This document shows, piece by piece, positions 1 through 64,000 of a DNA stretch of 64,000 nucleotides. Origin of the DNA: Paramecium tetraurelia (taxonomy: Eukaryota > Ciliophora > Oligohymenophorea > Peniculida > Parameciidae); NCBI RefSeq assembly GCF_000165425.1, contig NW_001799043.1, positions 1 through 64,000 on the forward strand, written 5' to 3'. How positions within the stretch are numbered: the first letter of the stretch is position 1; every line of letters starts with the position of its first letter. A model generated the notes under the pieces. The model saw nothing but the letters and a program-made list of their open reading frames with translations. It did no database searches and was not told where the DNA came from. Position numbers and translations under genes: made by a program.

Positions 1-2559
1 AAAAATGGCTTTTAATGTTAACCTAACTCTCAATAACAATCAATACTCTAATTTTCTTTATAGTATAATCTACTTTAAAATAATTATCATGGATTAAACA
101 TAATTTAAAGTTTTTCGGTTTGTTATTTTCCAGATTCTTTAATTATTTAAGATTATTAATCAAATAGTTTAACTGAATGTAGAGATGGTTATAAATTTTC
201 GCCCAACACAAGATAATGTGTTGAAATGTGTAATTGTAAAGATTTAGTTAGTTTATAAAATAATGATTGTAATAATTGTATATAAAACTGCTCATCAGAA
301 TGTTTAGTATGTATTTTAGATAAATGCTATGCTTGTCTTGAAGGATGGCAGTTGATTGAACATAAATGCTAGCAGATTTGTGGAGATAATTAAGTAGCAT
401 TAACCTCAAATGAATAATGTGACGATGGTAATTATTTTATTGAGGATGGGTGCAATGAATGTTTATTTTAATGTGGACCTTATTGCTAATTTTGCAATAA
501 GGAATTAAATTGTCTCATATGTGAATCAAATTTCAAGCTGGTACATCATTTATGCGCACCAATATGTGGAGATAAAATAGTTATAAGTGGATTAGAGGAA
601 TGTGATGATGGAAATGATATTAAATATGATGGCTGTTTTGAATGTTAATTTTAATGTAATTTTGGCTGTAAAATTTGTGAATCTGGCAAATGTTAAGATG
701 TGTGTAAAGTTGATGAAGAATTTATAAATGGTAAATGTATTCCAATAGTTCTAATTAAAAGTGAAGAAATTGATCCAAATCAATCTGAATGCAAGAATCA
801 TTGCTTAGTTTGCGATGGGGCTAATTGCCTCCGATGTAAACAAGATTATATTTTGGAAAATAACAAGTGTTTCTCATGTGGAAATGGGATTATAACTAAA
901 GATGAAGAATGTGAAGATGGAAACAGGATCAATTCTGATGGATGTTCAAATTAATGTAAAATTGAAGAGGATTGGAATTGCATCGACTCCTTATCATTTT
1001 TAAGTTAATGTTTCCCTATTGCTAAAATTTCGATTGTATTTTTGAATTCAACTTTTAACACACAATATGTGAAATTATCATATAATAATAAAGTTAAATT
1101 GAATTAATAAGATGTCAACTTTTTAGATTTTAATTTTAATTCAATTAACATAGATCCTACTTATTATAACATAAGTATTTTTCCTGTAATCGAAATAGTC
1201 TCAAATGTGACTCGAAATATCAATTATGAATTAAAAATTCAAATTAACTAACAACTCTCATAAAATCCAATTTTGGAAGTTAAGGTCGATCTTATTTTAT
1301 TGGATGAAAACGATTTACTAGTACCACCATCATCATAATAAATTGTATTAATCGCCCCTTTAGTTTTAAATCAAGCATAAATAGAAGCTTCTCAGAATTT
1401 CTAAAAATTTGGTTACAATATTATGCTTGCATTAGGGAGTTTCGCTATTTTTGCATTCCTTCTTGGTTCTCCCTAATAATTTTTAGAAATCTTAGATATA
1501 TTATAATTTTATTCATACTTGAAGTTTATAAATGTAGAATATCCAGAAAATCTTTATATTTATTTTTAATCTTCTGAATTGATATCAGTGGATCCAATTT
1601 TATAATTTTTGGGAATTAAAGATAATTTTGAAGATTAGTTAGGGATTAATATAATTGAAGGTTTTGGGAAGTTTGATCAGTACAAAACTAATGCTGATTT
1701 AATAACTAATATTTATAGTTAATTTATGTAGGTCATTGTATTCTTTTCATTATTGGTGATTCTGAAAATGTATCTAAAGTTTTGCTTAAAATTTTGTTTT
1801 ACTTCATATTTCATGTATTTTATCAGAAAAAGGAAGTCAAAAGCAGTTGAGTGGCTTGCAATAAAACTATATTAATTTAATTACTACATAAAGAATTATT
1901 AAAATTTTGACACTGTAAATTTAATAATAGATTGTTATTATGCTAATGCTTGGGATTTAAATTTCAAGGTTTTATTGTATTTAACCTTTAATAAATAATC
2001 AGGAATTAGAACTTTGGTCTCTTATTTAGTTTGTCTGATATATTTTATAATAGGAATATGTATTGTATTGAGAAATTTTGGAATACCCAATAATAACTTA
2101 GATTTCAAAAAACTAAGAAATTAACAGCATTAGTCAATTATTTTATTAAAAAAGTTTATCTTTGTGTTAATTTTAATTAGAATGCAAGAAAGCTATATAG
2201 CATAATGCATAATGCTCTCTTTTTCTACTTGTGCATATATAGTGTTTTTATTAATTCTTAAAATTGCAAATACTGGCTTAGACTTGATGAATATCTTATG
2301 CGTAGAGGTTCCGGTAATATTATTTACATTAATTAATTTATCTTTTTGTAAAGATTTTAATAATCATTTTACTCCTGATTAAATAATTAGAATGGGTTTT
2401 TTATAAATAGGTTGTTTAATGTTGGGATTATTAGGTCCTTTATTTAATTGTGTTTATCAATTTTATTGTAAACTTAAATCGATCTATAAATTAATCAAAC
2501 CAAAAAAATCTTAATTTAAAGGAGCAATTAGGAATATTATGTTTGAAGTAACGCGTTGA
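1..2559 (+). CDS. Large Cys-rich repeat multi-pass membrane protein (5' end outside window)
   Basis: The frame is open from the first base to TGA at 2557 with no intron, so the start lies upstream. About 330 residues carry repeated Cys-rich units of the form ICGD...EECDDGN...DGC, like the DUF4215/Myxococcus-type Cys-rich repeats common in ciliate surface proteins. A linker follows, then at least six hydrophobic segments from about base 1410 to 2500. The layout suggests an extracellular Cys-rich region joined to a membrane-embedded C-terminal half. The family resembles polycystin-like or furin-repeat ciliate proteins, but I cannot name a function. After the stop, a second membrane-like frame (about 2640-2894) could be a lost or alternative 3' part. 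Coding is certain; function is open. Confidence 0.85.
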
Positions 2560-3829
2560 AATTCGATATTTAATACATTATTTATATCTAATAAATAATT
2601 ATGATTTTAAAAAATTAAAATATTTATGATTTTTCCAATTTCCTTATAGGTATTAAATAAGCCCATAATGTACTATATTGTAGATATCAAATTATAGATA
2701 TATATTTTAGTATTAATAATAATGATATTATCATAATAATACTTTAATTTGAATCTCAAATCTGTCTTTGATTTTAAAATTTATCTTATCATTATTTAAT
2801 GTTAAATTTATTTTAACTACTGTTCTAAGACTGAATAATTAGATATATGCTTAAAAGGAAAGTGTATTTAAAGTATCAAAGATTGAATTAATCAAGAAAT
2901 GATTAAACTTTACATAAATATTATTAAATGTTAGATTTTTTTGTCATTAATAAGTTTAAGAATAAAAACAAGTTTTATTAATGGATAATATTGCATCCAA
3001 ATTAAATAACATAATATAATAGCTGACAAATTCAGCAAAAAAAGTCAATGATTAACTCATCTAAACAAATCTAAATAATACAACTAATTGACAAGTGGAA
3101 GTTGCAAATATGCTGAAAGTTACGATTGAACAATTTGGTTAAAAATGTTAAGTGAAGAAGAAATCATAAATAAGAAGATGGAAAAAATAAAATTCGAATT
3201 ATAATAAGTAATAGACAAAAAGAATTTACAAAAGATTTAGGTAAATCCAAATATATCATTATTTCATAAATTTTAGGTATTGATTAAAAACCACTAAGAG
3301 ATGAAATTGCTTAAGCTCTTTTAACCTTAATAATGAAAGACTATTTAATTGTGATAAAAAAAACTAGAAAAAGGAAAACGGAATAAAACAATTTTGTACT
3401 TAATAAGTCAAAATATGCAAAATTCATCATCATGTATCATTAAAAAACAGGAATTTACATATATGGGTGATAGAAATAATTAATCTTTAGCTCTCTATTA
3501 GAAGTATGGAAAATTTCCCCACTTAAACAAAAGAACAATAAATAAAACCAAAAAATAATCAAACTCAAAACTCAAACACAAAAAATGTCATGAAACAGAT
3601 AGACTTATCTATTAAAAAATTAATTATAGCATCTAAATTTGAAATTAAAGATAGCTTTTATCATTGGCTAGGCGAATTGTAAAACAAAGATGAAAGTAAA
3701 ATATTGAAATCATTGAGCAGTTAATTTTGGATTCGAAGAAGAACTACAAAGAAAACTGAGCAAATAATGAAATTAATTATTAGTGTGTATTATTCTCTGA
3801 ATGGGTTAAATAATACTAATAATAATATA

Positions 3830-3874
<45 letters not shown>

Positions 3875-4797
3875 TTAAGAATTATAAATTTGCTAAATTT
3901 ATTAAATGTATAATATAATGAGTTTTATTTTAGTTATTGACCTAGATCTTTTATTCGGTTTCCTTGATCTTTAGTGTCTCAAAATTTAATTATTTTAATA
4001 TCTTGATCTTAAATCAGAATATTTTCTGCTTCTCGTCGATGATTGTTTATTTGTAAATACTGGAGGCCTTTTAAAAAAGAAAGAGAATCAATAGAAATTG
4101 AAGTAATAGACAGAGCTTATTTAAGAAACCCTAAAAGCTATATATTGCCATGCCAAAAGTGGATGATTCTAATCATAAGAACCATAAGAAGGAAAACATT
4201 TTTTTATTAATTAACTAATATATTTGAAATTATCCTTTAATATAGCTGGAAATGCAAACAACAATAAAAATAAATTAACAGTAAATTAGAGTACTTTGAT
4301 TCTTAAAAATAATAATCAGAAGTAATTTTTTGATTTATTAAATAATCTCCTAAAAAACAAATAATATTTTTAGAATATTTTTTCTTTATTCTGAGATAGT
4401 CAATCAATTTTGAAGAAACATAACTTGTTAATTATATTACCTGAAAGACAAAATAATCTCCTTTTCTAGTGATAAAAATAATTTAAAAAAATGTCTATTA
4501 AAATTTTAATTATTTCATACAATCAAACATCTCAAATAAGGATCAGATATAGAGGGAAAATACAAACTATTAAGTTATAATTTTGATAAAAATCATGAGA
4601 TTCTGATATATTCACAATACATATTGGGGATTATGAAATATGAATTTATATTTAGCTAGAATCCAATAAATATTTACTGGTTGGAGCAATTAAAGTATTA
4701 AATATCTTGTGAATTATAAAAATATTTTAAATGTATAATGATAATATTTTTAAGTTAACATTATTAATAAATATATTTAACTTTTCAAATATTTACT
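2560..4797. other. Long gene-poor stretch with degraded reading frames
   Basis: About 2.2 kb without a convincing intact gene. A plus frame at 2640-2894 reads as a short hydrophobic protein. Another begins with ATG at 2981 and stops after 36 codons at 3089. A third, from the ATG at 3590, runs about 115 codons into an Asn run encoded by AAT repeats. Between them are frames that stay protein-like only if frameshifts or stops are ignored. I read this as one or more decayed genes, or DNA with chance open frames: with a single stop codon, frames of 60-80 codons are expected by chance here. No RNA gene was recognised. Confidence 0.45.
3809..3873. repeat. AAT trinucleotide microsatellite
   Basis: About twenty near-perfect AAT units, interrupted once by ATA. 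It lies inside the doubtful frame that starts at 3590, where it would encode an Asn run. It may simply be a non-coding simple repeat. Confidence 0.9.
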
Positions 4798-7700
4798 ATG
4801 TCTTATCGTGTTAACAATGCGGAAATAGAGGGACAACATCCACTTCTCAAAGTTACTCCGGTCAGATTCCTTAGAATCAGACTTGTTTTGACTGTAATTG
4901 TTTATAACTGAATTTAGATTATTATTTCAATAATGACAGGCTTTATGTTTGCATTAGCATTGAGATGGAGTAAGAAATTGTATAACTGGTTTCTATTTAC
5001 TCCTTGTAATGTCGAAGAAACTGGAACACATTATCGAGTAGATACATAGAATGGTCAACAATTTACATTAGAAAAGCAGTAGATGAATGGCATTTATTAC
5101 TTTACATTCAGGTAGTATGGCTTTTGAATTTAGACTTCTTAAATATGCATTTGATCCGAAATCTCAGAGTTATCAACCAATTGAATTTGAAACTGATGGC
5201 AGGATAATCAAAGATATAGTAGCAAATCGTAATGTTTTAACTCAAAATTAAGAAATATAATATTATGGGAAATGCCAACTCTAAATTCCCATTTAGCCCC
5301 TAGCAGAGTTTTTATTCGAGCACTTAACGGGCCCATTTAATATTCTCCAATATTTTGCTGTTGCTGTATGGTTTGCTCAAAATTCAATAACATTTCCAAT
5401 TTTAATATTGGCATTCACTGCAATTGCAGTTATAGTCAATTATATCCTTTATAGAAGATCAAGGAGTCTCTTATAGAAATTAGCTAATATCCATCAGAAT
5501 GTAATTTTGAAGAGTGACACTTTAAGAACTGTCAATGGGTCTGAATTGCTACCAGGAGATTACATAATATTATAGGAAGGATAATAATTGAACTGCGATT
5601 GTGCTATTCTTTAAGGAGATGTCATGGTAAATGAGGCAACATTGACAGGAGAAAATGTTCCAATACCAAAGACAGCCTTGCCTGATCATTCAGTCAAATT
5701 CAATTTTGAATCATTAAATCAACATTGTCTATTCGAAGGAACTAGTATAGTGAAAGTGAATTCAACAACTGAGAATGTGGCAATAGTGCTTAGAACTGGA
5801 TTTAGTTCTTTGAGGGGTTAATATTTTAGAAATGTGCTATTCCCAGCACCTCCTTCATAAAGATTTTATATCCAAGCTGCTAAGTTTATTTTATCATTTG
5901 CAACAATAATAGCTATAGTCTATGGTTTTATGTTAATAAAATATATCCCAATGGAATTTAAAACAAGTCTATTAGTATTAAGATTCCTTGATAATATTGT
6001 TTGGTCGATACCTCCATCAATGCCTATCTTTTTCAATATTTGTAAGACAGCTAGTTTAGTTCGACTGAGTTCAATTGGCATTAATGGTAGTAATGCAGAT
6101 AAGATTGAGTCTGCCGGACGTATTGATACTTGTTGTTTTGATAAAACAGGAACGCTTACTACTCTAGGACTGAAAGCAATCAAAGTTTGGACTCATGATC
6201 AATCATTAGTAATTTTATATATTGATATTTAATAGGAATAAATTGCTAATTATATTTTAGCATGTTGTCATCATCTTCTTTTAATTAATGGAGAGTTGCA
6301 AGGTGATCCTTTGGAAATAGAAATGCTGAGCTTTATTGGTTGGAAGATTAATTTTGAAGGCAAATCATTCTTTTCAGTTAAAAAAGATTAATAAGAATTT
6401 GAAATCATTAAGATCTTTGACTTTAGTTCAGCAAGGTAAATGATGAGTGTCATAGCAACGGATGGATCTAATTTCTATTTATTTTCTAAAGGATCTCCTG
6501 AAATGATTAATCAGTAATCTCAAGACAAAAAGTAAGTAGTTTTAGATGAAGTGAAAAAATACGCATCAAATGGATTCAGAGTCTTGGGATTGGGTTATCG
6601 CAAATTAAGTAAAAATCAATTGGATCTACAAAGAGAAGAATTGGAAACATAATTGAATATTGTTGGAATGTTTGTTTTAGAAAATCCACTCAAAGATGAT
6701 ACTCCTTAAGTAATCTAAACTTTAAGAAACAGTGGATTGGATATCAAAGTGATTTCAGGTGATAGTCCTTTAACTACTATTTATTGTGCTAAAATATCTG
6801 GAATCATTGATTTAAACTCTGAGGTCGTGATTTTAGATTATAATTCATCCAAAAGATAAATAGTAATCTTTGATAATGATACTCAAACTAATTATGATGA
6901 GAATGTCATTGAGAACTAAAATATCATCGAAGAAATTATTAGAAATCCTAAAATGACAGCATTAACTGGGAAATTCTTGGAATTTATATCTAAATTTTTA
7001 ACTGTTGTCAATCCAAATAGAGATACGAGTTTAAGTATGACATAAAATAATTCATCAAATCAAATCTTCACAGAAAATAATGTTATTGAATTTGATGATA
7101 TAAGAATGAAAGAAACTACAATGAAATTAATCTCTAAGACTAGAGTTTTTGCAAGACAAAAGCCTGAACAAAAAAAATAAATTGTAGCTATGCTCTAAGA
7201 AATGGGAAGATAGGTCATGATGACCGGAGATGGTGCTAATGATTGTGTACAATAATTATTTTTTTATCAAATAGTCTGCTATAGCTTAGGCGCAAGTTGG
7301 AATCTCATTTAGTGAATCTGATGCTTCTTATACGGCACCATTTAGTTCGAAATCTACCTCATTAAAATGTTGTGTTTAAGTTTTAGCTTAAGGAAAAGCA
7401 GCCATAATGACTATCATTGAAGTTTTCTAATATCAACTTAGTGTTAATGGAATTAAATTTGCTGCTGTCACCATTATGTTTTTAGAAGTATAAAATTTTT
7501 GTAAGTTTTAATCTTTATTGTTATAGCTGAATTTTAAACCGTTTACGTTGGATTCATCTCTAATATTCCCTTGTTGATATTCCTTTGCATTTCTTCCCCT
7601 ACTACTGAATTAGCAGAATATATACCATTAGATGATCAATTCTCTTATTAAAATCAAATTCAAATCTATACAAACATTTTCTTTGCAGTTTTAGGGTAAC

Positions 7701-8168
7701 ATACTAAATTATACAATTTAGCCTATGTATTAATTATGGCATCCTCACTACAACAGATAGATTCTTTGAATATTCTAAACCTATTGAAAAATTTTAAAGA
7801 GAAGGATACTTAAATTCAATCATGTTTCTAAGCTTAATGTATTACTTCATGTCTTTTGGAGTATCTATATACGTATCAAATCCTTTTAAAGTCAAATACT
7901 ATAAAAACATCTTACTAACATTATGGACCACCCTTGGTTTTGTTGTTGCTATTGTATCCTTTATATTCCCTCAAAGAGCTACTTGGTGTGATGTAATCAA
8001 TATTAAAGAGGATACGTAAAAATTTATAATAATTGTTAATTTAGTTTCTAAGGATTCAATTGGGTTGTTTTAACAGTTGTCATTGTCACATCTTTTTTTG
8101 GATTCTTTTTCCAAGCTCTTCTTTAAAGATATATACCATCAATGTATAAAATAACACATAAATCATGA
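4798..8168 (+). CDS. P5-type (ATP13A-like) transport P-type ATPase
   Basis: The spliced product is 1071 aa. Six short introns restore the frame: 4894-4917, 5112-5133, 7247-7274, 7501-7526, 7696-7721 and 8016-8044. Visible P-type ATPase motifs are TGEN (actuator), CFDKTGT with phosphorylated Asp at about residue 433, and TGDGAND at the end of the P domain. The P5 hallmark in M4, normally PP[AE]LP, reads PPSMP. The N-terminus has the P5B hydrophobic hairpin, and the protein ends in several membrane segments. P5B pumps reside in endolysosomal membranes and some export polyamines; P5A enzymes act in the ER on membrane helices. Family assignment is firm. The subtype (P5B favoured) and the substrate are inference. 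Confidence 0.93.
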
Positions 8169-8186
8169 ACAATCATTTTATAACAA

Positions 8187-9764
8187 ATGTTACAACCATA
8201 TATTATTTCAAATTACTAAAGTTATGAAAATGGTAACTTCTCATTCTAGATAATAATTTTATCATTATCGTCAGCTTATGAGTTTGGGTACTTAAAATTT
8301 ATAATTAATTATAAATCCGTTTTATTAATTTTATTAAAATGCTTATTTTGTTGTTATTAGTAGGAACTCTTAGCCAAAGCACTTAGTATTTATGACTAAA
8401 AATTATTAGAGCTTTTTAGTTACATAACGGTTGATGATGCCTTATCTGATCTGTTAAAAACATAACCAAAAGGATATAAACCATGGCATCCATCATTGAA
8501 TGTGAGATTACGTGTATAAGAGGAAGAAAGAACTTAAGAATTTTATTCATTTGTATAATAGCAAATCAAAATCAAATAAAGAGGAATCAACACATAGCAT
8601 CCCATGCAACTTGTGTAGGTTTAAGGTCCAGAATTTTTTGAGAACTTGGTTTGCAAATGCAGTTTTTCACCTGCAGAAGCAGCTTAAGAAGAGGAAGAAG
8701 GAGGAGAAGGAGGAGGTGAAGAAGCAGAAGGTGGAGCATGTGAAGCTGAAGGCAGTGGAGAAGGCGGTGAAGGAGAAGGGGAAGGAGAGGAAGTTGAATT
8801 TATTGTCAAAAAGACAAAGGCTCATGGGAAAGACTTCAGTTTTCTATAGGTAGGAACTTAAAGTAATTTAAATTAATATATACCTCAAACCTAACAAGTT
8901 GATTAATTATCATAGTACGATTAAAGACTACAAGCTCAAGAACTTTTGATCAAGCAATTCATGGAAAAATAAAATTAGTTGACTTAACAAATATCCATGT
9001 TGCAGCAGGGTTAAGGAGTATTTGTACCATCTCTTTTTCCATAAGTTGTAGATCCTAATTTTCTGACTCCTCAATAATAGGCACAACTGGTTTACATGAT
9101 GTAGCTGCAATAGTAATAACAATAAATCCAATAACAACTACTTTAATAGTAAATGTTGAATCCATTATCATTCTAATCTAGTCCAACTATCGTAAAGAAT
9201 GATAATGCCTAAACATAATAGTTTCAGGTTCCATTTTAATAGACACTTGCTTATACTCAGCCAATCACATAACCTATAATAAACCCTTAAATATTACTTT
9301 AACAATAAATCCTCTAATAATAGTAATTGAATTAGCAATAAATTCCTTAATAATTAAATCAATAGTAACTTCTTTAGCAATAGTAGTAATTATTAAATTA
9401 GCAATAAATACCGTAAGCTTAGCCTTAACAAATGGGATAATCCTAAATTCATTAATAGATACCTTAATTTTAATAATAATAAATTCCTTCGACACTTACT
9501 TAGAGCTAATAGTAATTTTAAGGTATTCCGCAATAGTCAGTGTAGCAATAGATTCCTTAACAAGTTCAATTTTAAAATATACAATAATAAACTTATTAAT
9601 AGATTCCTTAATAATAAGTTCAGCAATAAATTCCATAACTTTAATAATAAGTGCAATAATAATAAAATGGATTCTTGTAATAACCATAATAATAATAATA
9701 ACCTGTTCCTTAATTCGATTAATTGGTATTTAATATTATTTAATATAGTTGGCTCAATAAATGA
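8187..9764 (+). CDS. Gln-rich protein with an acidic Glu/Gly run
   Basis: One frame stays open from ATG 8187 to TGA 9762, about 525 codons. The first 55 codons are AT-rich and start only 18 bases after the ATPase stop, so the true start may lie later, or in a first exon I did not find. Residues about 65-140 look globular. Residues about 165-210 are almost all Glu and Gly. The second half, from about residue 245, is a poly-Gln tract with recurring QQIPQ units, written mainly with TAA and TAG. No catalytic motif is seen. Such tracts suggest a scaffold or condensate-forming protein, which is inference only. Confidence 0.65.
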
Positions 9765-9919
9765 CCTAACCATTAATGCAGCCTTAATTTTTACAAAAAC
9801 AACCATAAATCATAGGAGGAAGATGATATATAAAGATAAATTGATAGTACATAAATATAAGATATATATAATTTATTCTTAATACAAAATTACAAGATCA
9901 TTAGTTTATTTAAATTAAC

Positions 9920-10351
9920 ATGTTCTAAGATATAATGAAGATGAACAAAAATTCTTATTTTAATTTACAAAAGCTCAAAGGATTACACTTAAATAGCAAT
10001 TTACTGCAATTTTTGTTTTTTGGCTAAGGAGCTATGAGCTTAAGGAATTTTTTCAGAATTAATTCTTTTTCAAATTAATCATCTCAATTACTTGAATAAT
10101 TTCTTTTATATGAAAGAAAAATTAAGGAAGCTCTGCCCAACGATTTATCTTTGATAATTCCAGTCAGGTATATTTGTAAGTTCAAAATCATTAGATTTTG
10201 GAAATAACATTAATTATCATTTAAGAACTTTATTTATTTCTCAATTGCTATGAGTGCACTTAATTGCAGAAGGAAAACTATCCGTATTCCAAATAGAAAT
10301 CTTAATATAAAGGTATATAGATATCTGATTCATCATGTAATATGTTCTTGA
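9920..10351 (+). CDS. Small hypothetical protein, doubtful
   Basis: ATG 9920 opens a frame of 82 codons. A GTA...TAG intron at 10168-10194 (27 nt) then continues it to TGA at 10349, giving about 134 aa. The segment around SQLLEQFLLYERKIKEALP looks protein-like, and the splice keeps frame. I recognise no domain, and open frames of this size arise by chance with one stop codon. It sits between the Gln-rich gene and the U1 snRNA. Confidence 0.35.
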
Positions 10352-10735
10352 ATTATCAATTCTTTTAAAATTTACTCTCATTAATTATTAATTTGTTCTC
10401 ATCTATTCTTATCATAATATCATAATGCTCTTTTATATAAACAGAGTTAATTCTATTTAATTATTGATATTCGCATATAACATTGTTAATTTATTCCAAG
10501 CTAATTTTATTGAATGTCTTTCTTTTGAATCATTCTTTTAATAGCAACGAATAATGGTTTTAATCTATCATATTAGTGTCTTTTCTTAATTTGACAATTT
10601 AATAATATTAATAAACAAATAAATTTATTACACAATTATAATTATTCAAGTTAAATTAAATCAATTTATCTTAATAAACCCATAATATTTTATTTTTAAT
10701 AAAGTTATATAAGACAATTTTTTTATATCCAAATT
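10352..10735. other. Intergenic, upstream of U1 snRNA
   Basis: AT-rich, with no coding signal seen. It should contain the snRNA promoter elements, but I could not point to a specific one. Confidence 0.5.
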
Positions 10736-10890
10736 TCACTTACCTGGCGAGCACTGCTGATGATCATGTAGATCAGTAGTGTGGGGTTAAGCTGGCCATC
10801 GCACAACCGGCGTCAGTGAGGCCCCAAAACTTTCCGTTTGGAAAGGCTTTATCGCTCAATTTCTGCTAGTGAGGGGAAACCCTCGCACCT
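10736..10890 (+). ncRNA. U1 spliceosomal snRNA
   Basis: A GC-rich island in AT-rich DNA that matches U1 feature by feature. The 5' end carries ACTTACCTG (10738-10746), complementary to 5' splice sites. Stem-loop I pairs 10752-10761 with 10772-10781 around the loop GATCATGTAG, the U1-70K binding type. Stem-loop II has a loop containing ATCGCAC, the U1A-type loop. Stem-loop III pairs CTTTCC with GGAAAG (10830-10845). The Sm site AATTTCTG (10858-10865) precedes a terminal hairpin with a GAAA loop. The exact 5' and 3' ends are estimates within a few bases. It is the RNA that recognises the tiny GTA introns of the surrounding genes. Confidence 0.95.
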
Positions 10891-11288
10891 TATTTCATTA
10901 AATTAAACAAACGAAATAACATATTATTATATAGATATTATTTACTTTGAGTTCTTTTTGTTTTTGATCAAATATTGGATACTAATGATTATTATGTAAT
11001 TACTGTGATAAAAGAAGGTTACAAAGAGTAGTCTATGTGAAAATAATAAATAATATGATTGTTCCTTGGATGTTATACTGAGAACTTGATGTTACTAGCT
11101 CAATAAATGAATTCATAATTAACTGTTAAATGAAAATGGAAAATTTAAATTTGACTAAAGTATAGGTTTTATTGAGTGAATTAATAAAAACAAATAGCAC
11201 TGGTATTTATGATCAAATATTAAAATTAATACATTAAGAGATTCGAGCAGATTCAGCTTTAATATTAAATTTAAAAATAGTAAATTAG
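10891..11288. other. Intergenic, downstream of U1 snRNA
   Basis: AT-rich DNA without a gene that I can support. It presumably holds the snRNA 3' end signal and the promoter of the small gene at 11289. Confidence 0.5.
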
Positions 11289-11525
11289 ATGGGCTGTTGC
11301 TAATAAAAATAACCTAATCCCAAATTAGTGAAAACTCGATACTCAGCAAATGCAAATACATGTAACTCAGTGTGTATATGACATTTAGAAGCGTCATAGA
11401 AAAGACAAAGTTTGGAAGTCTATGATCCAATAATAGGGAAAATGGTTTAGGTGCCAATTCTAGTACCTGCCTACAAAAGTAGTATATTGAAGAGGAGAAG
11501 CACACAAATGACTATAGGATAATGA
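11289..11525 (+). CDS. Small MGCC protein, probably lipid-anchored
   Basis: ATG 11289, one 27-nt intron (11362-11388), TGA at 11523, giving about 69 aa. The protein starts MGCC, the pattern for N-myristoylation at Gly2 plus palmitoylation at Cys3/Cys4, so it probably sits on the inner face of a membrane. The rest is basic and polar (VYDPIIGKMVQVPILVPAY, then a Lys/Arg-rich end). No domain is recognised. It is followed by about 50 bases of AT-rich spacer before the phosphodiesterase gene. Confidence 0.6.
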
Positions 11526-11576
11526 ATCCAAATAGATTTGATATTATTTATATATATAATATTGTATTAGAAATTA

Positions 11577-14500
11577 ATGGAACTGAGGCTTCCTCAATAT
11601 ACCTAATTTTTTATAACTATCAACAGTATGGTGAGTGACATGGTTATTAATAAACAGTAAAAAACTGAATTAGAATAAGGCATTTTAAGAAAAGAGAAAA
11701 ACCTAATGGAGATTGTTAGCAAATACGGGAGTAAAGACATGTAAAATAAATACAGAATATCCAATTTAGGGAATAATAATTTCGTGATAGATTAGTTTAG
11801 TATTCAAACCACAGATAGAACAAAGTCTTATTACCTCATATCAAAATTTTAGATAAAAACTAAAGTAACAAATTTAGTGTTAGCGCCCGACAAATTTAAT
11901 TTTAGTAAGAATATACAATAGAAGAGACCAAATAAGAAGTATTACTTGAATTAAACAATAAAAGTCATTATGTCCCTTTATTCTGCAACTGATTGAGTAG
12001 CTAGACACAATGCTCTCAATACATACGACAAACGGAGGACATTTAATTCCTACTGATGTGTAGAAGTTATCCAAATTAAGGGACTAAATTAACTAGAATT
12101 TGGGAATCCAATACGAATAAGAATTAGATAATGAATCATCTGTAAGTTATAGAAATGCTAGTGATTGTGGTAGAGTAATATAGGAGTATTAAGATGAAAA
12201 ATCTGATTAAGTAGATACTAGTGTTCAGTTAAAATGTAAATATTATATTCAAATAATGAATTAAATTAAATAAACTTATGCTTAATTAAAAGTATAAAAT
12301 AATTCATATTATAGAGTCTATTTTTGGGTAGTTTACATACACTTTATTTACTTATGTAAGAGGAATTGTCCTACAATAACTTAGTAAACGTTGTTAAGTC
12401 ACTAATTAAAGAATTGACAGATTCAGAAGAGATATACTTTTTGATTAAAAGAAATGAGGAGTGGGATTTTTATTCCACAGAAAAAGACTCTATCAAATAG
12501 ATCGAGAAGGAGAAGCAGTAAGTATTCTTCTTGAATTTTTCACACTTGAAACCGAATATTATTTATAATTTTAAGAATAATGAAAATCAAACTGAATAAT
12601 TAAAACAAGTATTGGATTTGAATTCTTAGTTTACTGAACTTTCATTAATAAGATTCATCAATCAGAATAAATAAGAAACATTTTTCTTTTTCTATTGGAA
12701 TAAACCATGTAGAAATAAATTGTTGAGAAGATTTATCAAGTACATTACTTTATAATATAAAAAGTGAGGCCAACGAATACAGATTCAAAGACGAAGTCTT
12801 ATGCTTAACTAATTTCTTGATTGATGTAATTTTGCAAGCCAGAGTGCAATATTTTAATCCAGTGTAATTTGCAGATTAGATTTTCGACATAGTTTTAAGT
12901 TTTGTTGAATCGTCTAAATATATCCTATTTGATGAAATATTTAGGGCTTTGAATCCTTATTTTAAAATCAAGAAGGATCATGTTTCATCTGAGAATGGTC
13001 GATAGAATGTACACTCGGATAATTCTGTAAGAATTGAAATGGAATGCAGGAATCCTATTGCATTAATTTTGGAAGAGTTCTATCTTACCAGACAGGATCA
13101 TTAATACATTTACACAGGAATATTGAATTTGAAATCAAAGTATTTGAGACATTTGAGATTGTGTCATGAGAAAATTGCATACTACAAGTACTTTTTAAGA
13201 TCTTCAGATACTATTCTATTTGATTTTGATAAAAATGGAAGACTTCTATTTTTGAATCATTATATCTGGGAGACTCTCAAATCGAAATACAATATTTAAT
13301 TTACTCCAGATCAGAGGACTCCATACTATAAAGAGTTGTTTTTGGATAAAAGAATATTAAAGCACATAGACCTGGATGTATTTACAATGAAAAGGAAGAA
13401 TGAGTACATTTAGACTGAGGATTTTGAAATATTCCTGAAGGTGGTTGATCAAGTTTATAAAGGATTCGTGATAATATTCCATCTATAAGAAGGATCTAGG
13501 ATGACCGAATACATTAAGAATTTGAATGATGAAGAGCAGCATTTGGAGGATGAAATCAAATAGTAAATTCAACGCTCATACAACAAGCATTAAACATTTA
13601 AGTTCATTTCCCAATTACAAAAATCAAATCCGAGTGTTAAAAATTCATACATTTCTTTGTTTATACCAGAGGAATAAAAATCTTTGGATAATTTAGAACA
13701 ATAATATGAAACCAATAATTCATTTTAGTCCTTTGCATCCAAGAAGCCAAGGTTGAGTATTCAAATGTTGAGCAAAACAATCAAGGCATTTCGTTAGTAA
13801 GCAGCTAAATTGCGTATAAAGTCCATAGAATCAGCATTGGAAATTGAGGAGGATGATGATTTGGATAGTTTACATTAAGATGGGACAATTGATAAATTAG
13901 AATTTAATATTTTCTCTGTAATTATTTTAAATTTATTGATGCATAGTATAAGGACAATATGAAAACAAAACTAGTGTATCATATTATTAAGAAGAATGAT
14001 TGGATTGAGAATTACGATATGAATAGGGATGTTCTAATGAAATTTATTAAGGAGGTCGAGAGAAAATACAACAAAAGGAAGAATCCATTTCATAATTTTG
14101 ATCATGGCATTACGGTGATGCAGAGTTGTAATTTCTTATGTTCTTTGCCAAGAGCACATGAATATATAAGTGAGATTGTGTATTTTGCAACTGTGATTTC
14201 AGGGTTATGTCATGACATTTCTCATACAGGAAGGACGAATCAATTTGAAATCAATAGCAAAAGCAAATTGGCTACAAGATACTTGGACAAGAGTGTAATC
14301 TATATGATTTAATTGTTAGCCATTGGAAAATCATCATGCCGCAGTCACTTTGAAATTGTTGAAATAGGATAAGTACAATATATTATAGGGGTTGAATGCT
14401 GAGGATTTGGCAATTTTCAGATAGACTCTTATCGAGAACATTCTATTCACAGATATTAAATAACATTTTGGATTAATAAAGGATTTTGAGTAAAGAGTGA

Positions 14501-14933
14501 AGGAAGGCAAGGAAAATTAGGAGAGAGTGTTTGGATAGGTGGATGGGGATGTAAAGTTGTTCACAGGAATGATTGTTCATACTTCTGATTTTAGTGGTGC
14601 TGCAAAGGTGTTTGAATTGTCGAAGGCTTGGTCAGAGAAAGTCAATATGGAGTTTTAGGCATAATTCGATGAGGAGGGAACTCGCAAGCTCATCTCAACA
14701 CCATTTATGAAGGACTTAGACAAGTAAGAAATAATGGCAAAGAATGAAATGGGATTTTTTAAAGTTATTGTAAGACCGTTATGGGCTAGTTTAAATGAAT
14801 TTTATGTATTTTTATACAGGTTCAACATTTATAGGGTAAACAATTACAGAATGTTATTGACAATGTAGAGAACACTATAATTAATTGGGAGAAGATCTAT
14901 CACACATACAATGAACAAGCGAAATAGGGTTGA
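11577..14933 (+). CDS. 3',5'-cyclic nucleotide phosphodiesterase with GAF/PAS-like N-terminus
   Basis: The spliced product is about 1062 aa. The C-terminal third is a class I PDE catalytic domain. It shows the metal-binding HNFDH (about residue 800), CHDISH in place of the usual CHDLDH, the ENHHA block and the Asp of MIVHTSDFSG. The ending, NVIDNVENTIINWEKIY, is typical of PDEs. The middle and N-terminal parts look like GAF/PAS sensory domains. The enzyme hydrolyses cAMP or cGMP, second messengers that control ciliary beating. Introns: 12292-12314, 12740-12764, 13918-13946, 14295-14319, 14806-14834, plus one atypical 37-nt GTC...TAG at 11964-12000 needed to join the first exon. Substrate preference cannot be read. 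Confidence 0.9.
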
Positions 14934-14986
14934 ACTGTAAATTGCATATTTCGTTTTTGAAATATTTATTTATATATTTATAATAA

Positions 14987-16004
14987 ATGAGTGAAAGAAG
15001 AGAAGAGGATACCACTCTTGTGCAAGCAGCAATCCCAGCCGCCTTGGAAGGAGCCAAAAAAGCTGAGGAAATGGAAAAGAAGATAAAAGAGTATGCATGA
15101 TCGAAGATATATTAATTTATAGATAAGGTGGATAAAAGCTTTAAGAAGCTGAGAGACAAGCAGACGAATAGATTGCTAAGGCATAAGAAATGATAGGCTT
15201 AACTGGGAATTAAGCTCAAGTTGCGTAGTAAAAATCGTTGATTGTTGCTGCCTCTTAATATCTAGCTGGAAGTTTGTTATCGATGTTGATTCTTCAACTT
15301 GGTTTCTTCGGATCCATTCTTACATTTATCCCATTCTTAGAATAATTGACAATCATTCTATACCTTGTTTCCATATTAATTGTTCAATTCTGTCCAGGCT
15401 CCGTTGACAAAGTAAACAATTTATATATTGATTAGGTTCCTAAAAATTTTGGATTTTGCATTGTTCATTCAGCCAGCAAAATATTATTGATGATATACCT
15501 TACACTTCATTTTGAATCAATCAAATTCGAATTAATACAATTAGTATTTGGAATTGTCATTCTCTTCTTATTGTTCTAAATTAAAAAGGGAATAGGTATC
15601 CAAATTATTACATTTTTTTAGCTGAAAATCAAGATATTGCTTTAGTCGTAAAGAAATAATTCTTCACAGTTTTGATAGTATCAGCAGTTATTTCAGGATT
15701 TTTGGGATTATTAACTAGATCAAACTTATTTATTACTGTCATTTTGATAGTAGTAGGAGCTGGATATACTTATTATTTATAATTGGCATTGTAGAGATTC
15801 GGGGATCACAAGTACTTGTATTTGGACAAAAATGACTTGTACATGGGAGCTGCTTAATTGGATGCAGATCTATTCTTATGGTGTAAATTGGTTGGGTATC
15901 ATTGCATTAAGAGGAATGAGGAAGGAGCCTATGTTCCAAATTTAGAATTTGATGAGGAGAACAAACAGAAGGAACCAGAGAACTAAGAATAAAACAAGAT
16001 CTGA
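14987..16004 (+). CDS. Multi-pass membrane protein, unassigned
   Basis: 311 aa after removing introns 15091-15122, 15412-15435 and 15596-15621. The first 75 residues are charged and Ala/Glu/Gln-rich, probably helical. About six hydrophobic segments then fill residues 80-240, and a short acidic hydrophilic tail ends the protein. A conserved-looking patch, DADLFLWCKLVGYHC, follows the last membrane segment. I do not recognise the family. The start is the first ATG after an AT-rich spacer that follows the PDE stop by 53 bases. Confidence 0.75.
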
Positions 16005-16089
16005 TATTTTCATTAAAGAATAAATAAACATATCATTTTATCTTTATATAAATATATATTAGAGATATGATTTTAATAATTATTTTTAT

Positions 16090-18364
16090 ATGTTTGATAA
16101 ATTTTGCATTAGACATTCAGATTAAATTCTAACTCATTTTTGTTCCAATCAATTGTGTCCTCAATTTCTTACGTTTTATTGTACTCAGTGTGAGATCAAA
16201 CAATGCAATAAAAATTATCATTTGCAATAATTTGACAATTTAAGCCATTTCATCAATAAATTGAGTTTGCCCAATTTTGGTAATTTATTATGGGATCAAC
16301 CTTAGACACCAAATAAATTGAGTATTGCTAACAATAAATGAACAAAATAATTAGTAATTTCAACACAATTTAGGAGAAGATCATCAATGATTATGACAAG
16401 GCAATCGAGAAAATAATCGAATAGTATAATATCCTTTTAATTAAGCATTTAGAATAGAAGTAGTTCATTTAAGACTGAAATCATCAGCTAAATAGATTTC
16501 CAAAAGGAATACATGATAGATAAATTGACAGAATTCACAAACACAATGGATAAGCATTATAATACATACAAGTAATCTTATGATTAGACTAAATCAATTC
16601 TGAATGCCCAAGAAAGCAATGTTCACATTGAGGAACATTACAGATAGGTTGACATGACCTCATTATAAGAATATTATAATGTGTTATTGAGAATGCAACC
16701 TGAACTCGAGGTTTTGGCAATAGAAAACAGTTTGTAAATTACAAAGGAACAATAGATTATTGAATCATTTAATCACAATATCTACAAGGAATTTTAAGAT
16801 AAAATCATAGAATATGCAGAAAATATACTAACTTTGCTGTGGAGCAAATACTATTCAATGACCTCCAATATCCATTTGTATGACAATAAAAGTATTTTCT
16901 AAATGCATATCATTAGCATAAAGCATAGCTTAATCTGAGATGATTGAAAACATTAGAATTAGCAGATCCTCATCATCAAACTCCTATTCTGTGTTCAATG
17001 AAATCGACAATATTATTGCCATGGGCCAACAATTCAATAACAACAATACGTCTATCAAGTTGAAAAGCTAATCCTATGGATATACCAAATTTAATCTGAT
17101 GACCTAAGCACAACTTAGTATCAGACGCAACCATTTGGATAATTAATAACAATTGCCAATCATCACTCCTCATTGTATCTTGGTCATTAAGAATTAACAT
17201 ATCATCTTGACTGCTGGAGATAGCAACACAATCTATGTTTGGATTCACAAGAAAGAGTCCAATCTATGGAGATTAGAATCACAATTACAATTGCAGAGTA
17301 AAGAATAGCAATATATTTAATGTATGGAATTACTCTACAACCCATTTATTAGTGAGTCACGAAACAGCAAATAGAGTTTTGCAAATCTAAAGGTTCTGTT
17401 GAATCCTATTATCGCAGTTTGTGGTTAGAATAACATCTACATTGTGCAATTCGATATTATGACTAATCAAATCACCATACAGTGTTAGTACACAATCAAA
17501 GACCAAAAGGAATAAGAAATACATACTGTATAACAGTGTCAAACTATGGGTAGTTATAATTATTTCATTATTGGCATGGAGAAAGGAACCATGATATTAT
17601 TTAATTATATTATCAGTATTGACAACACTTTTACTATAAAAATAGATTAGATTATCAAATAACACAAGGATTGCATTACAAGTATTGAAATAATAGGTGA
17701 TCAATTAATTGCAGTAGCAAGTAATGATAGATCTGTTTCGATTTGGCAATATTTTAATAATAAACTAAGGTTATCGCCAATCAAGTTAAACAGATTCTGG
17801 GAAGACATCCCATGTCTACGATAAGTTTATACCAATTCATTTATCACCTTTGATTCCAATTTCAATATAACATAATGGTATTTAGAAAATCTGAATAAAA
17901 TTGTTATTATTAACAGTCTCTAGTCTAGTAAATTGAAACAAGAAGTCTAAGAGGCCGTTATCATAAATAATCCAGATAATGCTTAAGATTTCTGTATCAT
18001 ATTACTCATCAGAGAATAGTCAAATACCAATAAGATTGTTATTTTGGATAGATATTTCTCAGTTGTATCATCGGAGTCTCTACCTCAATAATTTCAAAGT
18101 TATTTGAGCATCCCAAGGAAGAAGCATAATCATTATATTACAAACTATAAGATGAGGATTATAAATGACTTGGCCCCTAATAAAGGGTTCAGTTCCTTTG
18201 TAGATGTTAAGCAGAATGAGAAATAGCCTAATTAATAGTAATAATAATCTTTTTCTTAATAATAATAAATGAACTAGAATAAGAAGGTTAATCTGGCAAT
18301 TATCAACAATAATAAGACAAATTAACATTTTATTGAAATTTCTTACATTATAGGAACTGACTGA
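16090..18364 (+). CDS. Cys/His zinc-binding, coiled-coil, WD40-like protein
   Basis: 731 aa with introns 16280-16305, 16460-16487 and 16892-16916. The N-terminus (FCIRHSDQILTHFC...CPQFLTFYCTQCEIKQC) has Cys and His spaced like a B-box zinc finger. A coiled-coil region covers about residues 75-260. The C-terminal half has repeats ending in patterns such as NTIYVWIHK and DRSVSIWQY, typical WD40 strands, followed by a Gln-rich tail. The order resembles TRIM-type or WD-scaffold proteins of ciliates. No enzymatic motif is present, and the partner is unknown. Confidence 0.75.
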
Positions 18365-18760
18365 AATGATGTTTATTATGTATAATAATAACATGTTTTT
18401 AATGAACATTGGTAAAATATATACAATCTTTCTCTCTGATTCACTTTAGAATGAGATTCAAAATTTAGAACTTGTAAATATATACAGAAGTATTTTGTAG
18501 AAAATAAATGGAACTGATTATAAAAATTAATTATTAAAAATAATATGAGTGCAGAGTAATGGTTAGTCTTACGCTTGGATTTATTGCCTAGCATCGCACA
18601 GGAAGTAGAATAGATTTGCATAAACTATATTCGTATTAGCTGATGATATAATGCATAGATTTATGTGACGAAGTCAGAAAAGGAAATAAATAAGCATACC
18701 AAGATTTAATCGTGCTATAGGCTAGAGTTTATAATATAATAATAATAGATTCGAGGGAGG
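18365..18760. other. Intergenic
   Basis: About 400 bases of AT-rich DNA between two plus-strand genes. I see no supported gene or RNA. Confidence 0.5.
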
Positions 18761-19292
18761 ATGGATGATTTTGATAAGTTTTACGATAGAAACTATGCTG
18801 ATTATCGTATTGGTTATTTTGAGAAAATGAAATTGAGATTAAGAAAGCTCATAAGTCCTCATATTGATGTTAATAGATTAATCTATGAAGAAACCTAAAA
18901 TTATAATCAATAGTACATGAATAAATCCAATTTATAGATCATCTCCTATCAAGAATACCACACCTCCTCCTGTTATGGATAATTAATCAAATGTTTAAAA
19001 AGTAACAGAATTCGTATCAGTGCAACCAAAAAGGATTCAATCACCTCCGAATAAAATGACTGCTTCCAGCAATTACAACAGCACCAATAAATAGAAACAG
19101 GCAACTCCAATCGCGTAAAACAATAAAAAGGCGAGCAAGTAACCCTAATAGGTGAAGTCATCATAAGCTAAGGCAAAGACATAATAGGATGAATTAGTTT
19201 TTACAATTAAGATGAGCAAGGAAGTATTATTCGATGATTAATAAAAATAGGAATATTTGTAATATATACAAGCTAAATAAAAATAGAGATGA
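18761..19292 (+). CDS. Small Ser/Gln/Lys-rich protein, unassigned
   Basis: 168 aa with one 25-nt intron (18913-18937). The first 50 residues (YDRNYADYRIGYFEKMKLRL) look globular or helical. The middle is low complexity, rich in Pro, Ser, Lys and Gln. The end (DELVFTIKMSKEVLFDDQQ) looks ordered again. The beginning weakly recalls the N-terminus of DNA polymerase delta subunit 2, but the rest of that protein is missing, so I do not assign it. Confidence 0.6.
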
Positions 19293-19336
19293 CTGTTTGA
19301 ATTATTTATATATAATTAAAAATTACGTTAAAAATA

Positions 19337-20836
19337 ATGTTTCAGAAGATGCTCAATTAACAATTGAAGAAACAAGTAGATGAATGTATTTAAATGATAG
19401 TCGGAAGAATAAAACAGAAGAGTAGTTACAGAAGTGGAAGAAATGGATAAGGAGATTAAAACATTATAGGATATTTCAAACCTAAAAGCTCGTTTAAAAA
19501 TGAATCAAATGGCCAAGTAGCCTTTTAAGAAAACCAAGGAAGAGCCCACGACTTCTATTTATGTGGGGAAGTTTGAAAATCAACTAAAATCATTCCAACA
19601 ATAGACAATCAAAAAACAGTCTCGCAAACCTCTTTCGATTGAAAAGAATAGCACCAAATCTGTGTTGATGCCAGCAACAACTGAAAGATATGATTATAGC
19701 AATTTTACTTACACAAATCTGAAAGTTGTTGGCAGCGGATCGTTTGGAGTTGTTTACAAAGTAAATAATTTTAGTATTTGCAGGCTAAAGTGAATGAGAC
19801 TGGAGAAATAGTAGCCATCAAGAAAGTCTTACAAGACAGAAGATATAAAAATAGAGAACTTTAAATCCTCCAAGAATTAGATCATTAGAATGTATTGAAG
19901 ATGAAACATGCTTTCTACACTCCAGCAGAGAACAAAGACGAAAGTTACTTAAATGTAGTAATGGAGTACTTCTCAGACACTCTCTATTCCTATAATAAGT
20001 CATTTATTAAGGATTTCAAGAGGATGCCTGAACTCTTAGTTAAAATCTTTAGTTATCAATTGCTCAGATCCATAGCGTACTAAATATTAATAATCCCTAG
20101 TTATATTTCAATTTTGGGAATATGTCATAGAGATATCAAACCACACAATGTTTTAGTTAATCCAGAAACCAATAAATTATAGTTATGTGATTTTGGAAGT
20201 GCCAAGAGATTGATATCAGGGGAACCAAATATCGCCTATATTTGCTCAAGATGTTACAGAGCCCCAGAACTCATATTTGGAGCGACTGATTATGACACCT
20301 AAATTGATGTTTGGTCTGTTGGCTGTGTCATTGCTGAATTAATTAATGGAGAACCATTATTTTTAGGAGACTCGGCTGTTGACTAAATGGTTGAAATCGT
20401 AAAAGTGCTTGGCACACCCTCTAAGGAGTAGATCTTAAGCATGAACAAAAACTATGATATGTAGCAGTATTAATTTGCTGCTATAAAGTAAAGAGATTGG
20501 AGAAGAGTACAATATTATATTAATTTAATAGGTATTGAAAACTAAAGATCCAAAAGCTATAGATCTAGTCTCAAAATTATTGACTTACTGTCCTAAAACT
20601 AGATTCACTCCTCTTTAATCTTTGGCACATCCTTATTTCGATGAGTTAAGAGATTAATTTAAAGCTATCTAAAGCACAATCAAACTTAGTGCCTCTGAGC
20701 TCTTTGAATTTTCAAATGGTATTTATTTTTATTTAAAATATTAGAAGAAGCATCTAAAATGACTTAATAATAAATGATTACATTAATACCAGATTGGTAT
20801 TCTAATACTTCAAAACCTTTAAAAACAGTTTGCTGA
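19337..20836 (+). CDS. Glycogen synthase kinase 3 family protein kinase
   Basis: 458 aa with introns 19376-19400, 19761-19783, 20077-20100, 20507-20531 and 20719-20744. The catalytic domain shows the glycine loop [12 protein letters not shown], the Lys of [16 protein letters not shown] and the GSK3-type activation segment [19 protein letters not shown], in which the regulatory Tyr of YICSR is kept. The next Tyr of the usual SRYYR is Cys here. A basic, Gln-rich N-terminal extension of about 115 residues precedes the kinase. GSK3 phosphorylates primed Ser/Thr sites and acts in signalling and flagellar or ciliary length control. Confidence 0.95.
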
Positions 20837-21171
20837 TTAATCATGATTATTTTTACATAATGAATATATCAATCGAATTTTGTGGTTTGTTTACATGATA
20901 AAGTCTAAATATATTAATTTAACATATTGAATTAGAATAGCTATCAGTAGTTTATGTAATCATTTTATATCAACACATTAAGTGTTATTCGCTTCCGGCT
21001 TCGAATCTTAAATTTATATATAATTCTTATTATTGACAGTAAGAACATATCACATCCTACTAAATTTAATTAGTATTTAAATGACAGTCTTATTTGCATG
21101 AATAGATTATAAAATATTTAAAACTAACTACTAAATTATCAAAATTCAGTATATTATATTTTCAATTTATA
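20837..21171. other. Intergenic between convergent genes
   Basis: About 335 bases of AT-rich DNA between the 3' ends of the GSK3 and ARMC9-like genes. No gene supported. Confidence 0.5.
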
Positions 21172-23607
21172 TCAATTTTAATAATATTATTAAATGGGAG
21201 GAGTTCTAGGTATTTTTGGTCTGGATACGAAAGCCTAGGCTTATGGTTACACTTGTTTTTGATTAGGATTAATTTATGCTAGACTATCAGCTATGAATGG
21301 ACCTTCTAGATAAAATGATAAAAATTATGCTTACATCCAATAGGCATTTTCTCTAGTTGAGAATCCCTCAATTGCTCTTAAAAGATACTTCTCTACTGCA
21401 ACTCTTTCTGCATTATGGATTCCATCAATTGTCTTTGTTATTCTGCTTGTTCGTTATCTAATGCAAATTCATTCTTCAATAATTCTTCTCCAACAACCAT
21501 TTCATTGTTGTCTAAATCATCTTCATCCTCATCGTCCACTGGGCATTCTTCATCATCTTCTAAATCATCCACATCATTATCCTCCTCCAATTATGACTGT
21601 TCATAATCGTCTTCATTACTCTCTAATTGTTCAATCATATATTAAATTTATTTCTTGAATCTCTCTTCGCTAATCGACAATAACTTAGGTAATTCTTGAG
21701 GGATGTTCAGTTAATATGCATAATCTCTCAGTTCTCTCCTACTAAACATTGAATAAAATGTTCCATTAGTAAAGGTCCTAATCTAATCATTGGGATATTC
21801 AATTAATTCAAACAGCACTTCAAAAGCTAATTCTTTATTCATAGACAAAGCATCACGACCTCTTGAACTCAAGGATAAATTCATAATCAACGCAGTTATG
21901 TATTCATAGGTGTATTCACTAAGATTAAATTTCTCCTATTTATAATATGAATATTTCATACTCTTTATAAGATAGTCAAAGCCACATAAATGATATCGTT
22001 ATCAAGCATCCAAATTTGGCTTTATTTCCTTAACGATAATTTTTATAAAGTTCCTATGGCATTTTTCCTTTTTATTGAATCTGTCTAATCTTTTTTGATT
22101 AATTCAATTAGTAACTTAATGAGTTGAGAATTGGATATTAAATAAGTTCTACCATCGTAATCTGATGCCAATGCATTCATTAATTTTAATGTTTAACATT
22201 AGATCACAGGGGCTGCTTTGAACATTAAATGCTAAGCTAAAATGATATTGCGTTAATGAGTTCCTATCAAATCATGAGTTTAATAAGCAACCACAACAGA
22301 TCTCCTCTCCAAAGCACTTCTAGCTCTGGTAATTCTCCACCTCAATGCTTGCAATACAGTTGCTATCAATACTGAATTCTGAGACTTTGTGAACAATTAA
22401 ATGATTTTACCATAATTTAAAGGAATGTACTCCTCGATTGACTGTTGAACTGGATTGATCTCTATTAATATAATTACGACTACAACATACATTGCTAATT
22501 GGTAATTTCAGATAGGTCATGATCTGGTTAGGTTATGTTATTAAACAGAGAAATGTCCTCGGACTTATTCACCAAGTCTTCCAAATTCTAACTAAAGAAC
22601 TTGTCATAGGAAGTAATCTTCTTTTTGAATTGTTGAACCTGTTCAGGTATTTTCTTATTGCTTTCTATGTATTTGAGCATCTCTTTCTGCATCTTCAACA
22701 TTTCTCCTGTCAAAGAGAACCATTTTTTTTAAGCTTCCGTTAAATTTTTTTAGGCTAGATGATTTAATTCTTATAATGCCTAAATCTATTGATTATTCTT
22801 CTTTTTGAGTTCGAAGTTTTCTTGTTGCAATTATTTCATTTCTATAACACGTTTTTGATCAATTTATTGTTGATTGTTCGTGGATCCTTCCTTCGATAAA
22901 ACCAATCTTTTTAAAACACTACCATGTTGATCTGATCCATAGATGGATTAAATAAATTCCTTCAATTTTATTCTCAAATCTGATACCCATTCATGAGTGA
23001 ATAAATGCTAGAAGGATGGATGGGTTTATGGATTTTTTACATATGGCAATGCATAGAATGAAAGAACTTCATTTGTTTTCGATAAATCCCCTCCTTTTGT
23101 GTCGAGGTAGGTTTTCAATTGATTTATCGAATACTTATCAATCTAGCCTTTCCTCTTGAACAATGGATGAATAGGATAGATAAAGAAATAGATCTATATG
23201 TAGAACTCTAATTTCCAAGAATCATGGTCTTGACGTTGTGAAATAGGGATGTATCGACTCCAAGATTCGAAAAACTTATCTCTTTCTCCTCTATCGAAAT
23301 GCCCCAAAATTATATGTTCGGTTTCATTACTTTGTTCGGTTGCGAATTGTGATTCAATTTTGAATTGCTCTAATGTTTTAATACAATTAGATCTTAACAA
23401 GTAATCCTACACTATAATATTCAGTTGTTCTGTTAGATTTCCACTTGAGTCAACCGATTTATCAGCCTATATAATATTATTGCATACTGATTATACTGCT
23501 GATTGCACTCTTTTTTAAGGACTCTCATTCTTCCGATTCACCCCGGAGTTCACTTTACTTCTCGTATCCTTTGATGATTATGGTTTCCGATTGTTGTTAT
23601 TCATCAT
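21172..23607 (-). CDS. ARMC9-like LisH/armadillo ciliary protein
   Basis: Minus-strand frame from ATG 23607 to TGA 21174-21172. It starts with a basic Asn-rich leader, then a LisH-type segment ([15 protein letters not shown]). The next block is the ARMC9 signature: [45 protein letters not shown] coiled coil, armadillo-like helices and an acidic Glu/Asp tail follow. The C-terminus has [12 protein letters not shown]. Several short introns are present, for example a 30-nt one near the start and a 29-nt one near the end; I did not fix them all. ARMC9 acts at the basal body and ciliary tip and is a human Joubert syndrome gene. The match is by motif memory and strong. Confidence 0.85.
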
Positions 23608-23765
23608 AACAGATAATATTAATAAATAAATTTTTAATTCTCATTACTTCCAAATAACAATTACTTTTAGAATATTCAAAAGAACTCTATAAGTAATTAA
23701 CATTTGTAATTCTTATATTCTTAAATGCATATCAGACTTATTTAAACTTTATATTTACATTTAAA

Positions 23766-24008
23766 ATGAAGGTTGATTCATTTTCTCATTCAAAGAAATT
23801 AAAGTCATTTAAATATTCATTTAATGATAATTCTTACTAAAAAATAACTTTAATATCAAAATTGAAATGCAATAATTTAAACTTAACAAAACAATAATAA
23901 CCATAAATAACCTATTCTAAGATTATTAAAATTGATGAACTATTGAGATTAATTTAATTTTAAAGGAATTTAAAAGAGACTGAGACCAAGACTCATGAAT
24001 TTAAATGA
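23766..24008 (+). CDS. Small hypothetical protein, doubtful
   Basis: Single frame of 80 codons from ATG 23766 to TGA 24006. The product is basic and rich in Lys, Ser and Asn, with a helical-looking end (KIDELLRLIQFQRNLKE). No domain is recognised, and the length is within chance expectation for one stop codon. It lies between the divergent start of the ARMC9-like gene and the 3' end of the RING gene. Confidence 0.3.
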
Positions 24009-24133
24009 AATGAAATGCTACTTTGAATTGAAAAGACAGAGGATTTGTGATATATAGTTTACTTTATCTGTTTTTATCATTTAAATTTTTGACATGAATT
24101 AGTTAAATATAATCTTTTCCATAGAAATGTAAA

Positions 24134-24595
24134 TCATCTCTCTTAACTCATTAATAAATCCAAAACATCACTTCGACAATTAGGACACTTTGTACTATGA
24201 TCAAGCCAAGAAAACAAGCAAGATTTATGGAAAATATGCTTGCAAGGAAGTTATATTATTGTCTCATCTAGTATATATAGATTATTACCTTTTTCGAAAC
24301 TATTACAGCAAATACTGCATTGTCTGTTGGATTTACCCATCTTCATCATCCTTAATTTTTTTTACAATATCTTAGGTACTCCATTACCCTTTTAAAAAAC
24401 CTTATCAATGTTGCTCTACCATAATTGATTTTGTAAAGACTAATTATCAATATTTGGTAGATAATACCACTATCTCTTATCTTATCTGATTAGTAACTAC
24501 ATAATGATTGCATTTATACCTTATTCCCAGATTCTAAGTGGAACTTCTTCAACTTCAAACTCAGATCTTTATTATTCTTCTAAAACTTATTTCAT
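24134..24595 (-). CDS. RING-H2 finger protein, probable E3 ubiquitin ligase
   Basis: About 146 aa, read from ATG 24595 to TGA 24136-24134. The C-terminal half is a RING-H2 finger: CSICCNSF, LPCKHIFHKSCLFSWL and CPNCR give the full Cys3-His2-Cys3 set. The N-terminal part (EEVPLRIWEQGINAIIMQLL and a QKGNGVPK stretch) is helical and amphipathic. A 21-nt GTA...TAG segment at 24268-24288 lies inside the finger. It is 3n long with no stop, so both spliced and unspliced forms stay in frame; the spliced form has normal finger spacing. Such proteins transfer ubiquitin from an E2. The substrate is unknown. Confidence 0.85.
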
Positions 24596-25189
24596 TTCAT
24601 ACCCCTTCTTTCTTCAACTATTGATATCATTCTCCGTGTAATTGTTCTTTATTTTGAGAATTTATTAATGCTGTTATATAAATTAATCATAAATATATCA
24701 GCACAAAATATATTGTATACTGATTTACACATTCAACAAACCAATTGATGAGTTATTTAAATATTCTCAATATAAATTAAACTGTTCACAGTTCTCTCAA
24801 TATCTAAAACTGTTATTAGAAATAGAAGAACATTATGTTACACGGATCTTTTTCTATTATAATAATATATTAGTTAAATAATATGATTCATAATATTTGA
24901 GTATTATATAATAATATAATAAATAGTCAAAATAAAATATAAATGATATCGTTATGAAGTTAAAGTGAAGTTTGAGTGTCTTAATTTTTGTAAATTTAAT
25001 ATTAAATTTTTCAGAAATGGAGATTGATCTATAATATTTTATTGAGTCTTGTAGAAATGGAGATTAAACATCGGCAAACAAGTTCTCTAGAAAGACAATA
25101 TAGAATAAATTAATAATGCGTTGATTTTATGATTTTTAAACTATCGATATATGAAGAACTTTAATTAATATTTTTATCATCTTTAAAAA
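24596..25189. other. Intergenic between divergent genes
   Basis: About 590 bases of AT-rich DNA between the divergent RING-H2 and TMBIM-like genes, presumably holding both promoters. No gene or RNA was recognised. Confidence 0.5.
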
Positions 25190-26218
25190 ATGTACAATAA
25201 TTCTAACCAAGATTATTACTAATACAATCAGAATACTTAGCAGCAGTATCAACAATAATAACAACAACAATAATATTATAATCCTTAGGCCTTTGACACA
25301 TCAGATGGAAAAGCTTAAAAAGCTAATAATAATTTTGGATGTATATTATGATTTAGATTATTTAGACATGGGGGACTTTTAAGATTCTTACATTAGAGCA
25401 GATTTCGTCAAAAAGGTGTACACTCTTTTGACAATGGAACTTTTGATCACCTTAGGAATGATTGCTTTAGGACTATACACAGGGATGGCTAATTGGCTAG
25501 TATAGATAGAATTGGATGATGATGTCATCCTTTGTTATTATCAAGCTTTTGGACCCATGTATTGTGAATCATATCATTATTAAACTATCTAACCTTATCC
25601 TACTTGGCTATTCTATGTGTCTTTTTTTGTTGCATTGATAATGTAATGTGCACTATACTGTGGTGGAAATCTTGCAAGAAAAGTAAATTATATGGTAAAA
25701 CTTAGGCTCCTGTTAATTACATAGTCCTATTTCTATACATTGTATTCTTCGGATTCACTCTAACAACCTTTTGCATATTAATGGCCATGTATTGGGGATA
25801 GGCTATTGTTTGGTAGGCCTGGGGAATCACTTTTATAATAGTTTTGGCATTGACATTATATGCATGCAAGACGAAAACTGATTTCTCTTTCAAAAGTATC
25901 AACTATTCCATATTTTTAGTTGGTGCAATTTTCATTCTATGTCCAACCATATTGATGTTAGCCATCATGTTATGCATTTGGTGGAGTTATGCTGTCTATA
26001 TCTTGTTGTGTACCCTATTTATAGTAATCTATGGATTCTATTTGATATGGGAAACCTAATTGATTATGGGCAAAGGAGTAAGAATATTTATAATATTATT
26101 ATAGAAACTAAAATTATCAATTGACGATTATGTGATTGGATCATTGTTGCTCTACGCTACTATAATTTAGTTGTTCCTCAGAATCATAGAAATCTTAGCC
26201 ATAGCCCGTGGAAAATGA
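25190..26218 (+). CDS. TMBIM / Bax-inhibitor-1 family membrane protein (Lifeguard-like)
   Basis: 317 aa with introns 25341-25365, 25683-25705 and 26078-26104. A Tyr/Gln/Asn-rich N-terminal tail of about 55 residues is followed by the family's conserved start (RADFVKKVYTLLTMELLIT) and seven hydrophobic segments. The patch YACKTKTDF corresponds to the usual YA.QTK.DF. The end, DDYVIGSLLLYATIIQLFLRII, matches the C-terminal di-Asp pore region of BI-1/LFG proteins. These proteins sit in ER or Golgi membranes and leak calcium, dampening stress-induced death. Confidence 0.9.
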
Positions 26219-26397
26219 AAGTTATAATAATAATAATAATATCAATATCAACATTACTTAGATTGTGGTGATCAACCATCCAGTTTATTTAGTACCTTTT
26301 TAATTTTATTCGATTATGGTTTCTAATTTAAATCTTTTTTTTTAAATAAAAAGGACATTGAAAGTAAGAAATTAAAAATATTTTCATTAGAATATTT

Positions 26398-27724
26398 ATG
26401 GATCAAGCTACATAGGATTTACAAGAAAATTGGAACGAGGTAAATGATTATTGTTAATTATCAAGCAAGTCGAAACTTTCGAAGAATTAACATTGAGCAA
26501 AGATTTATTGAGAGGCATCTTCTCTTACGGTTTCGAAAGACCATCAGCCATCCAACAAAAGGCCATTAAACCAATCATACTTGGCAAAGACGTATTGGCA
26601 CAAGCCTAATCAGGTAAAGACTCTAATTTTACTATATCTAATAGGAACTGGAAAGACAGGTACATTCACCATTGGTGCCTTACAAAGAATTGACCCAAAT
26701 TAGAGAAAGACCCAAGTCATCATTTTGGCACCAGTCAGAGAATTGGCAAAGCAAATTTATGATGTTGTCAAAGGAATAGGATAATATTTAAATATCGAAG
26801 CCTTTTGTTGCATTGGAGGAACCTCAACTCAAGAAACCAGAGAGAAATGCAAATAAGGTGTGCACATCATCATTGCCACTCCAGGAAGATTGATTGACAT
26901 GATGAAAAACAAATATTTGGATGCCACATTCATGAGATTATTGGTTGTTGATGAAGCTGATTAGATGTTGGATCAAGGATTCAGTGATAACTTCGCTGAA
27001 ATCCTTAAAATGGTACCAGGAGATATCTAAATTGGTATACTTTCATCATATATTCTATATAGCATTGTTTAGTGCAACATTCCCATAAGAAATTATTGAA
27101 TTGAGTAAATAATTCTTAAGAGAAGGAACAGCAAAGATTTTAGTCAAGAAAGAATAATTGACCTTGGAAGGTATTAGATAGTTCTACATTGCCATTTAAT
27201 AAGAAGACCAAAAGTTCAGAGTTTTGGTTGAATTATACAAGAATCTTACAGTTTCATAATCAATCTTATTTTGCAATTCCAAAAAGACAGTCGATGATCT
27301 CCATGATAAATTGACAGCAGAAGGATTTACAGTCAGTAAAATCCACAGTCAAATGGAATAAAAGGAAAGAGAATAAGTAATTTTATCATCTCTACTCTTT
27401 AGGTTATGTAAGAATTCAAAAAGGGAGCTGCAAGAATCCTAGTATCGACAGATCTTATGGGAAGAGGTATTGATGTTCAATAATTATCTTTGGTTATCAA
27501 TTATGAATTCCCAAGACTCAAGGAATAATATATTCACAGGTATCATTCATTTTAATCTATTTTTTAGAGTTGGAAGAGCTGGTAGATATGGTAGAAAGGG
27601 AGTTGCAATCAACATGGTCGCTCAACAAGAAGCTAATCTCTTATTAGAAGTTGAAAAGTATTACAACACTAAAATCGATGAGATGCCCAAGGATTTGGCT
27701 GAAGTAGAGAAGGAATTAAGTTGA
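26398..27724 (+). CDS. eIF4A: Translation initiation factor eIF4A (DEAD-box RNA helicase)
   Basis: 395 aa, the usual eIF4A length, with introns of 26 nt directly after codon 14, then 26614-26644, 27035-27062, 27377-27402 and 27540-27567. Motifs in order: Q motif ([12 protein letters not shown]), Walker A AQSGTGKT, PVREL in place of [28 protein letters not shown] and HRVGRAGR. As part of eIF4F it unwinds mRNA 5' leaders. The first intron appears to end in AAG rather than TAG. Confidence 0.96.
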
Positions 27725-27909
27725 AAAATCAGTATATGTATAAATAAGAGTATATATATTAAATTAAACCATTATTAGTATATAATCATTCTATTTTTAA
27801 GAAATATAGAATACAAAAATTGTTTAAAATTGATTCCCAATTTTATATAATCAACTTAATTATTCTTAATGCAGAGAGCATTATTTAATCAATGTAATAA
27901 ACACAGCAA

Positions 27910-28602
27910 ATGTAAACAAACCCATAATCAAAATTTTTACACTCCCCTTATCTCCAAAATATAACAGAAAGTGTCAATTAGGAGCAAATTCTTAAAAATG
28001 AGTAAAATCTTACGTCAAAATAAAATACAGAAGATAATCAAAGTTATCCTATAATCATACTCATTTTATGTGTTATGATACTTATATATGTCTGTGGAGT
28101 CATTTTTGAAGTTTCAAGAAGAAAAAAACTCAAGAAGAATATAGAACAGAGATTAATCTAAGAAAACATGTACTCAATTCAAAATAACATAGTTAAAATA
28201 AGCTAAATCTAAGATTCTCTACAAAATTCCCTTTGGAACCTTAAAACGATCAATAATTAAAAATGTAATACTAAGTTACTTAAATTCAAAACAATATAAG
28301 TACACCATAATAAACTAGAATTATAAGTAACTCAAGAAAAATAATAAAATCTATGGTCTGCTGAAGGAAATATAGTACTATAATCTAACTAAGAAATACA
28401 AGTTCATCTTAGAACTTCTCTCGATTCTGATTTATTTCAGAAGATAAAATCAATTGATTATATATACTTACTTTAACTATATTAAGGATCCTTTAATGAA
28501 TAAGAAAATAAGTTCTTAGGAAATTGTAAAGTTTATGGATGTTAAGGAACATAAGATCAAAATTTTAATGGATCATTTGAACTGTAAAAAGTATCTCAAT
28601 GA
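27910..28602 (+). CDS. Single-pass membrane protein with helical and MORN-like tail
   Basis: One uninterrupted frame of 230 codons from ATG 27910 to TGA 28600. About 45 polar residues precede a strong membrane segment (YPIIILILCVMILIYVCGVIF), which is followed by basic stop-transfer residues (SRRKKLKK). The rest is an amphipathic helical region, then a Gly/Asn-rich part (LGNCKVYGCQGTQDQNFNGSF) recalling a degenerate MORN unit. No family is recognised. An extra exon past a 37-nt intron-like segment is possible but not needed. Confidence 0.7.
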
Positions 28603-29535
28603 AATTATATTTATATTTGACTTATAGAGAAATTAATATAATACAACAAAGTTATTTTCATTATCTACTTCTTAATGAGATATAAACAATGTAATTATAA
28701 TTAATTTTCAATAGTTTAATTCTATGTTGTATTAAAACGCTGATTAATTAAAAAAAACAATAATTTAAAATCCATTTAATTGCAAAATTTAGTTATTATA
28801 CATATCAAGCATAAATAAGATAGAATTTAGAATGAAATATTAATAATCATCTAAGAAAATGTAATAACGAATATGTAGTATATATCTATATGAATTGATC
28901 CTCTTGCTAACAAATGATTTTCATCAATACTTAAATTACATTTCAAATGTTTCAATCTCTATTCTTATTCATCTCCATTTTAACAACGATCAAAGTGGTT
29001 ATTAATGCAAATTAAATAAATAAATGAATATATATTGTTAGGTAATTATTAAAATATTCTATCAAATCAAGACATAAGTATGATAATGGAACAATATTGA
29101 AATAGAAAAATAAGTTCTACTTAAAAAATAAAATTAAGAGAGGATACTTTTAAGACAATTAATCAAATGATACTTCATTATTTAATCTCAAATTATAATA
29201 AAATTAGATGAATTTATGAAAAATGTTCACCCTATTTCGATAAAGTACTTTAACTAGTTAATCAATACATATTATAATTATAGAATATTTCAAATCTTTT
29301 GGTTTATTTATTATGATATTTTTCCTTTTCAATTTTCTATGCGCATTATTTTTATTTTCTTAAAAACGATGCAAAAAGGTATCTTAATATTCATAAAATA
29401 AGATGAGTTAAATGGTAAATGCTAATCCATATAATGTAAAATTTTATTTATTATTAATTTAATAAAATTATAATTCATCAGAACGGTGTGCAATATATTT
29501 TGTTAGCAAGTATAATATATATTAATTTTATAAAT
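28603..29535. other. Intergenic, long for this genome
   Basis: About 930 bases of AT-rich DNA. Only short scattered open frames are present; none has a clear start, domain or consistent splice. I see no RNA gene. Confidence 0.5.
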
Positions 29536-30255
29536 ATGTAACAATCCTACGATTGCCCAATTTGTTTAAGCATTTCTGTGGATCCTATCCAACTTTCTCA
29601 ATGCAATCATATATTTTGCTCTGCTTGTATCGTAGATTTACTAGATTACAACAATTAATCCTACAAGTGTCCATTATGCAGATAACTTTACCAGAAGAAT
29701 GAACCATTAATTATTAATTAAGAACTGGCTAAAAAGATTAAGGAGAGTAATCCTGAACTATATGTATAGAGATAATAGCAGATTCTCTAATAACAAATGA
29801 TGTTACCAAATCAAATTAAAGTCAGTGTTGTATATGGTAACCTATATGAAAAAATCAAAAATAATGATAAAAATTAACACCAATGGACTTTAGTTGTGAA
29901 AATGGATTATAATAAGGAATCGGACAGAGTTGCACTTAAGAATTTCGACATCAATAATATGATTGAATCTGTTACATATTAATTACATGCAACTTTTCGT
30001 CCAAGTGTAGTTACAGTTAAACAAGCTCCATTTCAATTACAAAGACTAGGTTGGGGAACATTTATGATTCCTTTCCTCATTAAATTTAAGAAGGAATACA
30101 ATATTCCTAATTTGACAGTCGATCACTATCTTAGTTTTTAGGGAAATGGATCATTGCAAAAATAAATAACTAAATTAGATATAAGTAATGTGAAAGAATA
30201 TCAAGAAATATCAGAATAACAGAACTAATAGCAGCAACTATAATAACAATAATGA
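29536..30255 (+). CDS. RING finger + YEATS domain fusion protein
   Basis: 239 aa without introns. The first 50 residues are a canonical C3HC4 RING: Cys7, Cys10, Cys23, His25, Cys28, Cys31, Cys45, Cys48. After a helical Gln-rich linker, residues about 92-205 show a YEATS pattern: a QHQWTLVVKM strand, a LKNFDI...ESVTYQLHATF block with the characteristic LH, then PFQLQRLGWGTFMIPFLIKF with the conserved GWG. A Gln-rich tail ends it. YEATS domains read acylated or crotonylated lysines on histones; RING domains recruit E2 enzymes. Together they suggest a histone-directed ubiquitin ligase, which is inference. The fusion is unusual. Confidence 0.88.
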
Positions 30256-30413
30256 TTAAAATTATAATCTTTAATCAATCCTTTACAGATATATATTATT
30301 ATCATTAAATTATATTAACAGACTAATTAAACGTAAATATCAAAATTGTACTCTCCACTTAATGTATAGAGTTTAGATCAAATTGATATTCAGTTATTTA
30401 AATTTATTATTGA

Positions 30414-32650
30414 ATGGAATTTAATTAATACAAAACAAATGAAGTCAAATCAAATCCAAAATACAAGGGGCTGTTATAGTGGGGTGTATAGAATGGAGTG
30501 TTGATGAAGGGTGTGGATTTTCCAGCTTCATTCGGAGATGTCATAGGAGTAGTCGCCTCTGAAGACTTGCCATCAGATACTGTATTATTATTGATTTAAA
30601 TGTCATTAGGTAATTATTTGCATACCTTAATCATTGATTATTTCACCTGATAAATGCAAGTAGAGCACTCTCATAACAGTGTACAACAGTCATCCAGAAA
30701 TGTTTGATGAAGAAGAAACTAATGAGGCAGAGTTTAACATTTTAAGTATCAATCTCTTGTATCTGAGCATTTTACATGTTCAATGAAAAGAAGAAAGGGG
30801 AATAGTCATTTTATTACCCTTACATTTAGGCGATCTAAACTAGCAACACATTAATGGCTTGGTCGAATGAGGATTTGCAGAAAATTGAAGATCCTCTTAT
30901 ATTAGAAGAATTTTAATTAATTAAATAAGATTTCTTAGGGTTATGGAGTAAGGCCAAGTTAATCTTTGATAACGCTTAGGATATATTTGGAGCCCCAAGA
31001 ATAACAGATAAAAGTGACTTTTTTTGGGCAATAGAATGCGTTATGAGCAGATGTTTTGGATGGGCTCTTAAATCTACTTGTCTAGTTCCCATAGCTGATT
31101 TCCTTAATCATTCTAATAAAGCATGCACACATTATATGGTTCATTCAGCATTGGAAAAGGGTAGTTTTTCTAAATCAGAGGTGTAAGCTAATTTTCAAAA
31201 ACAATATGTCATAAAAAGAAACAATATGAATTTGAGTATTTTAGGTATTGAGGCTGATAATGAGATACAGAAATGGAAAGATGAGAAAATTAAATTTATT
31301 TTAGAGAATAAACAGTGTTTAAGAGATCAGGACTTACTAGTAGATTTGGAAGGAGCATCTATAAATGAGCAAAGAGATATCATAAATAAGATCCATTATG
31401 AATAGATTATTTAAGATCCGAAGTTGAATATATGGGATTTGGAGTCTATCGCTTCATCTGATAGTGAAGATAATGATTCTGATGAAGAAGTTAAATTAGA
31501 GAAGTTTTAACAATATGAGATTTTGAAGATTAAGGAATTGGCAGAATGGAAAATTAGAGAAGAATAAAAAAGAATAGAGAAAGAGTTTTAGTCTATCAAT
31601 TTGAAAAATCAACCTATTGTTACAGTAACCTTGAATCCAGGTATGATGTATTATAGATATAGTAGAGAAGAAAAATAAGGTAATAATTCGTGGATTACCA
31701 TAATATCAGATTGAAGCCATTAAGGCAAAGCTGTTAATTATCAATGGGAGATTAAGGAAGCAACAATAAGAAAAGATTTTGTCTGAAGTTGATGATGTGT
31801 AAAGTAGAGAAGATTAATAATGGGATTGGTTAGATGAATATGATTAAGAAGCCTACTTTTGCATTACAACTACAGCTCCAATTAAGAAATTTCAATAAGT
31901 GACTGTTTCATACGGGAAGAGAACAAATAGATTTTTAATATGTTGGTATGGGTTTGCATTGCTAGAGAATGTGTACAGTTCGTTTAATTTTAGAGTAATT
32001 AGCTGACTAATTAAAGTTATGGCTGAATACTGTGATCCTGGAAGATAAAGAGAAAACCTTAGATTAGATCTTGAACACAATAATTATTAAAAAACTAATA
32101 TATGAGGATGAATCAATTGTAGACAAGATTTCATACAACGGTTACGAAATACCTATTTCATCTTTATCCAAGGAGTTTAGAATAAAAAAGAATAAGTTGA
32201 ATATAGACATAATAAGCGTTTTGCGATTATTCTTATAGATAAAATACGGGAAGGAAAAAGATTTGTTGAGTACGATTCCTATGTCAATTGATTATGAAAT
32301 TGATGTGCTGCAATTTTACTATTCATTGTTACAAACCCTGATGAAGTCTTATTCTTAAGATTTGGTTCAAGATCTTAAAGAATTAGAGTAGACATTTGAA
32401 TATCCAAAAAGATTTGCTGTATGAATTGGTGTTTGATTATTATTAGATCTATATCAATAAAGAGCGGAAGGAAATTTTAATAAGCCAAAGTTAAATTGTG
32501 GAAGAGGCAATCACGATATTAAAAAGGTTTAAGGAAACATAAAAATTGAGGGATAGCTATGTTTCCGATTTGAACATAGAGACAGTGTCAACAATTTCTA
32601 TAATAAAGGGATTAAAGGATTATCTTAAATTATTATATGAATTTTTGTGA
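30414..32650 (+). CDS. SET-domain methyltransferase of the RuBisCO-LSMT/SETD3-6 type
   Basis: About 706 aa with introns 30582-30609, 30746-30767, 31641-31662, 31995-32016 and 32365-32386 (the last with a weak GTT donor). The start of the SET region shows VIGVVASEDLP and VIICIPQSLIIS. The core has WAIECVMSRCFGWAL and the cofactor-site signature VPIADFLNHS, typical of SETD3/SETD6/LSMT. A long acidic insert follows, and a helical C-terminal substrate-binding part makes up the last 250 residues. These enzymes methylate lysine or histidine on non-histone proteins. The target is unknown. Confidence 0.88.
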
Positions 32651-32754
32651 TTTAAATATTGATATGCTTTATAATTGATGTGAGTAATTGAACATGGTTG
32701 TCGTTGAATAGAATTAAATGAAAACATCTTAAGAATATCATTAAATAAATAATC

Positions 32755-34309
32755 ATGTTTTTATTGTTGGTAATATGGGGTATTGCAGCTAGCTCTTTAT
32801 TGAAGAATACCAACTCATTATATGAAGAATGGAGACATAAAGCATAAGCCTTAGTTACTAGAACACCAATGGAAATGATAAGATAAACATTAGGATTAAG
32901 AAGCTTAGATTCAGATGATGAAGAATAGTTTATTATTCCAGAGACTAACGGAGATCTAAAACACTCTAGAGTAGTCAGAATGATGGAAGAGAAAGGAACA
33001 CCCAATCCTCCAGTTCCAGTAGTTAATAATACAATTAATGAATATTTAAGATAAGGACCACTGATCCCACTCAAGTGTTATCTTGGTTAGCCCATTCTTA
33101 TCAACGTGACTTAGCATTACTGCTTCAAATAGAAAGTCACCTATCTTTAATACTAAGATATTTCAGTCAAAAATTCAGCCAATTGCACCATTAGGTATAG
33201 ACTGCATTATGGGTGTTTGTGTCCTCCTGACTTTTATGGAGATTATTGCAAGAATTGGAATCCTATAGTCTGTGAAATAGAGTAACCATCTAAGAACTGC
33301 AAATTAGTTGTAGACGAAGACTATTACAATAAGAAGATAGATGGTAATCCCCCTTGTAATTAGTTTAGGAGTAGTTAGTTTGTGGATGTACAATTATTGA
33401 ATTTATATAGAATGTGAGAACAGTCTGCTATAACTATTACTAAAATCTACTGAATACTAGTGTATTTTATCCTGAAGAGAATTACACAATCATTTGGAGT
33501 AATTACACAAAAGGGATCAGTGCCTTGTTGCCTCAATAATACAAATATTCAGCTCCAATTCCTGAAGATCCCAATGATCCATAGTAATACATTCAATTTG
33601 CCACAGCCTCAGAAGAAGCAGAGAAGGAATACTTCAAATATGAATAGAAGGCATGCACTGGAGTTGAATCAAACACCTTATGCAGTTCCTTATTGTTCAA
33701 CATAAACCCTTACGTAAGGTTTATCAATTGGACATACTTATCAGAATCCGATACTACTTACATAGATTACGATTTGACACTCGTTGAAATGTTAGGATAG
33801 AACTACTTCTAGGTTCCCATTAAAGTTACTAAATCTACTCCTTTGTTTGGCAGATACTCGTTAGAAATTGGATTTATTCTACATCTCTACGGGTATAATG
33901 AATTATATGCAACAAATGGATCCAATGTTACAGCCTAAAATAGTTCAAAGGAGTATTAACCCCAATTGTAACCAAAAATCTTATTTTTTGAAGACTAGTT
34001 ATATGAAGGTATTAATGTGAAATAAATATCAAAGAACCTGCTTCTTCAATTAAGTAATTAGAAGGAAAGGCAAGAGCCGGATTAATAATTGCAATTGTAA
34101 TATTACTCATTGCAATTCTATTGATCTACAAATATAGAAACACTCTGACAGAATGTTGTTTCCCTCGAATCGACAAAGTAGTCCCAGAAAAATATGATAA
34201 TTAAAAAGGTTGTTGTGAAAAGTGTTTCGATTGTTTCAAAAAGGATTAGGGTCATCGTCATCATGTAGCCGAACCTAATTCTTAACATTAAAATTAAAGT
34301 TTGGAATGA
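32755..34309 (+). CDS. Type I membrane glycoprotein with EGF-like Cys motif
   Basis: 501 aa with introns 33388-33410 and 34009-34034. The N-terminal MFLLLVIWGIAASSLL is a signal peptide. The ectodomain has several N-glycosylation sequons (NVT, NCT, NYT, NGS, NSS), spaced cysteines and an EGF-like end, GCLCPPDFYGDYC. A single membrane segment (GLIIAIVILLIAILLIY) is followed by a short cytoplasmic tail rich in Cys (CCF, GCCEKCFDCF) and His, a likely palmitoylation cluster. It looks like a surface receptor or adhesion protein. No family is recognised. Confidence 0.75.
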
Positions 34310-34425
34310 TTAAATACGTATTATAAAATTATTGCTAATTAAATATATAACATTTATAGAAAGATTGAATAATAATACTCTTATTATTCTTGTTACTCTA
34401 AGACACTACTTATTCATTCCTATTA

Positions 34426-35390
34426 TCATTCGAGATTGATTCTTTTTCCATTATTCCACATCCCATATTTCACTCTTCCGTCTGCCATTAAAAATTTACC
34501 TCTTCCGTTCTATTTACCTTCATGCCATTCTCCTTCTAGAACCTTCCCATCTGGCCAAAAATACTTCCCTTTCCCTTATTTTTTATCATTAACATATTCA
34601 CCATGATAAGATCGGCCATCTCCCCATTGATACACTCCATAACCATGCATTTTATTATCCTTCCATGTACCCTTATACCTTCTTCCATCCCCCCAAACGT
34701 ATTCTCCCTATTTTCAATTAAAAATTTTACTTCACCATTTATTTTATTATCAAACCACTCTCCTTCAAAATAGCTGCCATCAGGCCACTTATAAGTCCCT
34801 CTTCCCTACTTTTTACCTTCAAAGTATTGTCCCTCATAAAGTGAATTATCAATCCCTATGATATAAACAACAATCTTATACATTTCTCTTATCCATGTCC
34901 TTATTGATAATCATCCTTCCATTATCCAAAGTATATAACTCCATTTGATTGTTTGTAGACTCCAAATCCGTTTGCTTTATCATTTTACCATTCGCCCTCA
35001 TAAACATCTCCATCGACATGATAAAAGGTTCCTTAACCAAATGCTTAATTATTTTTCCATTATCCAATATATTTGGCCCCGTCTTCCCATACTTGTATTC
35101 CCTATCCATCTCTCTTATCTCCCAACCATTCTCCCTCATATGTTGATCCACTAATAAATTTATATTTTGATCTATATTCCCTTTAAAGTGATTCAGATTT
35201 GATTGTTACTTCATAAGTATATTAAAATACATTCATACTCTTCTTTGGTAAAATATTTCTGCTTCCCCCTCTTACTCTTCTTATCTGTGGTTACTTAGTC
35301 ATTCTAAGACTTATTGAACAGCAGTTTGGTCTATAAATAAGCCTTCCTTGCTTTGTATCCCTTCCATTATTTTTATATCATAATAGCCAT
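34426..35390 (-). CDS. MORN-repeat protein with IQ-like motif
   Basis: Minus strand, about 297 aa if it starts at ATG 35390, with introns of 22, 26 and 23 nt. The N-terminal [13 protein letters not shown] fits an IQ calmodulin-binding motif. From about residue 90 on, some ten MORN units follow (for example [56 protein letters not shown]). Such proteins sit at membranes or the cytoskeleton; in ciliates many are axonemal or cortical. The frame stays open upstream of ATG 35390, and another ATG at 35574 could begin a first exon, so the N-terminus is not settled. Confidence 0.85.
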
Positions 35391-36431
35391 TTTAGTTTAT
35401 AAAATCTATTTCTATGCTTACTTCTAAGTTTCACCAAAACTTCTAGTTGATTTTTACTATTATAGCTATAATAATAAACTTTGTGTTAATGGGTATAATT
35501 TTAATAAGATTACTAAGAGCAAGATGAGATAACAGCTTTATTGCTTTCTGATTTCTTCGTAATGGTGACTTCATTGATCTAATCTAATCTATCTTTTTAG
35601 CATTAAGAACAATTTGAACAGTGTGATCCCATATAAAGTTATACAAATAAACAAATAATTAAAAAAAACTTTTCATTTTTTGATTCTATTTTTAGTTAAT
35701 CCATGTAAGTCCAATTTGATTACGAACGTACACAATCACTCTCCTCATAAATATGTACTTTTCGATCTGATTAGTTGCACTGGCTCATCCTTTTGTTTGA
35801 TGTTACTATTTTGATATAATCTTACTTAAGTACGTTTAATTTTGTATACAAATTTCCCAATAAGTAACTTAATCAAACTACTTTAGATTTATCAAATCTG
35901 ATAAATTATTAATTAAATAATTTAAATTTTGTATATATTATGATATCTTATGTTTAATAATCAAATATTTTTAGGAAGAATGAAAAATAAAATTAAGTAT
36001 ATCCTATAATGATTTTAGAGGTCAATAATAAAATTTTGGGTCTCAAAAGTACAACTAATACGAGAACTAAGGATATTATTATAATTTTATTCTTTAGAGT
36101 TCGAAGAAGAAAATTATAAATTTGCAAAAAATAATAGACAATTAAAGAAATTTAAATAGATGAATGTAAGTCATTTGTCAAATAATTACAACAATTAAAT
36201 GTGTGAACCAAAAATGGAATGTTAAGAATTTTAGAATTTCAATCAAGGTTTTAGGAAATCAAAGATAACTTTATTTTTTATTCTAAAATTTGTAAAATAT
36301 CGAAATAATAAATCTAAAAGAAAATCCACATGAATATAAACTCTTATCTCTGAAAAGAATCATATAGACCCCTAAACAGAATTAGCCATAAAATTTTGAA
36401 AAAAAAAATTATAAAATTAGTTAAATTTTAA
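35391..36431. other. Gap with possible 5' exon and small open frames
   Basis: About 1 kb. The part next to 35391 may contain an upstream exon of the MORN gene (ATG 35574, minus strand). A plus frame of 65 codons at 36009-36206 is basic, without a domain, and may be chance. The rest is AT-rich with nothing recognised. Confidence 0.4.
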
Positions 36432-37517
36432 TCAACTTAGAAATAGTTTTCGTAACTCTGATCTCATTTCTAAGGGACTCATTTTAAGCAATTTATTTCT
36501 ACAATTGGATCTAAACATTATTGCAAAAATGCAAGTGTACACTGCATTATCATAGTTGTTGTAGCATTAAGGAATATTTTCTTTGATAACTAGATTTGGT
36601 TAGAGTTTACGATTCAGTAATATTTAGAACAGTTTAGTGAGTTTGTGTTTTATGTTTTCATAAAATGGCCTACTGCATTTAATGGAATCATATACATAGA
36701 TAATGAATTTGTCTTCAGTAATTGATACTTTAACGAAATACCAATGATTGTGATCATGTTCTATAACAAATCCAATTTTTTTATAGATTAACCAAAACTA
36801 AACAAATCCGAATTATCTAAGTAGTTTTTTTTAAAATTGGTTAGAGTCTTCCAAAGAACATGTGCTTTAGAAGATGATAGTTCTCTAAAATTTCTCTCTC
36901 TTTTAAGGAGGAGTGTCCCAATACAATTATTCATCAAGCTATTAAAGATATTGGATATATCCATCAACAATATTCGCTCTAAGTTAATTTTTATCAGTAA
37001 TAGAATTTAGATCTTTATCATTTATTAGTTTGTTATATTTTTAATGATTATTCTAGATTATTGATTTCTATTATTCTTATTCTTCTGTGATTTCAGAATC
37101 AGAAGGTACATCCAAACATGCACCAAAAAGTGAAGTTTGTGCTGGTTCTTAATATTTATCATTTATAAACATTCCTTTCTTAACAGCAAACTTTTAGTTT
37201 CCATTATTATCCACATCTTGTAAATAAAGGTTTCCTTTGCCATTCTTTTAGAATTTCTAATTGATTTCGCCAATATAAACACTATTTTTTTAAAGAATTA
37301 AAAATTTGTGACTTGTGAATTAAATCACATCCATGCTCTCCATATAAGTGATTGAATAAGCAGAGTCTGGGGAAGGCATTATTGGAATGTTCTCCAAGGA
37401 TTTATTTGCTGGGAGTGCTACTGCGTTAATTCCAGGCCTGGAGTCTATTTTATTGAAATTTATTTATGAGTCTTCATTAATTAATGAATCACTGTCTGAA
37501 ACACAAATATTACCCAT
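36432..37517 (-). CDS. Ulp1/SENP (C48)-like protein with missing catalytic Cys
   Basis: 361 aa, single exon, ATG 37517 to TGA 36434. It starts MGN, a myristoylation signal, followed by a Ser-rich region and one MORN-like stretch (YIGEINQKFQKNGKGNLYL). The C-terminal 190 residues follow the Ulp1 order: QYLQQLDEQL...WDTPP, then HNHWYFVKV with the likely catalytic His258, YVYDS with Asp277, and a Gln317 oxyanion candidate. The expected D-C-G reads D323-N324-A325, so the nucleophile is replaced by Asn, although YTC with Cys329 remains. Active relatives cut SUMO or ubiquitin-like tails. This one is probably inactive but may still bind them. Confidence 0.75.
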
Positions 37518-37709
37518 TTTAATTAAATATAGAAATATACACAGAAATCTCAAAGATTAACATACATAAAAAATTTAGGGGTAACATTGGACCCAAATAT
37601 TTTTAAATTTTTTAATTTAATATTTTTTAAATAAAATCCTTCTTTTTTAATATTAATCAATTTTCTTAAATATAATTGTTAATATTTGCATAATTCGATA
37701 ATTTTTAGA

Positions 37710-38741
37710 ATGAAATTTATCAAAGAAAATAAAGATAATAAAGTTTAATTCTTCGAATAAAAAAAAATCATTTATAAGGGCAGCGTGAGATTAGAAAAGT
37801 TTACCAACATAAAACCAAACAATATTAGTCCTACTCAGAGAGAATATAAAAGTGAATTGAGTCCAATCATAAGACAAAAAAGAGCTTAAACTATTTTAAA
37901 GTAGTTGCTTAATGAATAAAATTAACAGTAATATAGGTTGATTAAATTTAGAGTACTTGAAGCCAAATCCTCAAGGAATTTCAAACTAAAGAGAATATCA
38001 GTTGATTACAACTATTCAATTTAATTGCCGAACATTGAAGAATATTTCCATTCATAAGATAAACTCCAATTGCTCAAAACAATTAAGAATGAAAAGAATA
38101 GAGTAGAAAATCATATTGAGAAATTAGAAAAAATCAAGAAGGAATTAGATCTTTCAGATTATGTATTTACTCAGCATAAACCAAATACTTATCATTCAAA
38201 TACACCTAGCAAATCTGCAAGGAAACAACACACACTTAAATTAAATACAAGTGGCAGCACAGTATTTGGAAAAACAGAGAATGTGAAAAGGCAATTATCT
38301 ATTATTGACTGTGAAGACAGAAAATAGATTGATAAAAACAAAGAAATCGAATTGTATAGGAAGTACGAAAAAGTAAGAGATAGCAAAGTGTTACCTCAGT
38401 TAGTAAATCAGATAAATGAGTCATATGAAGAAAAGAATAAGTTAAGTGATAAATTCAATAGACAATTATATTATTGCATACACAATAGGGATTATAGCAT
38501 ATAAGATAAAATTAAAGAGTATAAAAAGGATAGTTTATCCTACTCTTAATTTTATTCAATATAAAAGAGACTTAAACAACATATGGAGGGCAGATTCAAG
38601 GCAACAGAGAATCAAGTTGTAAAATTTGAGGATGAACTAAAGAATCTAGCCAAAACTAACAGATTAACTGAAAGTAGAAAGCAACAACTATCTAGAATAA
38701 AGATTGAATTGGAGAATGGTAATTACTTAGAAAATTATTGA
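37710..38741 (+). CDS. Basic coiled-coil protein, unassigned
   Basis: 343 aa, single exon from ATG 37710 to TGA 38739. Highly charged (Lys, Glu, Gln, Asn). Helical heptad-like stretches include KNRVENHIEKLEKIKKELD and the last 70 residues. A Ser/Thr/Lys-rich middle (NTPSKSARKQHTLKLNTSGS) looks disordered and phosphorylatable. No known domain. A structural or cytoskeletal role is a guess. The gene starts 193 bases from the divergent C48-like gene. Confidence 0.7.
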
Positions 38742-38881
38742 TATGATTATAAATAGTGTGTTTAAATATTAAATGATTGTCACTATCATTCTTCCAAATG
38801 AATTAAAATAATAGATGGCATTTAAAATAAGTATGTTTTATAGTTTAGAGTGTGAGTGATTAATTTTATTATTATAATATA

Positions 38882-41529
38882 ATGAATAATGTAAATTTAA
38901 GAGTAGTAATTCAACTAGCCTATTTTATATTGGTGCTTACAATAAAATTAGTTAATCATAATTCAGAATACTTTTAAGTTATTTTAAGTATGATCTTAAC
39001 TATGCTCTTTATACCTTTTAATAGATATGTGAATACATGCGTTGAGCAATAATAACTGATATTTAAATCACTATGGTAAGTTTTAAATTCTATTTTGTTT
39101 GGGCAGCGTTGATCTTGGGTTGATAAATGATGGATTCCTAAGTAGATTTCAGTATTTTTGGTTGGGATTAACAATATAACTAGAATTTGATTCCACGATC
39201 CAAAATTAAATAGTTAGAGTTGGATACCTCTTGGTTGTAATTGCTTCAGCAAATTTGACTTCAATTTATCTATTAATTGATTCGTCTGCAATTGGGATCA
39301 TTTTTGGCGAAGCTTTGTATGGTTTGCTACTATTATATTAATTTATTGTGAAAACAAATTAGTAGGTAAAGAAGTTGCCTCTACAGAAACCTTGTTCTCA
39401 TAGTTTTACTGAGAAAATAGAGAGTCCTCAATAACAGATATTTGATGAAGACTCGAATCAAATTAAATTTATGCCATTGAATTAAGGATTAGGAAAAAAC
39501 TCTTCATTATATTCAAGGGATCCATCGGTTCTTGAATAAATAGAATAGTAAAAAACCTTTTATGAGATTTTATTCAATTAGTTTCCTGAGGGAATATTAA
39601 TAATCAATGATCAAAATAAGATTGATTATCACAATAATCAAGTCTACAATTTGTTGGGAAGAAAACATATTCAAAATAGACAAGATTAAATATTGCCTCG
39701 TTTGTATGAATTAAAGAATTATAGTTCGAAATTTCAATTTGAGGAATAAGCATAGTTTGACAAATTCTTTTCAAATTTGGACAAAAAGCTAAAATTTAAT
39801 TAACGTGAATATAATTAACCTTTCGATTAACAATTTGATCAATAAATAAACAATGAGAACTCTAAAGAGAGCATTTTCAATAACAATTTCGATGACAATC
39901 AAACCGATTACTATTTTCAAGCCGAACTCAGTAAAGCTGAAACCCTAAAATAAGAATTGGATAAGGCCTTATCAGAAAAAGTAACGGAGAAAAACGGATT
40001 GTCATCTCCATTTTAAAGATAATAATCTTTTCCTTCCTAAAGAACATATAAGGGATAGGATAAAATCAAATTTTCACCCGAAGTCAAAAAGATGTTGTGT
40101 ATGATAGAAGAATCTTCTGAAGATCATGATAACGAATTATAAGAAGATAAGTCTTAGAGTGAGTGTAATACTGGATTATTGATCCAGATAACAATTAAAC
40201 CCTATATTTATGAAAATAAAAGAAGTGTATTACTTCTGATAAGAGATGTGTCATTATTTAACCAATTCAAAGTGTTATAATAGCAAAATAAAAACAAATC
40301 TAGGATGCTGGCCTATGTTTCTCATGAGTTGCGTAATCCATTAGGAGCTATAATTGAAATAAATTAATAATTGAAAATTCAATTTTAACAAGATAACAAC
40401 TTGATTTCAAAGTAATCAATACTAAAATAACATTAGATACCTGTAGCCTTTGCAGAGTTCTGCAATATCAATTTAAGGTTTGGCTAATGATTTATTGGAT
40501 TTAGCTTAATTGAAAGCTGGAAAATTTAATTTGACATGCAAGGATTTTTCAATATATCAATTATTGAATGATGCTATATCAATTATGTAATATCCTGTAA
40601 GTTTAAGGAATTTGAAATTAGATTTACAATATGACGATAAAATTCCTCAGATAATAAATTCTGATTCATAAAGAATATAACAGATAATATTTAATCTTAT
40701 TAGCAATGCCACCAAATTCACCAAGGTTGGTGGAATAACTGTAACAGCTAAATTGCTATAGCCAAAGCTTATAGAAATCTGTGTTGAAGATACAGGAGTA
40801 GGTTTGAAGCCAGAAGATAAAAATAAATTGTTTTAACCATTTGGGAAATTGGAAGATACTAAAAATATGAATACGTCAGGAGTAGGCTTAGGATTGATGA
40901 TAAGCAATGTGCTAGCTTAGAAATTAAGCGGAAATGATGAAGGATTATAAGTAGATTCAAAAGGAGTAGATAAAGGAACTAGATTTGTATTTAAAATTCA
41001 GGATGTTAGTGAAAATTAAGCATCAACTCCGAAGGAATCCAAAGCACTCATCATGAAAGAGAGCAGTCATCGAAATATACTAATTCAGAAGAGATTCGAA
41101 GATTTATCCATGGAACCATTATAAAATTGTAAATGTCCTAAGATTATTATCGCTGATGATGAACCAATCAACTTGCAAACACTAGGTTGGAAACTAGATC
41201 GAATGAAATACACCTATCTAAAAGCTTAAAGTGGTTAAGAATGCATAGAAATTCTATAAAATTGGTATAAAAATTAAGATTATTGTTGCAATTGGATTAA
41301 ATTTATCATTCTCGATATTAATATGCCTTACTTAAATGGATATTAGACTTCTAAATTAGTAAGACAAATGGAAGTAGAGAAATAAGTTAAAAGATGCAAG
41401 ATAATAGGATGTAGTGGATTTACAGATAATGAAAGCAAAAGAGTAGGATTTGAAAGTGGAATGGATATCTTTATATCAAAGCCAATTGAGGATAAGGAGT
41501 TGTAAAGTGCCCTATAGTAGCTTTAATGA
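38882..41529 (+). CDS. Hybrid histidine kinase with membrane segments, PAS and receiver domains
   Basis: 863 aa with introns 39076-39106 and 40412-40436. The N-terminal third has about six membrane segments. A PAS-like segment (FYEILFNQFPEGILIINDQ) and a long Gln/Asn-rich spacer follow. The kinase core has the H-box VSHELRNPLGAI with His471, an N-box (NLISNATKFTKVGGI), DTGVGL and GVGLGLMISN. The receiver at the C-terminus has IADDEP, phospho-acceptor Asp793 in IILDINMPYLNG, and a late Lys in ISKP. Signal would pass from His471 to Asp793. The sensed stimulus is unknown. Hybrid kinases of this kind are known in ciliates, amoebae, fungi and plants. Confidence 0.93.
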
Positions 41530-41690
41530 TAAAATGATTCGTGTAATTAAACTAACATATATAGTCTTCCAGCTATTTAAATTTTCCTCCTTCTTCTCTG
41601 TTGTTTGAATACTAAGCTAAATAAATTAATTTGAAATAATATCTATATATAACTAATTGAATAGGATTTGTTTTTCAATCTTTATATAAA

Positions 41691-43555
41691 TCATTCCTTT
41701 TTGAATAGTTCATCCAAAGATTCCTAATTACTTAAGTATCCCAAACCTTTACAGTTGAATATAGAGGCATTGCTATTTTCTGACCTTTTTAGACTAGCCC
41801 CGCTTTATTTTCTATTCATTAGACTACTCAAGGCTATGTGTTAGTTTTCCTTATTAGGATTTGACAGTCTGTGTTATTAAGTACCTTTATCCTTAAGATG
41901 TTCATAGCAATCTTAAGATTCAATTAACTAATCAGTAAATTATAAAAATGATTTGCTTTTTTATTTGCAATTAATTCCTGATTCTAATTTTGAATTTTGA
42001 ATATTTTTGATTTATTTCAAAATTACTTAATTATCAATTTAATGACTATCATAATTAACTTTTTAATTTTAATTTTACATACCCTTAGGAACAAGAATCT
42101 CTTTATTATTATTTCTATTAGCTTTTTATAACTCTTATTTTGATATCTGATTTGAAGGAGAAATGGATCTTTGATTTTAAGAAGGAAATTGAGTATTATT
42201 GTTCGATCTACTTTCGGTTGCACTTCTTTATTAACTTCTATTTTGAGACATCAAAGAACCTTCAAGTAATTGTCTCAATTATGAGGTTTGATTAAACTTT
42301 GATTAAAACTATTCTAAACTAAAGTAAATAATCTCATAACATTTTGTTTGGGTATGGTTAATCTTATAGTCAATCATTTAACTTTCTTCTAGAATAAAAT
42401 TACCAAGATCTCTTTTGCATATCCAAAACTACTATTATTTCATTTTGTATTCATCATCCATCATCTTCTCTTGTTATTTCAATTGTTTAAGCTGAGTTGT
42501 GGTCTATTTTTCATTTGAATACGTTGATTTTGACAAGGAGGATATTTTCGATCTTAACTCTTCTAATCTTTTATTTTAATCATCTTGATCTTTCCTCCTT
42601 GCATCTATCTGCTTAACATAATCATTAAAGGACTATTTCAATGATTTGCTTTCCTCAGTTATTGGAATTAACAATTCCTTTAATGCTTAAGAGGATCCTA
42701 CAATCTTGGATCCCAAGAGTTTTATCTAAACTAAACAACACTCATACTTATGAACCCATCTCTTTAAACAGTGTATTGATGTTAATTTTCATGTTATCTA
42801 CAATAACTTTCTTTGCAATTGCTTCAATCTTGCCTCCATACTCGCTTGTTACTTATCCGAATTCCTAAGCTCATAATTGAAGAAGAACCTTCATTATAGA
42901 TTTATTATGCTTCAAACACTCCAATACTTATTTAAGGTTTGACTGTAATTGTCCATATATGGATTATATTTCATTATCACTTAAAATTTGCTCAATTTAG
43001 CAGTTCATAATATTAATTCAATATAATAATTCAGATATCAATTTTTCATCAACCTTATTTCCAATCAACCACACAATCAAGTAAATTACACATGGATACA
43101 TCAAATGATTCCAATCTTTTTCTGACAGAATAAAAAATATCCTCAATATTAATTAAAAGTACAAGAAATACAGAAACCTCCCAAGCAAATGATTAAATAG
43201 TTTACTAATGACAATTGTATGCGGAAACATCAATGAAATAATTGGTATCCCAGTTATTAATCTAAATTGATTGATATAATACTATACACATATATTGTAC
43301 AATAACTTGAATTACCAAAAATTAGAGATGTTTCTGATTTATCCTCTATTAAACACTTTTCACATTGTTTTTTAGAAATTGCACAGCTTTTTTTATAAAT
43401 TAAAAATACCATTTAAAAATAAGTAAGACTTTTATTAGTAAACAGACCCAAAATATTGTCTTTGAATCATATTCATCGAATTCTTCATATTGAGATATTG
43501 CTCTTTTTGATATCTCACTTTGAGAATTCTACTTCTCTACTAGTTCGATATCCAT
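41691..43555 (-). CDS. Coiled-coil protein with Cys-rich N-terminus
   Basis: Minus strand, ATG 43555 to TGA 41693, with several short introns that I placed only in part. The N-terminus begins MDIELVEKQNSQSEISKRAI. A Cys-rich patch (CCAISKKQCEKCLIED) follows, possibly a zinc-binding B-box-like element. Long coiled-coil segments come next (IEQILSDNEIQSIYGQLQSNL, KELLIPITEESKSLKQSFNDY, RLEELRSKISSLSKS). The C-terminal 200 residues are disordered, rich in Ser, Asn and Gln. TRIM-like order without a RING. Function unknown. Confidence 0.7.
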
Positions 43556-43630
43556 ATTTTATTTAATATTATGAAAATAATGAAAAGAAGAAAATAGGAA
43601 ATAAACTGTCTTTCCTTTTTCAATTAAAGA

Positions 43631-43850
43631 ATGAAATAGAATAAGAAGGGAGGCGAAGGCAATTGGATAATAAATGGAGAATATTGAAATCAACAACAGG
43701 TGTAAAAACAAAGGGAAAATTAATTATTAGGTTAATCTCCATTAGCAGTGTTCTATAAGAATGGTGATTGTTTTGTAATGAAATATTATAGATAAAATGA
43801 TGAGATTTTAGGAGCACCAATTACCATATCTGAAATTAAACTCACGTTTT
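43631..43850 (+). pseudogene. Short frame broken by an in-frame TGA
   Basis: ATG 43631 opens a frame that hits TGA at codon 19 (43685) and continues as convincing protein sequence on the other side (SPLAVFYKNGDCFVMKYY, ILGAPITISEIKLTF). No GT...AG intron can remove the stop. It lies in the 350-base gap between two minus-strand genes. It could be a decayed small gene, a sequencing error, or chance; the minus strand is also open for about 65 codons here. Confidence 0.35.
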
Positions 43851-43902
43851 GGGTAATATAGTTTCACATTTAACTAGAGATTTAATTAATTTCAAAATTA
43901 AT

Positions 43903-45846
43903 TCAAGATTTTTTTACAGATGGTCTTCTACTATGTAACTGCAACTATTATATCACTTAAGGAGCCTTATTGTTGGTAAATGTCAATGGTTTTTCATATT
44001 TTTTCTTCTCCAACATCTCCTTTATTTATTATCCCTCAATTAATAATTTTCCCATTTGACTAATTTCTCTATTTGTTCTGCTTAATAAAGTGTTTTCATG
44101 TGAAGTTAATTAAATTTTAGCAGCCAGTCTATCACACTCCTATTACAATTATTTATTCATTCCTTCCAATCTTTCTACAACTGATTATAAATGCAATATC
44201 TCCCTATCTTTCAAGATCATCTGTTATGCATTCTTATCAAAATTTTAAGAACTTTACTTAATGTAAATGAATACTTTTTATTATTTCTCCTTAATTATCT
44301 CAATTCTTCTTCGTTTTTTTGTAAGTCATTCTCAAGATTAGCAACTTACCTTAAGAGATCTCTATTCTAATCTTATAATTGCATACATTATTAAGATACC
44401 TCTTCAAAGGATCTACATTATTTTAATATTATACTATTCTGCTTATTCTAAATAAATTCTCTCTTCTTATATCTATTTAATCAAATTTTCTGAATTCTTC
44501 TATTTCATTTCCAAATCCATATATTTATCATCCTTAATTTTAATAAGATCGATGAGATTTTATCTTTCCTTTTTCAATGACTCTACTTAATTTAAAGTAT
44601 CTTTCAATTCTTTAGATTATAGATCCTTAACCTAACTTAATTGATTAGCTTATATTTAATTTTCCTTTAACAATTAAGCAATTTAAGCCTATTAATCAGA
44701 CTTATGTTATTATAATTCCTTTAATTATTAATTAAACTCTTTGATTTGCTATTAAAATTATATATCCTTAAACTACTACTATTGTAATTGCGATTATAAT
44801 TTATCTGTAAGAGAGTCCTTTTCAAGTAATTAATCTTTGAAATTTTCAGCTTCTTGCAAATATTAGTTGTTCAATTCTTCTAATTCAGAATACTTTTATG
44901 TGAGAATAGTTAATTCTTCATTTATAGCTTAAATCTATTATTGATATTGTAGATTTTTCATTTGCAATTAATCAAATTGAACTTTCATTGATTAAAACTC
45001 TTTGTTCTTATTTTTCTCAGAATTAGAGAATTATTGTTAGAGAGTAGAAAATCTTTCATTAGAATTTTAAATTGAATCAATTTTAGATGCCAATTTATTT
45101 CTTTCTATTTCAATTTATTAATAATCGCTATATAAGTAAGAAAGATTTTGTTCATATTTTTCTGACTAATATTTCATTTATTAATTATAATTCTTTAGAT
45201 CCTCTATTTTAGAATATAATTAACTTATTTCTTATTCTTTTTTAATGATTAATCTCTCCAATTCCTTAACTTTCTTTCTGTTTTATTTTTTGACATGTTT
45301 GTTTTGATCTGAATTCTACAGCTGTTTACCATCCTAAGTATATGGATCATGATTATTAAGTGATTCTTATAAGTTGGCTACCTCTTAAGCTAATTATTCA
45401 TTATCTTCTTGCAATGAATGAATCTGTTCTTTATACAAATGATTCTCCTATGTTAGGTATTCATTCTATTAAATTTTATGTTGCATTTGTGATATATGAA
45501 GATCGTTTTCTTCGATTATTTAGTTGTAATACGATGCAGCAGATTCAATTTGTTTTTTGCATTCATGTATTTAATTTTCAAAGAATTCATTTTCTTATCT
45601 TAAATTCTGACTTATAGCAAATTATGTTCTGAGATCATTCTTGAGATTTTCAATTTGATCATTTAATTCATTATTTTCTGTTTCAAATGAACACAAAGTC
45701 TAGAATTAGGATTTGAAGGTTTACCTACTTCAATGTTTGAATTTCATTTTGTAATTTCTAATTTTCGAAGCCTATATTTTGATTGAGTTTATAAAGATTG
45801 TCATATCTTGAATGCAATTCTAGTAATTCTTCATCTTAAGAAGACA
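43903..45846 (-). CDS. Long coiled-coil protein
   Basis: Minus strand, ATG 45846 to TGA 43905, about 620 aa with three or more short introns (25 nt after codon 42, a 22-nt one near 44400, a 23-nt one near 44250). Almost the whole length is heptad-rich and dominated by Gln, Glu, Asn, Lys and Leu (LLELHSRYDNLYKLNQNIGF, KVKELERLIIKKEQEISQL). The last 40 residues are basic (HSRRPSVKKS). It looks like a cytoskeletal or basal-body filament protein. No homologue is recognisable by eye, because such sequences match many coiled coils. Confidence 0.75.
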
Positions 45847-46774
45847 TAAAATATATTTATATTTAAAATAAAAGATTAACGATCATAAAATTATCATTTT
45901 TCATCTTCTGAATCACTCACTTTAATATCATTTCCGAATAAATCATTGAAACTACCTTCCTTTTTGATTTATTTGATAATTTAATCCACTTATATGGTTT
46001 ATTAGTATCACTATTATTATTAAATAAATTAAGATATGCAAGGCATATATGGGTATTATAAATGAAAGGTTAATTAGCCAAACAGAGCATTTATTGAATA
46101 CTATTTGGTCTTTTTATATAATCAAAGGGTTATTGAAGAAGAAGCAAATTACGATCTGATTTCACTAGCCTATGGCTTATACTGTTGTTATTTTCAGTTT
46201 TATGGATTTATGAAGATGTGAGCTCTCAAAAATCGGATGAGTAAAATTGAGAGAAGGATGGTTTACGTTTGTTATTAAAGATTACTAGTTTAGATCGATC
46301 ATCCTCAAATTGGAATTACTCATTTTATTTCTTAATACAATTTTAAAACTCGAGTTCATTTCAACTAAAAAGAGTGATTTAAGGGTGAAACTATTAAAAA
46401 TTCGACGTTTTTAATTCTCTAAGATTCTTTTGTTACCTCTAATTCCTTCTTGTTTTTATAAAATTACTAAATTAATTTAAAATTTGTAAAATTAATTACC
46501 TAAAATATGTAAAATTAATAAAACCTTAATCTCTCAACTTCCTAATTTTTTTCTTTATTTTATCCAGCTGGTAAGAACAAGCAATTTCAATTCATATTTA
46601 AACAATTTTTGAATATTGATCCAAATTATTTAAAGAAACTTCACTTGAGGCTTGAGATAGAATGACAATCAAGGATAATTATTATTGGATTCAAAAGATC
46701 GAAAGCCTTAAGATTTAACTAATTAAAAATAATATAAATGAGTAATTAGAAACTAAATATGTTCATAGATGTAT
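45847..46774. other. Unresolved region with fragments of coding-like sequence
   Basis: Two fragments stand out. On the minus strand, 45894-46007 is open for 38 codons and ends in a credible acidic C-terminus (EGSFNDLFGNDIKVSDSEDEK, TGA at 45896). On the plus strand, 46036-46221 opens with ATG, has TGA at codon 10, and then reads as good protein (NRAFIEYYLVFLYNQRVIEEE). I could not join either to a full gene. The rest is AT-rich and non-coding by eye. Confidence 0.4.
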
Positions 46775-47821
46775 TCATAATAAAACCTAGTAACCTAATA
46801 TCGATGGTTGCTAGGTCTAGTTTAATCTATTTCTGGCAGTATTCGGAGCGGATGTATTGGGCCTTGTAAAGAATTATCGACTGCTTAAATTGCCTTGTCT
46901 CAAATCAAAGCTTTCAGCCATTTTAAATGGTCTTACATTTTTAAAAAGTATATCATCAAATTTTATAAATTTTTTTATTATTTATGGTGTATATGAATTT
47001 TTCATAGCAACTTGATTGCATTTGATTAAAGTAGGTTATTTCTTATTTAATCTGCTTAAGAGCTTTTAATTTTATGATTTCAATTAATCATTGGTAATCT
47101 ATAAATCAATTTTACTTTTTTATAATTCTTAAATAGATTTTTTACATTCAAATAGTTCTCTGGATAAATCAATAGTAATGCTTTATTGTTCTTGAATTTA
47201 CTACTTGGATTATTTCACAGGTTTTTCTTTCTTCTTCTTAGCTAGTTCTGTTTGAGTAGAAATGGAGAAATATTTGTTTACTTTAATTTAATTCTAATTA
47301 TGGATTGAACTTTGGGTTTCATATTTAATTGTTTATTATGGAATTTAAATAGGTTTAGAATTTTAAGTATTTGGAACAAGGAATACTGGTTAGGGTTGTT
47401 CATCATAATTAAGGAAGACTTCTGCAATATTTTTCTAAAGCATATTTCTTTGGGCATGATACTCAGATTCAGAAATGATGTTATGATTCTTGAGTTGTAA
47501 TAATAGGGAGTTTATCTTTTAGGTTAATAGTTAATTGACAATTTCAAGACTCACATAATTTTTTGTTTGGATAGACTTGAACTCTTACTCTAAAATAAGT
47601 TTTGAATACTATTCATTTTTTAGTTTGAGTTATTCACAAATTAACTTACAATCTTCATACTATTCAACAATTGATAACAATTATTCTTTGTATTTGCATT
47701 CCATTAGTTTCATCTATTAGATAACATAATCGTGAGCTTTTGATTATAACGAAGTTAATTCATTCCTTAATGTAATTGCTTATGAATCTCTTAAGATCTA
47801 TATATATTCATCGTGTTTCAT
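46775..47821 (-). CDS. Coiled-coil protein, unassigned
   Basis: 348 aa, single exon from ATG 47821 to TGA 46777. The first 130 residues form a helical coiled coil (QQMKLMECKYKEQLLSIVEQ). A Pro/Gln/Ser-rich linker (YFSISTQTELAKKKKEKPV) is followed by a second coiled coil (SRELFECKKSIQELQKSK). The C-terminal tail is Arg/Asn/Thr-rich (RPNTSAPNTARNRLNQT) and probably disordered. No known domain. Confidence 0.75.
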
Positions 47822-48381
47822 ATGGGTATATTATTTATAGATATAAATATTAGTAACAATTTATAAAATTCTAATAAACATTCCTTATATATATATAAAA
47901 TATTGTATCAAAATTTCTTTAAAAATTTAAGAGGATTGATCATTTTTGATTTTGTTGGAAGAAAATAATTGATGTTCTTACTAATTTATTATCCCTTCCA
48001 TGATATTCAAGTAAAAGGGAAAGCTTTGTCTTTAATTGGCAACCTTTTATTATATCAAATAATTCTCTCTAAATCTAAGAGATTCTACAATAACTGAGAT
48101 ATTGGTAATAACAGAATAATAATTCATTGGAATGAACTCATTAATTGATTTTTGATACTCATTTTTATCAATCTAATAAATTGTAATGGAACCAATCACT
48201 AAAAATAACCATAAACCAAAATGTTGCTTTAGGATATATTAAAATTGTATATTAACTCTTTATGATAATAATAGTATAAGTACTAAATAGAAGAGATGGA
48301 AGAATTAATTATATGATATAATTATTATAATGATTTTTATTAATATAATTACTATGGTTATTGTTTAAAACATCAATTAAA
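47822..48381. other. Intergenic between divergent genes
   Basis: About 560 bases, AT-rich, between the divergent coiled-coil gene and the zinc-finger gene. No supported gene. Confidence 0.5.
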
Positions 48382-48823
48382 ATGCAATAATATTTAGAGG
48401 TTGGTTATGCTTTGTCAAATAGAGCCAGATGTACAGGATGCTTTTAAAATATTGCAAAAAATGAAATTAGATTTGGGCATGTTTTTGTGGCCCCAGGATT
48501 TGGATATGACAAAAAACATTGGTATCATTTGACATGTTTAAAATTCATACCAAAAGGAGATCGTAATCAAGATGTTCCTCTGATTAACATTCATTGTTTG
48601 AAATCAGAGGATCAAAAGAAAGTCCATGATAGATTAGATTTCGTTAAAAAAAACTGTGGAAAAAGTATATCATTTATATTATTATCAAGAATTTGCAAAA
48701 GAATGTAAATTAATGGAAAAGCAAGATGATCAGTGTGAATATATCAAAGCAGATAAAGACATCTTTTCAACTTTTATTAAACATATGAGACACAAATAAT
48801 AAAAGGAATTAGGAGAGTTTTGA
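48382..48823 (+). CDS. Stand-alone PARP-type zinc finger protein
   Basis: 138 aa with one 25-nt intron (48665-48689). The first 60 residues match the PARP-type zinc finger (zf-PARP): VGYALSNRARCTGC provides the first two Cys, a basic and hydrophobic middle follows (KNEIRFGHVF), and KKHWYHLTC provides His and the last Cys. The remainder is charged and helical and carries no catalytic ADP-ribosyl transferase or ligase domain. Such fingers recognise DNA nicks and ends in PARP1 and DNA ligase III. Here it may sense or mark DNA breaks, which is inference. Confidence 0.85.
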
Positions 48824-49217
48824 TGAATGTAATGATTATTTAATAAATAATATATTAAACAAATTGAATCAATTAGTTATACTAATAATTACTGAAGAGT
48901 GCTTTGAAATAAGTTAATAATTGATATTCAGTTATATATAAATACATGTTATCTAAATGATATGAACAATTTCGGATCCTAATTAGTAGTTTTAATTAAG
49001 ATTTTATACTATTGTAATTCATAGTTTCAAGTTTGTCCAAAACAAAGAAATATATTAAATTGATTAACTGATAGTATTGAGCAATCAAGGTGAGAATAAG
49101 TGGGTATGATTAGAATTAGACGTTATGAATGATTATTGTTTTATTGTCTAACTTTATTATGTTTAATGTATCTAAATATTTACATCAAATCAAATTTTTG
49201 ATTATTTAATACTTAAT
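48824..49217. other. Intergenic
   Basis: About 390 bases of AT-rich DNA before the tandem Cys-motif genes. Nothing recognised. Confidence 0.5.
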
Positions 49218-49930
49218 ATGAAAACTTAGTCTGTATTTACTTATTCCCTTCACACAGTCAAAGATTCCTGTCATTTTAAATTTATTAAGACAATTCAACA
49301 AAAACATAAACATTCGTTTAGTGACCTCTTTTCAAATAATCCATTAGAACAGAGCAACAAATAAAAGATAAGAAGAAAGAGTTGTTATTGTAATGAATGT
49401 GGTAGAATAAGTACATTCCAATACAAATTTATGAATCTCAAACATCAATTGCACCAAAATAGAAATCAAAGTTATACTCTACATTCTTCAAAAGAACATT
49501 TGCCAAACTAAAATAAATTCTCTATTTAGCTTCCAAGTATTTTGTTATCATTATTAAGATATTCAACATATTCGCAAAAGTTAGAGCTCTTTTCGTATAA
49601 GTAGAAAATCATTATTAAATGAAAAATCTGAAGAACAAAGATCTCCACTCATGCTATATGACTCTTTCATTTGCAAGATCTTCAATTAGTACAACCTAGA
49701 AATTATTGGAGGAAACTGTTTAGAAAAATAAAACTTTGAGACCTAGTGTTTTTCATTCTAATGATGGACCTACTCCGTTCATACTTAAATCTTAACAATT
49801 AATTACTTAACGACCTCCATAATCTGTGAGATTTACAAATACTAAAATCAAACCCCGCAACAATACGAAAAATTTTATGTCCTCTCCTTATTGGATTTAC
49901 TAAAAAACTTTCGTGTTTTACAAAAATGAA
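49218..49930 (+). CDS. Tandem CxCxxCG family, copy A (probably degraded)
   Basis: From ATG 49218 one frame runs 134 codons to TGA 49620-49622. It carries the family motif RRKSCYCNECGRISTFQYKF with Cys56, Cys58 and Cys61. Homology to copy B then continues downstream but in other frames: a 22-nt intron restores one frame for a while, and a segment near 49740-49850 (NDGPTPFILKSQQL, then VRFTNTKIK) lines up with the C-terminal part of copy B (DNPILKKFQVKQ, then FETNTKIK). The second CxCxxCG motif found in B and C is not seen. Either extra introns exist that I missed or the copy is decaying. Confidence 0.6.
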
Positions 49931-50022
49931 ACCACCTCAAATAAGCAAACACAAAAGATTAAAAACATAATGATATATCATTATAATGTTATTTTTAGTT
50001 CTTTATAATAATTATATTTTAT

Positions 50023-50916
50023 ATGTAATAATTGGATTTACCATTTGTCAGAAAACAAAAATAAAACACAGACATTTGGAAAGGCCCTAGTTTCAAGGAC
50101 TATTCATTTGAAGAAGAACGAACTTCACATATTTATAAAAAACAACATAGAAGGAAAAGTTGTTATTGTTAAATGTGTGGCAAAATGAGTCTCTTTCAGT
50201 ATACTTATATGAATGTCTCCTCTTGTGTGAATCATATCAAAGAATCTTTAATTCTCCAACAAGACATTGAAAAACAATAAGAACTTGAAAAATAGTAGAG
50301 TATTATCGACCAAAGATAATTTAGAGATAACATTAATTTATAACATAATAATAGGAGTAAATCTATAGAGTTGATCAATTCTATATTTTTGAATAATTGC
50401 CAAAGAGATAGGAATAGAAGAAGTTGTGAATGTAGTGAATGTGGAATATAGAGCACTTTCTAATAAAAATATTAAAATTTGCATTTCTTTAAAAAATAAC
50501 TACTGGCAAATCAATTTAGAATTAAAAAGATTTTAAAAAGACCTCAATACCGAAAATAGAACACAGAACAATTTTCACCCGTAAAAAATGGAGAGTTCAG
50601 ATATTTTAAAAAAAGAATGCTTGAAATAGATCTTAATAATTCAAAAAATGACAACCCTATATTAAAGAAGTTTCAAGTAAAATAACCTTAAACATAACGA
50701 GTGCTACGTCATTAATAATCATTAAATCTATTTGAAACAAATACTAAAATTAAGTTCGATATACATTCACCTATAGAAAATAAAAAACAAATACTACCTT
50801 ATTTATAATTCAATTAAAACAAAAGTCCTCCCTAAAAGAATACTAAAAAACCTACCATCACTAATCAATAAAAAGAATACTTTAAAAAACATAACTAAAA
50901 ATCTGGTATATTTTGA
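50023..50916 (+). CDS. Tandem CxCxxCG family, copy B (two motifs)
   Basis: 297 aa, single exon from ATG 50023 to TGA 50914. Two copies of the motif: RRKSCYCQMCGKMSLFQYTY (Cys47, Cys49, Cys52) and RRSCECSECGIQSTFQQKY (Cys135, Cys137, Cys140), 88 residues apart. Between them is a Gln-rich helical segment. The C-terminal half is basic, rich in Lys, Asn, Gln and Ser, and probably disordered. Three Cys per motif could bind metal as a pair or as a dimer. The family is unknown to me. It shares its plan with copies A and C on either side, so the three arose by local duplication. Confidence 0.8.
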
Positions 50917-51034
50917 TTGTAATTCATTTCTTAATTTATTTTTTCTTATGCATTTATATTTTAATAAATATAGATTTTATTTTAAAACAGTAATTAAAAG
51001 CATATTAATTTATTAAATAAACTCAGAATTCATT

Positions 51035-51922
51035 ATGTCTTCATCAAGCAATCAAAAATAAATTAAACGGAGGAACAAAAGTTACATTCATATTACAAAT
51101 CCTCAAATAACTGAATAATGGAGAGAGCGAAGAAAAAGTTGCACTTGTTTGTAATGCGGATAACTTAGCTCTCTATAATTCAAGTTTATCAATTTATAAT
51201 CACAAATTTTACATTTTTCAACAAATAAACATAAGAAATTTTAGAGTATTGAATCAACATATCTGGATTCTCAAGATACCATTATTGCAAATAATCAAAT
51301 TCATAAAAGAATCGCCAAACCAATTTAAGTTAAATAACACCATTCTAATATCAATAATATTAGTCTTATATAAACTAATTAAACCCATTTCTCTAAGAAA
51401 TAACGATCAAATAGCTGCTACTGTGATGAATGTGGAAATATTACTAAATTTTAATCATAAGCAAAGTTAATCTATACCTAATAAATAATTAAATCCAGGC
51501 ACACTAATTTTAGAATTAAAAGAAATCTGGATTAAATGTTTAAAGGAATCAGTCCAATTGAAAGAAAATAAGAATAAGAAATTGAAGAAGATGAAAATAA
51601 TCCACTCTAGCCCAATCAAATTACCTCATTTAGAAGATCATTTGTACTAATTAATTAACCTATCAAATAAATCTAAAAAGTCCAACAAGGAAGTGGAAGA
51701 AAGATTTTCCTTAGAGATGCATGTAAGACAACATTCTTCTCTAAGACAAATTCAAACAGCAGAGAATTTACAATTAAATCTGAGAGCAACAGCCCAAACA
51801 TTACAAATAAAAAATTAAATCTTCCAATTGTTAAATCATCATATAGCAAGAACAGATAAGTAAATGAAGTTCAACTTTTTAAATTTACTCCTAAATTAAA
51901 TAGTATTAATCTAATATCTTGA
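51035..51922 (+). CDS. Tandem CxCxxCG family, copy C (two motifs)
   Basis: 295 aa, single exon from ATG 51035 to TGA 51920. Motif 1 is RRKSCTCLQCGQLSSLQFKF (Cys36, Cys38, Cys41) and motif 2 is SNSCYCDECGNITKFQSQ (Cys128, Cys130, Cys133), 92 residues apart, almost the spacing of copy B. The tail is basic and Ser/Asn-rich with an acidic patch (EIEEDENN). The product has no signal peptide or membrane segment, so it is probably nuclear or cytosolic. Function unknown. The motif conservation against otherwise divergent sequence suggests selection on the Cys sites. Confidence 0.8.
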
Positions 51923-52002
51923 ATTATAGATGACTATTATTAAAATTTAATATTTATATTTATTTGATCTATTCTTTCCTTTTATTCATTCAATCATTAT
52001 TA

Positions 52003-52288
52003 ATGGAATGTGTGGAAATGGAGATTACAAGATACTATAAAATATTAGATAGTTTTACCTGGCGATTTAATTCTAAGATTATTTTATATTTTAAAAGATT
52101 CAATTGAAATCTATAATAGTCAATAGGTTTAACTAGAAGGAAGAGTTGTAATTCATAATTTTATAAATACACTAGATCTTAAGCTATAGGATTAGATTAA
52201 TTATTTCAATAATAAAAGTTGCGAACTAAGTGCATAAGTCTATTTCAATAAACACATTAAAATGATTCAATGTTTCATGAGTTTTTGA
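52003..52288 (+). CDS. Small protein with weak F-box-like start
   Basis: 87 aa if the 22-nt GTG...AAG segment 52010-52031 is spliced. The first conserved-looking block, VLPGDLILRLFYILKDS, recalls an F-box core (LP..L...IF..L), but the domain is short and the GTG donor is atypical. The rest is polar and helical (LEGRVVIHNFINTL). The stop is TGA at 52286. It could be a remnant of a longer gene. Confidence 0.4.
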
Positions 52289-52346
52289 ATAAATAAATAC
52301 TAATCCAATATTAAAATAATATAATAACATTGTAAATAGATAGAAG

Positions 52347-52815
52347 ATGATGAAAGAAAAAAGAAAAAGAATGATGTCAAATGAAGGAGTTCTAGCAGTA
52401 GTTACTGATTAAATTCTTAGGGAAAATAAACCCAAACTTAGAAAATTAACTAAAAAATAGATTTAGCAATTGAAAGAAAATAAATAAAATCAATCAGAAT
52501 CATCAATAGAGATTATTGAAAAGAAAAGTCCTTTGAAATGCTAAAAGAAGATTAAAGTTACTTAGGAGGCTTTGTAAAGATTTCTAAAGAGGACATTCAT
52601 AATTATTAGTGATGATGAGGCTGAAAACAACGAGATTAGTAATAAGAAAGTATTATTGATATGAAAATCATTAGAGCCAAGGTTAATAATAATTGTAAAG
52701 TTACTCAAGTTCAAGATCATCATCATTTTTATCATCTTCATCTAGTAGTAGTAATTTATAATAATATGAAAAAAGAGAGAAACAAATTCAATAGTTTTAA
52801 AATTATGATCGATGA
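52347..52815 (+). CDS. Small basic Ser-rich protein
   Basis: 147 aa with one 25-nt intron (52650-52674) that replaces an early stop with a Ser/Gln tail. The N-terminal part is Lys-rich and helical (LRENKPKLRKLTKKQIQQLKE). A middle patch, FIIISDDEAEN, resembles a SUMO-interaction motif (hydrophobic run then acids). The tail is a Ser run (SYSSSRSSSFLSSSSSSS). No known domain. Nuclear location is a guess from its composition. Confidence 0.6.
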
Positions 52816-52959
52816 TCAGATTATGATAATATTAGTTTAAATTAATAAAGATTCTTCTGTTTATCTGAGTAAAATTCTAAATTACAATTAAAAGAATTTA
52901 GAGAATGAACACAGTGTTATTAATTTTTATAATATAAATAATTTAAATTCAAAATTGAA

Positions 52960-54292
52960 ATGAACTTTAGTGAAATATTTCCAGGAGTGATATTTGCATA
53001 ATTTGCACCCAACAGCAAGTTTATTGTTTTGAGTAATGGAACAAGAGTAATTGTAAAAGAAACAGATTAATTATAATCGATCAATTTTACTCATTCATAA
53101 ATTAATGATGCTTAAATACAATAAATAGAAATATCACCAAATAGCGAATTAATAGCATTAAGTTATCCAAAAAAGGGATATATAGAAATAAGGAAAATAG
53201 ATGATATTAATTGGTGTGCAAAGATAGATGATAGTATTGAAACTATTTAATGGTGTCCAGATTCTATTTAATTAGCAGTCATTAGTGAATTTTAAGTAAA
53301 AATAAATTAAATTGAATTAGATTAAAGCCACAATTTATAATCTAAATAACAAAAATGTTACTCATTTTAAAAATCCAAAATAAATTTCATTTAGTAAGAA
53401 TGGAAGATTTATGGTTATGAGTGAAAGAAAAGATGCTAAAGATTTTATTGGTATCTACAGTGTGAGAGATTGGAAATTATTAAATTATCAACCATCTGAT
53501 ACTTTAGATATTGCAGTATTGCAATGGTCCCATAATGATTCATTCATTGGGGTTTAAGACACTGAATTAAATGTAATTCATTAGATAAAAATGTTTTAGT
53601 TTAGATTGAATATTCATTGTCCTTGTTAAGGTCTATAAATGAAATTTGAACCTTATTCATATTCTTTAGGCATAAAGGTAAGTAGATTTGCAAACCAAAG
53701 TGACTTGATGGCGGTTGGAGCAAATGATGAGAAATTAAGAATCATAAATCTATTGACACTGAAATAAATAACAGAATTAGAACATAAGATTACAAAAGAT
53801 GTCCTCATCTATAAAGAAGAGGAGTATTCTGATTAATATTCATAGAGAGTAGTTACAAAATGTATTATTCTAATGTGATAAATAGTTACTCAAATGGAAT
53901 AGGGCTGTAAAATAAATTTATCAAAAACTCAAAATGGTATTAGTTTATTGGAATGGAGTTATAAGGATGATTATATTGCCACTAAATTTGATGGGATGCA
54001 AAATTGTGTATTCATTTGGGACATGGAATTATTGACCTTAAAAGCTATAATGGTTTAAATATTACCTGTTAAATCTTTTACATGGTCGAAGAATTCTACC
54101 ACTCTAACAGTTTGTACTGGAAGTAGCAAGATATTCTTTTGGAATCCATCGTGTACATCTGCTTGTGATATGCCATTCGATAAGAACTTCCATGTTGTAA
54201 AAATAGATTGGAGCACTGATTAAAAAAGTATGTTGCTTTTTGATAAATCTGATGTTGTTGTTGCCTATCCAACTCTAGATGATAGTTTTTGA
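52960..54292 (+). CDS. WRAP73: WRAP73 (WDR8) WD-repeat protein
   Basis: 418 aa with introns 53296-53320, 53573-53599 and 53862-53885. The sequence tracks WRAP73 along its length: start MNFSEIF, the block YPKKGYIEIRKIDDINWCAKIDD, RFMVMSERKDAKDFIGIYSV, YSLGIK, then MAVGANDEKLRIINLLTLK and the final WNP/WS patches of a WD propeller. WRAP73 works with SSX2IP at centrosomes and spindle poles, and in vesicle docking at mother centrioles during ciliogenesis. The length is close to the family's usual size. Assignment is by remembered motif order. Confidence 0.88.
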
Positions 54293-54443
54293 TTAATTAA
54301 TTATATTAACTCATCAAATATTTGTTAATATTATAATATGATATATTATGCCATTGTTAAATGAAAATAAAAGACTATATTTAATATTTGAAAATGAGCA
54401 AAACTCTATTCATAAGAAATTAAATAACAATTATTATTTGTAA

Positions 54444-54680
54444 TCAAATAAGCAAACAGCATTCATCTGCTACTTCTGTTTCAGGTGAAACATAATTATA
54501 TTTTTTCCAGCATTCTACTTCAATTACTGTTTGAACAGCTTTCCCTTTCTCTATTTCATCTATAAATGTAATTTTGTGTTTCTTAACTCCTTTCATTATT
54601 TCAGTGCCTGCTTTGTCCTGTCTTTTTATTTTCTGAACTACTATCTAATCTTAATTCACAATATTATTTGTTAATTCCAT
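54444..54680 (-). CDS. Small protein ending in a CaaX box
   Basis: 78 aa, single exon, ATG 54680 to TGA 54446. Charged and mostly beta/helix-like (KKHKITFIDEIEKGKAV, then VIEVECWKKYNYV). It ends ADECCLLI. CLLI is a CaaX box with a final Ile/Leu-type residue, favouring geranylgeranylation, and the preceding Cys could be palmitoylated. So it probably attaches to a membrane. The family is not known to me, but the sequence looks constrained. Confidence 0.65.
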
Positions 54681-55218
54681 ACTATTATAAATATGAACAA
54701 ATCCTACTCAAAAAACCCAAGATCATTCCTCCAAAACTCAATTTTTCAATCAACATATTCTCCAAATATACATAATTTATCGTCTTACAGAATTCATAAG
54801 ATTGAAAAACCACATAGTAATCGATACAAAAACTGAAGATTTCACTAAAATAAATAAAAAAAACCATAATTTCTATCAAATATTCTGTTTCTCTTGTTAA
54901 CAAAGTACTTATATCCCAAAAACATGAGTTCTTTATACTAAACTTCTAATAAAATAGAATAATTCAAACAAGGCAATTAGATGGTATATTTAAAAATAGA
55001 AATTAATTATAATTTGACAGCAGAACGATGTTATATTATAAAATACAGAAATATTTTTAACTGTTGTTGTAGTAAATGAACTTTAAAGATAGAATAGAAT
55101 AATTTGGGATAATATTAATATCTATAAAGTAAATAATTCTAAATAGAAGAAGAAATAGAAGCTCGAATATTCCATTTATAATCATGCTTTGTTAATTGAT
55201 AATATTTGAACATATAGT
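54681..55218. other. Intergenic
   Basis: About 540 bases. A minus frame of 72 codons (54685-54903) is hydrophobic, with no domain or context, and I treat it as chance. Otherwise AT-rich and featureless. Confidence 0.45.
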
Positions 55219-55703
55219 TCATTTTTTCTTATTGCTTTTAAACATGTTTTAGACTGGATCATATGGATCAGGTTCTGGTTTCCATCCTTTTTGATATTTC
55301 CATGTTTTTGGAATTTTTCTATCTTAAGGTTTCAAGTCTTTGTTCCTTTATTTATTATTTTGATCTGTCTAAAACTTCTCCAAGGCATCTCCTTTGCCAT
55401 AGGTTCTGTTAATTGTAATTTTATTTGGGTCAACTTATATTTTTTCAATTTCCTTTTGATAATATAAATTGGAAATACTTGTTACAGATTTTTAATTTAT
55501 TCATCAATATTATAAGGTTTAGTAGCATCTTCCAATTTGAGATTCTCTGAATTGCCTGCTAAGAATCCCCAATCTCTATTCCAAGCAGCTGTGCATGTTA
55601 ATTCATTATTAACTCTTCCTATCCAATTTCTATCATCTGCAACTGGATCTCCAGTTGACACAAATTTTCCTCCTGCTTACTTTTACTACACTTGTTTAGG
55701 CAT
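55219..55703 (-). CDS. CIMIP1/C20orf85-like ciliary microtubule inner protein
   Basis: 152 aa, ATG 55703 to TGA 55221, with one 26-nt intron (55453-55478). The N-terminal block DPVADDRNWIGRVNNELTC followed by WNRDWGFL matches the C20orf85/CIMIP1 pattern (VA.D..W...V..E, then W...WGFL). The C-terminal part is Lys/Pro-rich (KIPKTWKYQKGWKPEPDPYDP). Family members line the inside of axonemal doublet microtubules. The similarity is convincing in the N-terminal third and weak elsewhere. Confidence 0.65.
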
Positions 55704-55863
55704 GAAATTTATTTGATATAAATAATAATTAATTAAGTTACATTAAAAGATAGCATATAAACATATATATCGAAATCTGTATCGTTATTATTAATTATAA
55801 GAATAAATACTTAAGATGATAAAAACAAAAAGGAGTTCATTAATATTATAATGGTTGTATGTT

Positions 55864-56316
55864 TCATCTTTTTTTATTGGAAAATCTCTCAAGCACTTTA
55901 TTCAATGAATCTTAATGCATTCTAACTTTAGGAGTGACTGTGAGTAATTAACTCATATTTATTATAGTATATTTCGGTTTCTTTTTAATTGGAGATTGAG
56001 AAATATTTTTTTATCTTTGTTGATCTTCTTGAGTCAATGTTGGAGTGAATTTAAATCGAATTCGAGTCTTAGTAGTAGAAGGAGTGTAAAAGTTAGCACT
56101 AAAAGAACCCATCTAATAAGCTTAACTTTGAGTAGGTCTATGATGATGAAGAGAGTTGATTGACTGGTTAAACTATTTTGGTTATGATAAAGTTCTTATT
56201 CGATGACTACTGTTTTCGGAGATTCTTTTTTCCAATTTAGGTAAATAACCTGTAAATAGAGTATCTAAATAACACTACTCTTCGATATCCCATCCTGAGT
56301 TATCACATAAATTCAT
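55864..56316 (-). CDS. Small basic Ser/Thr-rich protein, unassigned
   Basis: 150 aa, single exon, ATG 56316 to TGA 55866. It begins MNLCDNSGWDIEEQCYLDTLF. The rest is rich in Ser, Thr, Arg, Lys and Gln with repeated TP motifs (FTPTLTQ, VTPKVR), suggesting a disordered, phosphorylated protein. The end is helical and basic (LNKVLERFSNKKR). No domain. It starts 155 bases from the divergent TBC gene. Confidence 0.6.
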
Positions 56317-56470
56317 TTTAAATATATAATTTAATAAGTTTCTTAAAATTAAGTTGCAAATCATGATATTCCTATTTTACTCTTAATCCTCTAAATTGAT
56401 ATTGATGATATCACATATTTATCATTATATAAGACATAATAATAATTGAATAATAAAATTAAAAACTATA

Positions 56471-57732
56471 ATGAAATAATCCACAAAAAAAGAAAGAAGA
56501 GGCTCTTTTGATTCCTTGCTTTCCTCCTCAATTTTCTAATCTAATTTTTTAGCAATTGATATCAAGAAATAAATAGATGATGAATTAGTAAATTATTAAG
56601 GAGATGAAGAACTTGCCATATCAGAAAAATGTATAACTCTATCCTTTATATTAGAACCAAAATATCCGCCAATACCTTTGTTGAATAATGAATAATTACT
56701 TAAACTAAGCAAAAAAAAGAATTTGGGAGATGAAGAAAAATTATAAATAGCTGCAACTTTAATACAATAGAGAGGCCTCAAATATCTGGAGTATGTCAAC
56801 CCATATTATTAATTAGACGAAGAGCTATTTGGATGAATTTCATTGAAAAAGGGGATGCCAAAAAGTATTTCTCTAAGTAACCTCCTTAAAATGTGTAACT
56901 ACAGATAAGCAAAGATCTCAACAGGTCTGGACATGATGATAAAATGAATACCAATAAATTCACTCATATATTAGGTCGAATTTTAGGGGCTTATGCAATA
57001 TATAATCCAAAAATAGGATATACATAAGGAATGAATATTATTTGTGGGAATGTTATTCTATTATTAAGTATTGATGGAAATGATAGACAGTTGGAATTGG
57101 ATAATTTTGAAGTAATAGAAGATGAAGAAGAAATGTTTTGGATGTTTGTTCATTTAATGAAATCAATGGAGAATCTCTTTATTTCAGGAGTGCCAGGCAT
57201 TCATAGTAGAATAGAAGAATTAGAATTAATGCTCTAAAGTCGTTGTAATGAAATACTTCTACATTTGTAAAGTAACAATATTGTATGAATATGATCATTT
57301 ATCTAGAATAACTTATGCTAATGTTTTAGTTAATATTATTTTACAATGCTAATGTAAAAACAAGAAAAGAAGTTCGTAAGATTAATACTAGAAATGCACT
57401 TATTATATGGAGAACCATTTATTTAAAATTTCATAGTTGGAACCCTATAGTTTTATTAACTTAAAATTACAAACATGAATGAATTAGAAAAATTAATGCC
57501 ATTTTTTAGAGATACAATGTTTGCTTCCTATTATTAAGAATTGAAAAAATTAAAAAAACAAAATTTAATTATCTAACATTTTCAATAGAATCACTATTTT
57601 GATAAGGTACCATATTTAGGTAATTCTTCAAATCAACCCACCATTGAAAAGAAAGGAAAGAAGTAATTATTCTAAGAAAAAATCTTAAATTTACTTAGTA
57701 AAAATTGGTTGAAAAAATTCCTTGGTTAATGA
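56471..57732 (+). CDS. TBC-domain RabGAP
   Basis: 403 aa with introns 56791-56816 and 57283-57306. The TBC pattern is clear in the middle. ISKDLNRSG stands where the catalytic IxxDxxR Arg finger block lies. It is followed by GRILGAYAIYNPKIGYTQGMN with the YxQ-type Gln finger as YTQ, and then FWMFVHLMKSMENLF. Both catalytic fingers therefore seem present. TBC proteins accelerate GTP hydrolysis on Rab GTPases in vesicle traffic. The C-terminal third is helical and ends with a basic tail. Confidence 0.88.
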
Positions 57733-57767
57733 TTTATATATATATATATACTCAAATATTTTATACA

Positions 57768-58568
57768 TCAACCTAAACGTATACCTTATCCTTAAAAGAA
57801 CTGTCTTTAAGGTTGCTGGAATTACTATTAATTAAATCTGTTTCTTGCAAAAGGAGCATATTTTACAATGTGCTTATTCACAAAGTTCTTACTAGCAAAT
57901 TACTATGAATTGTTACAAAAATTGAGGTGTTTCCAACAAGGAGATGTTTTTGGTGACTGGTAGAAAGTCTTTTAATAATAAATATGAATGTGCTATTCCT
58001 AAACCTATAAGATCCTAGACTACGTCTTGATCAGTTATAGCATCAAAAGCAATCAGGACCCATGGAAAATATTCACTTTTGAATTAAAATCCAAAGTAAA
58101 ATCTCACAGTTTCAAATGGTTTTCTCTTGCACCAAACATAGATCAATGCAAAACAAAATGCTCCAGATAAAAATCCGTAATCGAATATCCAACTCATTAT
58201 CTACATAATCAAATGAATTACATCTCCTGTTATAAAAAAGTAAAGAATCATATAGTAGAAATCTGCATAGTTGGATCCTTCGAACATTACTTCACAGTTT
58301 TTTATACAAAAGATTATAAACAACAGATGCAGGATAAAACTAAAACTTAATGTACCGTTGAAAAAGTAATGAGTAAATAATCTATGGATCTACACAATTC
58401 GATGATAATTAATACTTAAAGACTGAATATTTTCTTAGCATCGAACATTAGATACCACAAATAAGCTGGCTTGAATTTTCCTATGATTCCAAACAACACC
58501 AATACACTCACATATGTTCTTGTAAAAAGAGGCTAATTTGTATACCAACTGTTGAAATCGTTGATCAT
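57768..58568 (-). CDS. Derlin (DER1-like) ER membrane protein
   Basis: 247 aa, ATG 58568 to TGA 57770, with introns of 26 and 31 nt. The rhomboid-pseudoprotease plan of Derlins is seen: PLFTRTY at the start, four or more membrane segments, then the block FYFGFQFKSEYFPWVL, LIGLGIAHSYLLLKDFLP and TPQFL. The end, QGQGIRLG, matches the Derlin C-terminus. Derlins form part of the ER-associated degradation channel and pass misfolded proteins to p97. The gene converges on the TBC gene with 35 bases between stops. Confidence 0.93.
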
Positions 58569-58964
58569 TGTTGACGTGTAATATTATTATAAGTTAAAGA
58601 AATTAATTAAAGAATATTCTCTTTTAATTATACACAACTATTCTATCATTAAATTACGAATCAATTATTTAAAATAATAAGTCTTACAAGTTCATTATAT
58701 ATATATATTAAATTAGTTAAATAGAATAGAAATCAGGTACAAACCTAAATCTGTAGTATAAATTAGTTTAAATGATAAATAATCTATAATAAAACCCTAT
58801 TCGATATGCAGTGAAGTAACTATAATTATTTAATTAATTTTTAACTTATTTAATATTATTATAAAAAATAATGGAATTTCCTTAACCAATAACTTATTGA
58901 TATCTCTAATTCATTTTTAAACCTACTAGAATATAATAATTGTTACTAAAAGAATATCAATATA

Positions 58965-59047
58965 GCACACATGCCCGAGTGGTCTAAGGGGCCGCACTCA
59001 AGATGCGGTGAGTCATTCTCGCGTGAGTTCAAATCTCACTGTGTGCA
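58965..59047 (+). tRNA. tRNA-Leu (anticodon CAA)
   Basis: A class II tRNA of 83 nt. The acceptor stem pairs GCACACA (58965-58971) with TGTGTGC (59040-59046), and the discriminator base is A at 59047. The D arm shows GAGTGGTCTAAGGGG. The anticodon stem CCGCA/TGCGG encloses the loop CTCAAGA with anticodon CAA at 58999-59001. A long variable arm and the T loop TTCAAAT follow. The anticodon reads UUG, and the long variable arm fits Leu. A T6 run right after it is a Pol III terminator. No intron. Confidence 0.96.
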
Positions 59048-59048
59048 G

Positions 59049-59054
59049 TTTTTT
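59049..59054 (+). terminator. Pol III T-run terminator of tRNA-Leu
   Basis: Six T residues two bases after the discriminator base of the tRNA, followed by a second T-run. This is the standard Pol III stop signal. Confidence 0.75.
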
Positions 59055-59243
59055 AATTTTTTAATTTTAATAGTTTGTATATTAGGAATAATCCCGATCA
59101 ACATTTTAAACCAAAATTATTTATATTTAAGGTATATATTAAATAAGAGAATATTAACAAAATTTGAGAATTTCTTATACATCCAAAAATTAAGACTCCA
59201 AATAAGTATAATTGTTTAAATTTATAAATTAATAAAAATGAAA

Positions 59244-62200
59244 TCATTATATAGGCTTCAAATCAAATGCTAGTGTCATAAGAGCATGGTTTTAGAGTTT
59301 GGTTTTATCTATTGGAGGCTTTTAAAAAGGTAGATTCAAAGTAGGTAAGGAATATCTACCATACTTAATTAAATCATGTACAAACCATGTGACTTTATCT
59401 TTTTTAGTTGAGAAATACAATAGTAATTAACAAGCTTGTTTAGTAATTCCTTGATTCTTTTCACTATTAAAATCAATTTCAAATTCAATTTTTTCATCTT
59501 CAAACAGAATTGCTCCTTTTTGGCTCTCAAATGTTTAATCTATTTTATATTTACAAGGTTCATCATTCACATCATAGACAACCTTATCTTTACAACAGAT
59601 AGCCACATCCACTATATATTCATCATCTCTAATCACTCCATTAAGCATTTCCAGCTAGATGACTACTTTCTGAGCATAACCCTAATCAACTGATTTGTCT
59701 TGAGACTTATTAAAAATGCTTGGGATTGGTCCTTAGGATCTGCTAGACTTATTTAGATTTGACATTTTAGATTGATCTAATTTTGATTAATTACTTAAGC
59801 TAATATATGTATCATATATTTGCAATTATTCAGCTTTTTATTCAGTTGTCATAATAATAAAATCTACTTCAATTTCTTATTTCTTCATAGTTTCTGGATT
59901 AAAAGGAGGCGATTATCCTGGAGGAGCCAATAAATTGCATGAATAAGCCCCTAATTTCATTTTGTAATCATTTTATGCATTATCAAGATAAAATAATGGA
60001 GTGGCTAGCCAACCAAATAGATCTTTTTAATTAATGAATAAACCCATAAATAACATAACATCATCTCCTCTGTAATTATACAACCAATCTAGGGATAATG
60101 TAAACTCGTGTTTTGTTTTGAATTCAATTTCCTTCTCGCCATTTGTTTTAGTTGGTTCTAATTATAAGACAGCCATCTATGGCTACTATTCAAAATCTTC
60201 TAATATCTTGGACCCATTAAAAACACCCAACTTTAATTTAATCGGAGCTGTTTTGTATTCATTAGTAGGTAATTTAGCCAATTTAATTAATCTAAATGTT
60301 AATTTTGCATCTCCGAATTAACTTTTCTATCTATTAGTTTATGATCCAGGAGTTGGAGTTGTATTTTTCGACTAATTTTTAGAACCTCGATTTGAGAATC
60401 TGGTTTTCATTTTAGTGGTTGCTCCTCCACTTTTTGTTACGGGACTATCAGCTGATTGATTAGTATAGGATAGTTATGAGATATTTTATTTAAAAGTTTA
60501 ATTTGATAGACCTAAATCAACTGGTGGAATGTCTTTCTTTTTCTCAAACTTCTTGGATTCATTCAAATAGACATCTTAAATTTCAGCAAGAGATGCTGCA
60601 TGTGCAGTAGTATGAATATGCATATCAGGCATGTCATATTCACTTTCTATTACAATAATATCATTGGAATCTAAGATTGGGTCTCCAGGAAGACAAATTC
60701 TACCATAAACCAAAGTATTGTTAACATATGGTAATGCTTGAGTGAATAAGAAATTCGGATTTAATTTTTGACTATAAAATGGAATTCGAAATCTTCCGAT
60801 AAGTAATTTACCTTCATCCTAAAATAATCTGATCATTGACCATCCTATAACTTCAGGTATATTGGACTAATAGCCCCATAATTCAACAAACACATATGTG
60901 TCAGGATAGGCTTCTAAATCTCTAATTATATCCCTATCAAAGAATACTGCTTTATTAGTTCTATAAGTTTCAAAAGCTGTTAGAGAATCTTTCGTTTGTT
61001 TATATGGGTACATATCTGAACCTTTTCTAAATATTCCATAATTTATTCTTAAAGTATGAAATTGAATTTCAACCATCGATGCATAATCAAAAAAGAGTAC
61101 AAATCCTTCACTTGCTGCATAATGAACTGCCCTATTGGATCTATCAAATAAATTAACTTATTATTTTATTAGTTTTTTTCTATATTCCTTGTCCTTATTG
61201 ATTGCATCAGAAACTCTTTTGTCAAAGACAGCCTTTTCTATCAAGTTTCTTAACTTTTATAATTCCTTGTAATTATCCATTAATCTTTAATGGTCAGCTG
61301 ATCTTGGGTCTAATTTACTCATCATCAATAATAGTTCAGCTTCTTGATTTCTTAGATACTCTAAAGTCATATCATCTGCATTGTTAGGATCAATCTTCTT
61401 CTTCTCCTCAATTTTCATAGGCTGAGTTTGTAATTATAACTTATTCAATTCTTCTCTAAAGGACTACGGTAAATATTGATATATTGGATGAGTTGATAAG
61501 GAATTTGAGTTTATTTGATTGTTTTGTTGATAGATGGCTCCTTATTATTGGCGATGCAGATTTGGTTGTGAATAGGATACATTAGGAGCCATTGATACAT
61601 TAGGAGCCATTGGTTATTAGTATGAAGAATTTCTTTAATTTTAAGGAATATGGACATATTGAGGTTATTAAGGTAAATCATACTACGAACCATTTGCCTT
61701 TCTATTTATATTTCTTTCTAATTGAGAAAGATTCAATAAAAAATTAGGATCTACTCCTCCAGCCTTAACATAGTCTTTTCTTAATTAATCTATCTCATTT
61801 AAATAACTATCTTAATCAGTATTTGCTTTCTTATTATCATTAATTTATTCAAATGGTAAGACTAGCCTTGTATTACCTTTATTATACTCTTCTAATTATT
61901 CTCTGATTTTTGATAGATGTTCTAATTATTCCCTCTAAGTTTTACCAATACCTTATTTCAATAAATACCTAACTTCATTTGATGTATTATCCCCTGGGCC
62001 ACTATCTAATATGAAAAGATTCAAATACTCATAACTTCATCTAGATCTCGATGCAAAATATCATCTGCTTATCGTGCTTTTAAAAATTATAATCTTGCTT
62101 CATCCTTATTCAACTTTTATTTAGCTGCATCGAAATTCTGGTTTTTACTCACATCCATCAAAACCGATAGCCCTACACTAGATAAGGTATTTGGATTTTA

Positions 62201-62681
62201 TTATTCTCTATATACCTTTGCTTTTTCTGTCTACAGTTACTCATATTGTAATTTCATCTTCAAAATTTCTTCTCTTTTCTTATACATTTCTTGATTCGAT
62301 ATACCCTTAGTGTTCATCAATTTTTCATTCAAAATATACTATTCTCTATAATTTTATAGGTTCCTTAAGAATTGTTATTCCTTTCCATGAGTTGCTTATC
62401 TTTGAGACATCAGATTTTATAAATAATACTTCTTTTAAACTTATTCCGGAGTTAAGAATTTCATTCCTCCTCTATCCAATTAATTAATTTCTGCCTATAT
62501 TTTAGCCATATCTCTTTCATATTCTCCTTATATAATATGCAATCTTCCTTAATTACGACAATTACTTATTTAATAACGAAAACATCTCCTATGCTTCTTA
62601 ATCATGATTTGCTTATCTAATAGATAAATTACTCTTCTGATTTGCTTACTCTAATAAAGAATCGCTTAAAATTCTAGACAT
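59244..62681 (-). CDS. Large coiled-coil protein with C2-like modules, CCDC17-like
   Basis: Minus strand, ATG 62681 to TGA 59246, about 1100 aa, with short introns (one of 22 nt about 45 codons in; others not all placed). The N-terminal 450 residues are coiled coil (YERDMAKIQAEINQLDRGG, LNKDEARLQFLKARQADD). A Gln/Pro/Asn-rich linker includes a short tandem repeat. The region around EGFVLFFDYASMVEIQF, FVELWGYQSN and GKLLIGRFRIPFY resembles the C-terminal domain of CCDC17. A second beta-rich module follows (KLTFRLIKLAKLPTNEYKT, EFTLSLDWLYNY). Probably a cytoskeletal or ciliary scaffold. The name rests on moderate similarity. Confidence 0.75.
61576..61611. repeat. 18-base direct tandem repeat, two units
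   Basis: Two identical adjacent 18-mers (GATACATTAGGAGCCATT) inside the CCDC17-like gene. They duplicate the peptide SMAPNV in its disordered linker without breaking frame. Confidence 0.9.
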
Positions 62682-62867
62682 TCTAATTAAAATTAATTGT
62701 TTATCTCGTAAAACAAATTTTATTATTTAATTAATAAAATAATACATATATTTTTATATAAAAAATAGTACAAAATTTACCTCTTAGGAATAAATTCTGA
62801 CCTTAATTTATGTACATCCATCCATTTAAAAACATTAGACTAGTTCTAGATATTTAATAATATTTTA

Positions 62868-64000
62868 ATGCAATAGAAAACAAATACAATTTGTTAATTA
62901 CCCTTAAGGCCGTAAAGAAGAGCAAATCTAGACAAAGATTTTAGGATTAAGACTGTTGAGTCTAATCATTTTGAACTTTAATTTTTAAAGGACGTGATAC
63001 TTCATATTTACAGTTTTGCAATCTAACCTGAACCTCCTTTGGATTCAGAAAAGGAAATTAGAAAATAATTTAATGAATTTAAAGATGAAATTCAAAAGGA
63101 AGGAATTAAAAGGTATTGTATCACAGGAATGAATCTTTGGAGCTATGAATTGAGAAAGAATGCCATTCATTTAGAAAAAGTTATGAATAAAGAAAAGAAG
63201 ATGATACTCGACATCAAATATGTTAAAACAATTAATTTAAAAGAGATGGCCTAGTTTGATGATTAATCATCAATAAATGTAACCAAATAAGCTATCAATG
63301 CTATACTTAAGTAGCTTTATGAATCTAGAAACATGAAAGAGTTGTTTGGAAAAGGTAAATTTTATGAATCCAAAATGAATGAAGAAAAAAACCTCTAAAA
63401 AAATTACAATATTGGCTACATGAAAGGTTTCAGGAGTGCATTTTGCAGCGGACAATCATCTCCTCTACTTTAAATAGATTATAGCGTAAAGTTAATCAAT
63501 ACATATCCCATATCTAGAATAATTTCAGATATGGAATGGAACTATGATAAACATGAATTATAACTACAAATAAGAAAAAAATTAATTGGATAATCTGGGC
63601 TTGCTAAATATTCGAATCGATTCTATAGAATTGATGATATAGATTTTTCTAGAAATCCATAATCCATGATGGAAGATGGAAAAACTACATACCGTTTATA
63701 TTATTAATAAAGATACAATATTACTATAAATGATATATCCTAACCTTTATTGGTCCATCAGACTAAAAAGGGATAAAAAATAAGATTGATTCCTGAATTA
63801 ATGATGTTAACTGGATTATCATAAGCACAAAAAACTAATACTAACATCAAAAAATTCCTTAGGCCTATATTAATTGTGAATTAAAACGAAAGATAATAAA
63901 GGATTATGGATGAGAGAGGTGAATTAGAGTATTTGATGAAGTAATAAAATATAGTTCTCAAATCTAATTCTAAAACATAAGCCTATGAAATAAGGAAGCC
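62868..64000 (+). CDS. Piwi/Argonaute family protein (3' end outside window)
   Basis: From ATG 62868 one frame is open for 377 codons to the window end, with no intron so far. The N-terminus has the Piwi-type start RIKTVESNHFELQFLKDVI.HIYSFAIQPEPP. The N domain and linker follow, then a PAZ domain: MEDGKTTYRLYYQQRYNITI, a stretch like DISQPLL, and the Piwi-clade ending LIPELMMLTGLS. The MID and PIWI (slicer) domains must lie beyond 64000, so catalytic residues cannot be judged. In Paramecium, Ptiwi proteins load the scnRNAs and iesRNAs that guide DNA elimination, or siRNAs for silencing. Which class this is cannot be told here. Confidence 0.92.

Follow-up and report, generated by a model that had tools for sequence, protein, structure and literature searches.

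The window analysed here is a stretch of 64,000 nucleotides from Paramecium tetraurelia (G000:C90:1-64000), part of a 69.07-Mb genome in 231 contigs, which gives long open reading frames when translated by table 6, with TAA and TAG read as Gln; this code and the very short intron that is probable in gene A are in keeping with Paramecium. A six-frame scan of the window for C-x-C-x2-C-G, in which introns were ignored, returned exactly five matches, all on the plus strand and all within three adjacent genes that we call A, B and C (Table 1). The first Cys residues of the five motifs lie at 49383, 50161, 50425, 51140 and 51416. These are the five instances in three neighbouring plus-strand genes that the initial annotation had counted, and the distances it had given between the paired motifs, 88 residues in B and 92 in C, were obtained again. 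Regarding the signature that it had proposed, the tail C-G-x2-[ST]-x-[FL]-Q is present in all five instances, whereas the leading [RK]-S fits four of them and fails in C2, which reads R-S-N-S-C. Likewise, the three-gene extent stood as far as A, B and C are concerned, but a decayed fourth copy, the gene D relic, has to be added to the array, and gene A is probably intron-bearing and frameshifted.

Table 1. Features of the array and of its upstream neighbour (positions in the window).
Feature	Position	Strand	Basis
Small gene, stand-alone PARP-type zinc finger	48382-48729	+	zf-PARP E 1.3e-15
Gene A, one motif	49218..49764	+	paralogue comparison
Motif A, RRKSCYCNECG	49371..49403	+	pattern scan
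Gene B, 297 aa, two motifs	50023..50916	+	paralogue comparison
Motif B1, RRKSCYCQMCG	50149..50181	+	pattern scan
Motif B2, NRRSCECSECG	50413..50445	+	pattern scan
Gene C, 295 aa, two motifs	51035..51922	+	paralogue comparison
Motif C1, RRKSCTCLQCG	51128..51160	+	pattern scan
Motif C2, RSNSCYCDECG	51404..51436	+	pattern scan
Gene D relic, decayed fourth family gene with internal deletion	51921..52359	+	blastn vs C80

Specifically, gene A most likely contains a 22-nt intron at 49537-49558. The putative intron starts with GTA both in gene A and in its paralogue on contig C80; two alternative introns beginning at 49580 likewise leave the frame open. Following removal of the 22-nt intron, gene A encodes 174 residues, compared with 243 in the C80 paralogue, and the two frames are out of step from about 49665, with a one-base difference as judged by eye from the alignment. 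This disagreement with the paralogue implies either a damaged gene or an assembly error; gene A is probably frameshifted and would then have lost its C-terminal half, unless the assembly is wrong at this point. Outside the array, a further member with a single motif (RRRSCYCSECG, locus L059) is found on the same contig just beyond the window, at G000:C90:69148 on the minus strand.

Related arrays are present on contigs C80 and C161. Gene B is 57% identical to its C161 paralogue over 299 columns, and gene C is 74% identical to its C80 paralogue and 35% identical to that on C161. In both of these arrays gene D follows immediately after gene C. In the window, the gene D relic was recognised by blastn against C80, with a first block of 258 columns at 69% identity (E 7e-32) and a second, weaker block (52134-52359; 270 columns, 62%, E 9e-8), in a search in which unrelated AT-rich matches reached E 1e-5; its degenerate units were picked up by the profile too. 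All together, the C90 array consists of A, B, C and the relic of D, the C80 array of A, C and D, without B, and the C161 array of B, C and D, with no A in the approximately 1.35 kb examined upstream of B. We infer that the gene content of the three arrays is the remnant to be expected from differential loss after genome duplication.

The motif is not confined to these arrays. In the whole genome, the loose DNA pattern for C-x-C-x2-C-G gave 209 matches, compared with 37 for the reversed pattern, and R-x2-S-C-x-C-x2-C-G gave 79 (57 + 22), compared with 2 (1 + 1) when reversed, numbers well beyond those that chance would give. In the latter pattern, R at -4 and S/T at -1 were written in degenerate codes that let a few other residues pass. 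Translation was carried out for 78 of the 79 matches; the remaining one, on C205, resembles a Cys/Gly-rich run. A protein seed taken from gene A led to 38 places in the genome, and the motif was intact in all 30 of those examined. The genome contains at least 83 motif instances in 67 ORFs, a count that omits the duplicated contig C133. Fifty-two of these ORFs carry one motif and 15 carry two, at a spacing of 66-97 residues, introns having been considered in gene A only and the other ORFs taken as open frames. When the motif was masked, the 67 ORFs fell into 28 groups (blastp, E 1e-3); several members occur in clusters. We conclude that this is a real, sizeable protein family, undescribed as far as our searches reach. 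As regards the omitted contig, the 13-kb G000:C133 carries an identical copy of the two-motif ORF at G000:C12:142540 and is perhaps an assembly duplicate.

The 83 instances define the consensus R-R-x-[ST]-C-x-C-x2-C-G-x2-[ST]-x-F-Q-x4-N. Counting from the first Cys, R is found at -4 in 78 instances and at -3 in 73, and S/T at -1 in all 83 (81 S, 2 T), a constancy that is partly by construction, since a match had to contain the Cys residues, the S/T and, somewhere from -4 to -2, one R/K. Further downstream, G occupies +6 in 82 instances, F +11 in 53, Q +12 in 55 and N +17 in 45. RRx[ST] is exact in 68 of the 83, and the looser R-x-x-[ST] is present in 78. Two points go beyond the initial annotation: the conservation of RRxS/T comes close to that of the Cys core, and F-Q-x4-N forms part of the unit. 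A fourth position of possible metal ligands common to the family did not emerge, as in columns -8 to +25, the three Cys aside, Cys and His together reach at most 21 of the 83 instances in any one column. In four single-motif ORFs the three Cys of the motif are the only ones of the whole open frame, and these four do contain His. A single ORF, C53_97563, is as cut devoid of any other Cys or His; it gains more Cys if the frame is extended upstream, and its paralogue contains His. Some subfamilies have a downstream His or Cys in common, for example in KFHN and LPNQLCEIAYHK.

The conservation of the unit was also assessed by searches that do not rely on it. Queries consisting of tail sequence without the motif, drawn from three groups out of 28, retrieved 5, 3 and 4 loci, 11 of the 12 already known from the motif scans. 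All 12 retain R-R-x-[ST]-C-x-C-x2-C, and 11 of them the following G; no motif-less relative was present among these 12 loci from three groups. One locus stands outside the 67 ORFs and was detected through tail similarity alone: L084 on C46 (G000:C46:56848-57150), which reads RRSSCHCSHCS, with the Gly replaced.

Codon comparisons gave a concordant picture. In 27 paralogue pairs, dN/dS was 0.099 within the 22-codon motif and 0.201 outside it, in a data set where dS is saturated in several pairs, members of groups C4 and C67 each enter two pairs, and gene A is read through its probable intron, which puts about 28 outside codons out of frame. Both values are defined in 22 pairs, and the motif has the lower one in 20 and the higher one in two (C4/C39 and C15/C62). 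At motif codons that the search had left unfixed, dN/dS was 0.134, compared with the same 0.201 outside, and amino-acid identity was 76.5% compared with 66.8%. Purifying selection acts more strongly on the motif than on the remainder of the proteins, as the initial annotation had supposed when it spoke of selection on a small unit. Gene D adds a qualification. The gene D ORFs at C80:607421 and C161:21528 both lack two of the three Cys in their first unit, and both retain its RRxSC, G, FQ and N; between the two copies this unit is identical at 15 of 23 positions, compared with 46% across the whole alignment. As the unit has been kept despite the two missing Cys, metal binding alone is insufficient to account for the constraint.

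The remainder of the proteins looks, by composition, like the disordered, basic chain that had been suggested from the window. A charge-hydropathy line places 66 of the 67 family ORFs in the disordered range, compared with 6 of 40 other long ORFs (at least 350 residues, from the same genome pieces and not proven genes). The mean absolute net charge of the family ORFs is 0.11 per residue, and the tails are basic, with 18.3% K+R and 6.8% D+E. RRx[ST] outside the motif occurs in the tails at 1.38 per 1000 residues, compared with 0.11 in the other long ORFs; a related basic pattern is found in 27 of the 67 ORFs, compared with 28.3 in shuffles, and the excess is therefore explained by basic composition. 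A second short element, LP.[IL], occurs in the tails of 25 of the 67 ORFs compared with 6.0 in shuffles and, counted by group, in 13 of 28 compared with 5.3 (maximum 11 of 500), one of the 13 having to be discounted because the gene A instance straddles the probable intron. LP.[IL] was set aside: the element is over-represented, yet no partner can be named for it.

Comparison with known families supported the statement that the signature belongs to none with a name. In Pfam-A, no family exceeded its cut-off, where one was shown, for genes A, B and C, three paralogues and 10 subfamily representatives; the best E value of all, obtained among the representatives, was that of E2_bind (E 0.0021, 18.5 bits against a cut-off of 33.2). 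Judged by E values only, the best matches of 47 motif windows were DUF2769 (0.0069) and RecR_ZnF (0.0079). The insignificant matches of the motif are mostly to zinc ribbons and knuckles, RecR_ZnF and zinc_ribbon_6 among the ribbons. Metallothio_11 remained far below its cut-off of 27 bits both for gene C (E 0.45, 11.2 bits) and for its C80 paralogue (E 0.2, 12.3 bits). Among PDB sequences, the motif profile gave a best E of 1, to peptide:N-glycanase and over the CxxCG portion only, and the profile of subfamily A2 a best E of 0.41. The profile search that had been proposed as a check on membership of a known zinc-binding family thus returned no significant match, either for the motif windows in Pfam or in the PDB. 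Taken as a whole, the earlier reading of the motif family is partly supported.

Other candidate connections were dropped. A bacterial or plasmid origin was set aside after a pattern scan of 84,980 prokaryote genomes had confirmed no close relatives of gene B and tblastn had found no relatives of gene C in plasmids, both being weak tests in a searched set that lay outside the eukaryotes. The open-licence papers that were screened, by titles and the starts of abstracts, showed no description of the family, subscription papers and gene databases lying outside this screen. An association with a ciliary dynein light chain of Paramecium that PKA phosphorylates was abandoned, no useful paper having been found. 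The small gene upstream of gene A does encode a stand-alone PARP-type finger, whose proximity the initial annotation had thought possibly fortuitous, and this is probably so. The genome has six zf-PARP matches. Of the five elsewhere, only C12:224699 is near a family member, at about 10 kb, the others being either at least 50 kb from one or on contigs where none is known; none was seen beside the C80 and C161 arrays, in pieces that extend only about 1.3 kb upstream. We take the association as chance.

At the level of sequence, these data point to the RRxSCxCxxCG family as undescribed and possibly a metal-dependent switch or clasp. We propose, tentatively and with more doubt than confidence, that its members are disordered adaptors joined by a metal-dependent clasp, which phosphorylation of the adjacent serine would gate; we infer the metal, the pairing, the phosphorylation and the switching alike. 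Each protein would be a basic, largely disordered adaptor with one or two compact units, in which a single metal ion, most probably zinc, would be bound through the thiolates of the three Cys, in a site shaped as a C-x-x-C-G (rubredoxin-knuckle) type of turn. Since three thiolates are one ligand short, and no fourth Cys/His position is common to the family, a further ligand is expected from elsewhere. The candidates are a different chain, a second motif, a residue specific to the subfamily, an acidic side chain and water; in the arrangement that we propose, the site would be completed by a partner, through a Cys or His, or by a further copy of the motif that lies either in this partner or on the same polypeptide. 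Ligation by two chains would fit the lack of a common Cys/His column, and so would ligands that are specific to a subfamily, encoded in other exons or other than Cys and His. There are precedents in the zinc clasp of CD4/CD8-Lck and the zinc hook of Rad50, where short Cys peptides of two chains hold one common zinc, as proposed here; these differ from the Paramecium unit in spacing (CxC with CxxC, or CxxC) and in having ligands without a fused kinase consensus.

In the same proposal, the Ser/Thr before the first Cys would be the acceptor of a PKA/PKG-type kinase, with the Arg pair as its recognition site, and a phosphate so close to the thiolates would loosen the clasp or alter its shape, while the variable remainder of the proteins would house other docking peptides. 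R-R-x-S/T is the substrate consensus of PKA and PKG; it is matched exactly by 68 of the 83 units and by all 12 loci of the motif-free search. Ordinary substrates of these kinases differ in that they have no conserved Cys triad fused to the site and have not multiplied into tens of genes. Parts of the proposal could also be read otherwise: the Arg pair may instead serve to bind nucleic acid or an acidic partner, the metal site could be capped structurally by the Ser, and a His or Cys found downstream throughout a subfamily could complete the site in cis.

A plain structural zinc knuckle, folded in cis with a fourth ligand, a nearby His or Cys specific to each subfamily, is a close rival, if somewhat unlikely. 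The Arg pair and the Ser would here be no phosphosite, and would belong to the fold or bind nucleic acid or an acidic partner. C-x-x-C-G is a common zinc-knuckle turn, and the zinc ribbons among the insignificant matches of the motif windows, the downstream KFHN and LPNQLCEIAYHK of several subfamilies and the basic composition of the tails are all consistent with this reading. It is opposed by the lack of a fourth Cys/His column across the 83 instances, by the four ORFs whose entire frame contains no Cys beyond those of the motif, though His is present in them, and by the S/T, which is never replaced in the 12 motif-free loci.

The behaviour of gene D, which retains the unit without two of its Cys, speaks for a third explanation, another close rival though unlikely in our judgement, whereby the unit is a docking peptide, that is, a short linear motif for one partner fold, switched on or off by phosphorylation, the Cys contacting the partner or engaging in disulfide or redox chemistry instead of holding a metal. 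A unit of about 22 residues embedded in otherwise dissimilar disordered proteins is in keeping with such a peptide, and the over-representation of LP.[IL] supplies a second short element in the same tails. The constant C-x-C-x2-C spacing, for which the scan selected, is however more typical of metal ligands than of contacts.

This spacing has parallels in other proteins. We know of no RRxS or CG-x2-S-x-FQ in polyomavirus small T. Its C-X-C-X2-C, with the same Cys spacing as the Paramecium unit, is termed a zinc-binding domain (PMC8894888); that protein has a further zinc-binding domain, and the likeness is one of spacing, with no sequence relation claimed. In fungi, the copper-sensing CXCX4CXCX2CX2H of Mac1 contains C-X-C-X2-C, and the REP repeats of Mac1 and Cuf1 combine CXC with CX2C within short units as the Paramecium proteins do, Mac1 having two such units (PMC4992176); each repeat, however, contains five Cys plus a His instead of three Cys. 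Copper or heavy-metal sensing or storage, as by metallothioneins or these fungal CXC repeats, is nevertheless very improbable: yeast Ace1 forms its copper cluster by CXC and CX2C and the CXCX2C repeats of Mac1 sense copper (PMC4992176), but three or six motif Cys in about 300 residues would make a poor store, the metallothionein match in Pfam is insignificant, and the RRxS and FQ-N parts are left unexplained.

That tens of genes have preserved the unit, although the remainders of their proteins have drifted beyond recognition, indicates a many-membered cellular system. Should phosphorylation of the serine take place beside metal ligands, the unit would be a compact, metal-linked switch, and the motif family would offer a route to the targets of cyclic-nucleotide signalling in ciliates. 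A broader version, which we consider improbable, would make the unit a general assembly code, by which tens of disordered proteins are paired via common metal ions; a cyclic-nucleotide-dependent kinase, by phosphorylating the Ser that adjoins the first ligand, would open these pairings or alter them, and a single signal would in this way rewire many complexes at once.

As a separate observation, made by eye, a C-terminal element resembling [VI]-Y-L-x2-[ST]-P is common to the C101/C199/C165/C77 and C180/C190 subfamilies; the groups with such a C-terminus are otherwise unalignable with each other.
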